DNA of 60,146 nt. It comes from Calothrix anomala FACHB-343. Its GTDB lineage: Bacteria; Cyanobacteriota; Cyanobacteriia; Cyanobacteriales; Nostocaceae. A program made the translations under genes and the position numbers. The notes under the pieces were generated by a model. It was not told the DNA's origin, searched no databases, and was given only the letters and a program-made list of their open reading frames with translations. Positions 1 to 60,146 of this stretch are shown here, in pieces. The DNA lies in contig NZ_JACJQG010000060.1 in assembly GCF_014696435.1 (NCBI RefSeq), positions 1 to 60,146 of the forward strand, given 5' to 3'. The first letter of the stretch is position 1; each line of letters begins with the position of its first letter.

Positions 1-47
1 AGCCTGCCTTCGCAGGCTAAAAGTTTGATAGCCTGCGAAGGCAGGCT
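1..47. repeat. Inverted repeat, 18-bp arms
   Basis: Arms at 1-18 and 30-47 are exact reverse complements separated by 11 bp, and each arm is itself nearly palindromic (AGCCTGC, 4 bp, GCAGGCT). This is a typical intergenic hairpin of filamentous cyanobacteria. It lies at the window edge, so the gene it may terminate is not visible. Confidence 0.75.
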
Positions 48-205
48 TCGTATTTCTAGCCCCACCCTTATAGGGTGAGGGCGTTTTTGCACATTTGGGA
101 TGCTCCCGTTATCTCATACCAATTTAATATGAAGTTGCATATATCTAGATCCCCCTAAATCCCCCTTTTTAAGGGGGACTTTGATTCTTTTCCCCCCTTT
201 TTTCA

Positions 206-407
206 GCTACGGTGTACACACATCTTGGTTTGAGAATCAAATTGACGCACAAGAACGGAAATTTATTTTTTAAATCCTTGATTTTCCGTTAGATGCTTAT
301 CAATAAGTTAAGACTATTGACAATCTGATTGAGTATCTCAAAACCTTACCTACTAAGATTTGCATCTTATGCGGCAAGGATTTTAGGACTTGTGTGTAAA
401 CCGTAGC
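206..407. mobile_element. 202-bp MITE-like element
   Basis: The ends are inverted repeats of about 17 bp with one mismatch (GCTACGGTGTACACACA at 206-222; GCTACGGTTTACACACA as the complement of 391-407). They are flanked by a 9-bp direct repeat with one mismatch (CTTTTTTCA 197-205; CTTTTTTAA 408-416), the expected target-site duplication. The element sits inside a C/T-rich cyanobacterial repeat (about 152-197 and 415-432). An open frame at 319-399 encodes about 26 residues ending in the right inverted repeat, which may be the 3' tail of a parental transposase. The element therefore looks like an internally deleted insertion sequence; the family was not identified. Confidence 0.6.
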
Positions 408-432
408 CTTTTTTAAGGGGGGCTAGGGGGGA

Positions 433-841
433 TCGAATTCCATGCAGCCTCATAAAAAATTGGTATCAATCTGTACTCTACTGTTTAATTAACATATCTT
501 AATGTTGAGTTAATATTTATCATTTAATATGTATTAAAATTTATCATTGATAAACTTTTGACATAAAATTGGCAAAAAAATAATGAAAGAATTCGTTTAT
601 TATTAAATATAAATCTCTGTTTTTGGTAATTATCTAGAAAATAAATGAACAACTTTAAAAGTAAGAAATATACTCTTATCTACGATATTCCGCTTCATCC
701 TTAAGATAGAATCTCTTGGTTGCCGATAGTTATAATGCTTTTGCGCCTAATCAAGCTTGCCAAGTTTGAAGAATTGTTAGCTAACAATTCAAATCCTGAC
801 AATTTACTTACCTAATCGAACAAATTTATTCAGGTCAAATA
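433..841 (+). promoter_or_regulatory. paoABC promoter region with 20-bp palindrome
   Basis: No gene is seen in this AT-rich stretch. A consensus -10 box TATAAT is at 731-736, with no convincing -35 box. A perfect 20-bp palindrome, GAATTGTTAGCTAACAATTC, occupies 771-790, about 30 bp downstream of the predicted start and 50 bp before the paoA start codon. This is a plausible repressor operator or leader hairpin. The regulator is not identified. Confidence 0.45.
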
Positions 842-1537
842 ATGTCTGACAATGAAAAAGCCAAAGGAAAAACTTCCCGACGCAGTTTTTTTGGACAAGC
901 ATTAACCGCAGCGAGTACAGCGATAGTCGCTCCGACTTTGATTAATCAAGTAAGCGTAGCCAACAAAAAAGCTACCCCCAATTCCCAAGGAGAGATGAAG
1001 GTGAAATTAAAGGTAAATGGTGAGTTGCAAAATTTAGATATTGAACCGCGTGTCACCCTACTAGATGCATTGCGGGAAAATTTAGGGTTAGTGGGAAGTA
1101 AGAAAGGATGCGATCGCGGACAATGTGGAGCTTGTACAGTGTTAATTGATGGTCAACGAGTATATTCTTGCCTAGCTTTGGCAGTGATGCAAGAAGGTAA
1201 AGAAATTGTCACCATTGAAGGTTTAGCAACAGGCGATACTCTCCATCCAGTACAAGCAGCATTTATTGAAAATGATGGCTTTCAATGCGGTTATTGCACC
1301 CCCGGACAAATTTGTGCTTCCGTGGCGCTACTTGAGGAAGTAAAGCGAGGTTGTGCGAGTGTGGTTACCGCAGATTTAACTCGTCCCCCACAATTAGCAG
1401 AACTCTCAGATCGGGAAATTAAAGAACGGTTAAGTGGTAATCTCTGTCGTTGTAGCGCCTACAACGGTATTGTCGCCGCAGTTCAACAAGCAGCAGGACA
1501 AACGCCACCTACGGCAGTTGCGGATGTGATAGTTTAG
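842..1537 (+). CDS. paoA: Periplasmic aldehyde oxidoreductase [2Fe-2S] subunit (PaoA/YagT-like)
   Basis: Small iron-sulfur subunit of a xanthine-oxidase-family molybdenum hydroxylase; it passes electrons from the molybdenum centre to FAD. A twin-arginine motif SRRSFF (residues 12-17) followed by a hydrophobic stretch predicts Tat export, as for E. coli PaoA. The plant-ferredoxin cluster cysteines are C90, C95, C98 and C110. The second cluster uses C149 and C152 (CGYC) and C202 and C204 (CRC). Length 231 aa is close to PaoA. An insertion around residues 168-190 between the second-cluster halves is longer than usual. It heads a four-gene operon with paoB, paoC and an XdhC-type chaperone. The physiological substrate is unknown; aromatic aldehydes are the substrates of the E. 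coli enzyme. Confidence 0.9.
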   Translation: MSDNEKAKGKTSRRSFFGQALTAASTAIVAPTLINQVSVANKKATPNSQGEMKVKLKVNGELQNLDIEPRVTLLDALRENLGLVGSKKGCDRGQCGACTVLIDGQRVYSCLALAVMQEGKEIVTIEGLATGDTLHPVQAAFIENDGFQCGYCTPGQICASVALLEEVKRGCASVVTADLTRPPQLAELSDREIKERLSGNLCRCSAYNGIVAAVQQAAGQTPPTAVADVIV

Positions 1538-1554
1538 GGAGTAGGGGAAAAGGC

Positions 1555-2550
1555 ATGAATAATTTTACTTATGCTCGCGCTAGCTCACAAAAAGACGCCG
1601 TACAAAAAGCAAGTAGCGATCGCAATTCTCTGTATATTGCAGGGGGAACAAATTTAGTAGATAGACTCAAGGGATTTTTAGATCAACCATCGCAAATTAT
1701 TGATATTTCGCGCTTGGAGATGAAGCGCATTGATAAGTTAGGGAATGGAGGTTTGCGGTTAGGGGCATTAGTTAGCAATACAGAAGTCGCAGATAATACA
1801 GATATTCGCCGTGATTACCCTATCTTGGCAAGGGCGATTCTATCCGGCGCATCCCAGCAAATTCGTAATATGGCGACTGTAGGAGGTAATTTACTGCAAC
1901 GCACACGTTGTCCTTATTATTACGATACAGCTTTCCCTTGCAATAAACGGGAACCGGGGCAAGGTTGTCCGGCGATTAATGGAATTAATCGAATGCACGC
2001 GATTTTGGGAGCTAGCGAACATTGCGTGGCGGTGAATCCTTCCGATATGAACGTGGCGTTGGCGGCGTTGGATGCGGTGGTTGAAGTGGAAGGAACCCAA
2101 GGAAAGCGCCAAATACCATTTATAGATTTTCATCGGCTTCCGGGAACCACACCAGAACGAGATACAAATTTAGAGCCAGGGGAGTTAATTACATCAGTAA
2201 TTTTGCCACCCCTAGCCTTTGCTAAATCGGGAGTTTATTTAAAATTACGCGATCGCACTTCCTACGCCTTCGCCTTAATTTCCGTCGCCGCCGCCATTGA
2301 TTTAACTGGAGATAAAATTAAAAATGTCCGCTTCGCTATTGGTGGTGTAGCTCATAAACCTTGGCGTTCCCTAGAAGCAGAAGAATTTTTAATTGGCAAA
2401 ACTGCGGAAACTGCAACCTTTCAACAAGCAGCAGAAATCGCTCTGCAATCAGCCAAACCTTTAGAACACAACGCCTACAAAGTCGAACTAGCAAAACGAG
2501 CAATTCGCCGCGCACTGACAATTTCTGCCAAAGGAGGCGGAGTCGTATGA
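1555..2550 (+). CDS. paoB: Aldehyde oxidoreductase FAD-binding subunit (PaoB/YagS-like)
   Basis: Medium FAD subunit (331 aa) of the molybdenum hydroxylase. FAD-loop motifs are seen as AGGTNL (29-34) and ATVGGNLLQRT (107-117). Four cysteines, C119, C129, C138 and C157, lie in the insert that binds an extra [4Fe-4S] cluster in E. coli PaoB and in 4-hydroxybenzoyl-CoA reductase beta subunits, so a third cluster type is predicted. It has no signal of its own and would be carried out folded with PaoA by Tat, as is known for PaoABC. It starts 17 bp after paoA, and its stop overlaps the paoC start as ATGA. Confidence 0.9.
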   Translation: MNNFTYARASSQKDAVQKASSDRNSLYIAGGTNLVDRLKGFLDQPSQIIDISRLEMKRIDKLGNGGLRLGALVSNTEVADNTDIRRDYPILARAILSGASQQIRNMATVGGNLLQRTRCPYYYDTAFPCNKREPGQGCPAINGINRMHAILGASEHCVAVNPSDMNVALAALDAVVEVEGTQGKRQIPFIDFHRLPGTTPERDTNLEPGELITSVILPPLAFAKSGVYLKLRDRTSYAFALISVAAAIDLTGDKIKNVRFAIGGVAHKPWRSLEAEEFLIGKTAETATFQQAAEIALQSAKPLEHNAYKVELAKRAIRRALTISAKGGGVV

Positions 2551-4661
2551 ATAAAGTAATTGGTACAGGCGTCAACCGCAAAGATGGCTTCGCCAAAGTC
2601 ACGGGAACTGCAACCTACGCCGCCGAACATCAAATTGCGAATTTGGTACATGGTTATCTTGTCACAGCTGCGATCGCTAACGGACAAATTGACAGTATCG
2701 ACACCAGCGCCGCCAAAACAGCACCAGGGGTAATTGCAGTATTTACTCACCAAAATCCCCCGAAAATCTTTAAACCTGCTAACGATTTTATGACCTCGAA
2801 AATTTACGAGGCAAGATTACCTTTATCAGATAATAAAATATACTACGGCGGGCAAATTATCGGTTTAGTTGTCGCCGATACCTTTGAGCGGGCGCGTCAT
2901 GCAGCCCATTTGGTAAAAGTAAAATATACAACCTCAAAGCCTGTAATTGATGGCAAACAAGCCAGCTACAAAGAAGCACCGCCATTTTTTGGTGAAGAAC
3001 TCAAATTTACCAAAGGCGATATCGCCGCCGGCACTAATGCCGCTACAGTAAAAATTGCCGCAACTTACACCACAGCTACCGAACTCCATGCAGCAATGGA
3101 ACCCCATGCCATTATTGCTCATTGGACAGATGATAACTCCTTGACAATCTACGAACCATCCCAATGGGTAGCCGCTTCCCAACGCACCTATGCCCAACTT
3201 TGTGGCTTACCTACAGAAAAAGTGCGGATTGTCACGCCCTTTTTGGGTGGCGGTTTCGGTTCTAAAGCTTTTCCTTGGCCTCATGGAATTTTAGCAGCCG
3301 CAGCAGCGCGAGAAATTAAGCGCCCGTTAAAAGTTGTCCTCACCCGTCAGCAAATGACAGCCAATACTGGACATCGTTCGGAAACTGAGCAATTAATTAA
3401 ACTAGGCGCAACCGCAGATGGTAAACTCACCGTCATTGACCATGAAGCCAAATCCTGTACCTCACTCGTAGATGTGTTTCCCGAACTCTGCACCGGGATT
3501 ACCCCAGCAATGTATGCAGCAGCAAATCTGAGAATTCAGCAAGAAATCGCCACATTGAATGTCGGTACACCCACATTCATGCGCGCGCCGGGAGAAAATC
3601 CGGGGATGTGGGCGATGGAATCAGCCATTGATGAGTTAGCTTGGGCGTTAAACATCGATCCGGTAGAACTGCGGTTAAAAAATGAAACCACAGAACACCA
3701 GCGCCAAGGCTTACCCTTTTCCGCCAAGCATTTTGCTGATTGTTTGCGCGTCGGTGCAGAAAAATTTGGCTGGAAAGACAGAGCAAAACAAGTGCGATCG
3801 CTCACCCGTGACGGTAAACTCATAGGTTGGGGAGTAGCCGCAGCCACCTTCCCTGGTATGCGCGGGAAATCAACCGTTAAAGCTCGATTATTACCCGATG
3901 GTACAGCTCACATCCTCACCGCCGGTAATGATATGGGTACTGGCGCTTATACCATTGTCGCCGCCACCGCCGCCGACGCATTGGGTTTACCAGTCGAAAA
4001 AATCCGCGTAGAAATGGGCGACTCCCTATTACCCGATGCAGGTATCGCCGGCGGTTCCCAAATGACAGCATCCCTAGCCCCTGCAGTCATGTCAGCTTGT
4101 GCAGAAGTCCTGAAAACTGCTGGTGTAAAAAATGCTCAAGAAGCCTTGACAAAATTACAAGAATCTGGTTCATCAGCTTTTGAAGCTACCGCTACCAGCG
4201 CCCCAGGCGGTGAGGGTAAGAAATGGGCGTTTCAATCTTGGGGCGCACATTTTTGTGAAGTCAGTATAGATGAAGAAATCGGTAGATTACAAGTTACCCG
4301 ATGGGTTTCGGTAATGAACATTGGCCAAGTTATGAATGCTAAAACCGCAGCCAGCCAAGTGCGTGGTGGTGTCATTATGGGTATTGGTCAAGCCTTAATG
4401 GAAGAATGCCATTTTGACCCCAATATTGGCTACCCCGTAGTTTATGACTTAGCTACATATCATTTTCCTGCCCATGCAGACATCCCCCGCATTGAAGTTA
4501 CCTTTGTTGGCGAACCAGATTTAAACTTCAACCCAGCCGGCGCTAGAGGTGTGGGTGAAATTGGCATTACCGGCGTCTCAGCTGCGATCGCCAACGCAGT
4601 TTATCACGCCACAGGTAAACGCATCCGTAATTTACCCATAACACCAGATAAATTGTTGTAA
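2547..4661 (+). CDS. paoC: Aldehyde oxidoreductase molybdopterin subunit (PaoC/YagR-like)
   Basis: Large catalytic subunit, 704 aa, which binds the molybdenum cofactor and hydroxylates the substrate. The glycine-rich cofactor loop GGGFGSK is near residues 231-240. The base-catalytic glutamate is E671 in the C-terminal motif GARGVGEIGITG. The start at 2547 was chosen because AAGGAGG (2531-2537) lies at good spacing, the ATG overlaps the paoB stop (ATGA), and the sequence then begins like the family. An upstream in-frame ATG at 2361 only adds a translation of paoB DNA. It is translationally coupled to paoB. Confidence 0.92.
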   Translation: MNKVIGTGVNRKDGFAKVTGTATYAAEHQIANLVHGYLVTAAIANGQIDSIDTSAAKTAPGVIAVFTHQNPPKIFKPANDFMTSKIYEARLPLSDNKIYYGGQIIGLVVADTFERARHAAHLVKVKYTTSKPVIDGKQASYKEAPPFFGEELKFTKGDIAAGTNAATVKIAATYTTATELHAAMEPHAIIAHWTDDNSLTIYEPSQWVAASQRTYAQLCGLPTEKVRIVTPFLGGGFGSKAFPWPHGILAAAAAREIKRPLKVVLTRQQMTANTGHRSETEQLIKLGATADGKLTVIDHEAKSCTSLVDVFPELCTGITPAMYAAANLRIQQEIATLNVGTPTFMRAPGENPGMWAMESAIDELAWALNIDPVELRLKNETTEHQRQGLPFSAKHFADCLRVGAEKFGWKDRAKQVRSLTRDGKLIGWGVAAATFPGMRGKSTVKARLLPDGTAHILTAGNDMGTGAYTIVAATAADALGLPVEKIRVEMGDSLLPDAGIAGGSQMTASLAPAVMSACAEVLKTAGVKNAQEALTKLQESGSSAFEATATSAPGGEGKKWAFQSWGAHFCEVSIDEEIGRLQVTRWVSVMNIGQVMNAKTAASQVRGGVIMGIGQALMEECHFDPNIGYPVVYDLATYHFPAHADIPRIEVTFVGEPDLNFNPAGARGVGEIGITGVSAAIANAVYHATGKRIRNLPITPDKLL

Positions 4662-4743
4662 ACAGAAGGCAGGAGGCAGAAGGCAGAAGGAGAAAGAAAC
4701 AATGCCCCATGCCCCATGCCCAATGCCCCATGCCCCATACCCT
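4662..4743 (+). repeat. Two heptamer tandem arrays in the xdhC leader
   Basis: A GGCAGAA/GGCAGGA array (about 4664-4690) is followed by a TGCCCCA/TGCCCAA array (about 4702-4740). The first array creates a Shine-Dalgarno-like AAGGAG (4687-4692). The second supplies ATG codons. Heptamer arrays of this kind are known as STRR sequences in heterocystous cyanobacteria. Confidence 0.8.
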
Positions 4744-5910
4744 ATGAAAGAACTTACCGCTATTTTAGAAGCCTTTACCAAACTGCAAGATGATGCTGAA
4801 TCTTGCTTTTTGGCGACTGTAGTTAATGTCAAAGGTTCTACCTATCGTCGCCCTGGGGCGCGGATGTTGATGACGCGATCGCATAGGCTAATTGGCACAA
4901 TCAGCGCTGGTTGTTTGGAAAATGATGTATTTGAACATACTCGTGTTTCCATGCCTGATGGTAAACCAATAGTGGTTACCTATGACTCAACTGCTGATGA
5001 AGATATTCTTTGGGGGTTTGGGCTGGGTTGCAATGGATTGGTGCAAGTGCTGATTGAACACTTAGATCTCGATGACGCTTGTAATCCCCTAACCTTGATA
5101 CACCAATGTTTTGCCAAACAGCAACCAGGTGCGATCGCCACTGTGTTTGCTGTCGATGGTGCCATGAATGTGAAAATAGGCGATCGCTTAATTATTAAAC
5201 CAAATCATAATCTAATTACTAACATCACAGACTCAGCTTTAGAATCTGCTTTAATTCACGATGCCCAAATTGCCTTAAAAAATCAAAAATCAACTATTAA
5301 TAAATATCAATTATCATTAGGTATTGTTGAAGTATTTATCGAAATTATTCAACCACCCACACACCTAATAATTTTTGGTGCCGGTCAAGATGCTTTACCC
5401 GTGCTACAATTTGCCAAAGATTTAGGCTGGCGCGTGACTATAGTTGATTGTCGCGCCAACGAAGCCACTAAAGAACGTTTTGCTTTAGCTGATGAAATCA
5501 TTCTTAGCCGTCGCGAGATTTTACAACAACAAATCTCTGTAAATCAGCAAACTATCGCCGTAGTCATGACTCATAACTACCTCGATGATTTAGCAATTCT
5601 CAAAATATTACTTCCCTCCCCAATAAAATATCTAGGTATTTTAGGGCCGAAGCGTCGCAGCGAAAAATTACTAGCAGAATTGAGCGACGAGGGAGAAGCA
5701 TATACCCCAGAACAATTAGACAAATTACATAGTCCAATTGGTCTTGACATTGGCGCAGATACACCAGAAGCGATCGCCTTATCCATCATCGCCGAAATTC
5801 AAGCTGTATTAGCTAATCGTTGCGGCAACTTTTTAAGAAACCGTAACTTACCAATTCATCAACGACATCAAATCAAAGAAATTACCCTCAATACATTGCA
5901 AAAGTTCTGA
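4702..5910 (+). CDS. xdhC: XdhC/CoxI family molybdenum-hydroxylase maturation protein
   Basis: XdhC-family proteins bind the molybdenum cofactor, promote its sulfuration and insert it into xanthine-dehydrogenase-like enzymes. Here the partner is clearly PaoC, as with PaoD in E. coli. The N-terminal XdhC/CoxI domain contains GARMLM and the GTISAGCLENDV segment. A C-terminal Rossmann domain starts near residue 219 (LIIFGAGQDALPV), with the family block YLGILGPKRRSEKLL. Two starts are possible. ATG 4702 has an ideal AAGGAG 9 nt upstream but adds 14 residues translated from the heptamer repeat. ATG 4744 (388 aa) matches the usual family start but has no ribosome site. The first is chosen on the ribosome site alone. 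Lying 40 bp after paoC, it is the last gene of the operon. Confidence 0.88.
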   Translation: MPHAPCPMPHAPYPMKELTAILEAFTKLQDDAESCFLATVVNVKGSTYRRPGARMLMTRSHRLIGTISAGCLENDVFEHTRVSMPDGKPIVVTYDSTADEDILWGFGLGCNGLVQVLIEHLDLDDACNPLTLIHQCFAKQQPGAIATVFAVDGAMNVKIGDRLIIKPNHNLITNITDSALESALIHDAQIALKNQKSTINKYQLSLGIVEVFIEIIQPPTHLIIFGAGQDALPVLQFAKDLGWRVTIVDCRANEATKERFALADEIILSRREILQQQISVNQQTIAVVMTHNYLDDLAILKILLPSPIKYLGILGPKRRSEKLLAELSDEGEAYTPEQLDKLHSPIGLDIGADTPEAIALSIIAEIQAVLANRCGNFLRNRNLPIHQRHQIKEITLNTLQKF

Positions 5911-6001
5911 ATATCTAAGGAAAGTTATTTTGCATATTTTATAATTTGGCAATATATCTATGCCTTTTCTTTCTATTTAGTTACTTTTACTATTACAGCA
6001 G

Positions 6002-6116
6002 TTTTCACCTAATTTGAAGCACATCTGTCGTAGGGGCACGGCATCGACAATCTTTTGGTACATACAATAATTTTACTGGTGCCGTGCCCCTACAGCGTGG
6101 TTTATTTACCTGAAAA
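6002..6116. repeat. 115-bp hairpin element, copy 1
   Basis: The outer ends match as TTTTCA inverted repeats. A 13-bp perfect inner stem GTAGGGGCACGGC (6030-6042, complement 6081-6093) encloses a 38-nt loop (6043-6080). A second copy is at 21343-21456 in which the arms are inverted but the loop is not. Confidence 0.75.
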
Positions 6117-6132
6117 TACCTGTAAACATACC

Positions 6133-6154
6133 AATGACAAATGACAAATGACAA
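6133..6154. repeat. Heptamer repeat (ATGACAA)n
   Basis: Three tandem copies of ATGACAA lie just beyond the 3' end of the PAP2 gene. It is a short STRR-type array with no coding role apparent. Confidence 0.7.
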
Positions 6155-6164
6155 CCCTTTCCAG

Positions 6165-6938
6165 CTACTGATCTTTTGTTAAAGTCTGTTTTTCTTTTGG
6201 TAATAAGTTAGTTTCACCCACAGTTGACTGAGTAATTGTGGGGTGAGGGCGATTCCCATAGGGTTTGATAATTAGACTGACGCCAATCGCCCAAGCGATC
6301 GCAACCATCCAACCTGCCAAAATATCACTAGGGAAGTGAACCCCTAAATATAACCTTGTCCAAGCAATCGCCACAACATAGAAACTACCAAATAGCAGCA
6401 TCAACCACCGACGAGGATGATTGATCGCCAAAATTAGCAAAATCATTACCAAAGTCATGCTTGTCATTGCATGGCCGCTAGGAAATGCATAATCAAACTC
6501 AGGCGCACTTGATAGCCATAGTTGGGGACGTACTCGATGCATCAGTGCTTTGGCGGTGCGGTTGATAATAATACTTCCTATGCCGGTGGTGAGTAAATAA
6601 GCGAGCGATCGCCATAACTTTCTGCGCCATAATACAATCGCGATCGCACTCATAATTGGTAAAACTGTCCAAGCCGAGCCAAACCTCGTCAGAATTACCG
6701 CCACCACATCTAATTGTGGTCTAGCTTGCGAGTGAATAGATAATAAAATTGGTATATCCCAAGGAAAGCCAGCTTGATTCTGCCATACCTTAACTGCCAG
6801 AATTTCAAAAAATTGAAAGGGTAAATACACCCCTATTAAGAGGATTAATAAAGAACGCCAATGGGCAATAAGTACGTTTTTGAGAAAACTCAGCAGCGAA
6901 CGACGCTCATTAGTCGCTTGTTTCACAGGTTGTATCAT
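6165..6938 (-). CDS. PAP2-family membrane phosphatase
   Basis: Integral membrane phosphatase of the phosphatidic acid phosphatase type 2 family (257 aa), expected to dephosphorylate lipid phosphates or polyprenyl pyrophosphate. The three signature blocks are present: KALMHRVRP, PSGH, and RLYLGVHFPSD with the catalytic histidine and aspartate. About six membrane segments are seen, and the tail is hydrophilic. It stands alone, convergent with xdhC. The exact substrate cannot be told from sequence; undecaprenyl-pyrophosphate recycling and lipid phosphate hydrolysis are both possible. Confidence 0.88.
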   Translation of the reverse strand: MIQPVKQATNERRSLLSFLKNVLIAHWRSLLILLIGVYLPFQFFEILAVKVWQNQAGFPWDIPILLSIHSQARPQLDVVAVILTRFGSAWTVLPIMSAIAIVLWRRKLWRSLAYLLTTGIGSIIINRTAKALMHRVRPQLWLSSAPEFDYAFPSGHAMTSMTLVMILLILAINHPRRWLMLLFGSFYVVAIAWTRLYLGVHFPSDILAGWMVAIAWAIGVSLIIKPYGNRPHPTITQSTVGETNLLPKEKQTLTKDQ

Positions 6939-7578
6939 TTTTTTATTGGTTCTATTCCAAAATAAATCTTCATTTTGGCGAATACATCTATATTAAGGGC
7001 TGAATTTTCTCAGAAAAAGAGACGCGATCGCCCTTGTCTGTAAAATGGTCGGAATATAGATCGCTTTGTAGGGTGGGTTGAAAAACTCCAGCTACGGAAC
7101 GGAGTTTCCCAATGCTTTCAGGATCGTCTTTCTTAGCACTACCTACTTGCCTGGGAACTAGAAAGTCTAGCAGCTAAGGCGGGTAATTTTTATAGCAGTA
7201 CAAAACAGCGAATCCCCTTTCAGTGCATGTATTATCCAAAATTTAAGTAATTTAGAACACGAGTACCCTAGACTTTACAGCAACTTTATGGTTAAAATAC
7301 GGTAAGTCAGTCGGTTTTGCGTGTTTTATATGTAAAACAGCAAAAAATCAATCGGCAGTTAAACCTAGCAGGAAAAGCGATCCGGAACAACGATGACAGC
7401 ATCCATGCTCAGATCATGCCTAAATGGTTTGTGATTGACTGGGGATTAACTCAACTCCAGCTTGAGTCTGAATCGCCTTTGTGTTACCTATCTTTTGAGG
7501 AACACCATAAATAATCGAGCTTAGTCTACCACTAAGCTAAATTTCGCCTGCCTGTAAACCTTATTGTTGGATAGGAGT
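6939..7578. promoter_or_regulatory. Intergenic region with Rrf2-like site before the TauE gene
   Basis: No convincing gene; a 65-codon frame at 7317-7514 with a TTG start has no recognisable features. The notable element is ATACGGTAAGTCAGTCGG at 7297-7314. It matches TACGGTARGTCRRT copies beside the Rrf2/cysK and cysE starts (13726-13743 and 13818-13831). A HIP1 site is at about 7023. Confidence 0.45.
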
Positions 7579-8376
7579 ATGCACTTTTTATTACTACCAC
7601 TGTTCAGTTTCTTTGTTGGCATCGTTGTTGGCTTAACAGGAATTGGTGGAGCCTCTTTAATCACTCCTATGTTGATTTTTGTCTTTCAGGTACCGCCTTC
7701 AATTGCTGTCAGTTCTGATGTGGTAGCAGCAACATTGATGAAGGTTGTTGGTGGTATCAAACACTGGGAGCAAAAAACCCTAGATGTAGAAGTTGTCAAG
7801 TGGTTGGCGTTGGGAAGCGTTCCTGGTTCATTGTGTGGTGTCGGAATTTTGCACTTTCTCCGACAAACTGGCGAACATCATCTAGATAGCATTCTGCTAC
7901 GGATGCTAGGAGTGATGATTCTCTTAGTTACAGTATTAGCGCTGGTACAATTACTACTGCTGACTTTTTTTCCAAAATTTAGTTTACCAGAACTACCAAA
8001 GTTAGATTTAACAACCAATTGGGGACGGTTTCTCACAGTCGTTATCGGCGCAGTTTTAGGTTCTTTTGTAGGACTAACTAGCGTTTCTTCTGGCTCAATG
8101 TTTGCCTTAGTAATGATTGGGTTTTTCCGTCTAGATGCGCGTAAATTGGTAGGTACAGATATTTCCCAAGCAGCAATTTTATTATTATTTACTTCTCTAG
8201 GGCATCTCACATTAGGAACAGTCAATTGGAGTTTAGTATTGCCTATCTGGCTCGGTTCAATTCCTGGTGTATTATTAGGTGCGAAAATCTGCAAAATTGC
8301 CCCTCAGCGTCCCCTAAGATTTATTGTTTATGCAATTTTGATGATGGTTAGTTGGAAGTTGGTTTATCAGGTATAG
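7579..8376 (+). CDS. TauE/SafE family sulfite/organosulfonate exporter
   Basis: Membrane transporter (265 aa) of the TauE/SafE (former DUF81) family, whose characterised members move sulfite, sulfoacetate or related organic anions. The N-terminal half has the family pattern GxxxGLTGIGGASLITPML, repeated in degenerate form in the second half (GSFVGLTSVSSGSM). About eight membrane helices are predicted. ATG 7579 is chosen as the family-like start, although AGGAG at 7573-7577 is unusually close; a TTG at 7564 would add five residues. A motif shared with the cysK/cysE locus lies about 270 bp upstream, supporting a role in sulfur metabolism. Confidence 0.85.
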   Translation: MHFLLLPLFSFFVGIVVGLTGIGGASLITPMLIFVFQVPPSIAVSSDVVAATLMKVVGGIKHWEQKTLDVEVVKWLALGSVPGSLCGVGILHFLRQTGEHHLDSILLRMLGVMILLVTVLALVQLLLLTFFPKFSLPELPKLDLTTNWGRFLTVVIGAVLGSFVGLTSVSSGSMFALVMIGFFRLDARKLVGTDISQAAILLLFTSLGHLTLGTVNWSLVLPIWLGSIPGVLLGAKICKIAPQRPLRFIVYAILMMVSWKLVYQV

Positions 8377-8394
8377 TCACGTCGCTTCACTCCG

Positions 8395-8426
8395 AATTCA
8401 AAATTCAAAATTCAAAATTCAAAATT
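8395..8426. repeat. Heptamer repeat (AATTCAA)n
   Basis: More than four tandem AATTCAA units lie between convergent genes, followed by TCATTGG/TCATTAG heptamers near 8475-8493. They are STRR-type arrays; no gene is seen here. Confidence 0.8.
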
Positions 8427-8500
8427 AAAGACACCCATAAAGAATTTGGGGGCTTTTATACTTTTTATTTTCGGTCATTAGTCATTGGTCATTGGTAAGG

Positions 8501-9160
8501 TTATTTAAACCAAGGTAGTAGTGTAAATGTACCTCTTTCGTACATAATCAGTAAACCTAAGCCGATTAAGACAAAAGGGACAAGATGATGACCGTAGCGG
8601 TTTAATATAGTAGCAATGGCAGGGTGAAGGCTTAAATAATAAGCGATCGCACACCAAACTCCTACCATAATCAAAAATACTATTAAAATGACTCCCAAGC
8701 TGTTTAAATTCTGACCAGCAAATAAGGGAATATATATACTAATATTGTCGCCACCATTAGCAATTGTGACTGCGGCAACTTTATAAGTTTGAGGATGGAG
8801 AATAGTCCAAATAAATGTAAGGATAAAGTTACTCGGTGAAGTTTGTGTAAAATTATCAGATACTGTTTGGACTTCTGAGTTTTCTTGTTCTTTAGATAGT
8901 AATTGCTTCAAACCAATTAAAATTGGTAATATTCCTAATAATCCAATCCATTCTCGTTGTATTACCAAGCCACCAAAAAATCCTGGTAAGCTAGCGAGAA
9001 TAATCGCTAAAAAACCAAGGTACTGACCGATAATAATATGCCGACGACGAAAGTTATTATCTACTTGGGTAAAAAATAACAATAGGATGAATATATCATC
9101 AATATTTGTAGCTGCAAAAGCGATTATTCCTTCAGTGAAAGCTGAACCAAGCTGATTCAT
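8501..9160 (-). CDS. CadD-like cadmium resistance transporter
   Basis: Small membrane protein (219 aa) of the cadmium resistance transporter (CadD) family within the LysE-type fold. The family start is clear: the segment AATNIDDIFILLLFF (residues 16-30) carries the conserved NIDD. Five to six hydrophobic helices follow. CadD proteins confer cadmium tolerance in staphylococci; cyanobacterial relatives are not well characterised, so the ion specificity is an inference. It is convergent with the TauE gene and divergent from the TPS exoprotein gene. Confidence 0.8.
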   Translation of the reverse strand: MNQLGSAFTEGIIAFAATNIDDIFILLLFFTQVDNNFRRRHIIIGQYLGFLAIILASLPGFFGGLVIQREWIGLLGILPILIGLKQLLSKEQENSEVQTVSDNFTQTSPSNFILTFIWTILHPQTYKVAAVTIANGGDNISIYIPLFAGQNLNSLGVILIVFLIMVGVWCAIAYYLSLHPAIATILNRYGHHLVPFVLIGLGLLIMYERGTFTLLPWFK

Positions 9161-9318
9161 GGTGTGATGGTGAGAACTTACAATTTATCACCATACCAAA
9201 TTATGATTGTCGCCATAAATTGAGAAAATTAGGGCTATTTAAACACTTTTACTGGAATTAGTGTTTAAAAATATACGCATTTGGGTATATTAAATTGCGT
9301 ATAAATGGAGGCTAGAGA

Positions 9319-12063
9319 ATGCGATCGCTCTCTATTGGCTGTAGTGGCTTGAATCCCCTATTGGCAAGTTTGATGCTGCTATCGGGAACTATTTTCTTAG
9401 ATCACAACTATGCTCATGGTCAGGTGATATCTGATGGTACTACTAACACCATTGTCAACTCTGGCGATAATAAGTTTACGATTCTTAATGGAATTAACCA
9501 AGGCAATAATTTATTTCATAGCTTTAGTAATTTTTCTGTCCCAACTGGTAAGACAGCCACCTTTGATTTAGTTAATACACCAAATATTACAAGCATATTT
9601 AGTCGGGTAACTGGTGGGAATATTTCTCAAATTGACGGGTTGATTAACACAATCAATAGCAATAACTCAGTAAGTTTATTTTTGCTGAATCCAGCCGGGA
9701 TTGTATTTGGGGCGAATGCCAGTTTAAATATTGGCGGTGCGTTTGTGGGGACAACGGCGACTAGTATCAAATTTGCGGATGGGGTGGAATTTAGTGCAGT
9801 AAACTCCGCAACACCACCATTATTAACCATGAGTGTACCTGTGGGATTGCAACTAGGAGCTAATGCTGGTGGGATTCGCACCCAAGGTAACTCACCAGCC
9901 AATTTCCTGTACGGTTCCCCACAAATATTCAAGGCGGAAACTGTAGCGTTGATTGGTAGTGATATCGATATTAATCAGACTTATCTGACTAATCCTGGTG
10001 GTAGAGTCGAATTATGGGCATTGAGAAATACTGAAGTAGGTTTGAATAATCAAGCAGGATTACAACTCACTAGCCCTGCTGTGGCTGATTGGGGAAATAT
10101 TTTGCTCAGACAGTCTTCATATATCCAGACTAACGGCTTGAATGGCGCAGCAATCAACATTCGGGGGCGAGGTTTGACACTTCAGGACGGTTCGCAAATC
10201 AGTTCTAGCACTGGAACCTTAGGAAAAGGGCAAGGAATCAACATTAAAACTACAGAATTTGTAGATTTGTTGGGTGCATCCGCCGCCGATCAATATCCTA
10301 CCTCTGGTTTACACACTAGCGTCATGGGGAATCAAGGTAGAGCCGGAGATATTACAGTCGAAACCGGGCGTTTACGTTTAGCAAATGGAGCTTGGATTGA
10401 GTCTACTCTGAGTTCTCCCTTCGACTTTATATCCTTTAACTTCATCCCCAGTAATGACTCCAGAACGGGAGATATTAATATTAAAGCTGCAGATGTGGAA
10501 GTTACTGGTTACAATCGATTTCCATACGCATTTCTAGGTTCTGATTTAGGTCTATACTTTGCTAGCGCTATTACTACTTTAATTAGCGGTGGTCACTCGA
10601 ATGAAAATGGCAAGGTAACTATTGATGCTCAAAGGGTGAGTCTGCTTGATGGTGGTTTTATTAGTGCAGATTTGATCGGCTTTTATATCCCTGGTTTTTC
10701 TGAGTCTCCCACCATCGGTAAGTCCGGAGACATTGTGATTCGAGCCTCCGAGAAACTAGAAATTTCGGGAGTGGGCGTGGATGGCTCAAACAGTGCTGTG
10801 ATTAGTTCAATTCAACCTTTTACATTAGGGCAAGCTGGCAATATTTTAATTAATACTGCTCACCTGACGCTGTCAAAAGGTGGCTCTGTGGCTAATGATG
10901 TCACAGGAAGTGGTCAAGCGGGAAATATAGAGATTCATGCTCAGGATGTAGAAGTTAGCGACCCAGTAATCAATACTTTTAACCAAGGGGTGAGTGGTAT
11001 TACTGTGGGATTGGGTAAGGATGCTGTTGGTCAAGGTGGGACAATTAACCTGACAGCAGATAACTTGCGTGTGTTTAACGGTGGACAGATCACTTCCTCC
11101 AGCTTAGGTCAGGGATCTGCTGGTAGTGTTAACCTCAAGGTGAAAAATATTGACGTACAAGGAACTTCCCAAAACATAATAAATGGTAGCTATTTGCCCA
11201 GTGCGATCGCTGCATCCTCCGCTACTAGCTTGGCTGCGGGTTCTATCAATATTACATCAAACAACGTGGGTGTTAAAGATAATGCAGTAATTACTGTCAG
11301 TAATACAGGCAATGGCGATGCAGGTAACCTCAATATTACAGCCAATAACCTCTTCCTGGACAATAACGCCAGCTTACGTTCTGAGGTGAATGGCGGCGGT
11401 CAGGGTAATATCTACCTCAATGTCAATGATGTTCTTCTCTTACGGCATGGTAGTAAAATTATTACTAATGCTTTAAGTGCTTCCACAGGTGGCAACATTA
11501 ATATTAATGTGGGGTCGATGGTGGCTGTACCAACTGAAAACAGCGATATTTCGGCGAATGCTATTTTAGGAAGCGGTGGCAATATCCAAATTACCACTCA
11601 AGGTATCTTTGGGTTAAAGTTTCAAGCACAACCTACAACAAATAGTGACATCACTGCTAGTTCACAATTTGGGCTGAGTGGTGATGTCCAAGTCAATACA
11701 ATTGGTGTTGACCCAAATTCGGGTTTAGTGGAACTACCAGAGAATGTCACCGATTCATCGCAGCAAATTGCTTCCGGTTGTGCAGCAAATACTGGTAGCA
11801 CGTTTGTTGCTATAGGTAGGGGTGGAACACCGCAAAATCCAACGCAGGAACTCAGGAGCGATCGCACTTGGTCTGACACCCGCGATCTTTCTGCATATCA
11901 GGAAAATGGTGCAGTTACAGCACAAATACCTCCATTACCAAGAACTCTCGTGCAAGCTACTGCTTGGCATCGTCGTACCGATGGCAAAATTGAGTTAGTA
12001 GCAGCGCCATCTTCCGCAAATACACAGATGCAGTTAAGTTGTGCGGCGCTTTCTCAAAGTTAA
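9319..12063 (+). CDS. TpsA-type filamentous haemagglutinin N-terminal domain exoprotein
   Basis: Large secreted protein (914 aa). A signal peptide occupies about residues 1-35. The two-partner-secretion (haemagglutination activity) domain follows, with NGINQGNNLFHSFSNF and the NPNG-box-like LLNPAGIVFGANASL. The rest is a long run of beta-helix-like repeats rich in G, N, S and T. The C-terminal region, with two cysteines (near residues 820 and 908), is of the type common in cyanobacterial FHA-N proteins. It should leave the cell through a TpsB outer-membrane pore, but none is encoded nearby. GGAGG (9307-9311) supports ATG 9319; the start codon itself is part of ATGCGATCGC, a HIP1 site. Adhesion or cell-surface function is inferred from the family. 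Confidence 0.88.
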   Translation: MRSLSIGCSGLNPLLASLMLLSGTIFLDHNYAHGQVISDGTTNTIVNSGDNKFTILNGINQGNNLFHSFSNFSVPTGKTATFDLVNTPNITSIFSRVTGGNISQIDGLINTINSNNSVSLFLLNPAGIVFGANASLNIGGAFVGTTATSIKFADGVEFSAVNSATPPLLTMSVPVGLQLGANAGGIRTQGNSPANFLYGSPQIFKAETVALIGSDIDINQTYLTNPGGRVELWALRNTEVGLNNQAGLQLTSPAVADWGNILLRQSSYIQTNGLNGAAINIRGRGLTLQDGSQISSSTGTLGKGQGINIKTTEFVDLLGASAADQYPTSGLHTSVMGNQGRAGDITVETGRLRLANGAWIESTLSSPFDFISFNFIPSNDSRTGDINIKAADVEVTGYNRFPYAFLGSDLGLYFASAITTLISGGHSNENGKVTIDAQRVSLLDGGFISADLIGFYIPGFSESPTIGKSGDIVIRASEKLEISGVGVDGSNSAVISSIQPFTLGQAGNILINTAHLTLSKGGSVANDVTGSGQAGNIEIHAQDVEVSDPVINTFNQGVSGITVGLGKDAVGQGGTINLTADNLRVFNGGQITSSSLGQGSAGSVNLKVKNIDVQGTSQNIINGSYLPSAIAASSATSLAAGSINITSNNVGVKDNAVITVSNTGNGDAGNLNITANNLFLDNNASLRSEVNGGGQGNIYLNVNDVLLLRHGSKIITNALSASTGGNININVGSMVAVPTENSDISANAILGSGGNIQITTQGIFGLKFQAQPTTNSDITASSQFGLSGDVQVNTIGVDPNSGLVELPENVTDSSQQIASGCAANTGSTFVAIGRGGTPQNPTQELRSDRTWSDTRDLSAYQENGAVTAQIPPLPRTLVQATAWHRRTDGKIELVAAPSSANTQMQLSCAALSQS

Positions 12064-12081
12064 CTGGCTTCATGAAAATTG

Positions 12082-12203
12082 CTATAGCAGGACTTACAAG
12101 CCAGCTACGGAAAATCGTAGACAAGCACTGTATTCCCTAAGATTACTGCTGAGGCGGCAGAGAAAGGAGAATTTCTTAGAGTTTTAGCGTAAGTCCTATA
12201 TAG
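12082..12203. mobile_element. 122-bp MITE-like element
   Basis: Terminal inverted repeats CTATAGCAGGACTTAC (12082-12097) and the complement of GTAAGTCCTATATAG (12189-12203) match except for two bases. There is no coding capacity. The ends resemble those of GGACTTACG-type cyanobacterial insertion sequences, which is from memory and not proven here. It lies between the TPS gene and cysK. Confidence 0.5.
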
Positions 12204-12272
12204 TGAGTTTTTATCGGGGTTTGATGTCAAAAAATGCTAAAAATACCCAGTAAATCAGTCTGAAATTAAGTT

Positions 12273-13235
12273 TTAGACTTTACTTAACCATTCACTTTCC
12301 TCTGGATCTCTAAACAATGAGGTGCTAAGGTAGCGTTCGCCAAAGCTGGGTTGTACCATGACAATGAGACGACCTTCATTTTCTGGACGTTTGGCTACTT
12401 CGATGGCAGCATATAAAGCCGCGCCAGCCGAAATACCTGATAGTAACCCTTCTTCTTTGGCTAAACGACGGCTGTATGAAATCGCCTGTTCGTCTGTGAC
12501 TTCAATAATTTCATCTACCAAATCTGGGCGGTAAATAGCGGGGACAAATCCGGGGCCGATTCCTTGAATTTTATGGGGGCCTGGTTTACCACCAGCCAAT
12601 ACTGGGCTGTTAATGGGTTCAACTGCGATCGCTTTAAAGCTGGGTTTGCGTTGTTTAATCACTTCGGAAACCCCTGTGATTGTCCCGCCAGTACCCACGC
12701 CAGCAATGAGAATATCTACTTGTCCATCTGTATCCGCCCAAATTTCTTCTGCGGTAGTTAAAGCATGAATTTTGGGATTAGCCGGGTTGCGGAATTGCTG
12801 CAACATATAGGCGTTGGGCGTTTTGGCGACAATTTGCTCTGCACGAGCGATCGCGCCTCGCATTCCTTCTACCCCTGGTGTTAACTCTAATTGCGCCCCA
12901 TAAGCTTTTAGCATTGCCCGCCGTTCCTGGCTCATTGTATCGGGCATCGCTAGAATAAGATGGTAGCCCTTGGCGGCTGCAACCATTGCCAGAGCAATAC
13001 CTGTATTTCCAGAGGTAGGCTCGACTAAAGTTGTTTTTCCTGGCTCTATCCAACCGGCTTTCTCTGCGGCTTCCACCATGCTGACACCAATTCTGTCTTT
13101 CACAGACGAAGCTGGGTTCATGCTTTCTAGCTTCACCAAAATTTGCGCCAGTGCGCCTGCTGATTGGGGAATCTTATTTAATTGAACTAAAGGCGTCCGT
13201 CCGACTAACTGTGTGATGTCTTTTGCTATCCGCAT
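12273..13235 (-). CDS. cysK: Cysteine synthase A (O-acetylserine sulfhydrylase)
   Basis: Makes L-cysteine from O-acetylserine and sulfide in the cytoplasm, using pyridoxal phosphate. The PLP lysine is K46 in NPASSVKDR. The substrate loop TSGNTG is at 74-79, the phosphate-binding GTGGT follows near residue 180, and SFGERYLST is at the C-terminus. Length 320 aa is typical. It lies 18 bp downstream of an Rrf2 regulator on the same strand, and cysE, which makes its substrate, is transcribed divergently from the regulator. This arrangement suggests sulfur- or O-acetylserine-responsive control. Confidence 0.95.
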
Positions 13236-13253
13236 CAGGGTACTCCTGCGTAA

Positions 13254-13721
13254 CTAGATGTAATACATGGGACTCTGTTGTAAACGAGCCTCTCTTTGCT
13301 GGCATAAGTCTTGGAGTGTATAGCTTTTTAACACCTCTATGGAGGCTGTATTAGCTTGTTCCCAGACTTCATAGACGAGGCTTCTTTCGAGGGTGGGGGA
13401 TGTTGAATTGTCTTTGTCTTTGCGTTCGCCTTCCACCACAGTCACAATCTCCAATAAAGTAATCTGCCAAGGCTCCCTTACTAATACAAAACCGCCTTTA
13501 GAGCCGCGTTGACTTTGCACCAAACCAGCACGCCGCAGGTTGGTCAAAATTTGTTCTAGATAGCGTTCTGGTATGGGTTGCTTGGCTGTAATCTCACTCA
13601 TGGTTAGAGGGACTTTTTTACTGTGGTTACCTGCTAACTCTAAAAGTGCTAGCAGTGCGTATTCGACTTTAGACGACAGATCCAGGAGGGCGTAGGTTTG
13701 AGTGTTCAAGTCTTTAATCAA
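13254..13721 (-). CDS. Rrf2-family transcriptional regulator (sulfur assimilation)
   Basis: Rrf2/IscR/CymR-type winged-helix repressor (up to 155 aa), with the family start LSSKVEYALLALLELA and the recognition region LRRAGLVQSQRGSKGGFVL. No iron-sulfur cysteine trio of the IscR type is visible, which favours a CymR-like cysteine-synthase-linked regulator; B. subtilis CymR pairs with CysK. The start is uncertain. TTG 13721 is the longest form, but a motif ATACGGTAGGTCGATTGA (13726-13743) and an AT-rich -10-like stretch abut it, so translation may start further in. It is cotranscribed with cysK, and probably autoregulated. Confidence 0.85.
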   Translation of the reverse strand: MIKDLNTQTYALLDLSSKVEYALLALLELAGNHSKKVPLTMSEITAKQPIPERYLEQILTNLRRAGLVQSQRGSKGGFVLVREPWQITLLEIVTVVEGERKDKDNSTSPTLERSLVYEVWEQANTASIEVLKSYTLQDLCQQREARLQQSPMYYI

Positions 13722-13725
13722 TATA

Positions 13726-13831
13726 ATACGGTAGGTCGATTGATTTAGCGTAAGTTTCTGCTGTTAAAAGTATAGTATGCGATCGCATTTTTTCTTCGCA
13801 AAATTGTACGTATACCTATCGACTTACCGTA
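13726..13831. promoter_or_regulatory. Two inverted copies of a putative Rrf2 operator
   Basis: TACGGTAGGTCGAT (13727-13740) and, on the other strand, TACGGTAAGTCGAT (complement of 13818-13831) face each other between the rrf2-cysK and cysE genes. A third copy stands before the TauE exporter (7298). Shared sequence at three sulfur-related genes suggests one regulator, most simply the Rrf2 protein encoded next door. Binding is inferred. Confidence 0.5.
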
Positions 13832-13921
13832 GATTATCTTATAAAATTTTGATAAATAGTGTGAATATTTAGAAAAATTCCCAATCCTCGCCCATCAAAG
13901 ACCTTCTCACTCAAGGGATGT

Positions 13922-14647
13922 ATGTTACTAACTGATTTGCGAACCATATATGAGCGCGACCCCGCAGCGCGTAACTGGCTAGAGGTATTGTTTTGTTATC
14001 CTGGGCTGCAAGCCTTGCTATTTCATCGCCTAGCCCATAGGCTCTATAAAATCGGGGTTCCCTTCTTTCCACGATTTATTTCCCATATCAGCCGATTTTT
14101 AACGGGGATTGAAATTCACCCTGGTGCAGTTATTGGTAAGGGTGTATTTATCGATCATGGTATGGGGGTAGTAATTGGCGAGACAGCCATTATCGGTGAT
14201 TATGCGCTGATATATCAAGGCGTGACTCTTGGTGGGACAGGGAAAGAGACTGGTAAACGCCATCCCACATTAGGTAGCCATGTAGTAGTGGGAGCAGGTG
14301 CAAAAGTTTTGGGAAATATTCAAATAGGCGATCGCGTCCGTGTCGGTGCAGGTTCGGTAGTCTTGCGCGATGTACCTAGCGATACTACTGTTGTAGGTAT
14401 TCCCGGAAGAATCACTCGCCAGAACAACGCAAATGGCGATATTCTCGCACATGGTAAAGTCAGGGACGTAGAAGCAGAAGCCATCCGCGCCTTATTTGAA
14501 CGAGTCAAAGACTTAGAAAAACAGCTAGAACATTTACAAACTGAGCCAAATGTATCGCCAATTGAAGTAGATGAAGCAGTAATTGATACTAGCCATTCAG
14601 AGAGCGATCGTGTAATTGAAGACTTTCTTGATGGTGCGGGAATTTAA
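13922..14647 (+). CDS. cysE: Serine O-acetyltransferase
   Basis: Acetylates serine with acetyl-CoA to give O-acetylserine, the committed step of cysteine synthesis. The left-handed beta-helix hexapeptide domain is clear ([17 protein letters not shown], then QGVTLGGTG and [10 protein letters not shown]). At 241 aa it is shorter at the N-terminus than enterobacterial CysE, as in other cyanobacteria. The acidic C-terminal tail beyond the beta-helix carries a coiled-coil-like segment ([12 protein letters not shown]). It is divergent from rrf2-cysK, sharing the regulatory region. Confidence 0.93.
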
Positions 14648-14650
14648 TTA

Positions 14651-14685
14651 GTCAACAGTCAACAGTCAACAGTCAACAGTCAACA
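14651..14685. repeat. Heptamer repeat (GTCAACA)5
   Basis: Five exact copies of GTCAACA, equivalent to the CAACAGT short tandem repeat described in Anabaena and its relatives, follow immediately after cysE. Confidence 0.9.
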
Positions 14686-14757
14686 ATCTCCATTTCTTCC
14701 TGCTGTTCTACATTTCCCTCCGTGTTAGATATTGTGGAACAGAACAGGAATATAGGA

Positions 14758-15513
14758 ATGTTGCTCAAACTTTCTCTGGAATCTCCATTATTTATTTTCT
14801 TAATAGTTATTAGCTTTTTATTGGTAACTTTTACTGCTTGGTTATCACAACGTCCTTTAGAGTTAAGACCCTTTGGATTTGATGATATTATGCAGTTACT
14901 TGCGTTACCATTTTTTATTTCTTTATTATTAGAGCGTTCCTTAGAAGTTTTTATTACTACTTGGCGAGGCCCCACCACAGAACAGTTAGAAGTAACTATT
15001 CAGCAACAAAATTTCCTGATTACTGAGAAACGCAAATTAATCGTAGAACAACAACAAAGTCAAATTCCTTATGTAGAAGCCAATCCTATACAAGTTAATC
15101 AATCAGGCGGAACTACTTTAGAACAGCAATTGATTCAAGATTATCCGCCAATCCCTGTTGTAGATTCATCCTCACAAATAAAAGTATATATTGATGAATT
15201 AAATAGTATAATTAACAATTTAAATGCTATAGAGCGTCAACGTTTAGCTTATAAGTCTAATACAAGAATAATTGCGTTATGGACTTCGCTATTATGTGGC
15301 TTATTAATTAGCGCAATTGGCATTCGTTCCTTAGAACCGCTAATAATTCTTGATGCTAGTAATCCTATTCAACTAATTATATTTCGTTGTTTTGATGCTT
15401 TCTTAACTGGTGGCTTAATTGCTGGCGGTAGCGAGGGAATACACAAATTTACCCAAGTTTTTACCGATTTTTTAGAAGCGACTTCCAGACAAGCTAAAGA
15501 TAGAAGATTGTAG
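14758..15513 (+). CDS. Unknown membrane protein with central coiled coil
   Basis: Not recognised. It has 251 aa from ATG 14758; a GTG at 14722 would add 12 residues. There are two N-terminal membrane helices (about residues 9-32 and 46-66), a hydrophilic Q/E-rich coiled-coil segment (about 77-110), then two more hydrophobic stretches (about 170-192 and 205-225). The final part, rich in F and acidic residues, is EGIHKFTQVFTDF. The gene stands alone downstream of cysE beyond a heptamer array. No enzymatic motif is visible. Function unknown. Confidence 0.6.
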   Translation: MLLKLSLESPLFIFLIVISFLLVTFTAWLSQRPLELRPFGFDDIMQLLALPFFISLLLERSLEVFITTWRGPTTEQLEVTIQQQNFLITEKRKLIVEQQQSQIPYVEANPIQVNQSGGTTLEQQLIQDYPPIPVVDSSSQIKVYIDELNSIINNLNAIERQRLAYKSNTRIIALWTSLLCGLLISAIGIRSLEPLIILDASNPIQLIIFRCFDAFLTGGLIAGGSEGIHKFTQVFTDFLEATSRQAKDRRL

Positions 15514-15618
15514 TGAAATAGCAAAGTAATCAAATCATCCCTCTAAATTCAAGCCTGGAATTTGCTTCTGTGTCAATCAGTCAATACGGTTCAGTTAGCG
15601 TCAAAAAATTGATTTAGC

Positions 15619-15737
15619 GTAGGTTGGGGAGCCACTGCGTTGGACGGGTTTCCCGGCTTGAAGCAAGTGGCGTTTGAGGGACGAAACCCAACATTTTCGG
15701 CGCTTTGTTGGGTTTCACTTCGTTCAACCCAACCTAC
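15619..15737. repeat. Interspersed hairpin repeat (GTAGGTTGGG ends)
   Basis: Ends GTAGGTTGGG (15619-15628) and CCCAACCTAC (15728-15737) are exact inverted repeats. The interior carries further GGGTTTC/GAAACCC pairings. Related fragments are found near 20401-20430 and 21250-21280. It is a common intergenic element of filamentous cyanobacteria and sits between convergent genes, so it could act as a transcription barrier. Confidence 0.75.
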
Positions 15738-15769
15738 ATTTATCCGTATTTTCGTTACGCCAACCGACA

Positions 15770-16411
15770 TTAATTATTTAACTCTTCTGTAAGTAGTGAG
15801 TATTCATCTAGAGATTGTTGTAAGGAAGTCACAGAAATACCACTATCTCCTAAATAATTTTCTGGCTGAAGATTATCTAGCATTATTTCTACATCATCAT
15901 AAACATGTATTAAAGAGCGAACTTTATCTGATACAAATCCTTCTTTAACTGTATGGTCAAGATATGCCAGTAAAGTATTAAAAAAACCAGCCACATTCAG
16001 CAAAATGATAGGTTTTTTATGCATATCAAGATGCGCCCAAGTGACAATTTCAAATAATTCATCTAATGTACCAACACCGCCAGGAAGCGCCACAAAAGCA
16101 TTTGATAATTTGTACATCATAGCTTTGCGATCGTGCATAGTATTTGTGGTTATGAGTGAAGATAATCGAGGATGAGCAATTTCATAAGACATGAGAACTT
16201 CTGGCATCACTCCAACAACATAACCGCCAGCATTCAGACATTCAGTTGCAATTGTACCCATCAATCCAATAGAAGCACCACCATATACTAACCCAATTTG
16301 GCGTTTTGCCATACTCTTACCCAAAGTAGCGGCAATATTTTGATATGCAGGGTTAGTTCCAGATTGAGAACCGCAAAACACGCAAATACTAAACTCTGGT
16401 TGTACGCTCAT
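15770..16411 (-). CDS. LOG family protein (nucleotide 5'-monophosphate phosphoribohydrolase)
   Basis: Lysine-decarboxylase-like Rossmann protein (213 aa). Signature motifs are GGASIGLMG and the catalytic PGGVGTLDELFE. LOG enzymes cleave the ribose-phosphate bond of cytokinin ribotides or of AMP-like nucleotides. Cytokinin activation is known in plants and some bacteria, while the bacterial role is often unclear. The N-terminus, CVFCGSQSGTNPAY, is typical. It stands alone. Upstream DNA (16510-16560) carries short CTCCGCGTACC/TTTGCG repeats and no gene. Confidence 0.88.
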   Translation of the reverse strand: MSVQPEFSICVFCGSQSGTNPAYQNIAATLGKSMAKRQIGLVYGGASIGLMGTIATECLNAGGYVVGVMPEVLMSYEIAHPRLSSLITTNTMHDRKAMMYKLSNAFVALPGGVGTLDELFEIVTWAHLDMHKKPIILLNVAGFFNTLLAYLDHTVKEGFVSDKVRSLIHVYDDVEIMLDNLQPENYLGDSGISVTSLQQSLDEYSLLTEELNN

Positions 16412-16734
16412 AGTACCGATATTGAAAGATATAACGAGATTTTAGCGCTAGTACTAGAACCGCACAAAATAACTCCAAAATTAGCTAAATCCAAACTTTC
16501 CTTAATTCCTCACAAATCCTCCGCGTACCTTTGCGCATACCTCCGCGTACCTTTGCGTTTAACTTCCAACCCTGAATCCACCACGATTTTATGCAAAGCT
16601 ATACTAAGCCAGATTAATCATTAATGAATATAAAATGCAAAAAGATTGATTGAGATAGATGAAACTCGCCAACAAGTTATGTAAATAGCACAGTAATTGA
16701 ATTTAAAAAAAGTTTTTGTATATTGAGGTTAGGT

Positions 16735-17082
16735 ATGTCTAAATTTTATGAATTACTGCAAAAAGTAAAAAAAAGACCATCTTTGTATTTAGGCAAGCGT
16801 TCATTAAGTCATTTACAAGTATTTTTAGATGCATACACTTTTGCTCGCCGCGAAATTGGTATTGAACCTACAGAACAAGAACAGGATTTTGAAGAGTTTC
16901 AAGAATGGATAGAGCAAAGATTTAATCAAGTTAACACTCAATCTTGGAGTCGAATTATTTTGTTTTATTCTGAAGATGAAAGTGATGCATTAGATAAATT
17001 TTTTGAATTATTTGAAGAGTTTTCACAACGCCATCAAAGTTTAGAAGCTAATCAAATAGCTCATGTAAAGTCTGGAGTCTGA
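16735..17082 (+). CDS. Small protein of unknown function
   Basis: 115 aa from ATG 16735, with GAGG just upstream; a TTG at 16723 would add four residues. It is acidic and helical, with a conserved-looking block RPSLYLGKRSLSHLQVFLDA near the N-terminus and several F/E-rich helices. The RPxLYLGxxSL block reminds me of small bacterial proteins sometimes found as immunity-like genes, but I cannot assign a family with confidence. It lies between a LOG gene and the convergent photolyase gene. No toxin partner is seen. Confidence 0.5.
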   Translation: MSKFYELLQKVKKRPSLYLGKRSLSHLQVFLDAYTFARREIGIEPTEQEQDFEEFQEWIEQRFNQVNTQSWSRIILFYSEDESDALDKFFELFEEFSQRHQSLEANQIAHVKSGV

Positions 17083-17191
17083 AATCTTTTTGAAGATAGG
17101 CTTGGAATAGCGATCGCATAATTTTTTACCTCAAAAGCGATCGCTTAAAAATAACTTATAGATAATGTTAATCTAAAAGCGATCGCACTAC
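17083..17191. repeat. HIP1 cluster
   Basis: Three GCGATCGC octamers lie within about 75 bp (about 17110, 17138 and 17178) in the gap between two convergent genes. HIP1 is the highly iterated cyanobacterial palindrome. Nothing else is seen in this gap. Confidence 0.7.
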
Positions 17192-18631
17192 TTACCCCAC
17201 CAGTTCTTTTTGCTGTTGATAGCGGTTTTTAAACTGCCTTTGGCGTTGATTATGATCCACAATCGCGTCAGGATAACCAACAGCACGACGTTCTAAAGGC
17301 GTGATTTTACCTGTTACTAAATATTCCGTATCTAGAGAACGCAATTCTGGTATCCATTGACGAATATATTCACCATCGGCATCGAATTTTTGTGCTTGAC
17401 TGGCTGGGTTAAAAATTCGCAATGGTTTCGGGTCCATACCGCTAGAAGTACTCCATTGCCAACCACCATTATTAGCAGATAAATCGCCATCAATTAGCCG
17501 TTGCATAAAATATTTCTCGCCCAATTTTGGACTAATTAATAAGTCTTTGGTGAGAAAACTAGCAACAATCATGCGACAACGGTTATGCATCCAGCCAATC
17601 TCATTCATTTGTCGCATAGCTGCATCAACAATGGGGTAGCCTGTTCTACCTTCGCACCATGCTTGAAAATGTTCTTCGTTATCATCCCAAGGGAAATTTT
17701 TAAAAGTGTTGCGATATGCACCATCGGCTAATTCTGGGAAATGATACATAGCATGTTGATAAAATTCTCGCCATGCTAATTCCTGTTGCCAAGTGCGGAT
17801 ATTAACTTCGGTTTCTTCGCTGCGGCTATTTTCTAATGCTTCTAGGGTAGCTTGCCAAACGGCGCGAATCCCAATAGCACCAAATTTGAAAGCTGCACTC
17901 AGTTGAGATGTACCCTCAATGGCGGGAAAGTTGCGTTGTTCTTGATACTCATTGATAGCAGCATGGGTAAATTCCTCTAGCCGTTTTTGCGCTGCGGCTT
18001 CTCCTGGAGGAAGAATTAAGCCACCATCCCAGTTAAATCCTAAATCTTTCGCTGTGGGTAATGCGATCGCGCCTGCTTGTTTCGCTATTTCTTGTTGTTC
18101 TGGTGTTAAACCTGCGACATCATGCAGAGTTTCTACTGGTTTGGCTTTGGGTTTACTAATCCAATTTTTCCAGAAAGGCGTGTAAACAGTGTAAGCAGCA
18201 TTACCACCTGTAAATATTTCTTCTGGTGTATGCAGAATTTGATCCCAATTTTTTTCTAAAAATCCTATACCTTTTTCTTTAAGAGCATCAATTATATTGC
18301 GATCGCGTTCTTGAGAATAAGGTTCTACATCCCAGTTCCAAAATACAGCTTTGACATTCAACGCCGCAGCTAGCCGAGGAATGGCTTTTACAGGATTATC
18401 TCGCAAAATTAACAGTTGACTACCTACTTGCGCATATCGCTGTTGTAAAGCTTGCAAACAGCCAATCATATAAGTTACACGCACAGGTGCAACATCATCC
18501 CCTTCCAGAATATTCGGATCGAGACAAAATACCCCCACTACCTGAGAACTTTGTTGCCGCGCCGCCGCTAATCCTGTGTTATCAGCAATTCGTAAATCCC
18601 GACGATGCCAAAATAAAATTAAATCAGACAT
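17192..18631 (-). CDS. phrB: Deoxyribodipyrimidine photolyase
   Basis: Light-driven repair of cyclobutane pyrimidine dimers using reduced FAD plus an antenna chromophore. The N-terminal alpha/beta antenna domain starts [15 protein letters not shown]. The C-terminal FAD domain contains [27 protein letters not shown] and the signature [17 protein letters not shown]. Length 479 aa matches class I CPD photolyases of the Synechococcus (8-HDF antenna) type; the antenna type itself is an inference. Single gene. Confidence 0.95.
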
Positions 18632-18833
18632 TATCTACTCACAATAGTTCGCCCGTACTAGTTTAGATTCTAATGTACCCTTAAGCATCAATCTAGCGGT
18701 AAATTTCTTGGCACGGGAAGGGAAGGGAGACAAATAATTCAAAATTCAAAATTCAAAATTCAAAATTCGCGCATTAAGAATTCTATTTGCCCAATGCCCA
18801 ATGCCCCATGCCCAATGCCCCATGCCCAATTCC
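18632..18833. repeat. Heptamer arrays upstream of photolyase
   Basis: An AATTCAA array (18736-18768) is followed by a mixed TGCCCAA/TGCCCCA array (about 18790-18833). A 114-codon open frame that begins inside the second array is not credible as a gene. Confidence 0.8.
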
Positions 18834-18914
18834 CATTTTCCAGCTAGATTTTTGCATTAACCTGGAGTTTTTTCCGGAACCAGTCAAAATCAACCTGTAT
18901 ACCCTTATATACAG

Positions 18915-19012
18915 AACGATTTATACCGAAACTGGGGCATACAACTATGAAGCCCCCATATATTACTTCTATCTCAAAACCGCTCTCAAGTTAATTTGGG
19001 CGGTTTTTGTTT
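18915..19012 (+). ncRNA. Candidate small RNA with intrinsic terminator
   Basis: Between two minus-strand genes there is a plus-strand intrinsic terminator: AAAACCGCTC (18976-18985) pairs with GGGCGGTTTT (18998-19007) and runs into five T. Upstream, GGGGC (18934-18938) pairs with GCCCC (18952-18956). A -10-like TTATAC is at 18921-18926. A 20-bp palindrome, CTGTATA-6-TATACAG (18895-18914), would overlap the -35 region. No plus-strand protein gene needs this terminator. A transcript of about 80 nt is predicted. It does not match a small RNA I know. Confidence 0.35.
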
Positions 19013-19170
19013 ATCTGAGAAGTTCCGTATCTAACAGTGATTTTGTTAATTCGATTGTCAGTTTCATAATTGCTTTACAGATAAGTTGTTATGCGGTTGA
19101 AAAATCAATATGCTTATGTCACTTGAATTAGTAATTAGGTTGGTGCAATTAAAGATAACTGGGGAAGTTT

Positions 19171-19254
19171 GTCAATAGTCAATAGTCAATAGTCAATAGT
19201 CAATAGTCAGTAATCTTCCTTGTCCCCCTTGTCCCCCTTGTCCCCTTTGTCCCC
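19171..19254. repeat. (GTCAATA)n and (CTTGTCCCC)n arrays
   Basis: Five and a half GTCAATA heptamers (19171-19209) are followed by four CTTGTCCCC-type units (about 19218-19254). They lie directly after the 3' end of rtcA. Confidence 0.85.
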
Positions 19255-19278
19255 TATAAAATATATCTGCTACTAATT

Positions 19279-20325
19279 TTATACAGGTGCGATCGCAATT
19301 ATTTTCTCGGTTTCATCCACTGTAATCTTGGCTATACCAAAGCGTTCAATAATCGCCGCATTGGTGGTTAAATGACTGCTAATCTCTGAGGCGCGGTACT
19401 GACTAGCGCCAGATGCTAAAGTAGCGGGTAACAATAATTGATCTGCTAAATGTTCGTCAACTGGTGCGCCTGTGTGATGAAAATGTAATAATTGCCGACA
19501 TGCAATATCTGCAACTTTCTCAGCAGGTAAGCGCAAACGTCCAAAACCACCAAATCCCGTTAAGCTATTTTTATACTCAGCAGTTAAAAATACACCTGCC
19601 CCTGGTGCAATTCCCTTTTCCCGCAAAGCTTCGATAGCAGGTTTTAATCCCGCTTGACGCAATAAATTTTCTGTACGATTCGCCATCCGTTGCGCAATGT
19701 GGGAAGCTAATTCTGTCACCACAGCTAGTCCCCGTACTTGGTGTAAGCTACCCCGTTCTAGTAACGTAATACCTTTAATTGTCCCACCACCATTGACCTT
19801 AATCTGCATTTCGCCCCCGCCTTGCGGATACCAACCCCAAGCGCGTAACTTTGCTGTCGCCTTAACTCCCATGCGGCGCAACATTGGTAAATACACTTGC
19901 TCAATGTATGTCATTGTCGGACTAAAAGGTACATGAGTGCCGCCTTTTAAAATCACTTGGGATTCCCCTGCTGTTAAAGCTAGAGGTAAAAGTACAGTCT
20001 GCAAAACCAAAGTCATCGCCCCAGCAGAACCACCTTGTTGTGCTTCTGTGACATCAAAAGTATATTGTCCTGGTTGCACTGCGCTACTGGGAATAAATTC
20101 CAACCGCATTGAACCTAAGGTATCGCCCCGGAGTTGCGCCTGACAGATTTTCGCCGCCGCCCGAACTGCTGTGAGGTGTTGGGCGGCTAATCCCGGCCTT
20201 TTACGTTTAGCGCGAATACCTGCAATAGTTATCGCTTCGCCAGTGATAGCGGCTAAACTCAAGGAGGTACGCAGAACTTGTCCACCTCCTTCTCCGTAGG
20301 AACCGTCAATTTCAATCATGGGCAA
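19279..20325 (-). CDS. rtcA: RNA 3'-terminal phosphate cyclase
   Basis: Converts RNA 3'-phosphate ends to 2',3'-cyclic phosphates with ATP. The diagnostic N-terminus IDGSYGEGGGQVLRTSLSLA (residues 5-24) is intact, and the length of 348 aa is normal. GGTHVPFSPTMTYIE and a C-terminal EKIIAIAP block also fit. No rtcB ligase or rtcR regulator is nearby, unlike the E. coli operon. The gene stands alone; upstream DNA (20326-20577) contains a GTAGGTTAGG-type repeat fragment and a HIP1 site. Confidence 0.95.
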   Translation of the reverse strand: MPMIEIDGSYGEGGGQVLRTSLSLAAITGEAITIAGIRAKRKRPGLAAQHLTAVRAAAKICQAQLRGDTLGSMRLEFIPSSAVQPGQYTFDVTEAQQGGSAGAMTLVLQTVLLPLALTAGESQVILKGGTHVPFSPTMTYIEQVYLPMLRRMGVKATAKLRAWGWYPQGGGEMQIKVNGGGTIKGITLLERGSLHQVRGLAVVTELASHIAQRMANRTENLLRQAGLKPAIEALREKGIAPGAGVFLTAEYKNSLTGFGGFGRLRLPAEKVADIACRQLLHFHHTGAPVDEHLADQLLLPATLASGASQYRASEISSHLTTNAAIIERFGIAKITVDETEKIIAIAPV

Positions 20326-20577
20326 TAGATGATTTTGAACCTTTGATTATAGCGGTTTACACTGGAGTGCAATACAAATTTTTCATTTTTCGGCAACTGT
20401 GTAGGTTAGGTTTAGTTCCTCAACCCAACAATGAGCAATATTTGTGAGATTATTGCGATCGCACATCATACCAGAGAAAATTTTACTCAAGCGCTAACGC
20501 ACAGCAGGTTAAAAATCGCAACTAGAAAGCTGTGAAGCGAGATAATAGAGCAAGCAACTAGAATTAACCGTGAAGCG

Positions 20578-20910
20578 ATGCAATTAGAAGATTATTTTGA
20601 CTTTATCTCTGCCGATGATATTCGCTTGAAAGGACACCGCATCGGCATTGACAATATACTTGAGTATTATTTAGAAGGATATACACCCGAAGAGATTATT
20701 GCAAATCTACCCACTCTGACTTTAGAGCAAATTCACGCTACTATTACGTTTTACCTTCATAATCGCGCACAAATTGACGCTTATCTTTTACGTTTAGCAT
20801 CATGGCGCGAGCAGCGTTATCAAGAATCTATTGCTAATCCTTCAGCATTAGTGCAACGTCTGAGAACATTAAAATCTCAAAAAACAGAACAGCAGGTAGG
20901 CGCTTTGTGA
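20578..20910 (+). CDS. DUF433 family antitoxin-like protein
   Basis: 110 aa with a DUF433 helix-turn-helix-like domain: RIGIDNILEYYLEGYTPEEI followed by LTLEQIHATITFYLHN. DUF433 proteins usually precede DUF5615 PIN-like toxins and act as the antitoxin. Here the next frame begins as an overlapping GTG at 20907 and starts like DUF5615, but is truncated. Confidence 0.8.
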   Translation: MQLEDYFDFISADDIRLKGHRIGIDNILEYYLEGYTPEEIIANLPTLTLEQIHATITFYLHNRAQIDAYLLRLASWREQRYQESIANPSALVQRLRTLKSQKTEQQVGAL

Positions 20911-21068
20911 AGGTTCGCTTTTTACTCGATGAAAATTTGTCACCCCGGTTAAAAGTAGCAGTTCTGCGGTTAAATCCTGCTATAGATATTGTGCGTGTAG
21001 GTTGGGGATTTGCGATCGCACAACAAACAACGGAGAATATAAAAACAGCGATCGCACTTATTCAATAA
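20907..21068 (+). pseudogene. Truncated DUF5615 PIN-like toxin
   Basis: A GTG overlapping the antitoxin stop opens a frame of 53 codons. Its first 31 residues (KVRFLLDENLSPRLKVAVLR, then LNPAIDIVRVG) are the normal DUF5615 N-terminus with the catalytic DEN. The sequence then changes to GWGFAIAQQTTEN, translated from the first unit of an 84-bp tandem repeat, and stops. The remaining two thirds of the toxin, with the other acidic residues, is missing. It is most likely inactive, leaving an orphan antitoxin. Confidence 0.7.
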
Positions 21069-21345
21069 AATGAAACTGGTGTAAGCTGGGGATTGGCGAT
21101 CGCACACCAAACAACGGAAAATATAAAAACAGCGATCGCACTTATTCAATAAAATGAAACTGGTATAAGCTGCGGATTTGCGATCGCACACCAAACAACG
21201 GAGAATATAAAAATAGCGATCGCACTAATTCAATCAAAAACCTGAACCTGTGTAGGTTGGGTTGAGGAACGAAACCCAACATTAACCGATATTTATCAAG
21301 CGATCGCGATCGCACACCAAACAACCGAGAATATTACAGCTATTT
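20995..21345. repeat. 84-bp tandem repeat with paired HIP1 sites
   Basis: Unit 1 (20995-21078) and unit 2 (21079-21162) are 84 bp each. Unit 3 (21163 to about 21249) is slightly divergent, and a partial fourth (about 21301-21345) follows a GTAGGTTGGG-type insertion. Each full unit contains two GCGATCGC or GCGATCGCA sites. Unit 1 overlaps the broken toxin frame. Confidence 0.8.
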
Positions 21346-21456
21346 TCAGGTAAATAGACCACACTGTAGGGGCACGGCATCGATAATCTTTTGGTACATA
21401 CAATAATTTTACTGGTGCCGTGCCCCTACGACAGATGTGGTTCAAATAGGTGAAAA
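21343..21456. repeat. 114-bp hairpin element, copy 2 (loop inverted relative to arms)
   Basis: Stem GTAGGGGCACGGC (21366-21378) and its complement (21417-21429) enclose a 38-nt loop. Relative to copy 1 (6002-6116) the outer arms are reverse-complemented, but the loop reads in the same direction with one mismatch. Confidence 0.75.
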
Positions 21457-21510
21457 CTGGTGAAAAACAGCGAGCGCTTTCATAACTCCATCATTCCACC
21501 TCAGAACATC

Positions 21511-21699
21511 AAACTTCGAGCTAAAAACAGGAACGTTCTCATTTGGAACATGAAACTTCGAGTTCCAAACAGGAAACTTCGAGCTAAAAACAGGAACGTT
21601 CTCATTTGGAACATGAAACTTCGAGTTCAGAACATGAAACTTCAAGCTAAAAACAGGAACGTTCTCGTTGGTAACAGGAAACTTCGAGTTCAGAAGACG
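21511..21699. repeat. Nine 21-bp tandem units
   Basis: Units of two types alternate: AAACTTCGAGCTAAAAACAG(G) and AACGTTCTCATTTGGAACAT(G). The order is A B A A B A A B A, with a higher-order period of 63 bp. Because 21 is a multiple of 3, frames stay open on both strands (21460-21741 plus, 21442-21645 minus), giving heptapeptide repeats such as KLRAKNR/NVLIWNM. There is no ribosome site or other sign of a real gene, so it is recorded as a repeat. Confidence 0.75.
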
Positions 21700-21745
21700 G
21701 AAATTGGAGATAAAAGCTTGAATAATAAAGATAAGAACTAAAATT

Positions 21746-23779
21746 TTACTGTTCTGAGTAGAATTGAGCGCGAAGAAATGCTAAATTTTTACGCACAATA
21801 ACAGCAAGGGGATGATCTAGCGCTAACCGATGATCCAAAATTTCCAAAGCTTGCACATACAGGAGTTCAGCTTGGCTGTGTTTTCCTTGGGAACGGTAAA
21901 GTTCCGCCAGATTGTTAAGGCTAGTTGCAACATTTGGATGTTCCTCACCCAGTAAGCATCGCCTTAGTTCTAAGGCTTGCACATACAGGGGTTCAGCTTG
22001 GCTGTATTTTCCTTGAGAACGGTAGAGTGACGCTAGATTGTTGAGGCTAGACGCAACATCTGGATGTTTCTCACCCAGCAAGCGTCGCCTTAGTTCTAAA
22101 GCTTGCACATACAGGGGTTCAGCTTGATTGTATTTTCCTTGGGAACGGTAGAGTGACGCCAGATTGTTGAGGCTAGTTGCATAATCTGGATGTTCTTCAT
22201 CCAACAAGCGTCGCGTTAGTTCTAAAGCTTGCAGGTAAAGGGGTTCAGCTTGACTGTATTTTCCTTGGGAACGGTAGAGTGACGCCAGATTGTTGAGACT
22301 TTGTGCAAAATCTGGATGTTCTTCACCCAGCAAGCGTCGCCATAGTTCTAAAGCTTGCAGGTACAGAGGTTCAGCTTGGCTGTATTTACCTTGGGAATCG
22401 TAGAGTGACGCCAGATTGTTGAGGCTAGTTGCAACAAGTCGATGTTCTTCACCCAAACGTCTTTTTGTAACTTCTAGACACTGCTCAAACCAAGGTGCTG
22501 CTTGATCATACAATCCCTGACCAGTGTAAAATTTAGCGTTACCGAAGAAAGGCGAAATTAAATCATCATCACTGACATATTGAATGAGATTGTTTGCGAC
22601 TTCAGCTATATGAGGTATAACGGGGGCGAAATTGTTAATTTGCTCAAAAGTAGGGGTTTGAGGAATATCTTTGGCAACTGCTACCATTACTCTACAAAAA
22701 TAATGCTTAAATTCCTCTGCTTTATCTAAACCTGTCAACTTATATTGAAAAAACTCCCGCAGCAGGGGATGTAGTTGATAGATTCCCTCACCTTTGCGCT
22801 GAAGTAAATGCAAATTCAACAATTTATCATCTCTAATTTCTTCTAAATCTTCCCCGTCTTCCTCTGGTAAACACTGTTCCACCAAATTCCAAGGTATAGG
22901 CGCGGCTGCAAATAAACTCAATAAACACCCCAGTAGGGGCGGGGTAACCCCGCCCCTACAAGGCGCGTCTTCTAATTCTTGCCAACTCAACTCAAAAGCT
23001 TCTAACACACCCCGTTGTTCTCTCATGTCGGGTTCTGGTTTATTAAGCGCAGGTTGTTCTAGTCGCTTTTTCTCCAACCGTCGCCGCATTTCCGCGAAAG
23101 ATAAATCTGGTTTCCGCGCCAAATACCGCCCCACCAACTCCAAACCCAAAGGTAAATATCCCAGCCACTCACATAACTGTAATCCTACCTGGGGGTTGCG
23201 TTGATTTTCCCGTTCAAACCTTTCTTTCCCAAGAATAGACTTTAATAATTCCAGCGCCGCCTCTGGTTGCAGTACATCTAAAGATAATGTTGCTATACGC
23301 CCCAACTGCTGACGGCTAGTCATCAGTACTTTAAACCGAGAAGATAAAGACGTAAAGTAAGGTTTCACTTCCCGATAATCAGCAATATCATCCAAAACCA
23401 GCAGCACTTCACCCTCACGCCAATTGCGAAAGCAATATTGTACTTGGGCGGAGAAATCTAAATCTTCGGGCGGGTTTAAATCAAGCTGAATTCTCGCAAA
23501 CTGGACAATTTGCACACCAATATCCCCAGATTTTGGCAATAACCAGCAAATTCCCCCCTGATAACTGTCGCGCTGCTGGATTGCATATTGCAACGCCAAT
23601 TCTGTTTTCCCTACACCACCCATCCCCGCAATAGCCGCAATGGCTACTTGTTGATTTTGCTGCAAAAGTTCGTGGAGTGTTTGCAATTCTTCCCCACGCC
23701 CAATAAATTCCCCTACCCCACTCAGGGGTAAATTTTGCGGTATTTCACTTTGGGAATGAGACTTTACCTGTTTCCCCAC
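21746..23779 (-). CDS. NB-ARC (STAND) ATPase with TPR repeats, possibly a split gene
   Basis: NLR-like signalling ATPase of 677 aa. P-loop GMGGVGKT is at 52-59 and Walker B VLLVLDD at 125-131; GxP-type motifs (YLPLGLELV) and a winged-helix region follow. At least five kinesin-light-chain-type 42-residue TPRs (SLNNLASLYRSQGKYSQAEP pattern) fill about residues 430-660. Such proteins act as sensors, some in phage defence. The GTG start has no ribosome site. The same frame continues upstream through four codons and one TGA into the adjacent 145-aa frame, so both may be parts of one protein. A 27-bp palindromic repeat (22933-22959) is inserted in frame in the region between NB-ARC and TPR. Confidence 0.85.
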   Translation of the reverse strand: MGKQVKSHSQSEIPQNLPLSGVGEFIGRGEELQTLHELLQQNQQVAIAAIAGMGGVGKTELALQYAIQQRDSYQGGICWLLPKSGDIGVQIVQFARIQLDLNPPEDLDFSAQVQYCFRNWREGEVLLVLDDIADYREVKPYFTSLSSRFKVLMTSRQQLGRIATLSLDVLQPEAALELLKSILGKERFERENQRNPQVGLQLCEWLGYLPLGLELVGRYLARKPDLSFAEMRRRLEKKRLEQPALNKPEPDMREQRGVLEAFELSWQELEDAPCRGGVTPPLLGCLLSLFAAAPIPWNLVEQCLPEEDGEDLEEIRDDKLLNLHLLQRKGEGIYQLHPLLREFFQYKLTGLDKAEEFKHYFCRVMVAVAKDIPQTPTFEQINNFAPVIPHIAEVANNLIQYVSDDDLISPFFGNAKFYTGQGLYDQAAPWFEQCLEVTKRRLGEEHRLVATSLNNLASLYDSQGKYSQAEPLYLQALELWRRLLGEEHPDFAQSLNNLASLYRSQGKYSQAEPLYLQALELTRRLLDEEHPDYATSLNNLASLYRSQGKYNQAEPLYVQALELRRRLLGEKHPDVASSLNNLASLYRSQGKYSQAEPLYVQALELRRCLLGEEHPNVATSLNNLAELYRSQGKHSQAELLYVQALEILDHRLALDHPLAVIVRKNLAFLRAQFYSEQ
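22933..22959. repeat. Palindromic 27-bp repeat inside a coding region
   Basis: A hairpin with 13-bp arms (GTAGGGGCGGGGT and its complement) lies inside the NB-ARC/TPR gene. Its length is nine codons, so the frame is kept; it encodes roughly PCRGGVTPP. The same kind of palindrome is normally intergenic in cyanobacteria. Confidence 0.8.
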
Positions 23780-23791
23780 AGGCGGCTCTAG

Positions 23792-24229
23792 TCAATCAGG
23801 AGAATTATGATAGTTAATAGTAATCGGGCTATTGTTTACCCCTTGAAAGATGGGTGCTTTACTCTCAATATTTTGATAACCCTCGCCACCGTTAACATTC
23901 TGGACATTCTTGCCTTCCACCTTAGCAATATTAATTTCTTGGTTAATTTCTGTCGCCAGGGTTTTCACTTCCTTGGCAAATTGCGGATCTTTGTCCATTT
24001 CTACTTGCAAATAAGCAGCAACCACATCTAAATCTTCCTTGGAACCTTGCAGTACTTTTACTAGCGCCGCTTCTGCTGTTGGTGTCCCCCGGAATTTTTG
24101 CACAATCTTTTGACGAAGCATCTCCAACTTCTGCAAAACACTTTCTGTAGCTTTTTCGATAGTGGTTTCAAAAGCTTTGGTAAAAACTAAAGTAGCGATT
24201 CCCGCCGCAGTTAGGGTTACAGGCTCCAT
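23792..24229 (-). CDS. N-terminal domain of the NB-ARC/TPR protein, separated by TGA
   Basis: 145 aa, helical, starting MEPVTLTAAGIATLVFTKAFE, an opening I recall from the N-terminus of many cyanobacterial NB-ARC/TPR proteins. Its C-terminal part (NVNGGEGYQNIESKAPIFQG) is glycine/asparagine-rich. It ends with TGA at 23792-23794, 12 nt before and in the same frame as the NB-ARC frame. It could be a separate small adaptor, or the amino-terminal effector-associated part of a gene interrupted by one nonsense codon. Confidence 0.6.
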   Translation of the reverse strand: MEPVTLTAAGIATLVFTKAFETTIEKATESVLQKLEMLRQKIVQKFRGTPTAEAALVKVLQGSKEDLDVVAAYLQVEMDKDPQFAKEVKTLATEINQEINIAKVEGKNVQNVNGGEGYQNIESKAPIFQGVNNSPITINYHNSPD

Positions 24230-24418
24230 ATTTTAGGCAAAAAATCCGAGATTATGCTGATGGAGATTGTAATCTAGCACAACTCATTTGCTAAAAATAA
24301 TCCAAATTTATTTATATTTGTCTTAGCATTTGGGTTTAATGGACTTTTACTCAACAATAAAATCTCACAAATACATTTGCTCAAGCCATACTATATCTAT
24401 TAACGCTAAAGTCATAAT

Positions 24419-24637
24419 ATGACTACCAACATCACAATCCCAATGCAAGCTGATAAATACCCTTTTGCGCAAGAACTGATTACTGACACGGAAGGTAATA
24501 TCCGCAAAGTAGTCATAGATTTTCATGATTATCTACGGTTGCTAGAAGCTATTGAGGATGAAGGACTCATCTTAGCAATGAAGACAGTAGAACAGGAAAT
24601 ACCTCTAAACATTGATGAAGCATTAGCACAACTATAA
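24419..24637 (+). CDS. Small antitoxin-like protein
   Basis: 72 aa, acidic, ending in a segment typical of small cyanobacterial antitoxins (FHDYLRLLEAIEDEGLILAM). The N-terminal half looks like a short strand-rich DNA-binding/dimer region (ITDTEGNIRKVVIDFHDY), reminiscent of Phd/YefM-type proteins. No toxin follows directly; the next two genes, 66 bp on, form their own pair. An orphan antitoxin or a third member of the locus is possible. The family assignment is tentative. Confidence 0.55.
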   Translation: MTTNITIPMQADKYPFAQELITDTEGNIRKVVIDFHDYLRLLEAIEDEGLILAMKTVEQEIPLNIDEALAQL

Positions 24638-24703
24638 ACATCTAATTTGAGTTCTAAAAAAACGCTAAAATGAACAATAAAGCAATACAGCGACAGATAA
24701 AAT

Positions 24704-24943
24704 ATGACTACTAAAGAATTATTAATGCAAGAAATAGAAAACTTACCACCAGAATTACTCACAGAAGCACTTAATTTAATTAGAGAAATCAAAGCCACTC
24801 ATACAGCAAAACATTCTCATACAAATAAATTACATGGTTCGACAGCTGAAGATTTACTAGAATTTGCCGGCACTTGGTCAGGTGATGATATTAAAGAATG
24901 TCTTCAGCTTGTACATGATACTCGACTGCCACTAGAATTTTAA
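24704..24943 (+). CDS. VapB-like antitoxin (DUF2281-like)
   Basis: 79 aa, with the N-terminal pattern TTKELLMQEIENLPPELLTE common to small antitoxins of PIN toxins, a basic middle, and a C-terminal toxin-binding tail (LLEFAGTWSGDDIKECL). The stop lies 2 bp before the PIN gene start, so the two are translationally coupled. The role is inferred from this arrangement. Confidence 0.7.
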   Translation: MTTKELLMQEIENLPPELLTEALNLIREIKATHTAKHSHTNKLHGSTAEDLLEFAGTWSGDDIKECLQLVHDTRLPLEF

Positions 24944-24945
24944 GC

Positions 24946-25389
24946 ATGTATTTACTTGACACAAATCATTGCAGTTATTTAATAGAAGGTGAAGCAAAAG
25001 TTGTCAATTACTTTCGGGAATTAGGAAAAGTGAGACTTGCAACCTGTGCCATTGTTGCAGGCGAACTCAGATTTATGGCTCAAAACTCCCAACAAAAAAC
25101 TGCAAACCTCATCAAAATTAGAGCATTTCTTAGCCGCATAGATATTTATCCAATTGATGATGAGACAGCAGAGATTTACGGAGATTTAAAGACTGACATT
25201 ATTAAAAAATTCGCACCCAAAGAAAAGAGTAAACGCCAAAAAACTCAACTACAAGAAATTGGTATAGGTGAAAACGATCTGTGGATTGCGGCTACAGCTT
25301 TACGCCATTCATTAATTCTCGTAACATCAGATAGTGATTTTCAAAGAATGCGTCAAGTCAGGGAATTTCCTGTAGAAAGTTGGATTTAA
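24946..25389 (+). CDS. PIN-domain toxin (VapC-like ribonuclease)
   Basis: 147 aa. The PIN acidic residues are recognisable: D5 in YLLDTNH, E40 in VAGELRF, D112 in ENDLWIAATAL and D130 in VTSDSDF. PIN toxins cut specific RNAs until bound by the cognate antitoxin. An insert around residues 83-107 (KKFAPKEKSKRQKTQ) is basic, as in many cyanobacterial VapC proteins. It is paired with the upstream 79-aa antitoxin. Confidence 0.88.
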   Translation: MYLLDTNHCSYLIEGEAKVVNYFRELGKVRLATCAIVAGELRFMAQNSQQKTANLIKIRAFLSRIDIYPIDDETAEIYGDLKTDIIKKFAPKEKSKRQKTQLQEIGIGENDLWIAATALRHSLILVTSDSDFQRMRQVREFPVESWI

Positions 25390-25439
25390 TTTATTTAATT
25401 TAGGAGTCGTGTAAAAATAAGTTGAACAATTTAATATTT

Positions 25440-25484
25440 GTAGTGCGGGCATCTTGCCCGCGCGAGCAAGATGCTCGCACTACT
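25440..25484. repeat. Inverted repeat, GTAGTGCGGGCATCTTGC type
   Basis: A hairpin with arms TAGTGCGGGCATCTTGC and GCAAGATGCTCGCACTA (one mismatch) lies between the toxin gene and the PaaK-like gene. It is a widespread cyanobacterial intergenic palindrome and may act as a terminator. Confidence 0.75.
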
Positions 25485-25528
25485 TATTTTTACTTGATGC
25501 CTTACTTAATTTAATTTGCTAATTACTC

Positions 25529-27052
25529 ATGAACAGCACATCACAACAGCAAAAAGCAATTACAGCCTTTGGTGATTTTGTCTCTACACCCCTAGACACC
25601 TTGCTACAACAGCATCTAGAAACACCAACAGAATCAGCAGTTTTGGCTTTATTTCACGATGTCGCTGCAAATGTCCCAGCTTACCAAGCTTTTCTCCAAG
25701 AACAGGGAATCGATCCCGCAACAATCCAGAGTTTAGCAGATTTTCAAAATTTACCCGCGATCGCGAAAAATAATTATATCTCCCGCTATCCTCTCACCGA
25801 CTTGTGCCGCAATGGGCAATTATCTGAATGCGATATGATAGCCGCTTCCTCCGGTTCCACAGGTAAACCCACATTTTGGCCGCGTTTTTTCAGCGATGAA
25901 CTACAAATCGCCACCCGCTTTGAGCAAATTTTTCACGACAGCTTTTATGCAGATACCAAACGTACCTTAGCAGTGGTTTGCTTTACCCTGGGTACATGGG
26001 TAGGGGGAATGTTTACCACTAATTGCTGTCGCTATCTGGCGAGTAAAGGTTACCCCATCACAGTCATTACCCCAGGAAATAATAAAACAGAAATCTTCCG
26101 GGTAGTTCAAGAACTCGGCGCAGGATTTGACCAAGTTGTATTATTAGGCTATCCGCCATTTCTCAAAGATGTCATTGATACGGGTATTGCTCAAGGTGTG
26201 CAATGGCAGCAATATCATATCAAGTTAGTCATGGCGGGAGAAGTCTTCAGTGAAGAATGGCGCAGTTTAGTTGCAGAAAGGATAGGTGCGTCAAATCCCT
26301 GTTATGATTTCGCATCCCTTTACGGAACTGCTGACGCTGGTGTATTAGGGAATGAAACACCCTTGAGTATCTGCATTCGCCGTTTTTTAGCTCAAAACCC
26401 CGATGCAGCCAAAGCCTTATTTGGTGAATCCCGTCTGCCAACCTTGATACAATATGACCCCATCAGCCGCTTTTTTGAAGTTGAGGATCGCACATTACTA
26501 TTTTCCGGGAATAATGGCATTCCCTTGGTGCGTTATAACATTTTAGATACAGGTGGCATTATTAGTTATGATGCCATGCTGAAATTTTTAGCAACATGGG
26601 GATTCGATCCCATCCATCATCCAGATATCTGCATTGCATCTCAACCAGCAAGAGGGATTCGTCCCCTACCGTTTGTGTATGTATTTGGACGTTCTAACTT
26701 TACAGTTTCTTACTTTGGTGCCAATATCTACCCAGAAAATGTCACAGTCGGCTTAGAGCGATCGCCAATTTCCCAATGGGTAACAGGTAAATTTGTTTTG
26801 CAAGTACAAGAAGATGCAGACAAAAACCGCTTTTTATGCATAGTTGTCGAGTTAGCACCAGGAATTGAAGCTAGTGAAGATAAAAAACAAGCGATCGCAT
26901 CTTCAATACTCTCCCAACTGCTGCGCCTCAACAGCGAGTTTGCTAACTATGTTCCCCCAGAATATCAAATGCCACAACTTGCACTAGCTCCCACAGGCGA
27001 TCGCGAATATTTCCCCATCGGTGTTAAACATCGCTACACCCGCAAATCATAA
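25529..27052 (+). CDS. PaaK-like adenylate-forming ligase
   Basis: Member of the phenylacetate-CoA ligase branch of AMP-forming enzymes (507 aa). The ATP loop is AASSGSTGKPTFWPR (about residues 109-123). The second motif, YDFASLYGTADAG, and the later FSGNNGIPLVRYNILDTGG are also family features. It would activate a carboxylate as an acyl-adenylate; the substrate is unknown. The enzyme appears complete. It stands alone, 1.25 kb ahead of the polysaccharide cluster, and could prepare an acyl group for it, but that is only positional inference. Confidence 0.82.
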   Translation: MNSTSQQQKAITAFGDFVSTPLDTLLQQHLETPTESAVLALFHDVAANVPAYQAFLQEQGIDPATIQSLADFQNLPAIAKNNYISRYPLTDLCRNGQLSECDMIAASSGSTGKPTFWPRFFSDELQIATRFEQIFHDSFYADTKRTLAVVCFTLGTWVGGMFTTNCCRYLASKGYPITVITPGNNKTEIFRVVQELGAGFDQVVLLGYPPFLKDVIDTGIAQGVQWQQYHIKLVMAGEVFSEEWRSLVAERIGASNPCYDFASLYGTADAGVLGNETPLSICIRRFLAQNPDAAKALFGESRLPTLIQYDPISRFFEVEDRTLLFSGNNGIPLVRYNILDTGGIISYDAMLKFLATWGFDPIHHPDICIASQPARGIRPLPFVYVFGRSNFTVSYFGANIYPENVTVGLERSPISQWVTGKFVLQVQEDADKNRFLCIVVELAPGIEASEDKKQAIASSILSQLLRLNSEFANYVPPEYQMPQLALAPTGDREYFPIGVKHRYTRKS

Positions 27053-28304
27053 AACTTAAGTTAACCCGATCAAAACTCAACTCTATCTCCATTTGAACAG
27101 AGAATGCGACAGATTGTAGAGGCATGGCACTGCCATGCTCTCTAGAATATATTGATGTGCCACTCTAGAGTGTTAAAGCTTAAGCTAACTCGAATGTATG
27201 CGTATCGGGTATCCCGACAAAGTTGATAAATAATTAGGTATTACTCATAAAATTTATAAAAAGTCATCACAACAGCTGGGTTTATTCTCTTAAATTGCAT
27301 CATTCCTCAATCATCTAGATTCATAACACCGTAAATCCTTCATACTGCAAGCAGCAAAAATGATGTCTGCATGAAAGTATGACTTCCTGTTTCAAAAATT
27401 GATACATACAATAGACCAATATAATTTAATACCTTAAATTCTTGGGTTAGAGCGAAAAAAAGGTAGTAAAAAAGCAAAAATGCACTATGATGTAGTGTTT
27501 TTTTGGAAAAAATCAAATTATTGGCTAATTTCGTCACAAATATTATGCTTGCAATAACAAATGGTTAACAAAAAGTTAAATTTTAATTTTATTATATCTT
27601 CATATATTTTTCATTATTTCACTAAAATTACGATTATAGCAAATGTTAGATTTGTTGTTTGTGTTACTTCTTTATCCAGTAAATATACTTAAAATAGCAG
27701 ATAAAGAGCAAATTCATGAAGCTTTTATGAATTTTATAAATTAAGTAATCTTACTTCCATAAAAATGCGTATACTTGATTTTGACATTGTAAAAAAATGG
27801 AATTTAGCTAGTAAATTCCTGGCATACATTAACTAAGATATGCCATCTAGCTGCAATATTTCATTTTTGTAAGCTCTACCCTTGTCCTCGTTTCATGCAT
27901 GGCGATGAACATGTTTTCATCTGAACTATCAGGACATCATAAGAACTTTTACATGAAACTCGCTGAAACTACCTAGCAAAATTACAAAATCTATGAATTT
28001 CAGGTGTAAAAACATTCACCTGATCGTCTTGTATTTTGAAAGTTTTTGTTTTTTGTTCCCTGTTTAGTGGCTGTTTTCGTAGTTATTGTTTCTGAGCAAT
28101 TTAAATGCTCTGTAACATTGTCAATAATCATGAAACCATTGCCATCAAATGAAAAACATTATTTTACCACCAAGATTTATCAATGTATATCTGAGGTTTT
28201 TTCTAGATAAGAAACATTTATGCTGTTTGAATAAAAATTTAGGATGACAGTTACGAAAAAAAACCAATGTTGAATATACTTGGCGATAAATCAACTGATA
28301 ACTT
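27053..28304. other. 1.25-kb AT-rich non-coding region before the polysaccharide cluster
   Basis: I see no gene here on either strand. A hairpin repeat (arms GTAGAGGCATGGCA and its near complement, 27116-27144) lies near the start. The rest is unusually AT-rich, with long T and A runs, and probably contains the promoter and a long leader for the sugar-transferase gene. No riboswitch was recognised. Confidence 0.6.
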
Positions 28305-29762
28305 ATGAAAGACTCCAGTATTTTCCAGAAAAACTCAGGCTATAAATTTAGCACTTCTATAGATGATTTACGTGCACCTTCATACGTCAGAGTGAGAAAA
28401 GGACTGTGGCAACTGAGATTACTCACTCTCATCTCCATTGACTTTATTCTTTTATTCACTGCCTGTGTAATAGCTCAACGCCATTCTCTCTATGTAGAAG
28501 CTTTATGGAATAAACCAGGTATTGATGTACCGAAACTTGTGTTTGTCCCATTAGTTTTTGTGGAAATAATAACATTATTTCTCCAAGGTACTTATCAAGC
28601 AGGTAAAAAACGTTATGACTACTTTCGCATTATCACAGCTTTAACTTTAGCCCACGGCTTAATCCTACTGGTTGGTTTTTTATATCTTCCTGTAGTTGAT
28701 ATTCCCCGCTCATCTTTCATAGTATCTTGGTTGATGAGTATAGTTCTTGTCTGTACTGGTAGGATGATAGTTAACCTTCATCTTGCATCTATACGACGTA
28801 AATCTCTAGCATCTAACCATACTTACATTATCTGTGATTCAGAAAATAGTGAGAAAATCTTTGAATTACTTGAACAAGAAAAACGCTACATTATTCATGG
28901 AACAGCATCTGCTAAATCATTAGATAGAGCTAACCGTCAACAAACCATAGAGACCCTGAATAAATTGGGAGTATCGGAAGTATTTATTGCTTGGGATGCC
29001 ATAAAAAATCGCCTCTTTTTATACTGGCTATTTCAAACCTATGGCATCACGATACATATATTACCAATGGAATTAAAACCAATTTATCGACATCTAACTT
29101 TAAATAAAGTAGGAGGAATGCCCTGTCTTAGCTTTGATTGTCCGGCAATTACAGGTAAAGACTTTTGGATTAAAAAGAGCTTTGACTTTTTTGCCACTAT
29201 TTTATTTTTAATGTTCTTCTTCCCAGTTTATCTAGCGATCGCTCTAGCTATCAAACTAGACTCTCCAGGCCCCGTATTCTACAAACAAATCCGTGTCGGT
29301 CTACATGGAAAAGAGTTTAAAGTCTGGAAATTCCGCACCATGAGAACAGATGCAGATAAACTACAAAAAGAATTAGAGGCTCTGAATGAGACTAAAGATG
29401 GTATCCTCTTCAAAATCAAAGACGATCCTCGCGTCACCCGGATTGGTAAATTCCTCCGTCGTTATAGCCTAGATGAATTACCCCAACTATTTAATGTTTT
29501 GCTCGGAGAAATGAGCCTAGTCGGGCCTCGTCCTTTACCAAAAAGAGATGTCGATAAGTTTTTGGAACACCATTTCATTCGTCAAGAAGTACTACCTGGT
29601 GTAACTGGTCTTTGGCAAGTATCAGGACGCTCGGACATTTTAGATTTTGAGCAAGTAATTAACCTTGACGTTAAATACATTGAAAATTGGTCACTACAAT
29701 TAGATTTTGAAATCTTAATCAGGACAGTCATGGTAGTTCTCAAAAAAGAAGGAGCTTATTAA
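28305..29762 (+). CDS. Polyprenyl-phosphate sugar-1-phosphate transferase (initiating enzyme)
   Basis: Starts polysaccharide repeat-unit assembly by moving a sugar-phosphate from a UDP-sugar to undecaprenyl phosphate at the inner membrane. 485 aa: four N-terminal membrane helices, a Rossmann-like CoA-binding-type region, a fifth helix near residue 295, and the catalytic domain with DSPGPVFYKQIRVG, KVWKFRTM, SLDELPQLFNVL and MSLVGPRPLP. This is the WbaP/HepC type. It is the first gene of the cluster. Confidence 0.92.
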   Translation: MKDSSIFQKNSGYKFSTSIDDLRAPSYVRVRKGLWQLRLLTLISIDFILLFTACVIAQRHSLYVEALWNKPGIDVPKLVFVPLVFVEIITLFLQGTYQAGKKRYDYFRIITALTLAHGLILLVGFLYLPVVDIPRSSFIVSWLMSIVLVCTGRMIVNLHLASIRRKSLASNHTYIICDSENSEKIFELLEQEKRYIIHGTASAKSLDRANRQQTIETLNKLGVSEVFIAWDAIKNRLFLYWLFQTYGITIHILPMELKPIYRHLTLNKVGGMPCLSFDCPAITGKDFWIKKSFDFFATILFLMFFFPVYLAIALAIKLDSPGPVFYKQIRVGLHGKEFKVWKFRTMRTDADKLQKELEALNETKDGILFKIKDDPRVTRIGKFLRRYSLDELPQLFNVLLGEMSLVGPRPLPKRDVDKFLEHHFIRQEVLPGVTGLWQVSGRSDILDFEQVINLDVKYIENWSLQLDFEILIRTVMVVLKKEGAY

Positions 29763-29803
29763 AACTACCAGTTAATTATTATCTTGAATAAATGGAGAAG
29801 TAA

Positions 29804-31468
29804 ATGAAAAATCCAGTAATTGCAATTGGTTTAGATGCTGGCGATCCCGTTTTAATAGATAAATGGATCTCCCAAGGATATCTGAAAAATATTAGTAAAC
29901 TTCGTCAACAAGGAGCTTACGCTCATCTCAGCAATACAGCTAAATATTGCGGACAAACAACAGAATATGCAGTCACAGAAGGATTATGGGCGCAATTTGC
30001 CACTGGTTGTAGTTCCGAGAAAATTGGCTACTGGGATGCCCTAACATATAAACCAGAAAATTACGAAATAGATTGTAATTTGGAATTTTGTGGTTACGAC
30101 TACCAAGAATATGCTCCCTTTTACGCCTTAGGAGAAAAATACAAAGTAGCAGTATTTGATGTCCCCGGTACAAGAATTTCTCAGGGAGTAAATGGCATTC
30201 AAATTTTAGGATGGGGAGGACATTTTCCCTCTGCACCTAGTGCATCTAGCCCCTCAGAACTCTTGAGCAAAATCGCTCATCAATATGGCGAAAACCCAAT
30301 ATTATATAACGATACTGGCATCTGGTGGGATAAAGATTACGTCAAATGGCTAAGAAAAGCACTCACAGAAAGTGTTAGCCGTCGTACAACAATTTGTTGC
30401 GACTTACTTAAACAAAACTCCTGGGATCTATATTTAACAGTTTTTGGCGAACCCCATACCGCCGGACACGACATATATAATTACAGCCAAGCAGATCACC
30501 CACTTTATCCGCACCTTAGTAAAAACGGTACGGTTCCCGATCCATTACTAGAAACATATGAAAACATCGATCTAGGAATCGGAAAAATCTTAGAACAAGC
30601 ACCCGAAGACGCTTATATTCTGTGTTTTTCTTTGCATGGTATGGGGCCAAACTACAGTGATGTACCAAGTGCCGTCTTTTTAGCAGAACTACTTTATCGC
30701 TACAATTTCCCAGGTAAAGTTGCTATTGCACCTGGAAATCCACAAGTTCCTCCTCCACCTATGACTACTAACCCCATTCGCAATTCTTGGTTAGGGGAGA
30801 TGTGGATGAAAAATTATGAGCCTAATCCCATCAAGCGGTTATTTAGACCTTGGACTCCTAGCAAGTTTTTATATAACGATCAAAATGGTTTGGCTAGTCC
30901 TTACTCGCTCCTAGAACAATCTGTTCCCTTTGGTTGGATGCCTGCTACCTGGTATAAACCTCTTTGGCCGCAAATGAAAGCATTTGCCCTACCAACCTTT
31001 GCTAATGGACATATCCGCATCAACTTAGAGGGAAGAGAACGAGATGGCATTGTTTCAAATTCCGAATATGAAAATATCTGTAACGAACTAACTCAGATTC
31101 TTTACCGTCTCAAAGATGCTAGAACAGGAAAACCTTTAGTTAAACAAGTAGCACGCACTAGAAAGTCGGCTACAGATAACGATCCCAAACATCCAGATTC
31201 AGATTTAATAGTTATATGGCACGAACATATGACAGATGTGGTAGATAGCCCGGATTTTGGACGAATTGGGCCTGTCACTCTATTCCGTGCAGGTACTCAC
31301 TGGAATCGAGGGTTTTTCATGGCTAAAGGGCCAGGTATTACTCCTGGTTCTAGCTTACCAGATGCTGGATCTGTAGATTTAGCCCCTACGATTTTAGAAT
31401 TAATGGGTGCGCCAATTCCCGATTACTTTGATGGTAAATCGTTGTTAAAAATTCCAGTTAATTATTAG
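29804..31468 (+). CDS. Alkaline-phosphatase-fold protein, likely degenerate phosphodiesterase
   Basis: 554 aa, type I phosphodiesterase/nucleotide pyrophosphatase-like. The N-terminal metal-binding block VIAIGLDAGDP is present. The block that normally reads AWTSFATG, with the nucleophilic threonine, reads LWAQFATG here, and the usual SDHG is SLHG. Other metal-ligand-like positions remain (HTAGHD, HWNRGFFMAKGPG). Two active-site residues thus appear to be lost, suggesting a non-catalytic or altered enzyme. There is no signal peptide. It lies 41 bp after the sugar transferase gene and 10 bp before the aldo/keto reductase gene. A polysaccharide-modifying or regulatory role is possible. Confidence 0.75.
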   Translation: MKNPVIAIGLDAGDPVLIDKWISQGYLKNISKLRQQGAYAHLSNTAKYCGQTTEYAVTEGLWAQFATGCSSEKIGYWDALTYKPENYEIDCNLEFCGYDYQEYAPFYALGEKYKVAVFDVPGTRISQGVNGIQILGWGGHFPSAPSASSPSELLSKIAHQYGENPILYNDTGIWWDKDYVKWLRKALTESVSRRTTICCDLLKQNSWDLYLTVFGEPHTAGHDIYNYSQADHPLYPHLSKNGTVPDPLLETYENIDLGIGKILEQAPEDAYILCFSLHGMGPNYSDVPSAVFLAELLYRYNFPGKVAIAPGNPQVPPPPMTTNPIRNSWLGEMWMKNYEPNPIKRLFRPWTPSKFLYNDQNGLASPYSLLEQSVPFGWMPATWYKPLWPQMKAFALPTFANGHIRINLEGRERDGIVSNSEYENICNELTQILYRLKDARTGKPLVKQVARTRKSATDNDPKHPDSDLIVIWHEHMTDVVDSPDFGRIGPVTLFRAGTHWNRGFFMAKGPGITPGSSLPDAGSVDLAPTILELMGAPIPDYFDGKSLLKIPVNY

Positions 31469-31478
31469 GGTAAACATC

Positions 31479-32417
31479 ATGAAGATGAAGCAACTTGGTA
31501 ATACCAATGTTTATATCAGCGAACTTTCTCTGGGCGCAATGGGGCTGTCTTTAGTTAGCAAACCCCCAGAATCACAAGCAATTGCAACTATTCACCGCGC
31601 CCTCGACCTGGGCATCAATATCATTGATACGGCTGATTCCTATTGCATAGATGAGTCAGACAAACATCACAATGAACGCCTGATTTGCAAAGCTTTACAA
31701 CAGTACAATGGCGATACCAGTCATGTTTTAGTCGCCACAAAAGGTGGCTATATTCGTCCAAAAGGTGAATGGGTATTTAACGGTAGTCCTGAACATTTAC
31801 GCAAAACAATTCGCGAAAGCTTTGAAGCTCTTGGTGGTGAAAAACCAATCGATATTTGGCAACATCACAGACCCGATCCAAATTACACTATTGAACAATC
31901 ACTTACTCCAGTTAAAGAAGCAGTAGCTGCTGGAATTATCCGTTTTGTTGGTTTGTCCAATTACTCAGTAGAAGAAATCAAACGCGCTCGTGATTTAGTT
32001 GAAGTTGTGGCTGTGCAACATCAATTAAATCCCTGGTATCGACATCATGAATTTGATGGCGTATTAAATTATGCTCAACAAGAAAAATTAACCTTTTTGG
32101 CTTCCAGCCCCTTTGGTGGTATTCAAGGTGTGCGTCGTACTAGCGCTTTAGAAAAACTCACAGTATTTACAGAAATAGCTGAAGCCAAAGGAATAACTGT
32201 ATATAGCCTGATGCTCGCATGGTTAAGAAGTAAATCACCTGTAATAGTTCCTATTGTCGGAGCTAGTAGACCTACTAACATCGAAGCATCTGTAAATGCC
32301 TTAATGGTACAGTTATCTCCCGAAGAAGTTAATAGACTTGACCGCTCGGTTCCGTTTGATCACCTCAAACAAAAACTCAGATGGGTAAAAAAACAATTGC
32401 TACAATTTGTTCGCTAA
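31479..32417 (+). CDS. Aldo/keto reductase
   Basis: NADPH-dependent (beta/alpha)8 oxidoreductase (312 aa). The tetrad is visible: D50 in IIDTADSY, Y54 in the same block, K87 in VATKGG, and the active-site histidine in WQHHRPDP (about 124). The NADPH-binding end VPIVGASRPTNI is near residue 262. It sits in the polysaccharide operon and might reduce a sugar intermediate; the substrate is unknown. A second ATG two codons in (31485) is a possible start. Confidence 0.88.
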   Translation: MKMKQLGNTNVYISELSLGAMGLSLVSKPPESQAIATIHRALDLGINIIDTADSYCIDESDKHHNERLICKALQQYNGDTSHVLVATKGGYIRPKGEWVFNGSPEHLRKTIRESFEALGGEKPIDIWQHHRPDPNYTIEQSLTPVKEAVAAGIIRFVGLSNYSVEEIKRARDLVEVVAVQHQLNPWYRHHEFDGVLNYAQQEKLTFLASSPFGGIQGVRRTSALEKLTVFTEIAEAKGITVYSLMLAWLRSKSPVIVPIVGASRPTNIEASVNALMVQLSPEEVNRLDRSVPFDHLKQKLRWVKKQLLQFVR

Positions 32418-32484
32418 TTTACCCTGGTATTTCATCAATATTAAACTCAGTAATTTTGAAAATTAGCCAAGATGAAAATAAATT

Positions 32485-33483
32485 ATGAAGTCGAATAGCA
32501 GCCCCGAAGTATCAGTTATAATTCCTGCCTATAATACATCAGGCTATATTGCTAGAGCCATAGAATCTGCCTTAGGGCAAACTCTCAAAAATATTGAAGT
32601 CATAGTGGTCGATGATGCTTCAACAGATAATACATTAGAAGTCATCAAAAGTTTTAAAGATGAAAGATTGAAAGTTTTTGTTAACCAAGAAAATCTAGGT
32701 GCTGGTGGTAGTCGCAATCGCGCCCTTAAAGAAGCTAAAGGTAATTGGATTGCAGTTTTAGATTCAGATGATTGGTATGCACCAGAACGCCTAGAAAGAC
32801 TTGTGCAAGTAGCTTACCAAGAAAATGCAGATATGATTGCTGATGATTTATATCTGATTAAAGATGGTGAAGAACATGCTTGGAGTACCCTAATTAAAGA
32901 AAGTGGAGAGTACATACCAGAAATTAAACAAATTAACCCAGTATATTTTGTGAAAACAGATGTATATGGCAAAAAAGGACTACATTTAGGTATATCAAAA
33001 CCTTTGTTTAAACGCCATTTCCTGATGCAAGAAAATATTCAATATAATCAAGGTATAAAAGTGGCTGAAGATTTTTGGCTAGCTTTAACTTGTTTAGTCA
33101 GAGGAGCGCGGTTTTCCTTAGTTCCAGAACCATATTATTTCTATCTGGCTCGCCCCGGTTCTTTAGTTTATACCAACAAAATAACCTTTCTGACTCAAAA
33201 TTGCGCAGCTACAGTAACATTTATAGAAAAAGAGCAAATTTTGAGTAAATTACCACAGTTAGCTGATGCCTTGTCGGCAAATTATCGAGTTTTGCAAGAT
33301 TATTTATCTTACTACAAAATTGTAGAACCACTTAAGGATAGAAAATGGTTAAAAGCTTTGAAAGAGATTCTATACAATCCTAAGTTTTTTCTGGATTTAT
33401 GTTTAAAACTTCCTGGTATTATCAATCGCCGTATTCAGTTTTATATTTTTGGTAATCAAGCAGCATATGATATTTTTAGCTGA
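32485..33483 (+). CDS. Family 2 glycosyltransferase
   Basis: Inverting GT-A transferase (332 aa). The start VSVIIPAYNTSGYIARAIES is typical, with VVDDASTDNT and the DxD-like LDSDDW (about residue 92). The conserved acid is probably in the VAEDFWL block. It adds a sugar to the lipid-linked repeat unit. It has no membrane helix and is presumably cytoplasmic, on the membrane face. Confidence 0.9.
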   Translation: MKSNSSPEVSVIIPAYNTSGYIARAIESALGQTLKNIEVIVVDDASTDNTLEVIKSFKDERLKVFVNQENLGAGGSRNRALKEAKGNWIAVLDSDDWYAPERLERLVQVAYQENADMIADDLYLIKDGEEHAWSTLIKESGEYIPEIKQINPVYFVKTDVYGKKGLHLGISKPLFKRHFLMQENIQYNQGIKVAEDFWLALTCLVRGARFSLVPEPYYFYLARPGSLVYTNKITFLTQNCAATVTFIEKEQILSKLPQLADALSANYRVLQDYLSYYKIVEPLKDRKWLKALKEILYNPKFFLDLCLKLPGIINRRIQFYIFGNQAAYDIFS

Positions 33484-33610
33484 AAAATAAATCAACAATT
33501 ATAGAGTCATTAATCTTTGGCAATTAAAGATAGCCATAAGCTTAATTTTTTGGTCACAGCTAGACATTTTTATTTATCTACCCATAACAAAAGGAAAAAA
33601 GGAGTTAGCA

Positions 33611-34552
33611 ATGGAACCTAGAGGAAATAAACTAATAAGTCTGTACAAAGATAACTACCGCATCCCTGCGACTGCGGAAGTAACAGAAGAAATGATACTT
33701 AATCATTGGGAGTTAGAAAAGAACTTGACAAAAGAGCTTTTAGACTCAACTCAAGAAAATCGATGGGAAGTATTTGAAAAAGCCTATACTACTCTTTATA
33801 GTAGCTTAGACTGGCTCAACAGCTTTTCTGTAGACAGCACACCACCTGTAAGCAAATACGAAACCTGGTTAGGAATCCTTGGTTCTCCACCCAAGAAAAT
33901 TTATGAGGTTGGTTCTGGAAAGGGAGAAATGATAGCATATTTCGCTAAATGTGGGTTTGAATGCAAAGCTACAGAAATTACTAAGGAACGTGGTTCAAAA
34001 CATGTAACTAATTCATCAAATAACTTATCTTGGGGTAATTCTGATGGTGTACATTTAGACCAATTTGAACCTGCTGATTTTTATGATTTTGTCGTGTCTA
34101 ATCAAGTAGTTGAACATTTTCATCCACATGATCTAATTACCCATTTTCGGAGCGTTTATAAAATTCTTAATCAACAGGGTAGTTTCATTTTTACTACGCC
34201 ACACTGTCATACAGGGCCCCATGATTTGTCGTTGGTTTTTGGATATGACCAACCTCAATGTATGCATCTGAAAGAATATACTTATCATGAATTACAAGCA
34301 TCTTTAAAACAGGCTGGATTCAAACGCATTTATAGCGCCGTGCCTGCTAAACTGAAGAAACTCTTATCAAAACTGGGGCTGGGAAATGAAAAACAAATCA
34401 GAACCATTGGCATTTTCTATTTCCATTTGATGTTAATTGTCGAAAATATTCTGTTTATAATCCCTAGCAAAAAACAACGCCGTGGTTTGAGTAAATTTCT
34501 GAGAAAAATCTATTTATTCGCTGATAATATATTCTTAATTGCTGAAAAATAA
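33611..34552 (+). CDS. SAM-dependent methyltransferase
   Basis: Class I methyltransferase of 313 aa. Motif I is EVGSGKGEMIAYFAKCGF (about residues 98-115), followed by an acidic TEITKERG strand end, and FVVSNQVVEHFHPHDL as motif IV. An N-terminal helical extension of about 90 residues precedes it. In this cluster it probably O-methylates a sugar of the exopolysaccharide. The ribosome site AAAGGAG lies 11 nt before the ATG. Confidence 0.83.
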   Translation: MEPRGNKLISLYKDNYRIPATAEVTEEMILNHWELEKNLTKELLDSTQENRWEVFEKAYTTLYSSLDWLNSFSVDSTPPVSKYETWLGILGSPPKKIYEVGSGKGEMIAYFAKCGFECKATEITKERGSKHVTNSSNNLSWGNSDGVHLDQFEPADFYDFVVSNQVVEHFHPHDLITHFRSVYKILNQQGSFIFTTPHCHTGPHDLSLVFGYDQPQCMHLKEYTYHELQASLKQAGFKRIYSAVPAKLKKLLSKLGLGNEKQIRTIGIFYFHLMLIVENILFIIPSKKQRRGLSKFLRKIYLFADNIFLIAEK

Positions 34553-34973
34553 AAGAAATACAGATAGAATGATTCAGCGATTAATTCAATTTTTTAGCAT
34601 AGTTATCAGAGGATGATATGAAATTAACAACTTAGATAGATCTAAAACAAAATTAGGTTAACCTCCGTGATTAATATCCAATTCATCTGAAAAATTAAAC
34701 ACCAAATACCCAAAACACTACCTCAACCTTATATCCAGAGAGTTTGACATAGTTTCAGATAGTTTCTTAATATCTTAATTTGGGTTTCAGGTGATTTTTT
34801 ATTGGGAGCGTATCTACCATCCAATGCAAGGATTTGAAGTTGATTTTTTACACAAAAATATTGAATTCCCATCCAAAAAGTGAATTATATGTAAACATGA
34901 AAAATGTCTTGGACGCTAAGTCTTAACAACCATTAGATTCAGCCAAAATTTTGTAAACTTTATTTGGAAGCAG
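34553..34973. other. Non-coding gap inside the polysaccharide cluster
   Basis: There is no gene on either strand in these 421 bp. The stretch is AT-rich, with two short TTTCAG-TAGTTT direct repeats near 34745-34765. An internal promoter for wzx is possible but not evident. Confidence 0.5.
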
Positions 34974-36419
34974 ATGGGACAATTCAAATTAGTAAAAAAT
35001 ACTTTTTCATTGTTGACGAATCGTGTAGTACAAAGTATTACTACATTTTTATTAACGGCAGCTATAACTCGTACTTTAGGTGCCTATGCCTTAGGGCAAT
35101 ATCTCCTAGCCTTCACCTATTATTATATCTTTGTCAATATCATTTCCCTCGGTCTGAAAACCTTGTTTACAAGAGAATTATCTCGCAATCTTCAAGAAAT
35201 GCCAGTTTATTTGGTGAGTGGTACTTTCCTACAACTTCTGTTAAGTGTTATCGGTTATGTAGTAATGGCAGTTGTGGTGTTTATACTACCCTATAATTCT
35301 GACACCTCGACAGTTTGCTACATATTGGGTTTAACAATCATTCCTTTTGCCCTTTCTAACATCACAGAGGCAATTTTTCAGGCTCAAGAGAGAATGAATT
35401 TGATTGCTATCTCTACAGTACCAGTGTACATTATCCGTTTACTGGTAATGCTATGGTTTATGCAGCTAGATTATGGAGTAAATTATTTAGCTGGAATATT
35501 CTTAGTTTCCGAAACCTTAATTTTTGTAATTCAGTGGATTTTAATTACACAGACAGTTAAGCCGAGATGGCAGCTTCAGAAAGATTTTATCTGGCAACTC
35601 TTGAAAACTGCGCGCACATTTTTGGCTATTGATGCTGTGGGAATAGTTGCTAGTAGATTAGATATCCTGATCATCTCACTTTTAGGGAGTGAGGTTATGG
35701 TTGGTCTTTATGGTGCTATTGGACAATTGCAGCAACCCTTTATGATGATTGTCAATAGTTTATGTCTGGCTGTGTTTCCTCAGTTGACAAAAGCTGTAGA
35801 CAAGACTAAGGAAAATCAGCGTCAAGTAACGGAAAATATTATTGAAATTCTCATGGCAATGTCCTTACCATTCGTAGTGGGTATTTTTTTTATCGGCGGA
35901 GATTTACTAAAATTTATTTATCAAGACTCTGATTTTAATCAGGCAACTTTAGCTCTAAACATTAGTTCATTGGCGCTGATTTTATTTCCTATTGTTAGAA
36001 TATTTAACTATCTTATTTTAGCCAATGGCTTGGAAAAATTTAACCTAATTGAAACCGTTGTTACAACTGTTGTATCAGGTGTATCGGGAATAATATTAAT
36101 TAGCCAATATAAATTATTAGGCGCGGCATTAATGGAAGTAATGGGTATAATAACTGCTTTTTCAATACTTACTTATGCTGTTTTTAGTCGAATCTTAATG
36201 ATAAATTTATGGAAAATCATATTACGTCCCCTGTTAATGAGTCTAGGGATCGTATTAGTATTTATAGCCCTACAAACAGTGAACTTGAATTTACTTTTAA
36301 ATGTGGCGATTGCTGTCACAGCCTATAGCTTATTTTCAGCCTGTTTTATGATTCAGGCTCTAGGGGGTATCAATGCTACTTGGAAAAAAATTTTTAATCG
36401 AGTTGAGGAGAAAATATGA
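34974..36419 (+). CDS. Wzx-type polysaccharide flippase
   Basis: Polytopic membrane protein (481 aa, 12-14 helices) of the MATE/polysaccharide-transporter superfamily. It would flip lipid-linked repeat units across the inner membrane. The N-terminus has the family pattern (RVVQSITTFLLTAAITRTLG, then GAYALGQYLLAF). A C-terminal polysaccharide-synthesis domain follows (GAALMEVMGI). Its stop overlaps the next gene by 4 bp (ATGA), so the pair is coupled. Confidence 0.9.
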   Translation: MGQFKLVKNTFSLLTNRVVQSITTFLLTAAITRTLGAYALGQYLLAFTYYYIFVNIISLGLKTLFTRELSRNLQEMPVYLVSGTFLQLLLSVIGYVVMAVVVFILPYNSDTSTVCYILGLTIIPFALSNITEAIFQAQERMNLIAISTVPVYIIRLLVMLWFMQLDYGVNYLAGIFLVSETLIFVIQWILITQTVKPRWQLQKDFIWQLLKTARTFLAIDAVGIVASRLDILIISLLGSEVMVGLYGAIGQLQQPFMMIVNSLCLAVFPQLTKAVDKTKENQRQVTENIIEILMAMSLPFVVGIFFIGGDLLKFIYQDSDFNQATLALNISSLALILFPIVRIFNYLILANGLEKFNLIETVVTTVVSGVSGIILISQYKLLGAALMEVMGIITAFSILTYAVFSRILMINLWKIILRPLLMSLGIVLVFIALQTVNLNLLLNVAIAVTAYSLFSACFMIQALGGINATWKKIFNRVEEKI

Positions 36420-37693
36420 AGATTATTAACTTGAAGAGCGAGCAAAAAGATAATTTATTTCAGGTAGGAGCAACTGTAATTTGGGAAAATCGCGATCGCG
36501 CTCCCCAGGAAGTATATATTGCTACTACTAAAGAGTTTGCACAGGATTTATCATGCAATCCCCATAGCTTTTTAATCGCTTGCACAATAGTGGCTTTTTA
36601 CTACGGAGAGAAAAGGGTTTTCATCGATGCAGAGATTTGTCCGCAGTTACTAGAAAACTTACAGACAGCGATGGCTATGCTCAAAGTTTGGTACAAACGC
36701 AGCGATCGCTCTATAATTCCCATTGAAGCCAAAATCAAAACTACAGTACCAACACCCACCACACCTAAGCAAGCAAGCATATTTTTTACTGGGGGTATTG
36801 ATACATTAGCTACCTTACGGCTGAACCGGATCAACTACCCTTTAGAGCATCCTAGATCGATTAAAGATGGACTGTTTATTTATGGTTTTTCTAACACCAC
36901 TCTAGAAAACTATGAAAAAGCCTACAAGTCTTTTGATGAGATTAAAAAAGATGCGGGAATTACCCTAATACCTGTTTATACTAATCTTTACGCTTTTGTT
37001 AAAGACTTAGATGTAGAACAGTTTGGTATAGAATTCTGGAAAGATTATTATACTAGTGCCGCATTATCCGCCGTTGCTCATGCTTTTAGCAGCAGACTAG
37101 CTAGTATTTCAGTTAGTTCTAGCGATGAAATTGCTTATCTACAACCTTGGGGAACACATCCTCTGCTCGATACTCTCTATAGCAGTTATGATTTCACAAT
37201 TCGCCATGAATATATCGCCCTTTCCCGATTTACCAAAACTAAGTTGGTTGCCGAATGGGATTTAGCTCTGCAAAAATTGAGGGTGTGCGATCAATTAAGC
37301 TTACCTCCAGGATATTTAAACTGTGGTGAATGTCCCAAATGTGTAGCAACAATGGCTCAATTGGCTGCCTTAGGTATGTTAGAAAAGGCTACAACTTTTC
37401 CCGCTAATGATATTTCCGCAGAGATGATTTTACAAAAATCAAATATTCAACACTTTGATGAAGAAGCTTATTATCTGGATTTGGTGGAATTATTTGAACA
37501 ACAAAATCGTACTGATTTAGTCATCAGCATTCAGCGTCTTAGCCGCAGATTTCGTTCTAAGGAACTTATTAAGAATATAGATAAAAAGATATTGGGCGGC
37601 GCAATATATCATGCTTATTCTAAAATTCCCAAACCTAAATCTGTGAAAAAAAATCGCACTTTGGATAAAATTACTCAAACTAAATTAGCATAG
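36416..37693 (+). CDS. QueC/ExsB-like PP-loop ATPase of unknown role
   Basis: 425 aa. A PP-loop-like motif FTGGIDT (residues 124-130) matches SGGxDS of ATP pyrophosphatases, followed by LATLRL as in QueC. A CxxCxxC zinc-type motif is at C303, C306 and C309 (CGECPKC), as in the C-terminus of QueC. A beta-rich region of about 120 residues comes first, and the last 100 residues are helical and basic. In other polysaccharide clusters PP-loop enzymes of the WbpG/PseA type put amidine groups on sugars; this protein could do something similar, but that is inference. The 4-bp overlap with wzx shows strong coupling. Confidence 0.65.
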   Translation: MKIINLKSEQKDNLFQVGATVIWENRDRAPQEVYIATTKEFAQDLSCNPHSFLIACTIVAFYYGEKRVFIDAEICPQLLENLQTAMAMLKVWYKRSDRSIIPIEAKIKTTVPTPTTPKQASIFFTGGIDTLATLRLNRINYPLEHPRSIKDGLFIYGFSNTTLENYEKAYKSFDEIKKDAGITLIPVYTNLYAFVKDLDVEQFGIEFWKDYYTSAALSAVAHAFSSRLASISVSSSDEIAYLQPWGTHPLLDTLYSSYDFTIRHEYIALSRFTKTKLVAEWDLALQKLRVCDQLSLPPGYLNCGECPKCVATMAQLAALGMLEKATTFPANDISAEMILQKSNIQHFDEEAYYLDLVELFEQQNRTDLVISIQRLSRRFRSKELIKNIDKKILGGAIYHAYSKIPKPKSVKKNRTLDKITQTKLA

Positions 37694-37786
37694 GTGTGCC
37701 TGTTGGTTAATTAAATTACCCATTTTTTGTAAAGAGTCGTTTATCTAAAATCCAAAATTACCAACTGCCATAACTCAGCATCATCT

Positions 37787-38878
37787 ATGCTCAAGATTGC
37801 TTTACTACATTTTTGCTTTGAAGACTACACAATTGAACTAGCTAATAGTTTGGTGAAATATGTTGATTTAACGCTGATTCACCCAGAAAAAGTATCTGCT
37901 GTTTGTAAAGATAATCTCGATCCTAGTATACGCACAGTTAGCTTTCCCAAACCCAGGATTCGCGATCCGCGCAATCTAGCTTCTATGATGGCGATGATGC
38001 GGATTATCAAGGAAGTGCAACCAGATGTGTTACACGTTCAAGAAACTAACGATCCTTGGTATGACTTAACATTACTGCTTAATCAGATGCCACCATTAGT
38101 GACGACTATTCATGATGTCTTTCGTCATCCAGGCGATCGCGAAAGTGTACTTGCATCCGAATATACCAAGCGTCTTGCTTTCTATCGTTCCCAACAATTA
38201 ATAGTTCATACTCAATCTCTAAAAAATGCCCTGACTAAAAATTTTCACGTTCCCCAACAACGAGTGAACGTGATACCGCATGGCGAACTAGGTAGCTTAT
38301 ATAAACGACGCACTAGTGAAACTAGTTTACAACGAGAGCCATACACATTGCTGTTTTTTGGGCGAATTTGGCCTTACAAAGGCTTAAAATACCTACTAGA
38401 AGCAATGCCTATTGTTGCTGCCAAAATTCCGGAAGTCAAATTAATTATTGCCGGTAGAGGTGAAAATATTGAACAATACTTCCCTACCGGTTATGATAGT
38501 AACCGCATCCACCTATTAAATGACTTCATTCCTCTGGCACAGGTAGCAGATCTGTTCCAAAGCAGTACAGTCTCCGTTTTACCTTATATTGAAGCATCTC
38601 AAAGTGGTGTGGCAGCATTGTCTTATGGGATGGGAATACCAGTTATTGCATCTGATATCGGCGGATTAAGTGAAATAGTCCGACATCAAAAAGATGGCTT
38701 TTTAGTTCCACCTGGTGATGTCCCAGCTTTGGCTGATGCGATCTTTACATTATTGAGCGATCGCAATTTACAATATCAGATGCAAGCAGCCGCTAGAGAG
38801 CGCTGTCAACAAGATTTAAACTGGTCAAATATCGCCGAAAAAACTGTAGAAACGTATCACAGGGCCATCAAAATGTAA
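37787..38878 (+). CDS. Family 4 glycosyltransferase
   Basis: Retaining GT-B transferase (363 aa). The C-terminal half has FFGRIWPYKGLKYLLEAMP, IIAGRGEN and the E-x7-E-like block PYIEASQSGVAALSYGMG, then VIASDIGGLSE. The N-terminal acceptor domain includes VLHVQETNDPW. Predicted to add a sugar to the repeat unit. It begins 93 bp after the PP-loop gene. Confidence 0.9.
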   Translation: MLKIALLHFCFEDYTIELANSLVKYVDLTLIHPEKVSAVCKDNLDPSIRTVSFPKPRIRDPRNLASMMAMMRIIKEVQPDVLHVQETNDPWYDLTLLLNQMPPLVTTIHDVFRHPGDRESVLASEYTKRLAFYRSQQLIVHTQSLKNALTKNFHVPQQRVNVIPHGELGSLYKRRTSETSLQREPYTLLFFGRIWPYKGLKYLLEAMPIVAAKIPEVKLIIAGRGENIEQYFPTGYDSNRIHLLNDFIPLAQVADLFQSSTVSVLPYIEASQSGVAALSYGMGIPVIASDIGGLSEIVRHQKDGFLVPPGDVPALADAIFTLLSDRNLQYQMQAAARERCQQDLNWSNIAEKTVETYHRAIKM

Positions 38879-38943
38879 ATCAACATTCCAGCCTTCCTAA
38901 TGTGGATGTAGCTGACTTTTACACATTAAAGGAGTTTACTCTT

Positions 38944-40317
38944 ATGGCTACTAATGGATTTAGTTTGATAGCAACCCTTCTGCTTCCTTCTTTAGTTAGC
39001 AGTATGGTTAACCCAGAAAGAATCACAACTTCTTTAAGTGATACAGTCAGTCAGGTAGTCAACTCCAACCAAGCCACCCTATACAGCCAAGCCACAAGCA
39101 AAACCTACTACGTCAGTGCGTCTGGTAGTGATAGCAACAATGGACTCTCTGTTAACTCTCCCTTTAAAACGATTCAAAAGGCTGCCAACTTAACAAATCC
39201 GGGAGATACAGTCCTAATTATGAACGGAGTATATACCAACGCTTCTCCAGTTGGTGAAGTCATCAAAATTACACGTTCTGGGACAGCTAGTGCATGGATT
39301 ACTTATAAAGCATATCCTGGGCATTTCCCCAAACTCAAGCACAATGGATGGAATGGAATTTTAATTCAGAATGGAGCCTCGTATATTGAAATCAATGGTC
39401 TGGAAGTAATTGGCAACAACGACAATATCACTCTTAGTTACGCCATCAGTCAAAAGTCTAATACCTCCAACCCTCTAACCAGTGGTAACTGCATTAGTAT
39501 TGATGGACGCAGAAATGGTCATCCCCATCACATCCGGATTCTCAATAATAAGGTTCATAGATGCGGAGGAGCAGGTATTTCCGCCATTCAAACAGACTAT
39601 GTGACCATTGAAGGTAATGAAGTCTTCAATAATGCCTGGTACTCACCTTTTGGTACTAGTGGTATTTCCCTGTATCAAAACTGGCGTTTTGATAATCATA
39701 CAGGATACAAAATGTATGTCAGAAAAAATAAAGTCTATAACAATCGGCAATACATTCCCTGGATTTATACAGGCAAGATTGAAGACGGCAATGGCATCAT
39801 TATTGATGATTCCAAAAACACACAAAACAACTCTACCTTGGGTGTATATACTGGACGAACTTTAGTTGAAAACAATATCACATATAACAATGGCGGCTCA
39901 GGTATTCATACATATAGGAGCCAATATGTTGATATTTTGCATAACACGGCTTACTTAAACAATCAGAGTCCGGATATTAAACATGGACAAATATTCGCTA
40001 ATTATTCATCTGATGTGAATATTGTCAACAACATTCTCTATGCACCAGCCAATAAATACATTAACATCAATGCACAAAATACAAGGGTCACTTACAACTA
40101 CAATATCTATGGCAATAGTACTTTGATGGAAGCCAAAGGATATAACGATATAATTGCCGATCCCAAGTTTGTTAATCCTTCCCAAGGTGATTTTAGACTG
40201 CAACAAACTAGTCCAGCAATTAATAAGGCTTATCCCTCGGCAAGCCTAAAAACTGATTATGCCGGTAAAGCGCGTCCCTCTGGTGGTGGGTATGATATTG
40301 GAGCTTATGAATACTAG
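38944..40317 (+). CDS. Right-handed parallel beta-helix protein (lyase/epimerase-like)
   Basis: 457 aa from ATG 38944, chosen because AAAGGAG lies about 10 nt upstream; an in-frame start at 38902 adds 14 residues. The N-terminus is hydrophobic (FSLIATLLLPSLVSS), consistent with a signal peptide. The block YYVSASGSDSNNGLSVNSPF and the turn repeats with N-rich ladders indicate a DUF1565/PL-like beta helix, as in polysaccharide lyases or mannuronan epimerases. It ends DIGAYEY, typical for this group. It probably trims or modifies the exported polymer. No catalytic residues can be assigned. Confidence 0.82.
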   Translation: MATNGFSLIATLLLPSLVSSMVNPERITTSLSDTVSQVVNSNQATLYSQATSKTYYVSASGSDSNNGLSVNSPFKTIQKAANLTNPGDTVLIMNGVYTNASPVGEVIKITRSGTASAWITYKAYPGHFPKLKHNGWNGILIQNGASYIEINGLEVIGNNDNITLSYAISQKSNTSNPLTSGNCISIDGRRNGHPHHIRILNNKVHRCGGAGISAIQTDYVTIEGNEVFNNAWYSPFGTSGISLYQNWRFDNHTGYKMYVRKNKVYNNRQYIPWIYTGKIEDGNGIIIDDSKNTQNNSTLGVYTGRTLVENNITYNNGGSGIHTYRSQYVDILHNTAYLNNQSPDIKHGQIFANYSSDVNIVNNILYAPANKYININAQNTRVTYNYNIYGNSTLMEAKGYNDIIADPKFVNPSQGDFRLQQTSPAINKAYPSASLKTDYAGKARPSGGGYDIGAYEY

Positions 40318-40445
40318 TTATCATACTTTTTAACTAGTAAAATATCTGGCTTCAAATACAAAGATTATGAAATTTAGTGCAGGTTATGCTGATGCTATAC
40401 CTGCACTAATAACAGAGGGTGAATCATCTAGCCAATTGTCCATCC

Positions 40446-41714
40446 ATGAAGATTAACAAGAAAGAATTTTTACTAAATTCAGAAAAAATATTTACAATTG
40501 TTTGCTTACTTTTTTATTCTGGCGGGCCTTTAACTCTCATCCTCTCAGGGGGAGCTAGTGAGGGAGATAGTGATGAAGCACCTACCGATACAGGCTTAAT
40601 CCAACTTGTATTTATGGTAATTTATCTCATCACTTGTATTCTGCTTCTGTTACGTTGGAAAAAAGCAATTTCTATACTGAGTAAAGTTAAGTTTACCTGG
40701 CTAATCATCTTCTTATCTGCATTATCTATATTTTGGTCTGCTGCTCCTCAAGTAACCATAGTTCGGACTGTAGCTTTATTCGGTACAAGCCTTTTTGGTA
40801 TGTATTTGGCTAGTCGCTATACATTGAAAGAGCAAATGGAGTTAATTAACTGGATGTTTTGTGTAGCAATAATATTAGGTTTATTGTTTGCAATAGCATT
40901 ACCCAAATATGGATTGATGGGTGGGCTACATTCAGGAGCATTAAGAGGTATCTATACTCATAAAAATGTGTTTGGTAAAATCTTATCTCTTGGTGGCGTT
41001 AACTGTTTACTTGTTGCTAGCGCTAACAAACGCAATTCTTTGTTTACCTGGGCTATTTTTGGCATAGCTATCATTTGTTTGATACTAGCCCGTTCTAGTT
41101 CATCAATGTTAAGCTTTACTAATCTTATAGTAATCTTTTTAGGTTTAAGAATTCTTCGCTCTCCTGTTATTGCTGTTGTTCCAGCTTTAAGTGCTATATC
41201 CATAATTTGTATTAATTTATATTTATTTGTTACTAGTAATTTAAATAATCTACTTGGCTCAATTGGTAAGGATGCTACCCTAACAGGTCGTGGCGATCTT
41301 TGGCCTTTAGTCTGGGATAAAATTTGGGAACGTCCCTGGTTAGGTTATGGATTTAGTGGCTTTTGGCAAGGTTTAGATGGAGAATCTGCTTCTGTTTGGT
41401 ATGCTTCTCGCTGGACACCGCCTAACTCCCACAATGGTTTTTTAGACTTATGGTTAGATTTGGGTTTAATCGGAGTAGTTATATTCTTCATTGGATTTTT
41501 TGTGTTGTTATGCAAATGTTTTAAATACATCAGAATAACTAATACTTCAGAGGGTTTTTGGCCAGCAATATGTCTATTTTATTTAATTATGATTAATCTC
41601 ACAGAAACTTCTTTATTAATTCAAAATAATATATTTTGGATTCTTTATGTATCTACAGAAGTTTCCATGATAGTAGTTAGTAATAAAAAAATTAAATGTT
41701 TGTATTCATTATAG
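40446..41714 (+). CDS. O-antigen ligase/polymerase family (Wzy-like)
   Basis: Polytopic membrane protein (422 aa from ATG 40446; a GTG at 40419 adds nine residues but its GAGG abuts the start codon). About ten membrane helices. The large periplasmic loop contains the ligase/polymerase pattern LTGRGDLWPLVWDKIWERPWLGYGF (given here by ends only: LTGRGDLWP and PWLGYG) and NSHNGFLDLWLDLG. It would polymerise or ligate repeat units in the periplasm. Confidence 0.88.
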   Translation: MKINKKEFLLNSEKIFTIVCLLFYSGGPLTLILSGGASEGDSDEAPTDTGLIQLVFMVIYLITCILLLLRWKKAISILSKVKFTWLIIFLSALSIFWSAAPQVTIVRTVALFGTSLFGMYLASRYTLKEQMELINWMFCVAIILGLLFAIALPKYGLMGGLHSGALRGIYTHKNVFGKILSLGGVNCLLVASANKRNSLFTWAIFGIAIICLILARSSSSMLSFTNLIVIFLGLRILRSPVIAVVPALSAISIICINLYLFVTSNLNNLLGSIGKDATLTGRGDLWPLVWDKIWERPWLGYGFSGFWQGLDGESASVWYASRWTPPNSHNGFLDLWLDLGLIGVVIFFIGFFVLLCKCFKYIRITNTSEGFWPAICLFYLIMINLTETSLLIQNNIFWILYVSTEVSMIVVSNKKIKCLYSL

Positions 41715-41763
41715 AAATTCGCTAATTACTCATTTTATTTTATTAAACCAGGGAGAGCAACAA

Positions 41764-42834
41764 ATGAAAATTCTCATGTTAGGAGAAAGTTTAGATAGGC
41801 AGGGAGGAATAGTTTCAGTTGAAAAATTGATAATGAAACACAATTATTCTGACATAGAAATTAGTCATTTATCTACTTTACCGAATGGCTCTACAATAGA
41901 GAAATTATTAGTGTTTTTCCAAGCTTTACTAAGATTATTTTGGCAACTTATCAAACAAGAAGCTGACGTGGTTCATATCCATGTTTCTGAGCGAGGTAGT
42001 GCCTTTCGTCAGTCAATTACTACTATGATTGCTTGGATTATGCGTAAACCAGTAATTCTGCATACTCATAGTGCTGATTTTCATGTATTTTATTCTAACT
42101 TACCTAAAATGATACAATTAGGATTAAGTTGGATATTTAGAAAATCAACTCGATTTATTGTTTTATCAGATAGCTGGAAAAAATTTTATATAGAAAATCT
42201 GGCTTTGAACCCAGAGCAAGTTGTTATTTTACCTAATCCAGTAAAATTGCCTGTAGAGATTTCACAACGGGTAAATTCTCAAAAAGTTAATTTTTTATTT
42301 TTGGGTAGGATTGGGGAAAGGAAAGGAGCATTTGATTTAATTGCAGCTTTTGCTGATATTCCTGAAGAAAAAAAGCAAAATGCACAATTAATTATTGCTG
42401 GTGATGGGGAAGGACAAAAAGCCAGAGACTTAGTAAAACAATTAAACTTAAGTGAATATATTACTATCTTAGATTGGGTAGACGAACAGCAACGAGATGA
42501 ACTCTTAACCAAATCAGATGTGTTTGTCTTACCTTCATATAATGAAGGTTTACCTATGGCTTTGCTGGAAGCAATGAGTTGGGGTTTAGCTACGATTGCA
42601 ACACCAGTAGGAGGGATTCCTGAGTTAGTGATTGATCGTAAAAATGGGTTACTAGTACAACCAGGAAATATTCACGAATTATCTACAACAATGCAACTAT
42701 TAATCGCCGATCGAGAATTTAAAGACTATTTAGGTAAAAATGCGAGAAACAGTACCAAGCCTTTTGACATCAACAATTATATTGCCAGTTTATCTAATAT
42801 TTATCAATCTGCATTGAAGAACAATATTAAATAA
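41764..42834 (+). CDS. Family 4 glycosyltransferase
   Basis: 356 aa, GT-B fold. The glycosyltransferase blocks are FLGRIGERKGAFDLIAAF, LIIAGDGEG, and PSYNEGLPMALLEAMSWG with the retaining-enzyme glutamates, then TPVGGIPELV. The acceptor-side N-terminus starts MKILMLGESLDRQGGI. It has the GAGAG ribosome site just before the ATG. One of two GT4 enzymes in the cluster. Confidence 0.91.
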   Translation: MKILMLGESLDRQGGIVSVEKLIMKHNYSDIEISHLSTLPNGSTIEKLLVFFQALLRLFWQLIKQEADVVHIHVSERGSAFRQSITTMIAWIMRKPVILHTHSADFHVFYSNLPKMIQLGLSWIFRKSTRFIVLSDSWKKFYIENLALNPEQVVILPNPVKLPVEISQRVNSQKVNFLFLGRIGERKGAFDLIAAFADIPEEKKQNAQLIIAGDGEGQKARDLVKQLNLSEYITILDWVDEQQRDELLTKSDVFVLPSYNEGLPMALLEAMSWGLATIATPVGGIPELVIDRKNGLLVQPGNIHELSTTMQLLIADREFKDYLGKNARNSTKPFDINNYIASLSNIYQSALKNNIK

Positions 42835-42874
42835 TCACTTAACCAAATTTTTACGTTTACTTTCTGCAAATTAT

Positions 42875-43663
42875 ATGACTCTACACAATTACCCAGAAAT
42901 AACTGTCTTAAATACAAGATTTCACCAGTTAACAGTACAAGATTTAATTAAATATATCGTAAAATCTGGAGGCATCGAGCAAAAAACAATTATAGGTAAC
43001 GTGAATGTAAGGGCTATAAATTTCAGCTATCAGTTACCTTGGTATCGCAATTTTATTAATAATGCAGATTTAGTATTTTGCGATGGAATTGGAGTTATAT
43101 TAGGCGCAAGAATTTTGGGATACAAAATGGAATCTAGGCATCGGATGACCTGTCCAGATTATATTGAAAGTTTAGCATTAGCTTGCGAGCAAGATAATGT
43201 TTCTTTATTTTTACTTGCTGGTAAACCAGGTGTAACAGATAAAGCCATTAAAAAATTACTAGAAATCGCACCTAATTTACGCATAGCAGGACATCATGGT
43301 TATTTTAATAAAAGTGGGAGTGAAAATGATGTTGTCATAGAGAAAATCAATAAATTTAAACCTGATGTTTTATATATTGGGTTTGGAATGCCATTACAAG
43401 AAAAATGGATTTTGGATAACTTTAATAAAATCGAAACTCGCGTTTTTCTACCATTAGGCGCTTGTTTAGATTTTTATACTGATTCTGTTTATCGAGGCCC
43501 GCGTTGGTTGACTGATAACGGTTTTGAGTGGTTAACTCGCTTAATTACTGAACCTACACGTCTTTGGGAACGTTATATTGTAGGGAATCCTTTATTTTTT
43601 TATCGAATATTTAAACAACGAATTAATCAGGGCTTTATCGCCAATCATTCGGACGAGTTTTGA
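42875..43663 (+). CDS. WecB/TagA/CpsF family glycosyltransferase (GT26)
   Basis: 262 aa. The family blocks are GNVNVRAINFSYQ, ADLVFCDGIGVILGARILG, FLLAGKPGV, YIGFGMPLQEKWI and FLPLGACLDFYT. Members transfer N-acetylmannosaminuronic acid, N-acetylmannosamine or glucose to lipid-linked acceptors. The C-terminal basic helix (LWERYIVGNPLFFYRIFKQR) is typical of membrane attachment. It starts 40 bp after the GT4 gene. Confidence 0.92.
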   Translation: MTLHNYPEITVLNTRFHQLTVQDLIKYIVKSGGIEQKTIIGNVNVRAINFSYQLPWYRNFINNADLVFCDGIGVILGARILGYKMESRHRMTCPDYIESLALACEQDNVSLFLLAGKPGVTDKAIKKLLEIAPNLRIAGHHGYFNKSGSENDVVIEKINKFKPDVLYIGFGMPLQEKWILDNFNKIETRVFLPLGACLDFYTDSVYRGPRWLTDNGFEWLTRLITEPTRLWERYIVGNPLFFYRIFKQRINQGFIANHSDEF

Positions 43664-43776
43664 TAAAAATTCAGTTTTATAAATTATTTTTTATCTATTA
43701 CCTACTTTGGTAGATAGATAAATCTATAAACAAATGTAAACTAAAAACCAAAATATTTTTAATCATAAATTATGAG

Positions 43777-44955
43777 ATGAATCAGATATTCAAATTAACT
43801 TCTAGACGCAATTTTTTGTTCGCCTTAGGTGCTTTAGCTGCTAGCAGTACAGTGGTAATCAGTCGAATTCTGGAACGTCATCAGGATATAGAAGCACTTG
43901 ATAATCCTCAAAGGAATTTTACAGTTACTCAGGAGCTTTCTTTAAAGCAACGTGCGGCGGCTAAAGGGTTGTTTTATGGAACGACTAGTACAAAAAGTCT
44001 CCTGGCAGCAAACCCAGCATATATGGCTGCTATAGTGGAAAATTGCAGTATGTTTGTCCCAGAATGGGAATTTAAGTGGACTGCTGGAGATACGACTCTT
44101 CGTCCTGGATTCGATAAATTTGATTTTACTGCTGCTGATTGGATCGCTGATTTTGCTGCAACTCACAAACTGCTGTTGCGTGGACATACTTTAGTTTGGC
44201 ATGAGTCTTTACCTAAGTGGTTTAAGGACACTGTGAATCGTGAAAATGCACAGCAGCTATTACAAAATCATATTCAAACCGTGGTTAAACGTTATGCAGG
44301 TAAAATCCATTCATGGGATGTAGTGAATGAAGCTATAGAACCAGATGATGGTAGAGATGATGGTTTGCGCATCACCCCTTGGTTAGAATCTTTGGGTACA
44401 AATTATATTGATTTAGCTTTTCGTCTCACAGCTGAAGCTGACCCAAAAGCATTGTTATTTTATAACGATTATGGTTTAGACTACGACACACCCAAACATG
44501 AAGCTAAAAGGACAGCTGTACTCAAATTACTAGAACGTTTAAAGTCCAAAGATACGCCGATTCATGGTCTTGGTATTCAAGGTCATTTATCTCCGGGAAA
44601 ATATAAATTTAATTCCCAAAAATTGCGTCAATTTCTTGCGGATGTTGCTAGTTTGGGACTGAAAATTATAATTACAGAAATGGATGTAGCAGATAACTAT
44701 CTACCACAAGATATTACATTGCGCGATCGCATTATTGCTGCTACTTATGAAGATTACCTTTCGACTGTCTTGGATGAAACAGCCGTAATTGCTGTTCTGA
44801 CTTGGGGATTGAGCGATCGCTATTCTTGGCTTGGTGAATTTAAACCTAGATCGGATAAAGCTGCGGTGCGTCCTTTGCCTCTTGATCAAAAGCTGCGACG
44901 CAAATTAGCCTGGAATGCGATCGCGCGTGCTTTTGATAATGCTCCTATACGCTGA
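43777..44955 (+). CDS. Tat-exported GH10 endo-beta-1,4-xylanase-like glycosidase
   Basis: 392 aa glycoside hydrolase family 10. The acid/base glutamate is E185 (WDVVNEAIEP) and the nucleophile is E301 (IIITEMDVAD). The substrate-site block RGHTLVWHESLPKWF is intact. The N-terminus SRRNFLFALGALAASS is a twin-arginine signal, so the enzyme should be exported folded. In a cluster that makes its own polymer, it may cut or process the exopolysaccharide rather than digest plant xylan; that role is an inference. No carbohydrate-binding module is present. Confidence 0.92.
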   Translation: MNQIFKLTSRRNFLFALGALAASSTVVISRILERHQDIEALDNPQRNFTVTQELSLKQRAAAKGLFYGTTSTKSLLAANPAYMAAIVENCSMFVPEWEFKWTAGDTTLRPGFDKFDFTAADWIADFAATHKLLLRGHTLVWHESLPKWFKDTVNRENAQQLLQNHIQTVVKRYAGKIHSWDVVNEAIEPDDGRDDGLRITPWLESLGTNYIDLAFRLTAEADPKALLFYNDYGLDYDTPKHEAKRTAVLKLLERLKSKDTPIHGLGIQGHLSPGKYKFNSQKLRQFLADVASLGLKIIITEMDVADNYLPQDITLRDRIIAATYEDYLSTVLDETAVIAVLTWGLSDRYSWLGEFKPRSDKAAVRPLPLDQKLRRKLAWNAIARAFDNAPIR

Positions 44956-45260
44956 TTCTTCAGGTTCACAACAGCTTTAGTAAATCCCAAAATATCAATA
45001 TCTATTTATACCAGCTAATTACTTAATATATTCTTCTCAAGTACATATTATGTATTTTTACTTGATACTATGATAAAGTATTATATATTTATTGTAAAAA
45101 TTACCTTAGTTTAAAATGTCTTAACAAATACGGTAAAATTAAGGAGATATCTAGATTAACAAAAATATATTACTTTGTCTAATTGAGAAGTATCTGTGGT
45201 CAGTAAATCATAACTTGAATTCATCCGGTCAAATAGTAAAAAACAATACAATAAAAAATC
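44956..45260. other. Non-coding gap before the tyrosine autokinase gene
   Basis: Nothing is encoded in these 305 bp on either strand. The DNA is very AT-rich, with AAGGAG near 45140. It probably holds a separate promoter for the kinase. Confidence 0.45.
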
Positions 45261-47489
45261 ATGGAATCTAGAGAATCTATTGATTTGGATTTAAAAATTT
45301 ATCTCTATCTCTTGAGAAGAAGATGGATATCAATCACGAGTATTTTTTTAGGGACAGTTTCTCTAAGTATTCTGGCAACAACTTTATTAAAGCCTACCTA
45401 TGAATCATCGGGAAAATTATGGTTCCGCATACCTTCTTTTAAAACCATAGGTACTAATCTGTTACCTAATAGTAATGAAGGTGGTGCAGCAGGAGATTTG
45501 AAAAGTTTAGTCTCTACACAAAATCCCATTAGCACCCAAGTAGAAGTAATTTCTTCGCCGCCTTTGTTGGAAAAAGTCATCAATAAATTAGCATTAACCA
45601 ACATAAAAGGCGAACCCCTGACAGTTGAGGAACTACAAGAGAAACTGACGCTAAAAATAATTGGTGGGACAGATGTATTAGAGATTACTTATCAAAGTAA
45701 CGATCCCAAACAAGCGGCAGCAGTTGTCAATGCATTAATGAATATTTATGTAGACAACGATATTGTTACAAATCGTGAGGAAGCGGAAGCAACACGTAAA
45801 TTTATGGAAAGGCAGCTACCGCAAACTCAAGCTGCTGTTAATCATGCAGAAGCTGTACTGCGTAAATTTAGAGAGCAGAATAATATTGTTGATTTAGCAG
45901 AAGAAACAAGGACATCAGTTGGTGTTATTACCAATATAGATAATGAAATTAATGCTGTTAAGGCTCAACTTGCCGATCTAGTCGCGCAAAAAAATGAATT
46001 ACGTCAGCAACTGGGCTTAACTACTCAACAAGCGATCGCTGTTACAACCCTGAGTCAATCGCCAGCTGTGCAAGGAATTCTCTCACAGTTGCAAGAACTA
46101 GAGCGACAGTTAGCTAACGAACGCAGTCGGTTTACCGATGATAACCCGATAATTGTCAGTCTGGAAGCCAAAAAAGATAATTTAAACAATTTACTACAAC
46201 TACAAATTGCCAAAACGGTTGGTGTGGGACAGAAATTGCAGTTTTCACCCAGACTATTGCAACTTGGAGAAGTCAGACAAAACCTCATCAATAACTTCTT
46301 ACAATTAGAGTTGCAAAGCACTGGCTTAAATCAAAGACTTAATTCTTTGTTTAATACTCGTTCGTCCCATGAAAAAAGGATGGAAATCCTGCCAAAATTA
46401 GCACAGCAACAGCGTCAATTAGAGCGAAAAGTTGAAGTTGCTGAATCAACCTATCAAACTTTATTGAAAAAAGTTCAAGAATTGCAAGTAGCGGAAAACG
46501 CTAATACAGCGAATGCGAGGATCATTGCGCGAGGTTCGGTTCCCGAAGAACCATTAGCAGCTAAAAAAATGCTGGTATTAGTAATAGGCGCAATGTTTGG
46601 TTTATTCTTGGCTACTAGTACGATTCTGTTATTAGAAATCAAAGATAAATCTCTCAAAACACTGGATAAAGTTAAAGAAGTATTTAACGGCTATACATTA
46701 TTAGGTATTATTCCTCTATTACCTCAAAAGACGCCATCCCGCAGACGCGATGGAGAATATCAGATTCCCACAATTGCAGTTAGAGATACACCAGACTCTC
46801 TAACTAGCGAAATTTATCGGATGATTCAAGCTAATCTGAAATTTTTGAGTTCCGATAAACTGCTAAAAACAATCGTTGTTACTAGTGCAGTTGCTAAGGA
46901 AGGTAAGTCCACTGTTTCCGCAAACTTAGCAGCAGCGATCGCTCAATTAGGCCGTCGAGTTTTACTAATTGACGCAGACATGCGGGTGTCTTCACAACAT
47001 CATATTTGGGGAATTACTAGTGCAGCAGGTTTAAGTGAAGTTTTGGTAGGTCATTTAGATGTGAGATTTGCTGTCAAGAAGGTGATGGATCATCTTGATG
47101 TCTTAACTGCTGGAGTCAGACCTCCCAATCCCCTAGCTTTGTTAGATTCCAAGCGCATGGCATCATTAATTAAAGAACTTTCATCACAGTATGATTATGT
47201 AATCATTGATGCTCCTCCGGCACTGCTGGCTGCTGATGCACTAACTTTAAGCAAAATGTCTGATGGAATTTTGTTAGTAGCAAGACCAGGAGTGATTGAT
47301 TCTAACAGTGCATTAGCTGCACGCGAGATGTTAGAGAAAGCTAATCATCATGTCTTAGGTTTAGTCATCAATGGTGTTAACGAGCAAAATGAACCTAGCA
47401 ATTATTTCTACCATGCTTCAGAATATTTCGGTTCGGCTTCTTCCCAAGCTGTACTATATGAGTCTCCTGAAATAAGTAGACATAATTAA
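45261..47489 (+). CDS. Polysaccharide co-polymerase / tyrosine autokinase (Wzc-like)
   Basis: 742 aa. An N-terminal Wzz domain with two membrane helices (near residues 20-40 and 438-458) encloses a periplasmic coiled coil. The C-terminal cytoplasmic BY-kinase has Walker A AVAKEGKST (about 544-552), Walker A' LLIDADMR and Walker B VIIDAPP. The tail carries a few tyrosines (NYFYHASEYF) as autophosphorylation sites. It controls chain length and export. No Wzb phosphatase or Wza-like outer-membrane exporter is in the window, so these must lie elsewhere. Confidence 0.93.
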   Translation: MESRESIDLDLKIYLYLLRRRWISITSIFLGTVSLSILATTLLKPTYESSGKLWFRIPSFKTIGTNLLPNSNEGGAAGDLKSLVSTQNPISTQVEVISSPPLLEKVINKLALTNIKGEPLTVEELQEKLTLKIIGGTDVLEITYQSNDPKQAAAVVNALMNIYVDNDIVTNREEAEATRKFMERQLPQTQAAVNHAEAVLRKFREQNNIVDLAEETRTSVGVITNIDNEINAVKAQLADLVAQKNELRQQLGLTTQQAIAVTTLSQSPAVQGILSQLQELERQLANERSRFTDDNPIIVSLEAKKDNLNNLLQLQIAKTVGVGQKLQFSPRLLQLGEVRQNLINNFLQLELQSTGLNQRLNSLFNTRSSHEKRMEILPKLAQQQRQLERKVEVAESTYQTLLKKVQELQVAENANTANARIIARGSVPEEPLAAKKMLVLVIGAMFGLFLATSTILLLEIKDKSLKTLDKVKEVFNGYTLLGIIPLLPQKTPSRRRDGEYQIPTIAVRDTPDSLTSEIYRMIQANLKFLSSDKLLKTIVVTSAVAKEGKSTVSANLAAAIAQLGRRVLLIDADMRVSSQHHIWGITSAAGLSEVLVGHLDVRFAVKKVMDHLDVLTAGVRPPNPLALLDSKRMASLIKELSSQYDYVIIDAPPALLAADALTLSKMSDGILLVARPGVIDSNSALAAREMLEKANHHVLGLVINGVNEQNEPSNYFYHASEYFGSASSQAVLYESPEISRHN

Positions 47490-47503
47490 ACAGTACATCT
47501 GCA

Positions 47504-48463
47504 TTAATGACATTGTTGATACAAAGATAATAAAGTACATTCCCACACAAGACGCGGCTGGGCGTAGCAAAGTAAAGCTTTACGCGCTTTGTCTAGTTGT
47601 TTGATTATCTCTTTTTTATACGATTGTTGCCAGTATATTTGCTGAAGATAATCAACTAACCATAGCTGTGCTTCTGTATCTAAATCCTTATCAATTGTTT
47701 TTGCTAACTCCAGCGCTTGACGGTAAGATGCAGGTGCTTTTTTCACAGCTTCTAGTAACTCAGGGGGGATAGATTGGAGTTGCTGATAAGATGCGATCGC
47801 ACTTCCCGCACTACCTGCGGCTATACTCAACAATGGGGGATTTTGCAAAACCTCTGAATGACCGGATTGAGTTAGTACCTCAGCTAAAACAGACTCATCC
47901 AAGCGAGAAAAAGGGATGCGTTGACAGCGTGACACCAATGTTGGTAACACAGAGTCAGGTGTAGGTGCAATTAAAATCAAAGTCGCCTGTCCTGGTTCCT
48001 CCAAAGTTTTTAGTAACGCATTCGCTGCTGCTTCCGCCATAGTTTCTGCTTGTTCCAGCACGACAATATTTCTTGGTGCTTCCAAAGGCGGACGACCAAG
48101 AAATTCTGTAATTTGGCGAATTTGCTCTAACCTAATGACAGGCGGTGCTTTCCGCTTCACACCCTTCTCACCTGCTTCTTTAGCTGTGAGTAACTGTCCT
48201 TGATATTGGTAAGTCGGTTCTACCCACAATACATCTGGGTGGTTACCTTGCAGCAAGCGATTATGTAAAGACGAAATTAATTTTGTCTCTACAAAACTCG
48301 CAAATAAAAATTCAATAAAGCACCGCGCTGCTAAACTCCGTCCCACCCCATCCGGCCCCACAAATAGATAAGCCGGTGCGACGCGATTTTGTTTCACCGC
48401 CTGAGTTAATAATTCTATGGCTTGTTGCTGTCCTAAAAGTGGTTGAAATGGGGCATGGGGCAT
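47504..48463 (-). CDS. holB: DNA polymerase III delta' subunit
   Basis: Clamp-loader AAA+ subunit. It has FVGPDGVGRSLAARCF (a Walker-A-like loop lacking the usual GKT), LEQAETMAEAAANALLKTLEEP with the SRC-like VSRCQRIPF, and a helical C-terminus. The N-terminus PLLGQQQAIELL is normal, but everything before it is translated from a TGCCCCA heptamer array. ATG 48463 is the nearest in-frame start; ATGs at 48484 and 48505 are also in frame, and none has a good ribosome site. The native start seems to have been replaced by the repeat. It is downstream of tmk, as in many bacteria. Confidence 0.88.
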   Translation of the reverse strand: MPHAPFQPLLGQQQAIELLTQAVKQNRVAPAYLFVGPDGVGRSLAARCFIEFLFASFVETKLISSLHNRLLQGNHPDVLWVEPTYQYQGQLLTAKEAGEKGVKRKAPPVIRLEQIRQITEFLGRPPLEAPRNIVVLEQAETMAEAAANALLKTLEEPGQATLILIAPTPDSVLPTLVSRCQRIPFSRLDESVLAEVLTQSGHSEVLQNPPLLSIAAGSAGSAIASYQQLQSIPPELLEAVKKAPASYRQALELAKTIDKDLDTEAQLWLVDYLQQIYWQQSYKKEIIKQLDKARKALLCYAQPRLVWECTLLSLYQQCH

Positions 48464-48515
48464 GGGGCATGGGGCATGGGGCATTGGGCATTGGGCATTG
48501 GGCATGGGGCATTGG
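48448..48515. repeat. TGCCCCA/TGCCCAA heptamer array at the holB start
   Basis: Nine or more heptamers (ATGGGGC/ATTGGGC on the plus strand) run into the 5' end of holB. Successive units place ATG in each of the three frames. Confidence 0.88.
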
Positions 48516-48555
48516 AAATTTGTTATTTATCTTCCTAGCCCCTAGTCTCTAGCCT

Positions 48556-49140
48556 CTATCCTAGCAATAGGCGATCGCGTAAAATGCCTTGAATGGTTTG
48601 GTGTACAATTTCCTGACTTAAACTGCCATCGATGCGGATAATTCTTTCGGGAAAAGCTGCGGCTAAATCTGCGTATCCTTGCTGTACGCGCTGGTGAAAA
48701 GCGATGGTTTCTTGTTCAATTCGGTCTAAAGCTGCTTCTGTGCCACGTTTGCGAGCTAGTCCGACTTCTACATCCACATCTAACCAGATAGTCAAATCGC
48801 TTTGTAAACCCCCAGTAGCAATATAATTTAGCTGGTCAATTAAACTCATATTTAATCGCCGACCGTAACCTTGATAGGCAATAGTCGATTCAACATAGCG
48901 ATCGCATAAAATATACTTACCCTGGGCTAAATAGGGTTTAAGTTCTTGTTCCACATGTTGCGCTCTATCAGCAGCATATAACAATAATTCTGTTACCTCT
49001 GCGATCGGTTTATTATCAGCCTTTTCTAACAACAAGCGGCGCAAATCTAAACCTAATTCTGTTCCTCCTGGTTCTCGCGTCAAGAATACGGAAATACCCA
49101 TATTTTCCAACCAAGCTTGACAAAGCTGCATTTGGCTTGT
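48556..49140 (-). CDS. tmk: Thymidylate kinase, exon 2
   Basis: Phosphorylates dTMP to dTDP, essential for DNA synthesis. This exon codes residues 17-210 of the spliced protein, beginning TSQMQLCQAWL directly after the P-loop glycine-lysine. It has the LID and DRY-type motifs (TREPGGT, CDRYVESTIAYQGYGR, LARKRG). Exon 1 is 51536-51583, and the intervening 2395 nt are a group II intron. Joined, the 633-nt gene encodes a full-length Tmk. An open frame running from intron into exon 2 (start 49245) is not the real N-terminus. It is followed by holB. Confidence 0.92.
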   Translation of the reverse strand, partial: TSQMQLCQAWLENMGISVFLTREPGGTELGLDLRRLLLEKADNKPIAEVTELLLYAADRAQHVEQELKPYLAQGKYILCDRYVESTIAYQGYGRRLNMSLIDQLNYIATGGLQSDLTIWLDVDVEVGLARKRGTEAALDRIEQETIAFHQRVQQGYADLAAAFPERIIRIDGSLSQEIVHQTIQGILRDRLLLG

Positions 49141-51535
49141 ATTAAACTCAGCGAAATTGTCACCAATTCCACTGGTCTTCAAAACCGGACGTGAAACTTT
49201 CGCTTCATCCGGCTCCTCAGTGACTTGGCGTTTTGTCATACGCACCTCAGACTACCATCGTTGGCTGTCTTTGTGTCGTGGCAATGCCTGTGCAGGAGTT
49301 GATGATTGTTGTAGTCATCCTTTCCACCTTGCGATTTCGGGATGATATGGTCAATTTCCAGCACATCGCTTTCGCGGAAGTATAATTCGCAGTGGGCACA
49401 TTTCCCTTTTTGCTTTTTCAGGAGTTTTGTTATCCTGGTGGGCATTTCTGGGCTGTTTCCCATTCTTGTACTCCAGTAAACTAGATTTCCATCGTATGGA
49501 GATGCTTCGCCTTGAACTTTAACATGACGGATAATTGGAGTAGTGTCATGTCTGAATAGGCGACAATATTCCTCTCCTTTTTTGGTTGCGAAAACCCAGC
49601 TAAAGCTGCCTATGGGTAGCCAGTATTTTTTGAGTACCCATTCCGCACTTTTCTTTGAATGTCGGCGGTTTGCCCAAGCTCTCAGTTTCAGATACATGAG
49701 GTTGTCAATTTCCGAGTAAGTATCCTTGCTTACTACGGTCGCATAGTAATTTGCCCATCCCCTAATAATCGGGTTTAGTTTATTAATCAGTGCCTCTTGA
49801 GGTGCTGATTTATGGCTTTCAATAATACTAGCGATTTGGTCATAATGTACCTTTTGCTTTTCCTTGCTTGGAGTAATGATTGTTTTAAAGCCAAGTTTAG
49901 AGTGTGTTTTGCCTACGGCGAACTGCCGTATGTTGAAACCAAGAAAGTCGAATCCTGGCTCTTCTCCCAGATACTTGTTGAGAGTATGGGTTAGTCTTGT
50001 TTTGCTTGGCTTTAATTCCAAACCCATGTCATGTAACCACTCCGAGATAATTTCTCGACATCTTTGGACTACGGTTATGTCTTCATGAAGAATCACGAAG
50101 TCATCGGCGTAGCGAATTAGGCTGAGGGAGTATCTTTTGTCCCTTTTGCTTTGTTGCCGTCCGTAGGTATTTTTCATATCTAACGTTTCGGCAAATTGTT
50201 TAATTCGCTCTTCCATTCCGTGGAGGGCTATATTTGCCAATAATGGAGAAATTACTCCACCTTGTGGCGTTCCCTCAGTTGTTGGAAACAACTGCTCAGA
50301 ATCTATAACACCTGTCTTTAACCATGCCCGGATTTGTCGGCGTAAGCTAGGGAAGGTGTTTAATTTTCTCAGCAATGCTTTATGGTTAATACGGTCGAAG
50401 CACTTGGCAATGTCAGCATCCAAGACGAACTTGGGTTTTTGCTTAATTGACCCGAAGACTGCTTCAACAGCATCATGACACGAGCGTCCAGGTCTGAACC
50501 CGTATGAGTTAGGTTCAAATCGCGCTTCCCATTCTGGCTCAAGAGCCATCTTGACAAGTGCTTGCAAGGCGCGGTCGTTCATTGTAGGTATTCCCAAAGG
50601 TCGTTTTTCGTCTTTACCAGGTTTTGGAATCCATACTCGTCTGGTAGGTTTGACCTTTGTACCCAGTTGCATTTTATCAGTTAGCTCCAGACGTTGCTTT
50701 GGGGTCAGTGATTTAACACCATCCACACCTGCCGTCTTTTTGCCTTGATTATCCTGGGTAACTCTACGAACCGCTAAAGCTTTGGCGTACCAGGACTTCA
50801 TTAACAGCTTTTGGAGTCTGCGAAATGTTTTTACATCACCACGCTTCGAGGCTTGATAAATTCTCTTTTGGAGCTTATACACCCGACGCTCTAGCTTTCG
50901 CCAGTTAATCTTGTGCCATTCCACCGTAGTCTTTAAACTCGTCTTAGACATTTTAACCCTTTAGTTGAGACTTTATCTTCCAAATCACCGTGAATCTGTC
51001 TGCATATCCTGGGCATTACCCCAGGCTTTCGCTTCTGACTCAATCTTTCCTGCTCGCAGTATCCGGTTAGCACCTACTCAAGACATCGACCTTCCTGAGA
51101 ACATACGAGAGGTTACTTCGTTCCGAATGACCATACTATGTACCTTTAGAGTGACGCTATTCGCCGGGTTTATCGGAAGTGCAAGTTGGTCAAGGAAAAA
51201 ACTGCCAACTCCTTATCCTTTGCCTTTTGGCTTCAGCGTATCAGCCTTATTTCGCTGATTAGGTTTAACGACGATTCAGACACGTCTTCAAGCTGTTGCT
51301 TTACTCATGGGTACTTTGCTCGGCGGTTACTGAGGGATTGGGCTTTCAGTACTTTCGCTTTTCATCCCCGCTTCAGGCGTTGATGGCTAGTCTTGAACCT
51401 GGGGGAAGTGCTTTCACCGCTGCACCTGCGGGATAGGACTCACACCTACATGGTCATTCAGTTGTCAAGGTTCTGAACCTTGCGGCTAATCCTCCAAACC
51501 CTTACGGGTTGTGGTTTCTAGCCAACGAATCGCAC
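49141..51535 (-). mobile_element. Complete group II intron in tmk
   Basis: 2395 nt, read on the minus strand. The 5' end is GTGCG at 51535, the standard group II start, right after exon codon AAG. The 3' end is ..GAGTTTAAT at 49141. Domain V (49181-49215) folds GAGCCGGATGAA against CCGGTTTT with the GAAA/AGTTTC arms. Domain VI (about 49145-49180) forms an 11-bp stem with a GTGA loop and an unpaired A at 49148, eight nt from the 3' end, the expected branch point. The protein gene lies in domain IV. Ends, domain V/VI and IEP all look intact, so it should splice. Confidence 0.9.
49236..50951 (-). CDS. ltrA: Group II intron reverse transcriptase/maturase with HNH domain
   Basis: 571 aa intron-encoded protein. 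RT motifs include the catalytic YADD (281-284), GYRP-like GFRPGRSCHDAV (151-162) and TPQGGVISPLLANI (228-241). A maturase X domain follows (GWANYY, about 390-450), and the last 54 residues form an HNH endonuclease (CAHC at 518-521, then IDHIIPKSQGG and HRHCHD). It promotes splicing and retrohoming. The ORF ends just upstream of domain V, as expected for a gene in domain IV. The frame is uninterrupted. Confidence 0.95.
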   Translation of the reverse strand: MSKTSLKTTVEWHKINWRKLERRVYKLQKRIYQASKRGDVKTFRRLQKLLMKSWYAKALAVRRVTQDNQGKKTAGVDGVKSLTPKQRLELTDKMQLGTKVKPTRRVWIPKPGKDEKRPLGIPTMNDRALQALVKMALEPEWEARFEPNSYGFRPGRSCHDAVEAVFGSIKQKPKFVLDADIAKCFDRINHKALLRKLNTFPSLRRQIRAWLKTGVIDSEQLFPTTEGTPQGGVISPLLANIALHGMEERIKQFAETLDMKNTYGRQQSKRDKRYSLSLIRYADDFVILHEDITVVQRCREIISEWLHDMGLELKPSKTRLTHTLNKYLGEEPGFDFLGFNIRQFAVGKTHSKLGFKTIITPSKEKQKVHYDQIASIIESHKSAPQEALINKLNPIIRGWANYYATVVSKDTYSEIDNLMYLKLRAWANRRHSKKSAEWVLKKYWLPIGSFSWVFATKKGEEYCRLFRHDTTPIIRHVKVQGEASPYDGNLVYWSTRMGNSPEMPTRITKLLKKQKGKCAHCELYFRESDVLEIDHIIPKSQGGKDDYNNHQLLHRHCHDTKTANDGSLRCV

Positions 51536-51583
51536 CTTCCCGCAGCCTTCCACCCCTTCAAATACAATTAATTTGCCACTCAT
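51536..51583 (-). CDS. tmk: Thymidylate kinase, exon 1
   Basis: 48 nt encoding MSGKLIVFEGVEGCGK, the start of Tmk up to the P-loop glycine-lysine. The intron is inserted directly after the lysine codon AAG, and exon 2 resumes with the threonine-serine of the Walker A motif (GKTS). The exon is too short to be found by normal gene calling. Upstream is a short gap to the divergent permease-kinase gene. Confidence 0.9.
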
Positions 51584-51703
51584 GCTGTTAATAAACTTTT
51601 TTGCTGACGTTTTATTACGCTAACAGCTTCTAAGTACTTTTGCTCCCGGATAAATGGGAACTCTAGATAGTGAAAGAACTAGATTATTCCCAATTCTGTC
51701 ATC

Positions 51704-54502
51704 ATGTCTAATTGCGATTTTGCTACTGTTAGCTCATATTTCAAGGGAAACTTAACTAGAAGTTTAAGTTCACTGGAAACTTGGGGATTTGGTCTTACAG
51801 GTCATATCCTATGGATAACAGTAATTCCGGCAATTCATGCAGCTTTAGGTTCCCAAGCTATCTTTGTTTGGATTCCGGCTGTTTTGTGCGGAATGTTACT
51901 TAACTATCAAATGCAGCATTTAGGATTTCACTTCCAAAATGTTGCTGGTGGAACCCCCAACTATGCAAGTAAGCTGCTGAAGCGCTACCCTGGTTTAGCT
52001 CGCTATGGAGCCTTGGGATATTATTTTAGTTGGGTCTCAGCATTACCAGTTAACGCAATTGTCCTCACAGATTTAATAGAGGTGAATTTAGCATCTTTGG
52101 GTATTAACTGCCCTCGGCTAATATTAGAAATTGCCTTAATGCTACTTCCCTTTGTCTTGGCATTTAGTGGTACTCGTGCCCTGAGTATTCTACATTTATT
52201 TTTTGTTATCCCAGCATTTGGTTTACTTCTGATTTTTTCCGCCCAAGGACTTGGCTGGTTAGCTTTCTCATCCGCTAGCCCTGGCTTTTTCCCAGAAGAT
52301 TTGTCCTTAATTAGCTTTGGAGATTGGGCTAAATGGTTTCTGTACGTTACCTATGCAACTTATGCTTGTGAAACTGCTGCTTCTTTTGTTGCTGACAGTC
52401 GTCATCCTAGCAAAACTCTCTTCAGTCTCAAAGTTGCCGCTTGGTTAATGTTACCAATTTATTTAGGTGCATCCTGGGTAGTGATGCGTTTAGCTACAGA
52501 TGCTAACCTCAAAGATAGTACTTTTTTAAACTTGTTAGCTGCTGCCAAACCTTTCTGGGGAAATGCAGCTGCCTTAATGATCGCTTTTTTAATCACAGCT
52601 TCTTGTCTATTAGCTTGTGCAACTGTTGTTTCTAATTGTCCGAGAATACTATATCAATTATCACATGATAAATACCTCTCACCTGTGTTTGGTGTAGTAT
52701 CCCGTTGGGGTGTATTTGGCCCTGGATTAGCATTGACGCTAGTACTTAGCCTTGGCTGGTTAATTTGGGGAAATGTCGCTGCAATCGTTGTTATTGGTAA
52801 CATCGGCTGGTTTATCTCGATTATGGCTGTACATTTAGGAATCTGGCTACAACGAGACAAGCCAGAAGTTTTATTTCCTCGAATTACATTAGTAATTTTG
52901 CTGGTAGAAGTTGTCATTCTCTTCGTTGGTGGACTGGCTTGGGGATGGCGAGAATTTTTGCTGGGTTTATTTCTTCCCATTGGAATTATGGCTATTGATA
53001 CCACCATCAGCCGGATGGCTTTTCCACCTTTCCGTCCTCATTGGTGGATAGAACGTAAGCGATCGCGTCCGTTGGTAATTAATCAAGATTCAGTTATGCT
53101 TCAGGTAAGCATCCTGATATTTCTGTTGTGTGGTGCAGTCGCAGTTGGCTGGCTATTTGGTTTTCAGCTAAATCATACTAGAAATCGGGAAGGCGAAAAT
53201 TTATTTGTTGTCTTGCTGATGACGATCGCTTTTGTAGGAGTTGCGATCGCCTGTTGGACAAGTTTACCCCAAGTAGTGGCGATCGCTGAAGCCAGAGAAG
53301 CTGCCGAACATCTATTTATAATTGCCCAAGATGCTATTCTCGTCACAGATGAACAAGGAATTATCCACCAAGCAAACCCCGCCACAGAATTATTATTTAA
53401 TATTCATCCATCTGATTTATTAGGAAAACACCTCAATAAATTACTACCAGAATTAGCTAAAAATCCCCAACAATGGGCAAAACGTAGCGAACAAACTTTC
53501 ACCCACAACGCCAATAGCAAAGTTTTAGAAGTAGCAATTTCCGATCGTCCCCATCAACATTTTCAAGAATATGTTGTCATTCTCCACGATATTACCAAGC
53601 GTAAACAAGCAGAAGAAATATTACGCAATTCTGAGGCACAATTAAAAGCAGAAGCTCAACAATTAGCTAGTCAACTAGTACAAAGTGAAAAAATGTCTAG
53701 CTTAGGCCAGTTAGTAGCCGGAGTCGCCCATGAAATTAATAATCCAGTTAATTTCATCTCAGGAAATATCATTCCTGCTGATGAATATATTCAAGATTTA
53801 TTAAAATTAATCGAACTTTACCAACAGCATTATCCTCAACCTATTCCAGAAATTCAAACTCATGCCAAACAAATTGATATTGACTTTATCATTAGTGATT
53901 TACCCCGCTTACTCAATTCGATGAAAGTTGGCGCTGATAGAATCACAGAAATTGTGCTTTCTCTGCGCAATTTTTCCCGATTAGATGAGTCAGAAATGAA
54001 AGCAGTGAATATTCATGAAGGTATCGAGAGTACTTTAATGATTCTAGCTCATCGCCTCAAAGCTAATGACAAACGTCCAGGAATAAAAGTTATTAAAGAA
54101 TATGAAAATCTTCCTTGCGTAGAATGCTACCCTGGACAACTTAATCAAGTATTTATGAATATTTTGGCTAATGCTATTGATGCTTTAGAAGATGCATTTT
54201 TTACGCAAAATCAACTTAAAAATATGCAGATTAATGTGAAAACTTTATTAACAATCAATCAGCACGTGTTAATTAAAATTAGTGATAATGGTTGGGGAAT
54301 CCCTGAAGATTTACACCAACGATTATTTGAACCTTTTTTTACTACCAAACCTATTGGTAAAGGTACTGGTTTAGGTTTATCTATTAGTTATAAAATTGTC
54401 GCAGAAAAGCATCACGGCAAGTTACATTGTAAATCTGCGATCGGCAAAGGCACAGAATTTACAATTGAAATTCCCCTACATCAAAACCAGACACACAATT
54501 AA
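51704..54502 (+). CDS. APC-type permease fused to PAS and histidine kinase
   Basis: 932 aa. Residues 1 to about 505 form a 12-helix amino-acid/polyamine/cation-type permease (ETWGFGLTGHILWITVIPAI, GGTPNYASKLLKRYPGLARY). About 530-640 is a PAS domain (AQDAILVTDEQGIIHQANPA). A dimerisation domain with phosphorylated H676 (AGVAHEINNP) and a HATPase domain (NILANAIDAL, DNGWGIP, GTGLGLS) follow. It should sense uptake or binding of a solute and signal to an unlinked response regulator; none is adjacent. Comparable transporter-kinases (CbrA) have an SLC5-type permease instead. Confidence 0.9.
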   Translation: MSNCDFATVSSYFKGNLTRSLSSLETWGFGLTGHILWITVIPAIHAALGSQAIFVWIPAVLCGMLLNYQMQHLGFHFQNVAGGTPNYASKLLKRYPGLARYGALGYYFSWVSALPVNAIVLTDLIEVNLASLGINCPRLILEIALMLLPFVLAFSGTRALSILHLFFVIPAFGLLLIFSAQGLGWLAFSSASPGFFPEDLSLISFGDWAKWFLYVTYATYACETAASFVADSRHPSKTLFSLKVAAWLMLPIYLGASWVVMRLATDANLKDSTFLNLLAAAKPFWGNAAALMIAFLITASCLLACATVVSNCPRILYQLSHDKYLSPVFGVVSRWGVFGPGLALTLVLSLGWLIWGNVAAIVVIGNIGWFISIMAVHLGIWLQRDKPEVLFPRITLVILLVEVVILFVGGLAWGWREFLLGLFLPIGIMAIDTTISRMAFPPFRPHWWIERKRSRPLVINQDSVMLQVSILIFLLCGAVAVGWLFGFQLNHTRNREGENLFVVLLMTIAFVGVAIACWTSLPQVVAIAEAREAAEHLFIIAQDAILVTDEQGIIHQANPATELLFNIHPSDLLGKHLNKLLPELAKNPQQWAKRSEQTFTHNANSKVLEVAISDRPHQHFQEYVVILHDITKRKQAEEILRNSEAQLKAEAQQLASQLVQSEKMSSLGQLVAGVAHEINNPVNFISGNIIPADEYIQDLLKLIELYQQHYPQPIPEIQTHAKQIDIDFIISDLPRLLNSMKVGADRITEIVLSLRNFSRLDESEMKAVNIHEGIESTLMILAHRLKANDKRPGIKVIKEYENLPCVECYPGQLNQVFMNILANAIDALEDAFFTQNQLKNMQINVKTLLTINQHVLIKISDNGWGIPEDLHQRLFEPFFTTKPIGKGTGLGLSISYKIVAEKHHGKLHCKSAIGKGTEFTIEIPLHQNQTHN

Positions 54503-54639
54503 TTGATAACCGCGATCGCACATTAGCGATCGCCTCCAAAAATCTATCGTAGGGGTTTAGCGGTGCTAAACCCGCCAAAATCTATTGACAACTGACAATT
54601 GTACAGACGCGATGAATCGCGTCTCTGACTATTGACAAA
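54503..54639. terminator. Repeat-rich gap with hairpin between convergent genes
   Basis: There are two HIP1 sites (54513 and 54525), a TTTAGC/GCTAAA hairpin (about 54557-54570) and a near-perfect palindrome AGACGCGAT-GA-ATCGCGTCT (54605-54624). The palindromes could end transcription from both sides. Confidence 0.4.
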
Positions 54640-55467
54640 TTAGCCTTTATTTGCAATAGCAATTGGCAAAACCTGATTCAACTTACCACTGCGATAACCT
54701 TCTAAATCTAAGGTTACATATATAAACCCAAACTCTTGAAAAGCCGAGACTACCTGCGGTAAATCCGTAGTTAACACAAACTCTTTAATTTGTTCTGGCG
54801 GTAATTCAATTCTGGCGGTATCCCCTTCCGAACGCACCCGCAAATTCTTTAACCCCAGCTTGCGCAAGTAAATTTCTGCTCTCCCCACACGTTGTAACTT
54901 AGCAACAGTAATCTCTTCACCATAGGGAAAGCGGGAACTCAGACAAGGTTGCGCTGGTTTATCCCACCAAGGTAAACTCAGTTCTTGGGAAAGCTGGCGG
55001 ACTTCCATTTTACTCACACCAACTTCCGCTAAAGGCGATCGCGCACCTCTTTCTTTCGCTGCTTGAATTCCTGGGCGATAATCGTGTAAATCGTCAGCGT
55101 TGACGCCATCCACAACGTAGGGATAACCCAATTCCCTAGCTAAAGGTTTGAGAGTGTCGTGCAATTCACTTTTGCAGAAATAGCAACGGTTAACAGGATT
55201 AGAGGTGTAATTAGGATTGTCCATTTCATTTGTCTGGACAATTTGATGAGGAATCCCAATCGTTGCCGCTTGAATTTTCGCATCTTCCAATTCTTCCGGC
55301 AATAGCGACGGTGAAACAGCCGTTACAGCCAAAGCGCGATCGCCTAAAACATCATAAGCAATCTTGGCAACCAAAGTACTATCAACACCCCCAGAGTAAG
55401 CAATTAACGCTTGCTCCATTTCTGCGAATATCGCTTTTAGTCGCTCAAGTTTTTCGGTTATTGTCAT
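54640..55467 (-). CDS. larE: LarE-type sacrificial sulfur transferase
   Basis: 275 aa ATP-dependent PP-loop enzyme, with SGGVDS at residues 25-30 and C175 in PCLSSRFPYG. C175 matches the cysteine that LarE of Lactobacillus gives up to build the nickel-pincer cofactor of lactate racemase. The cysteine pair C95/C98 (NRCYFCKSEL) is a further family feature. No larA, larB or larC is in the window, so the acceptor is unknown. The gene is single, convergent with the permease-kinase. Confidence 0.9.
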   Translation of the reverse strand: MTITEKLERLKAIFAEMEQALIAYSGGVDSTLVAKIAYDVLGDRALAVTAVSPSLLPEELEDAKIQAATIGIPHQIVQTNEMDNPNYTSNPVNRCYFCKSELHDTLKPLARELGYPYVVDGVNADDLHDYRPGIQAAKERGARSPLAEVGVSKMEVRQLSQELSLPWWDKPAQPCLSSRFPYGEEITVAKLQRVGRAEIYLRKLGLKNLRVRSEGDTARIELPPEQIKEFVLTTDLPQVVSAFQEFGFIYVTLDLEGYRSGKLNQVLPIAIANKG

Positions 55468-55547
55468 TTTTCCGGCCCTACCGCGATCCTATAGCACCCA
55501 ACAGATTCTATTCTAGATTCTGCCGCTCAGTGAGTGGAGAATTGGTA

Positions 55548-56315
55548 TTACGCCTCAGAAGTGGGTATTAAAGGTGCAATCGCTTCTGCATCCAAACTTG
55601 TAACCCTCGCCACCTCTTCCACCGTCATCCCACCTGCTAGTAAATTACGTGCTGTTTGCAATAACTGCGCCTCGGCTCTGTCTGCTCGTTGGCGTTCCTG
55701 TTCTTCAGGGGTTGGTAGTAATTCTCCCTCTAAATTTGCCCAGCGTAACCAAGTTGCATCAATCCCTTTGTAATTTCCTTGCCAACGCTGCAAGGCTAAC
55801 CCTAAAGATTCACTTACCAATTGATTGCGATCGTTTGTCACTAAAGGTTGGTAAACTCTTTGTTGAATCGAAAAACCTGCCCAATCATCAGGGTTAAACG
55901 GGTCATACCAGAAATATTCTGGTACACGCATTTGATTTTGATAAATCAGCTTTTTCTCGTTTTTGTCTGCGGTAGCTGTACTTTCCGAAAGCAACTCAAT
56001 TACAACATCAGGTGCTTTTCCTTCTTCCCAAACTACCCAACTTTTGCGTTCACCTTTGGGGACACCCAACACCACAAAAAAGTCTGGGCCTTTAAAGTCT
56101 TTGTTTCGCACCTGCGCCAGACTGTAGTAAACAAACATATTACCGCCCACAAACCCATCTTCTCGGTGCGATAACCAAGGAATTAAGGCATCTATCAGCA
56201 AGTCCATCTGGGCTTTATGCCTTGCACTTTCCATCGGGACACCATCATCATAGGGCAGTTCTGCTTGGGTAGGGGGAATTTCAATCCCAGGCGCAGGTAG
56301 GGTTGTTTCTGACAT
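55548..56315 (-). CDS. Uma2 family (DUF820) restriction-endonuclease-like protein
   Basis: 255 aa. The PD-(D/E)xK-like core is APDVVIELLSEST, with RVPEYFWYDPFNPDDWAGF following, as is standard for Uma2 proteins, which are greatly expanded in cyanobacteria. The C-terminal tail after residue 210 is a Glu/Arg-rich helix (EEQERQRADRAEAQLLQTAR) with an added LLAGGMTVEEVARVTSL segment common to this family. The biological role is unknown. It stands alone. Confidence 0.88.
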   Translation of the reverse strand: MSETTLPAPGIEIPPTQAELPYDDGVPMESARHKAQMDLLIDALIPWLSHREDGFVGGNMFVYYSLAQVRNKDFKGPDFFVVLGVPKGERKSWVVWEEGKAPDVVIELLSESTATADKNEKKLIYQNQMRVPEYFWYDPFNPDDWAGFSIQQRVYQPLVTNDRNQLVSESLGLALQRWQGNYKGIDATWLRWANLEGELLPTPEEQERQRADRAEAQLLQTARNLLAGGMTVEEVARVTSLDAEAIAPLIPTSEA

Positions 56316-56360
56316 GGCTGTTAACCAATAGGGTAGCCCGCAGCAAATATGTCTATGGTA

Positions 56361-56545
56361 CTAGATTGTTAATGTGACATACTCCCACATTGACTGCAAG
56401 CAGTACAGTGTGGGCTTCTCATCCAATCCAGCTATTGCTTCTCCTGACGGAGACGCTACGCGAACGGAGGCGATGAGCTTTGTTTTGAGTCCACGGAATG
56501 CCCTACCGCAGACTATGCAATTTCTTACCTTGTACCCTACAAATT
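56361..56545 (-). mobile_element. Possible IS200/IS605-type remnant with hairpin
   Basis: On the minus strand, GCCCACACTG and CAATGTGGGA (56381-56414) form a hairpin followed by GTATGTCAC. This resembles the right end of cyanobacterial IS200/IS605 elements. Inside is a GGAGACGCTACGCGAACG interspersed repeat (about 56450-56467). No TnpB domain is recognisable, so at most a decayed end remains. Assignment is tentative. Confidence 0.35.
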
Positions 56546-56956
56546 TCACTGTCCTGGATGAGATGCTGGCTGTCTTGCAAAGTTTGGCGGGACGGAAACC
56601 GACACCGCCAACTTTGCGCTATTTGCGCTATCGGACAAACAAGGGAGGTAATTTGTATTCATCAAGATGTGCCTACTTACTTTTATGCTGTGCAACGGAG
56701 TCGCTTACCAATGATCGCAGTGCCACTGGGCAGAGGCTTATCAGACACCAATACGGGCGAAGTTAGCCAAAATAATTCTACCAGAAAAACAAGGGATCAT
56801 GGTGACTCCTCACCGACCCCTTGTCCTGTCAAACCTTCGGCTTGAATTGCTTAGGGGTCAGTTCGTCGCCACCCAAAAATTCATCTCATTGCTCCTGCTG
56901 TCGCAGTGAGCGAGAGGCTTCTTTTTGTTTTAGCTAACTTAGTCTCTCAAGGTATT
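56546..56956. other. Unassigned, possibly decayed coding region
   Basis: Short overlapping plus-strand frames exist (56374-56766 and 56498-56845) but share no recognisable domain. One of them starts within the upstream repeat region. The sequence looks like a frameshifted remnant of something protein-coding. Nothing intact is seen. Confidence 0.4.
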
Positions 56957-58759
56957 TCACTCAGGTTTACTATATTTTGCTACCAAATTAGCTAATAAAG
57001 GTAAATCAATCGGTTTAGAAATATAGTCATTCACACCAGCAGCAAGACAAGTATCGCGATCGCCTGTCATTGCCATTGCTGTTTGAGCAATAATCGGGGT
57101 TTCACTATACTGCTGATTTTCTCTTAATTGCCGCACCAAGTTAAGACCGCTATCATCCGGGAGATTCACATCCATTAAAATCACTGCTGGTGTGAGATTT
57201 TCCAAATATTCCCACATTTCCGCCGCATTTTTCGCCCAAGTCACTTGATAGCCTAATTTCTCTAAATAAATCTGCATCAATTTGGCGTTGTTTAAATCAT
57301 TCTCCACCAGCAAAATGTCGATAAAAGAGCTAGGAGCGTGAATAATCGGTGGTAAAGCCGATAAATCAGAAACTTCACTTTCAATTCCTTCTAAATCCCC
57401 AACAGGATTGAGCGGAAGGATAATAGTAAACCGCGAACCGCGATTTAGCTCCGATTCAACTTCCACAGAACCACCGTGAACTTCTGCGAGTTTGCGCGTC
57501 ACTGCTAAACCTAAACCAGTACCTTCACTCTTAGCGATGGAGTTAGCAGTTTGGAAATAGGGTTGAAACAGTTTTGCTTGGTCTTCTGGGGAGATACCTG
57601 TGCCAGTGTCCCAAACGGTAAAATGGACAAAACTCCCTTTAGCCAAAACCCTTAAACCAACACTGCCTGTAGTTGTAAACTTAAGCGCGTTGAATAGTAA
57701 ATTCAACAGCATTTGTTTCAACCTTAAGGAGTCGGCTACCAAAGTAGTCACATTGGGATCTATATCTAACAGCAGCTTTAAACCTTTATTGGCAGCTTTT
57801 TCTTTTACTAATGCCATCACATTCCGGCATAATGTGGGCAAATTGACAACTCCCCACTCAACTTCTAGCTGATTGGCTTCAATTTTAGAAAGATCCAAAA
57901 TATCATTGATAAGCGCTAGCAAGTGCTTACCGCTCGATTGAATAATATTTAAATATTCTTGATGACGTTCTTTTGTGGGATCGTAACTCTGAGCTAATAA
58001 CAGGTGGGTAAACCCGATAATTGAACTCAGGGGGGTGCGGATTTCGTGACTGGTATTAGCCAAAAACTGATTTTTCAGTTGATTGGTACGTTCCAGTTCT
58101 CGATTAGAACTACTCAAATATTGCGACTTTTGTTGCCAAGATTGAAGTTGTCTTAGCTGTGCTAAGGCGACATTACAGTATTTGACGGCTCGTGCTACTA
58201 ATTGCGGCTTCATTTGCGCTTCTAAAGCTTTGGCGGGATCTCCATCCAATCGCTTAGAAGTTGTGACAATAATTAGCCAAGCAATCATTCCCCCAGAATC
58301 ATCGCTCAACTGCCAAGCGCTAGGCGGTTGTTGATGCTCTAGGTGCTGTAAATCTTCAAGTTCTATGGGTTCATCTAATCTTAAACGTAGCTTTTTACCT
58401 TTTTTAGAAATAGTTTCTAAATGTGGAAGTTGTGTTCGCCGGGATGACGATGGAGAAACATAACAGACTCTACCAGTTATTTCTTGCGGTTGGAACAAAG
58501 CGATCGCTACCTTACTGCTGTTGAGCGCAAAGTTGAGATCGTTGACCAAAATTTGGAAAATATCTGCTTCTGGGCTTCTTTGCTGTGGCAAAGTAGTACA
58601 AGCAGAAAGCAGGCAATCATTGAGATTGCTTTGCAACTGGTTCAAGCTACGCTCTAGCCACAACTCGGTGCTAAGTTGCTGGATTGTGGTCAAAAGTGTT
58701 GGAGTTGCATCTATCGGAGAGTTCTGTTCTGGTAAGCTTGAATACTGCTGCATGGTCAA
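56957..58759 (-). CDS. Hybrid histidine kinase / response regulator
   Basis: 600 aa, soluble. The N-terminal 210 residues form a sensor-like domain with no clear assignment (GAF/DICT-like). The kinase core has H238 (ANTSHEIRTPLSSIIGF), N-box NLLFNALKFT, and GTGISPEDQ and GTGLGLAV. The C-terminal receiver has the phosphoacceptor D530 (LMDVNLPDDSG), then QTAMAM and the lysine in ISKPIDLP. It can phosphorylate its own receiver; the output is unknown. There is no membrane segment. Confidence 0.93.
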   Translation of the reverse strand: MTMQQYSSLPEQNSPIDATPTLLTTIQQLSTELWLERSLNQLQSNLNDCLLSACTTLPQQRSPEADIFQILVNDLNFALNSSKVAIALFQPQEITGRVCYVSPSSSRRTQLPHLETISKKGKKLRLRLDEPIELEDLQHLEHQQPPSAWQLSDDSGGMIAWLIIVTTSKRLDGDPAKALEAQMKPQLVARAVKYCNVALAQLRQLQSWQQKSQYLSSSNRELERTNQLKNQFLANTSHEIRTPLSSIIGFTHLLLAQSYDPTKERHQEYLNIIQSSGKHLLALINDILDLSKIEANQLEVEWGVVNLPTLCRNVMALVKEKAANKGLKLLLDIDPNVTTLVADSLRLKQMLLNLLFNALKFTTTGSVGLRVLAKGSFVHFTVWDTGTGISPEDQAKLFQPYFQTANSIAKSEGTGLGLAVTRKLAEVHGGSVEVESELNRGSRFTIILPLNPVGDLEGIESEVSDLSALPPIIHAPSSFIDILLVENDLNNAKLMQIYLEKLGYQVTWAKNAAEMWEYLENLTPAVILMDVNLPDDSGLNLVRQLRENQQYSETPIIAQTAMAMTGDRDTCLAAGVNDYISKPIDLPLLANLVAKYSKPE

Positions 58760-58946
58760 CTAGACCGCTTAACAAGTTTAGCTTCGCACAAGAGTGCGAA
58801 CAGGATTTCATGTATACTAGCGCACATTTGTTTTTATTTATCAAGCATAACCTATAGTGCCTCATAGTGTCGAATGTGACGAAGATCCCACAATTTAATG
58901 TACGAAATCACTCAGCCTGGAATTTCTTAAGAACAACTTAAGACTT

Positions 58947-59813
58947 ATGGATACACAAATTGTTCAATTAATTATCAACGGAATTGCTGTGGGGAGTATT
59001 ATCGCTCTCGCCGCAGTTGGACTTACCCTCACCTATGGGATTTTACGGTTGTCAAATTTCGCCCACGGTGACTTTCTGACTTTGGGCGCTTATTTAACCC
59101 TGTTAGTGAATACCACAGGTATAAATATTTGGTTGTCAATGATAATAGCCGCAGCCGGAACAGTCTTAACAATGCTGTTATCCGAAAAATTGCTGTGGTC
59201 AAGAATGCGCAATCTACGTGCTACTTCTACTACCTTGATTATTATATCTATCGGACTGGCCTTATTTTTACGTAATGGCATTATTCTCATCTGGGGTGGT
59301 AAAAACCAAAATTACAATTTACCTGTGACCCCAGCTTTAGATATTTTTGGCTTAAAAGTCCCGCAAAATCAGTTATTGGTACTGGGTTTAGCCGTGCTGG
59401 CAATTTTGGCGCTGCACTACCTATTACAAAACACAAAAATCGGCAAAGCGATGCGAGCCGTTGCCGATGATTTAGATTTAGCCAGAGTTTCCGGGATTAA
59501 TGTAGACCAAGTAATTCTTTGGACTTGGATAATTGCGGGCACCCTCACATCCCTGGGGGGCAGTATGTACGGGCTAATTACGGCTGTACGCCCGAATATG
59601 GGATGGTTTTTGATATTGCCCTTATTTGCTTCCGTAATTTTGGGAGGAATTGGTAACCCTTATGGTGCGATCGCTGCTGCTTTTATCATTGGCATAGCGC
59701 AGGAAGTCAGCACCCCTTTGCTAGGTTCTCAATATAAACAAGGTGTAGCGCTGTTAATCATGATTTTGGTGCTGCTCATCCGTCCCAAAGGTTTATTCAA
59801 AGGCACGATTTAA
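58947..59813 (+). CDS. livH: Branched-chain/neutral amino acid ABC transporter permease (LivH/NatD-like)
   Basis: 288 aa, about eight membrane helices. The family signature LTYGILRLSNFAHGDFLTLGAYL is seen near residues 28-50 (ends given: LTYGILRLSN, GDFLTLGAYL), and the EAA-type cytoplasmic loop is MRAVADDLDLARVSGINV. It is one of the two permeases of a Nat-I/Liv-type importer; the other permease, binding protein and ATPases are not in the window. It ends 18 bp before the convergent psaX stop. Confidence 0.92.
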   Translation: MDTQIVQLIINGIAVGSIIALAAVGLTLTYGILRLSNFAHGDFLTLGAYLTLLVNTTGINIWLSMIIAAAGTVLTMLLSEKLLWSRMRNLRATSTTLIIISIGLALFLRNGIILIWGGKNQNYNLPVTPALDIFGLKVPQNQLLVLGLAVLAILALHYLLQNTKIGKAMRAVADDLDLARVSGINVDQVILWTWIIAGTLTSLGGSMYGLITAVRPNMGWFLILPLFASVILGGIGNPYGAIAAAFIIGIAQEVSTPLLGSQYKQGVALLIMILVLLIRPKGLFKGTI

Positions 59814-59831
59814 GCAGCACCAAATTGCTAA

Positions 59832-59969
59832 CTATTCAATGATATGGAAGTAGTAAGCCGCAACTAAGAAGTTGATCGCCAACAAGAACAATGCCCAACC
59901 AGTACGGAAGGGGTACGGGGGTTTAGCACCACTGTCAGCAACTGGGGAATTAGCAGTTTTATCAGCCAT
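59832..59969 (-). CDS. psaX: Photosystem I subunit PsaX
   Basis: 45 aa (below a 60-residue search cut-off). The sequence ends YPFRTGWALFLLAINFLVAA then YYFHIIE. It matches what I recall of PsaX from Thermosynechococcus (FRTFWAVLLLAINFLVAAYY), a single-helix subunit at the periphery of photosystem I. AGGAG lies about 9 nt before the ATG. The N-terminal 15 residues are hydrophilic. Found in only some cyanobacteria. Convergent with livH. Confidence 0.88.
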   Translation of the reverse strand: MADKTANSPVADSGAKPPYPFRTGWALFLLAINFLVAAYYFHIIE

Positions 59970-60056
59970 TAGTCTGTTCTCCTAAATTTCAGGACTTTTT
60001 AAGAAATACCAAACAGATGTCCCTCTTGCCCAGATTCTTTAAAAATATTTGTGTAT

Positions 60057-60146
60057 TGGGTGTTGGGCATTGGGCATTGGGCATTGATTATCTCCCTTGT
60101 CCTCCTTGTCCCCCTTGTCCTCCTTGTCCCCCTGCCCCCCTGCTCC
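60057..60146. repeat. Heptamer and (CTTGTCCCC)n arrays at the window end
   Basis: A TTGGGCA array (about 60062-60086) is followed by CTTGTCC-CTC/CCC units to the window end. They are STRR-like. The array continues past the window. Confidence 0.8.

Follow-up and report, generated by a model that had tools for sequence, protein, structure and literature searches.

Group II introns in housekeeping genes have been noted particularly in cyanobacteria and for the CL and ML lineages (PMC4424553, accessible sections), and polyploidy has been named as a possible explanation for the tolerance of cyanobacteria toward such introns (PMC8919778, in the part of the paper that is available). The kind of insertion described here, in the thymidylate kinase gene tmk, is therefore already known, and what stands out, as far as can be judged from sequence, is an intein-like homing to active-site codons. 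With the cyanobacterial CL introns the tmk intron has in common the phylum, an encoded reverse transcriptase-maturase, and a conserved chromosomal host gene that needs splicing; it differs from those treated in the accessible sections (PMC4424553) in that active-site codons are interrupted and the same site appears to have been occupied laterally in several species. An initial reading of the present locus from its letters alone (the sequence-only reading) had stated that bacterial group II introns usually sit between genes or in dispensable mobile genes, which was incomplete, since it omitted this cyanobacterial exception (PMC4424553).

The group IIB introns of Thermosynechococcus elongatus also recognize their targets through EBS1 and EBS2, but only a few of them lie within genes according to the accessible text (PMC2882425), whereas here an essential gene is interrupted. 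In Trichodesmium, the twintron gene Tery_4732 is another conserved cyanobacterial protein gene with group II introns, which are spliced in vivo; those introns are nested and the gene is of unknown function in the sections available (PMC4649490), while here one intron, not nested, interrupts the gene of a nucleotide kinase. Recent lateral transfer of group II introns is represented by Ll.LtrB and Ef.PcfG, there with adaptation to the new site (PMC5072309, available part). Unlike Ll.LtrB, whose host is a relaxase gene on a conjugative plasmid (PMC6003770, available part), the tmk intron resides in an essential chromosomal gene. Inteins share with it a homing target locked by protein function, although the chemistry is different. 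In a 2009 survey, group II introns had no preference for conserved host sites (combined p = 0.49; PMC2814812, accessible portion), and the tmk intron is a counter-example to the view that conserved active-site codons do not serve these elements as lasting homing targets. A search by title and abstract in a collection of mostly freely available papers, separate from the group II intron database, found no published tmk intron, and the accessible text of a 2025 review of cyanobacterial splicing does not mention one (PMC12702839).

The window is the whole stretch of 60,146 nucleotides that was analyzed (positions 1 to 60,146 of contig NZ_JACJQG010000060.1 of Calothrix anomala FACHB-343), and all features given below lie on its minus strand. 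The first tmk exon (51583-51536) has 16 codons, codes MSGKLIVFEGVEGCGK, and ends with the Gly-Lys of the Walker A motif; the second (49140-48556) opens with TSQMQLC, that is, with the Walker A Thr-Ser, and matched the Pfam Thymidylate_kin profile with an E value of 5e-44 over profile positions 10-185. Between them (51535-49141) is a group II intron of 2,395 nt with GTGCG at its 5' end and TTTAAT at its 3' end, inserted between codons 16 and 17 (GK|TS). Coordinates, Rfam, and an empty site showed that the sequence-only reading, which had put a group II intron within the P-loop codons of tmk, was correct to the base, and the protein read from the joined exons was, as it had proposed, a 210-aa Tmk with GKTS and a complete Walker A motif. 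The empty site was found in a genome of the same genus (G005) with an uninterrupted tmk, in which the sequence continues without a break through the splice junction. The identity of its flanks to the corresponding flanks in the intron carrier Nostoc sp. T09 was 98.3% and 93.7%, with one synonymous difference at +3, so that the intron boundaries are fixed independently of any model.

The Rfam model Intron_gpII (RF00029) matched with 54.5 bits (cut-off 40), the match ending exactly at 49141, and the plastid group II domain-5 family RF04357 also matched, with 57.2 bits. At 51535 the intron begins with GTGCG, in agreement with GUGYG. The domain 5 hairpin (49182-49215) was delimited by the Rfam match, the fold, and a comparison of five copies of the tmk intron (see below), and the domain 6 hairpin (49144-49178) by the fold and paired changes; the two together folded as expected (z of -6.8). 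Among the five copies, of which only three differ from one another in this region, 7 of the 15 pairs of domain 6 were altered on both sides with all cells still paired, and one cell was unpaired in domain 5. A bulged A of domain 6 at 49148, the eighth base from the 3' end of the intron, which terminates in AT, is the likely branch point. Ahead of domain 5, the intron contains the intact reading frame of an intron-encoded protein (IEP) of 571 aa (49236-50951), with RVT_N, RVT_1, GIIM maturase, and HNH endonuclease domains, a YADD read by eye in RVT_1, and a score of 346 bits against TIGR04416 (cut-off 300). The closest solved structure was 6ME0 (E value of 5e-116, residues 7-566; entry title "Maturase reverse transcriptase"), which we take to be the T. 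elongatus maturase, a further likeness to the introns of that species. Judged by domains 5 and 6, the 5' end, the IEP, and the EBS-IBS pairing described below, the element is a complete, IEP-encoding mobile group II intron, probably of class CL and subgroup IIB. The genome of FACHB-343 has one full copy and, on another contig, a partial relative with 69% identity, the reading frame of which is split into two.

We consider it very probable that this protein-encoding retroelement has a single homing site, located at the Gly-Lys|Thr codons in the P-loop of tmk, and that the host splices the pre-mRNA for its only Tmk. Ribonucleoprotein particles (RNPs) composed of intron RNA and maturase would reverse splice into intron-less tmk genes, with EBS1 (UUUUCC, or UUUGCC in two relatives) pairing to the Gly-Lys codons of the target, and the pre-mRNA would afterwards be spliced with the assistance of the maturase, yielding the only Tmk. 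Because these codons vary only at the wobble position, where a U or G of EBS1 accepts the variants via G-U pairs, protein constraint would keep the target usable across species; imprecise loss of the intron would be impossible, since the host must maintain splicing.

The sequence-only reading had made the dependence of Tmk on splicing conditional on there being no intact tmk elsewhere. In the FACHB-343 assembly (9.24 Mb in 144 contigs, with a listed completeness of 100%), the search with PF02223, which gave a match in 13 of 14 control genomes, detected no second gene, the sole match being exon 2 of tmk, and no T4-type dNMP kinase (PF21448) was found in this genome either. Given polyploidy (PMC8919778, available part), intron-less tmk alleles hidden from the assembly are conceivable. 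The joined tmk is under purifying selection by its dN/dS of ca. 0.1 (0.07 to 0.11 for the window against T09, Nostoc sp. ATCC 43529, and Calothrix brevissima NIES-22, with 0.14 to 0.28 for the IEP in the same three pairs). This value and the pairing between exon and guide support the proposed dependence, and we infer that the supply of Tmk relies on splicing. The element sits in the only recognized dTMP kinase gene, and the cells probably depend on its correct excision.

To follow the distribution of the intron, PF02223 was searched in one set of 59 genomes and in another of 218 from the family, FACHB-343 being counted in each. Counting the matches listed and the weaker ones that were read, an intron was present at the identical tmk base in 5 of the 218 family genomes, namely FACHB-343 itself (G000), C. 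brevissima NIES-22 (G001), Nostoc sp. T09 (G007), Nostoc sp. ATCC 43529 (G159), and Richelia sp. UBA3308 (G216), which span three genera. The joined Tmk was open in all five (210 to 214 aa). A junction pattern matched 3 of 388 genomes of the order (G000, G007, and G236), a sample into which two of the carriers (G000 and G007) had been drawn and the other three had not; G236, with three mismatches at the junction and no similarity to the tmk intron, was discarded as a carrier. Three other split tmk genes also turned out to be without intron: in one, an A-run at the insertion site is shorter by a single base (G141), in another the profile match covers 1 to 143 before the frame changes (G235), and the third has a short in-frame insertion (G079). 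No PF02223 match was found for G115 in the family search or for G036 in the 59-genome search, and in G052 there was only a weak match, in a frame resembling, by eye, an adenylate kinase.

Within the genus of the window, three of nine genomes carried the tmk intron, and this patchiness bears on whether it has been retained as a regulatory switch through which Mg2+, temperature, or maturase level would act on DNA synthesis. The location in an essential single-copy gene would suit such a role, as would the ability of an intron to lower host mRNA in Lactococcus (PMC6003770, available part), but the patchy presence, with the intron in only one of two sister genomes, is more in keeping with a mobile parasite than with a conserved switch, and we regard a switch as unlikely. 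Irrespective of any such role, the Lactococcus intron lowers host mRNA after splicing in the part of that work available (PMC6003770), which by analogy makes a cost to the level of Tmk plausible; if splicing were limiting, a ribozyme would control the dTTP supply of these cyanobacteria. The filled and empty sister species offer a natural system for studying the tolerance of an essential bacterial gene toward a group II intron and the cost of splicing.

The comparison of substitution rates between the intron and its host genes points to recent lateral movement, an addition to what the sequence-only reading had proposed. Between the window and T09, dS was 0.142 for the IEP, 1.23 for tmk, and 1.03 for holB, and between the window and ATCC 43529 it was 0.121, 2.20, and 1.17, respectively. 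Thus, the dS of the IEP was ca. 9-fold (T09) and ca. 18-fold (ATCC 43529) below that of tmk, and 7-fold and 10-fold below that of holB, which argues for lateral movement into one site. Along the window-T09 alignment, identity was 0.67 to 0.88 in exon windows and 0.93 to 0.99 in the intron, with the jump at the splice sites and no conversion tract visible along this profile, a pattern that suggests retrohoming rather than exchange of long flanks. The carrier T09 and the empty G005 are sisters (tmk distance of 0.005 in the tree of 22 rows, holB dS of 0.15). In that tmk tree, made of 5 rows with intron and 17 without, intron presence required four changes, against an average of 4.6 for shuffled labels, so the intron label is hardly clustered.

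These data weigh on the alternative that tmk has long harbored the intron by vertical inheritance, with loss in most species, and that the high identity of the intron is due to constraint acting on its ribozyme and its maturase. Such descent does fit the pair formed by the window and NIES-22 (dS of 0.087 for the IEP, 0.136 for tmk, and 0.135 for holB), in which the intron looks to have been inherited vertically. The Richelia copy would also accommodate it: its identity to the window is 0.66 for the IEP and 0.64 for tmk (dS not being computable), the IEP is as divergent as its tmk, and there is no sign of lateral transfer for that copy. The four close tmk introns formed a clade (SH-aLRT of 99) in an IEP tree built with the best 48 of 78 usable IEPs, and the Richelia tmk intron paired with L087, an intron sited elsewhere, the six being supported together at 99; the five tmk introns therefore fall in one supported clade, but together with one non-tmk intron, and strict monophyly of the tmk introns failed. 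Against vertical residence stand the IEP dS values, many times below those of tmk and holB in the T09 and ATCC 43529 comparisons, the near-identical sister of T09 without intron, and the number of changes on the tmk tree, close to that of shuffled labels. As a general account we find it quite improbable, and for the four close copies it is already disfavoured by these comparisons: there, on synonymous divergence, the intron is far younger than the host divergence, the window-NIES-22 pair excepted, and the close copies have spread laterally into the same tmk site. One or two arrivals of the lineage at tmk before this recent spread are both possible from the tree. In the genome of ATCC 43529 there is a further copy, with 78% identity (L155), for which the motif search found no insertion site.

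To see how the target is chosen, we examined exon-guide pairing in the relatives of the intron, of which the best 80 of 130 were sampled. The pairing test used the 52 of 83 sequences (the window and L042 to L123) that had a mapped 5' end and domain 5, the 3' end being mapped in 50 of them. In the window, EBS1 (TTTTCC, 51194-51199, intron nt 337) pairs in all six positions with exon bases -6 to -1, which are IBS1 (GGGAAG, 51541-51536), the last 6 nt of exon 1, and EBS2 (AAACCT, 51261-51266, intron nt 270) pairs with exon bases -13 to -8 in four of six. Over the 52 introns, the EBS1 stretch averaged 4.62 of 6 pairs, compared with 2.49 in 5,000 shuffles (highest, 3.06), and the EBS2 stretch 4.33 of 6, compared with 2.24 (highest, 2.73), a test that is somewhat generous because both stretches were picked as the best-scoring columns. 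The next-best intron columns reached 3.22 and 3.13, respectively. Full pairing occurred in 24 of the 52 introns for EBS1 and in 3 for EBS2, and some of the poor pairers may be mismapped; in the tmk introns, EBS2 paired in four to five of six positions. An alternative EBS1, the CTTCCC near intron nt 130, was rejected, being invariant in the five tmk introns while the exon varies, whereas the stretch at nt 337 pairs across the 52.

The tmk introns have two guide alleles. EBS1 and IBS1 pair in six of six positions in the window (TTTTCC/GGGAAG), in NIES-22 (TTTTCC/GGAAAG), and in T09 and UBA3308 (both TTTGCC/GGTAAA), and with one mismatch (five of six) in ATCC 43529 (TTTTCC/GGTAAA). Set against 34 intron-less tmk genes, TTTGCC paired fully with 30 and in five of six positions with 4, while the numbers for TTTTCC were the reverse (4 and 30). 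GGTAAA is the sequence in all six tmk genes without intron from the genus of the window, and for this reason the GGA of NIES-22 and the GGG of the window look as if a synonymous change had brought back pairing with the U guide, in a single lineage. The conservation of the insertion window at the DNA level is moderate, 105 of 606 windows along tmk being equally or more conserved. From these observations we tentatively propose a strategy resembling that of inteins, which seems to us possible but somewhat short of an even chance. EBS1 would recognize, with tolerance at the wobble positions, the Gly-Lys codons that are invariant in an essential enzyme encoded by a single-copy gene (U opposite GGA/GGG, G opposite GGC/GGT, and U opposite AAA/AAG), two guide alleles would cover every synonymous target, and the intron would have spread between species and genera, after which the Gly codon of the window's lineage would have shifted from GGT to GGA/GGG, restoring pairing with the newer guide allele.

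A broader preference, in which this intron lineage would target the P-loop codons of ATPases generally, as many inteins do, could be imagined from the tmk site itself and from a plasmid relative in a type IV secretion ATPase gene. That intron follows other codons by eye, and GGNAAR at the splice site occurred only in the five tmk sites among the 52 mapped; general P-loop targeting is thus rejected in this sample, which derives from the best 80 of 130 relatives, and we hold it to be very improbable. The other mapped sites were, by eye and not by profile, TnpB-like, regulator, transporter, SSB-like, or reductase-like genes, or unassigned positions. The weakest alternative, that tmk is a disabled pseudogene and another enzyme phosphorylates dTMP, might be suggested by an interruption within the ATP-binding motif but is scarcely credible against exons open in five genomes, a low dN/dS, and a genome with no other PF02223 match and no PF21448 match.

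The next gene downstream is holB (DNA polymerase III delta', 47504-48505), which lies 50 bp after the tmk stop in the window. The sequence-only reading had supposed that holB probably depends on splicing as well; as a general statement this was weakened by the layouts of other carriers. G159 and G216 have holB and tmk on different contigs, so a shared fate of the two genes would be at most local, and in G007 another reading frame is located between them. Overall, a holB match was present inside the tmk locus (ca. 1.5 kb per side or less) in at least 19 of 34 loci.

Among the relatives of the tmk intron, two (L120 and L123) are in a gene of the Tery_4732 type, with flanks matching the protein quoted in the accessible part of PMC4649490, and other hosts, labeled by eye, appear to be ssb for L084, L091, and L097, a thioredoxin-reductase-like gene for L108, and a ribonucleotide-reductase-like gene for L104. 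Two loci on viral contigs also carry relatives, 50 to 52% identical.

Introns related to the one interrupting the Walker A codons of tmk occur at other places, both in genomes that carry the tmk intron and in genomes that do not. Several equal-scoring copies, 67 to 71% related, lie elsewhere in G002 (L153 and L156), a member of the window's genus without the tmk intron; the same search gave no match in G003 or G008. A second intron, 78% similar, was found at another place in the genome of Nostoc sp. ATCC 43529 (L155), which has the tmk intron; a motif search for its insertion site did not find it.

In three cyanobacterial genomes (loci L084, L091, and L097), related introns share one insertion site in a gene labeled ssb by eye; on this reading of the sequence, ssb would join tmk as a replication gene in which several genomes have an intron at one position. 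A cyanobacterial plasmid carries a further related intron (L042:4001-6379), inserted in a gene whose annotation is conjugative type IV secretion protein; such a plasmid could help the introns to spread laterally.

In the 72%-complete genome G141, the A-run of tmk at the intron insertion site lacks one base (L138:147-200), probably through sequencing error, or possibly through imprecise loss.

In the window, tmk exon 2 extends in frame upstream through intron domains 5 and 6 (window 49141-49245), remaining open to a GTG at 49245 (229 aa). A Tmk without the P-loop, presumably inactive, could be made from unspliced RNA. Between tmk and holB lies a tandem repeat with a 7-base unit (ATGGGGC on the plus strand; 9.3 copies; window 48448-48512). 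Because this repeat encodes the listed holB start and approximately the first 20 residues, gain or loss of repeat units could move the start of holB or provide one.
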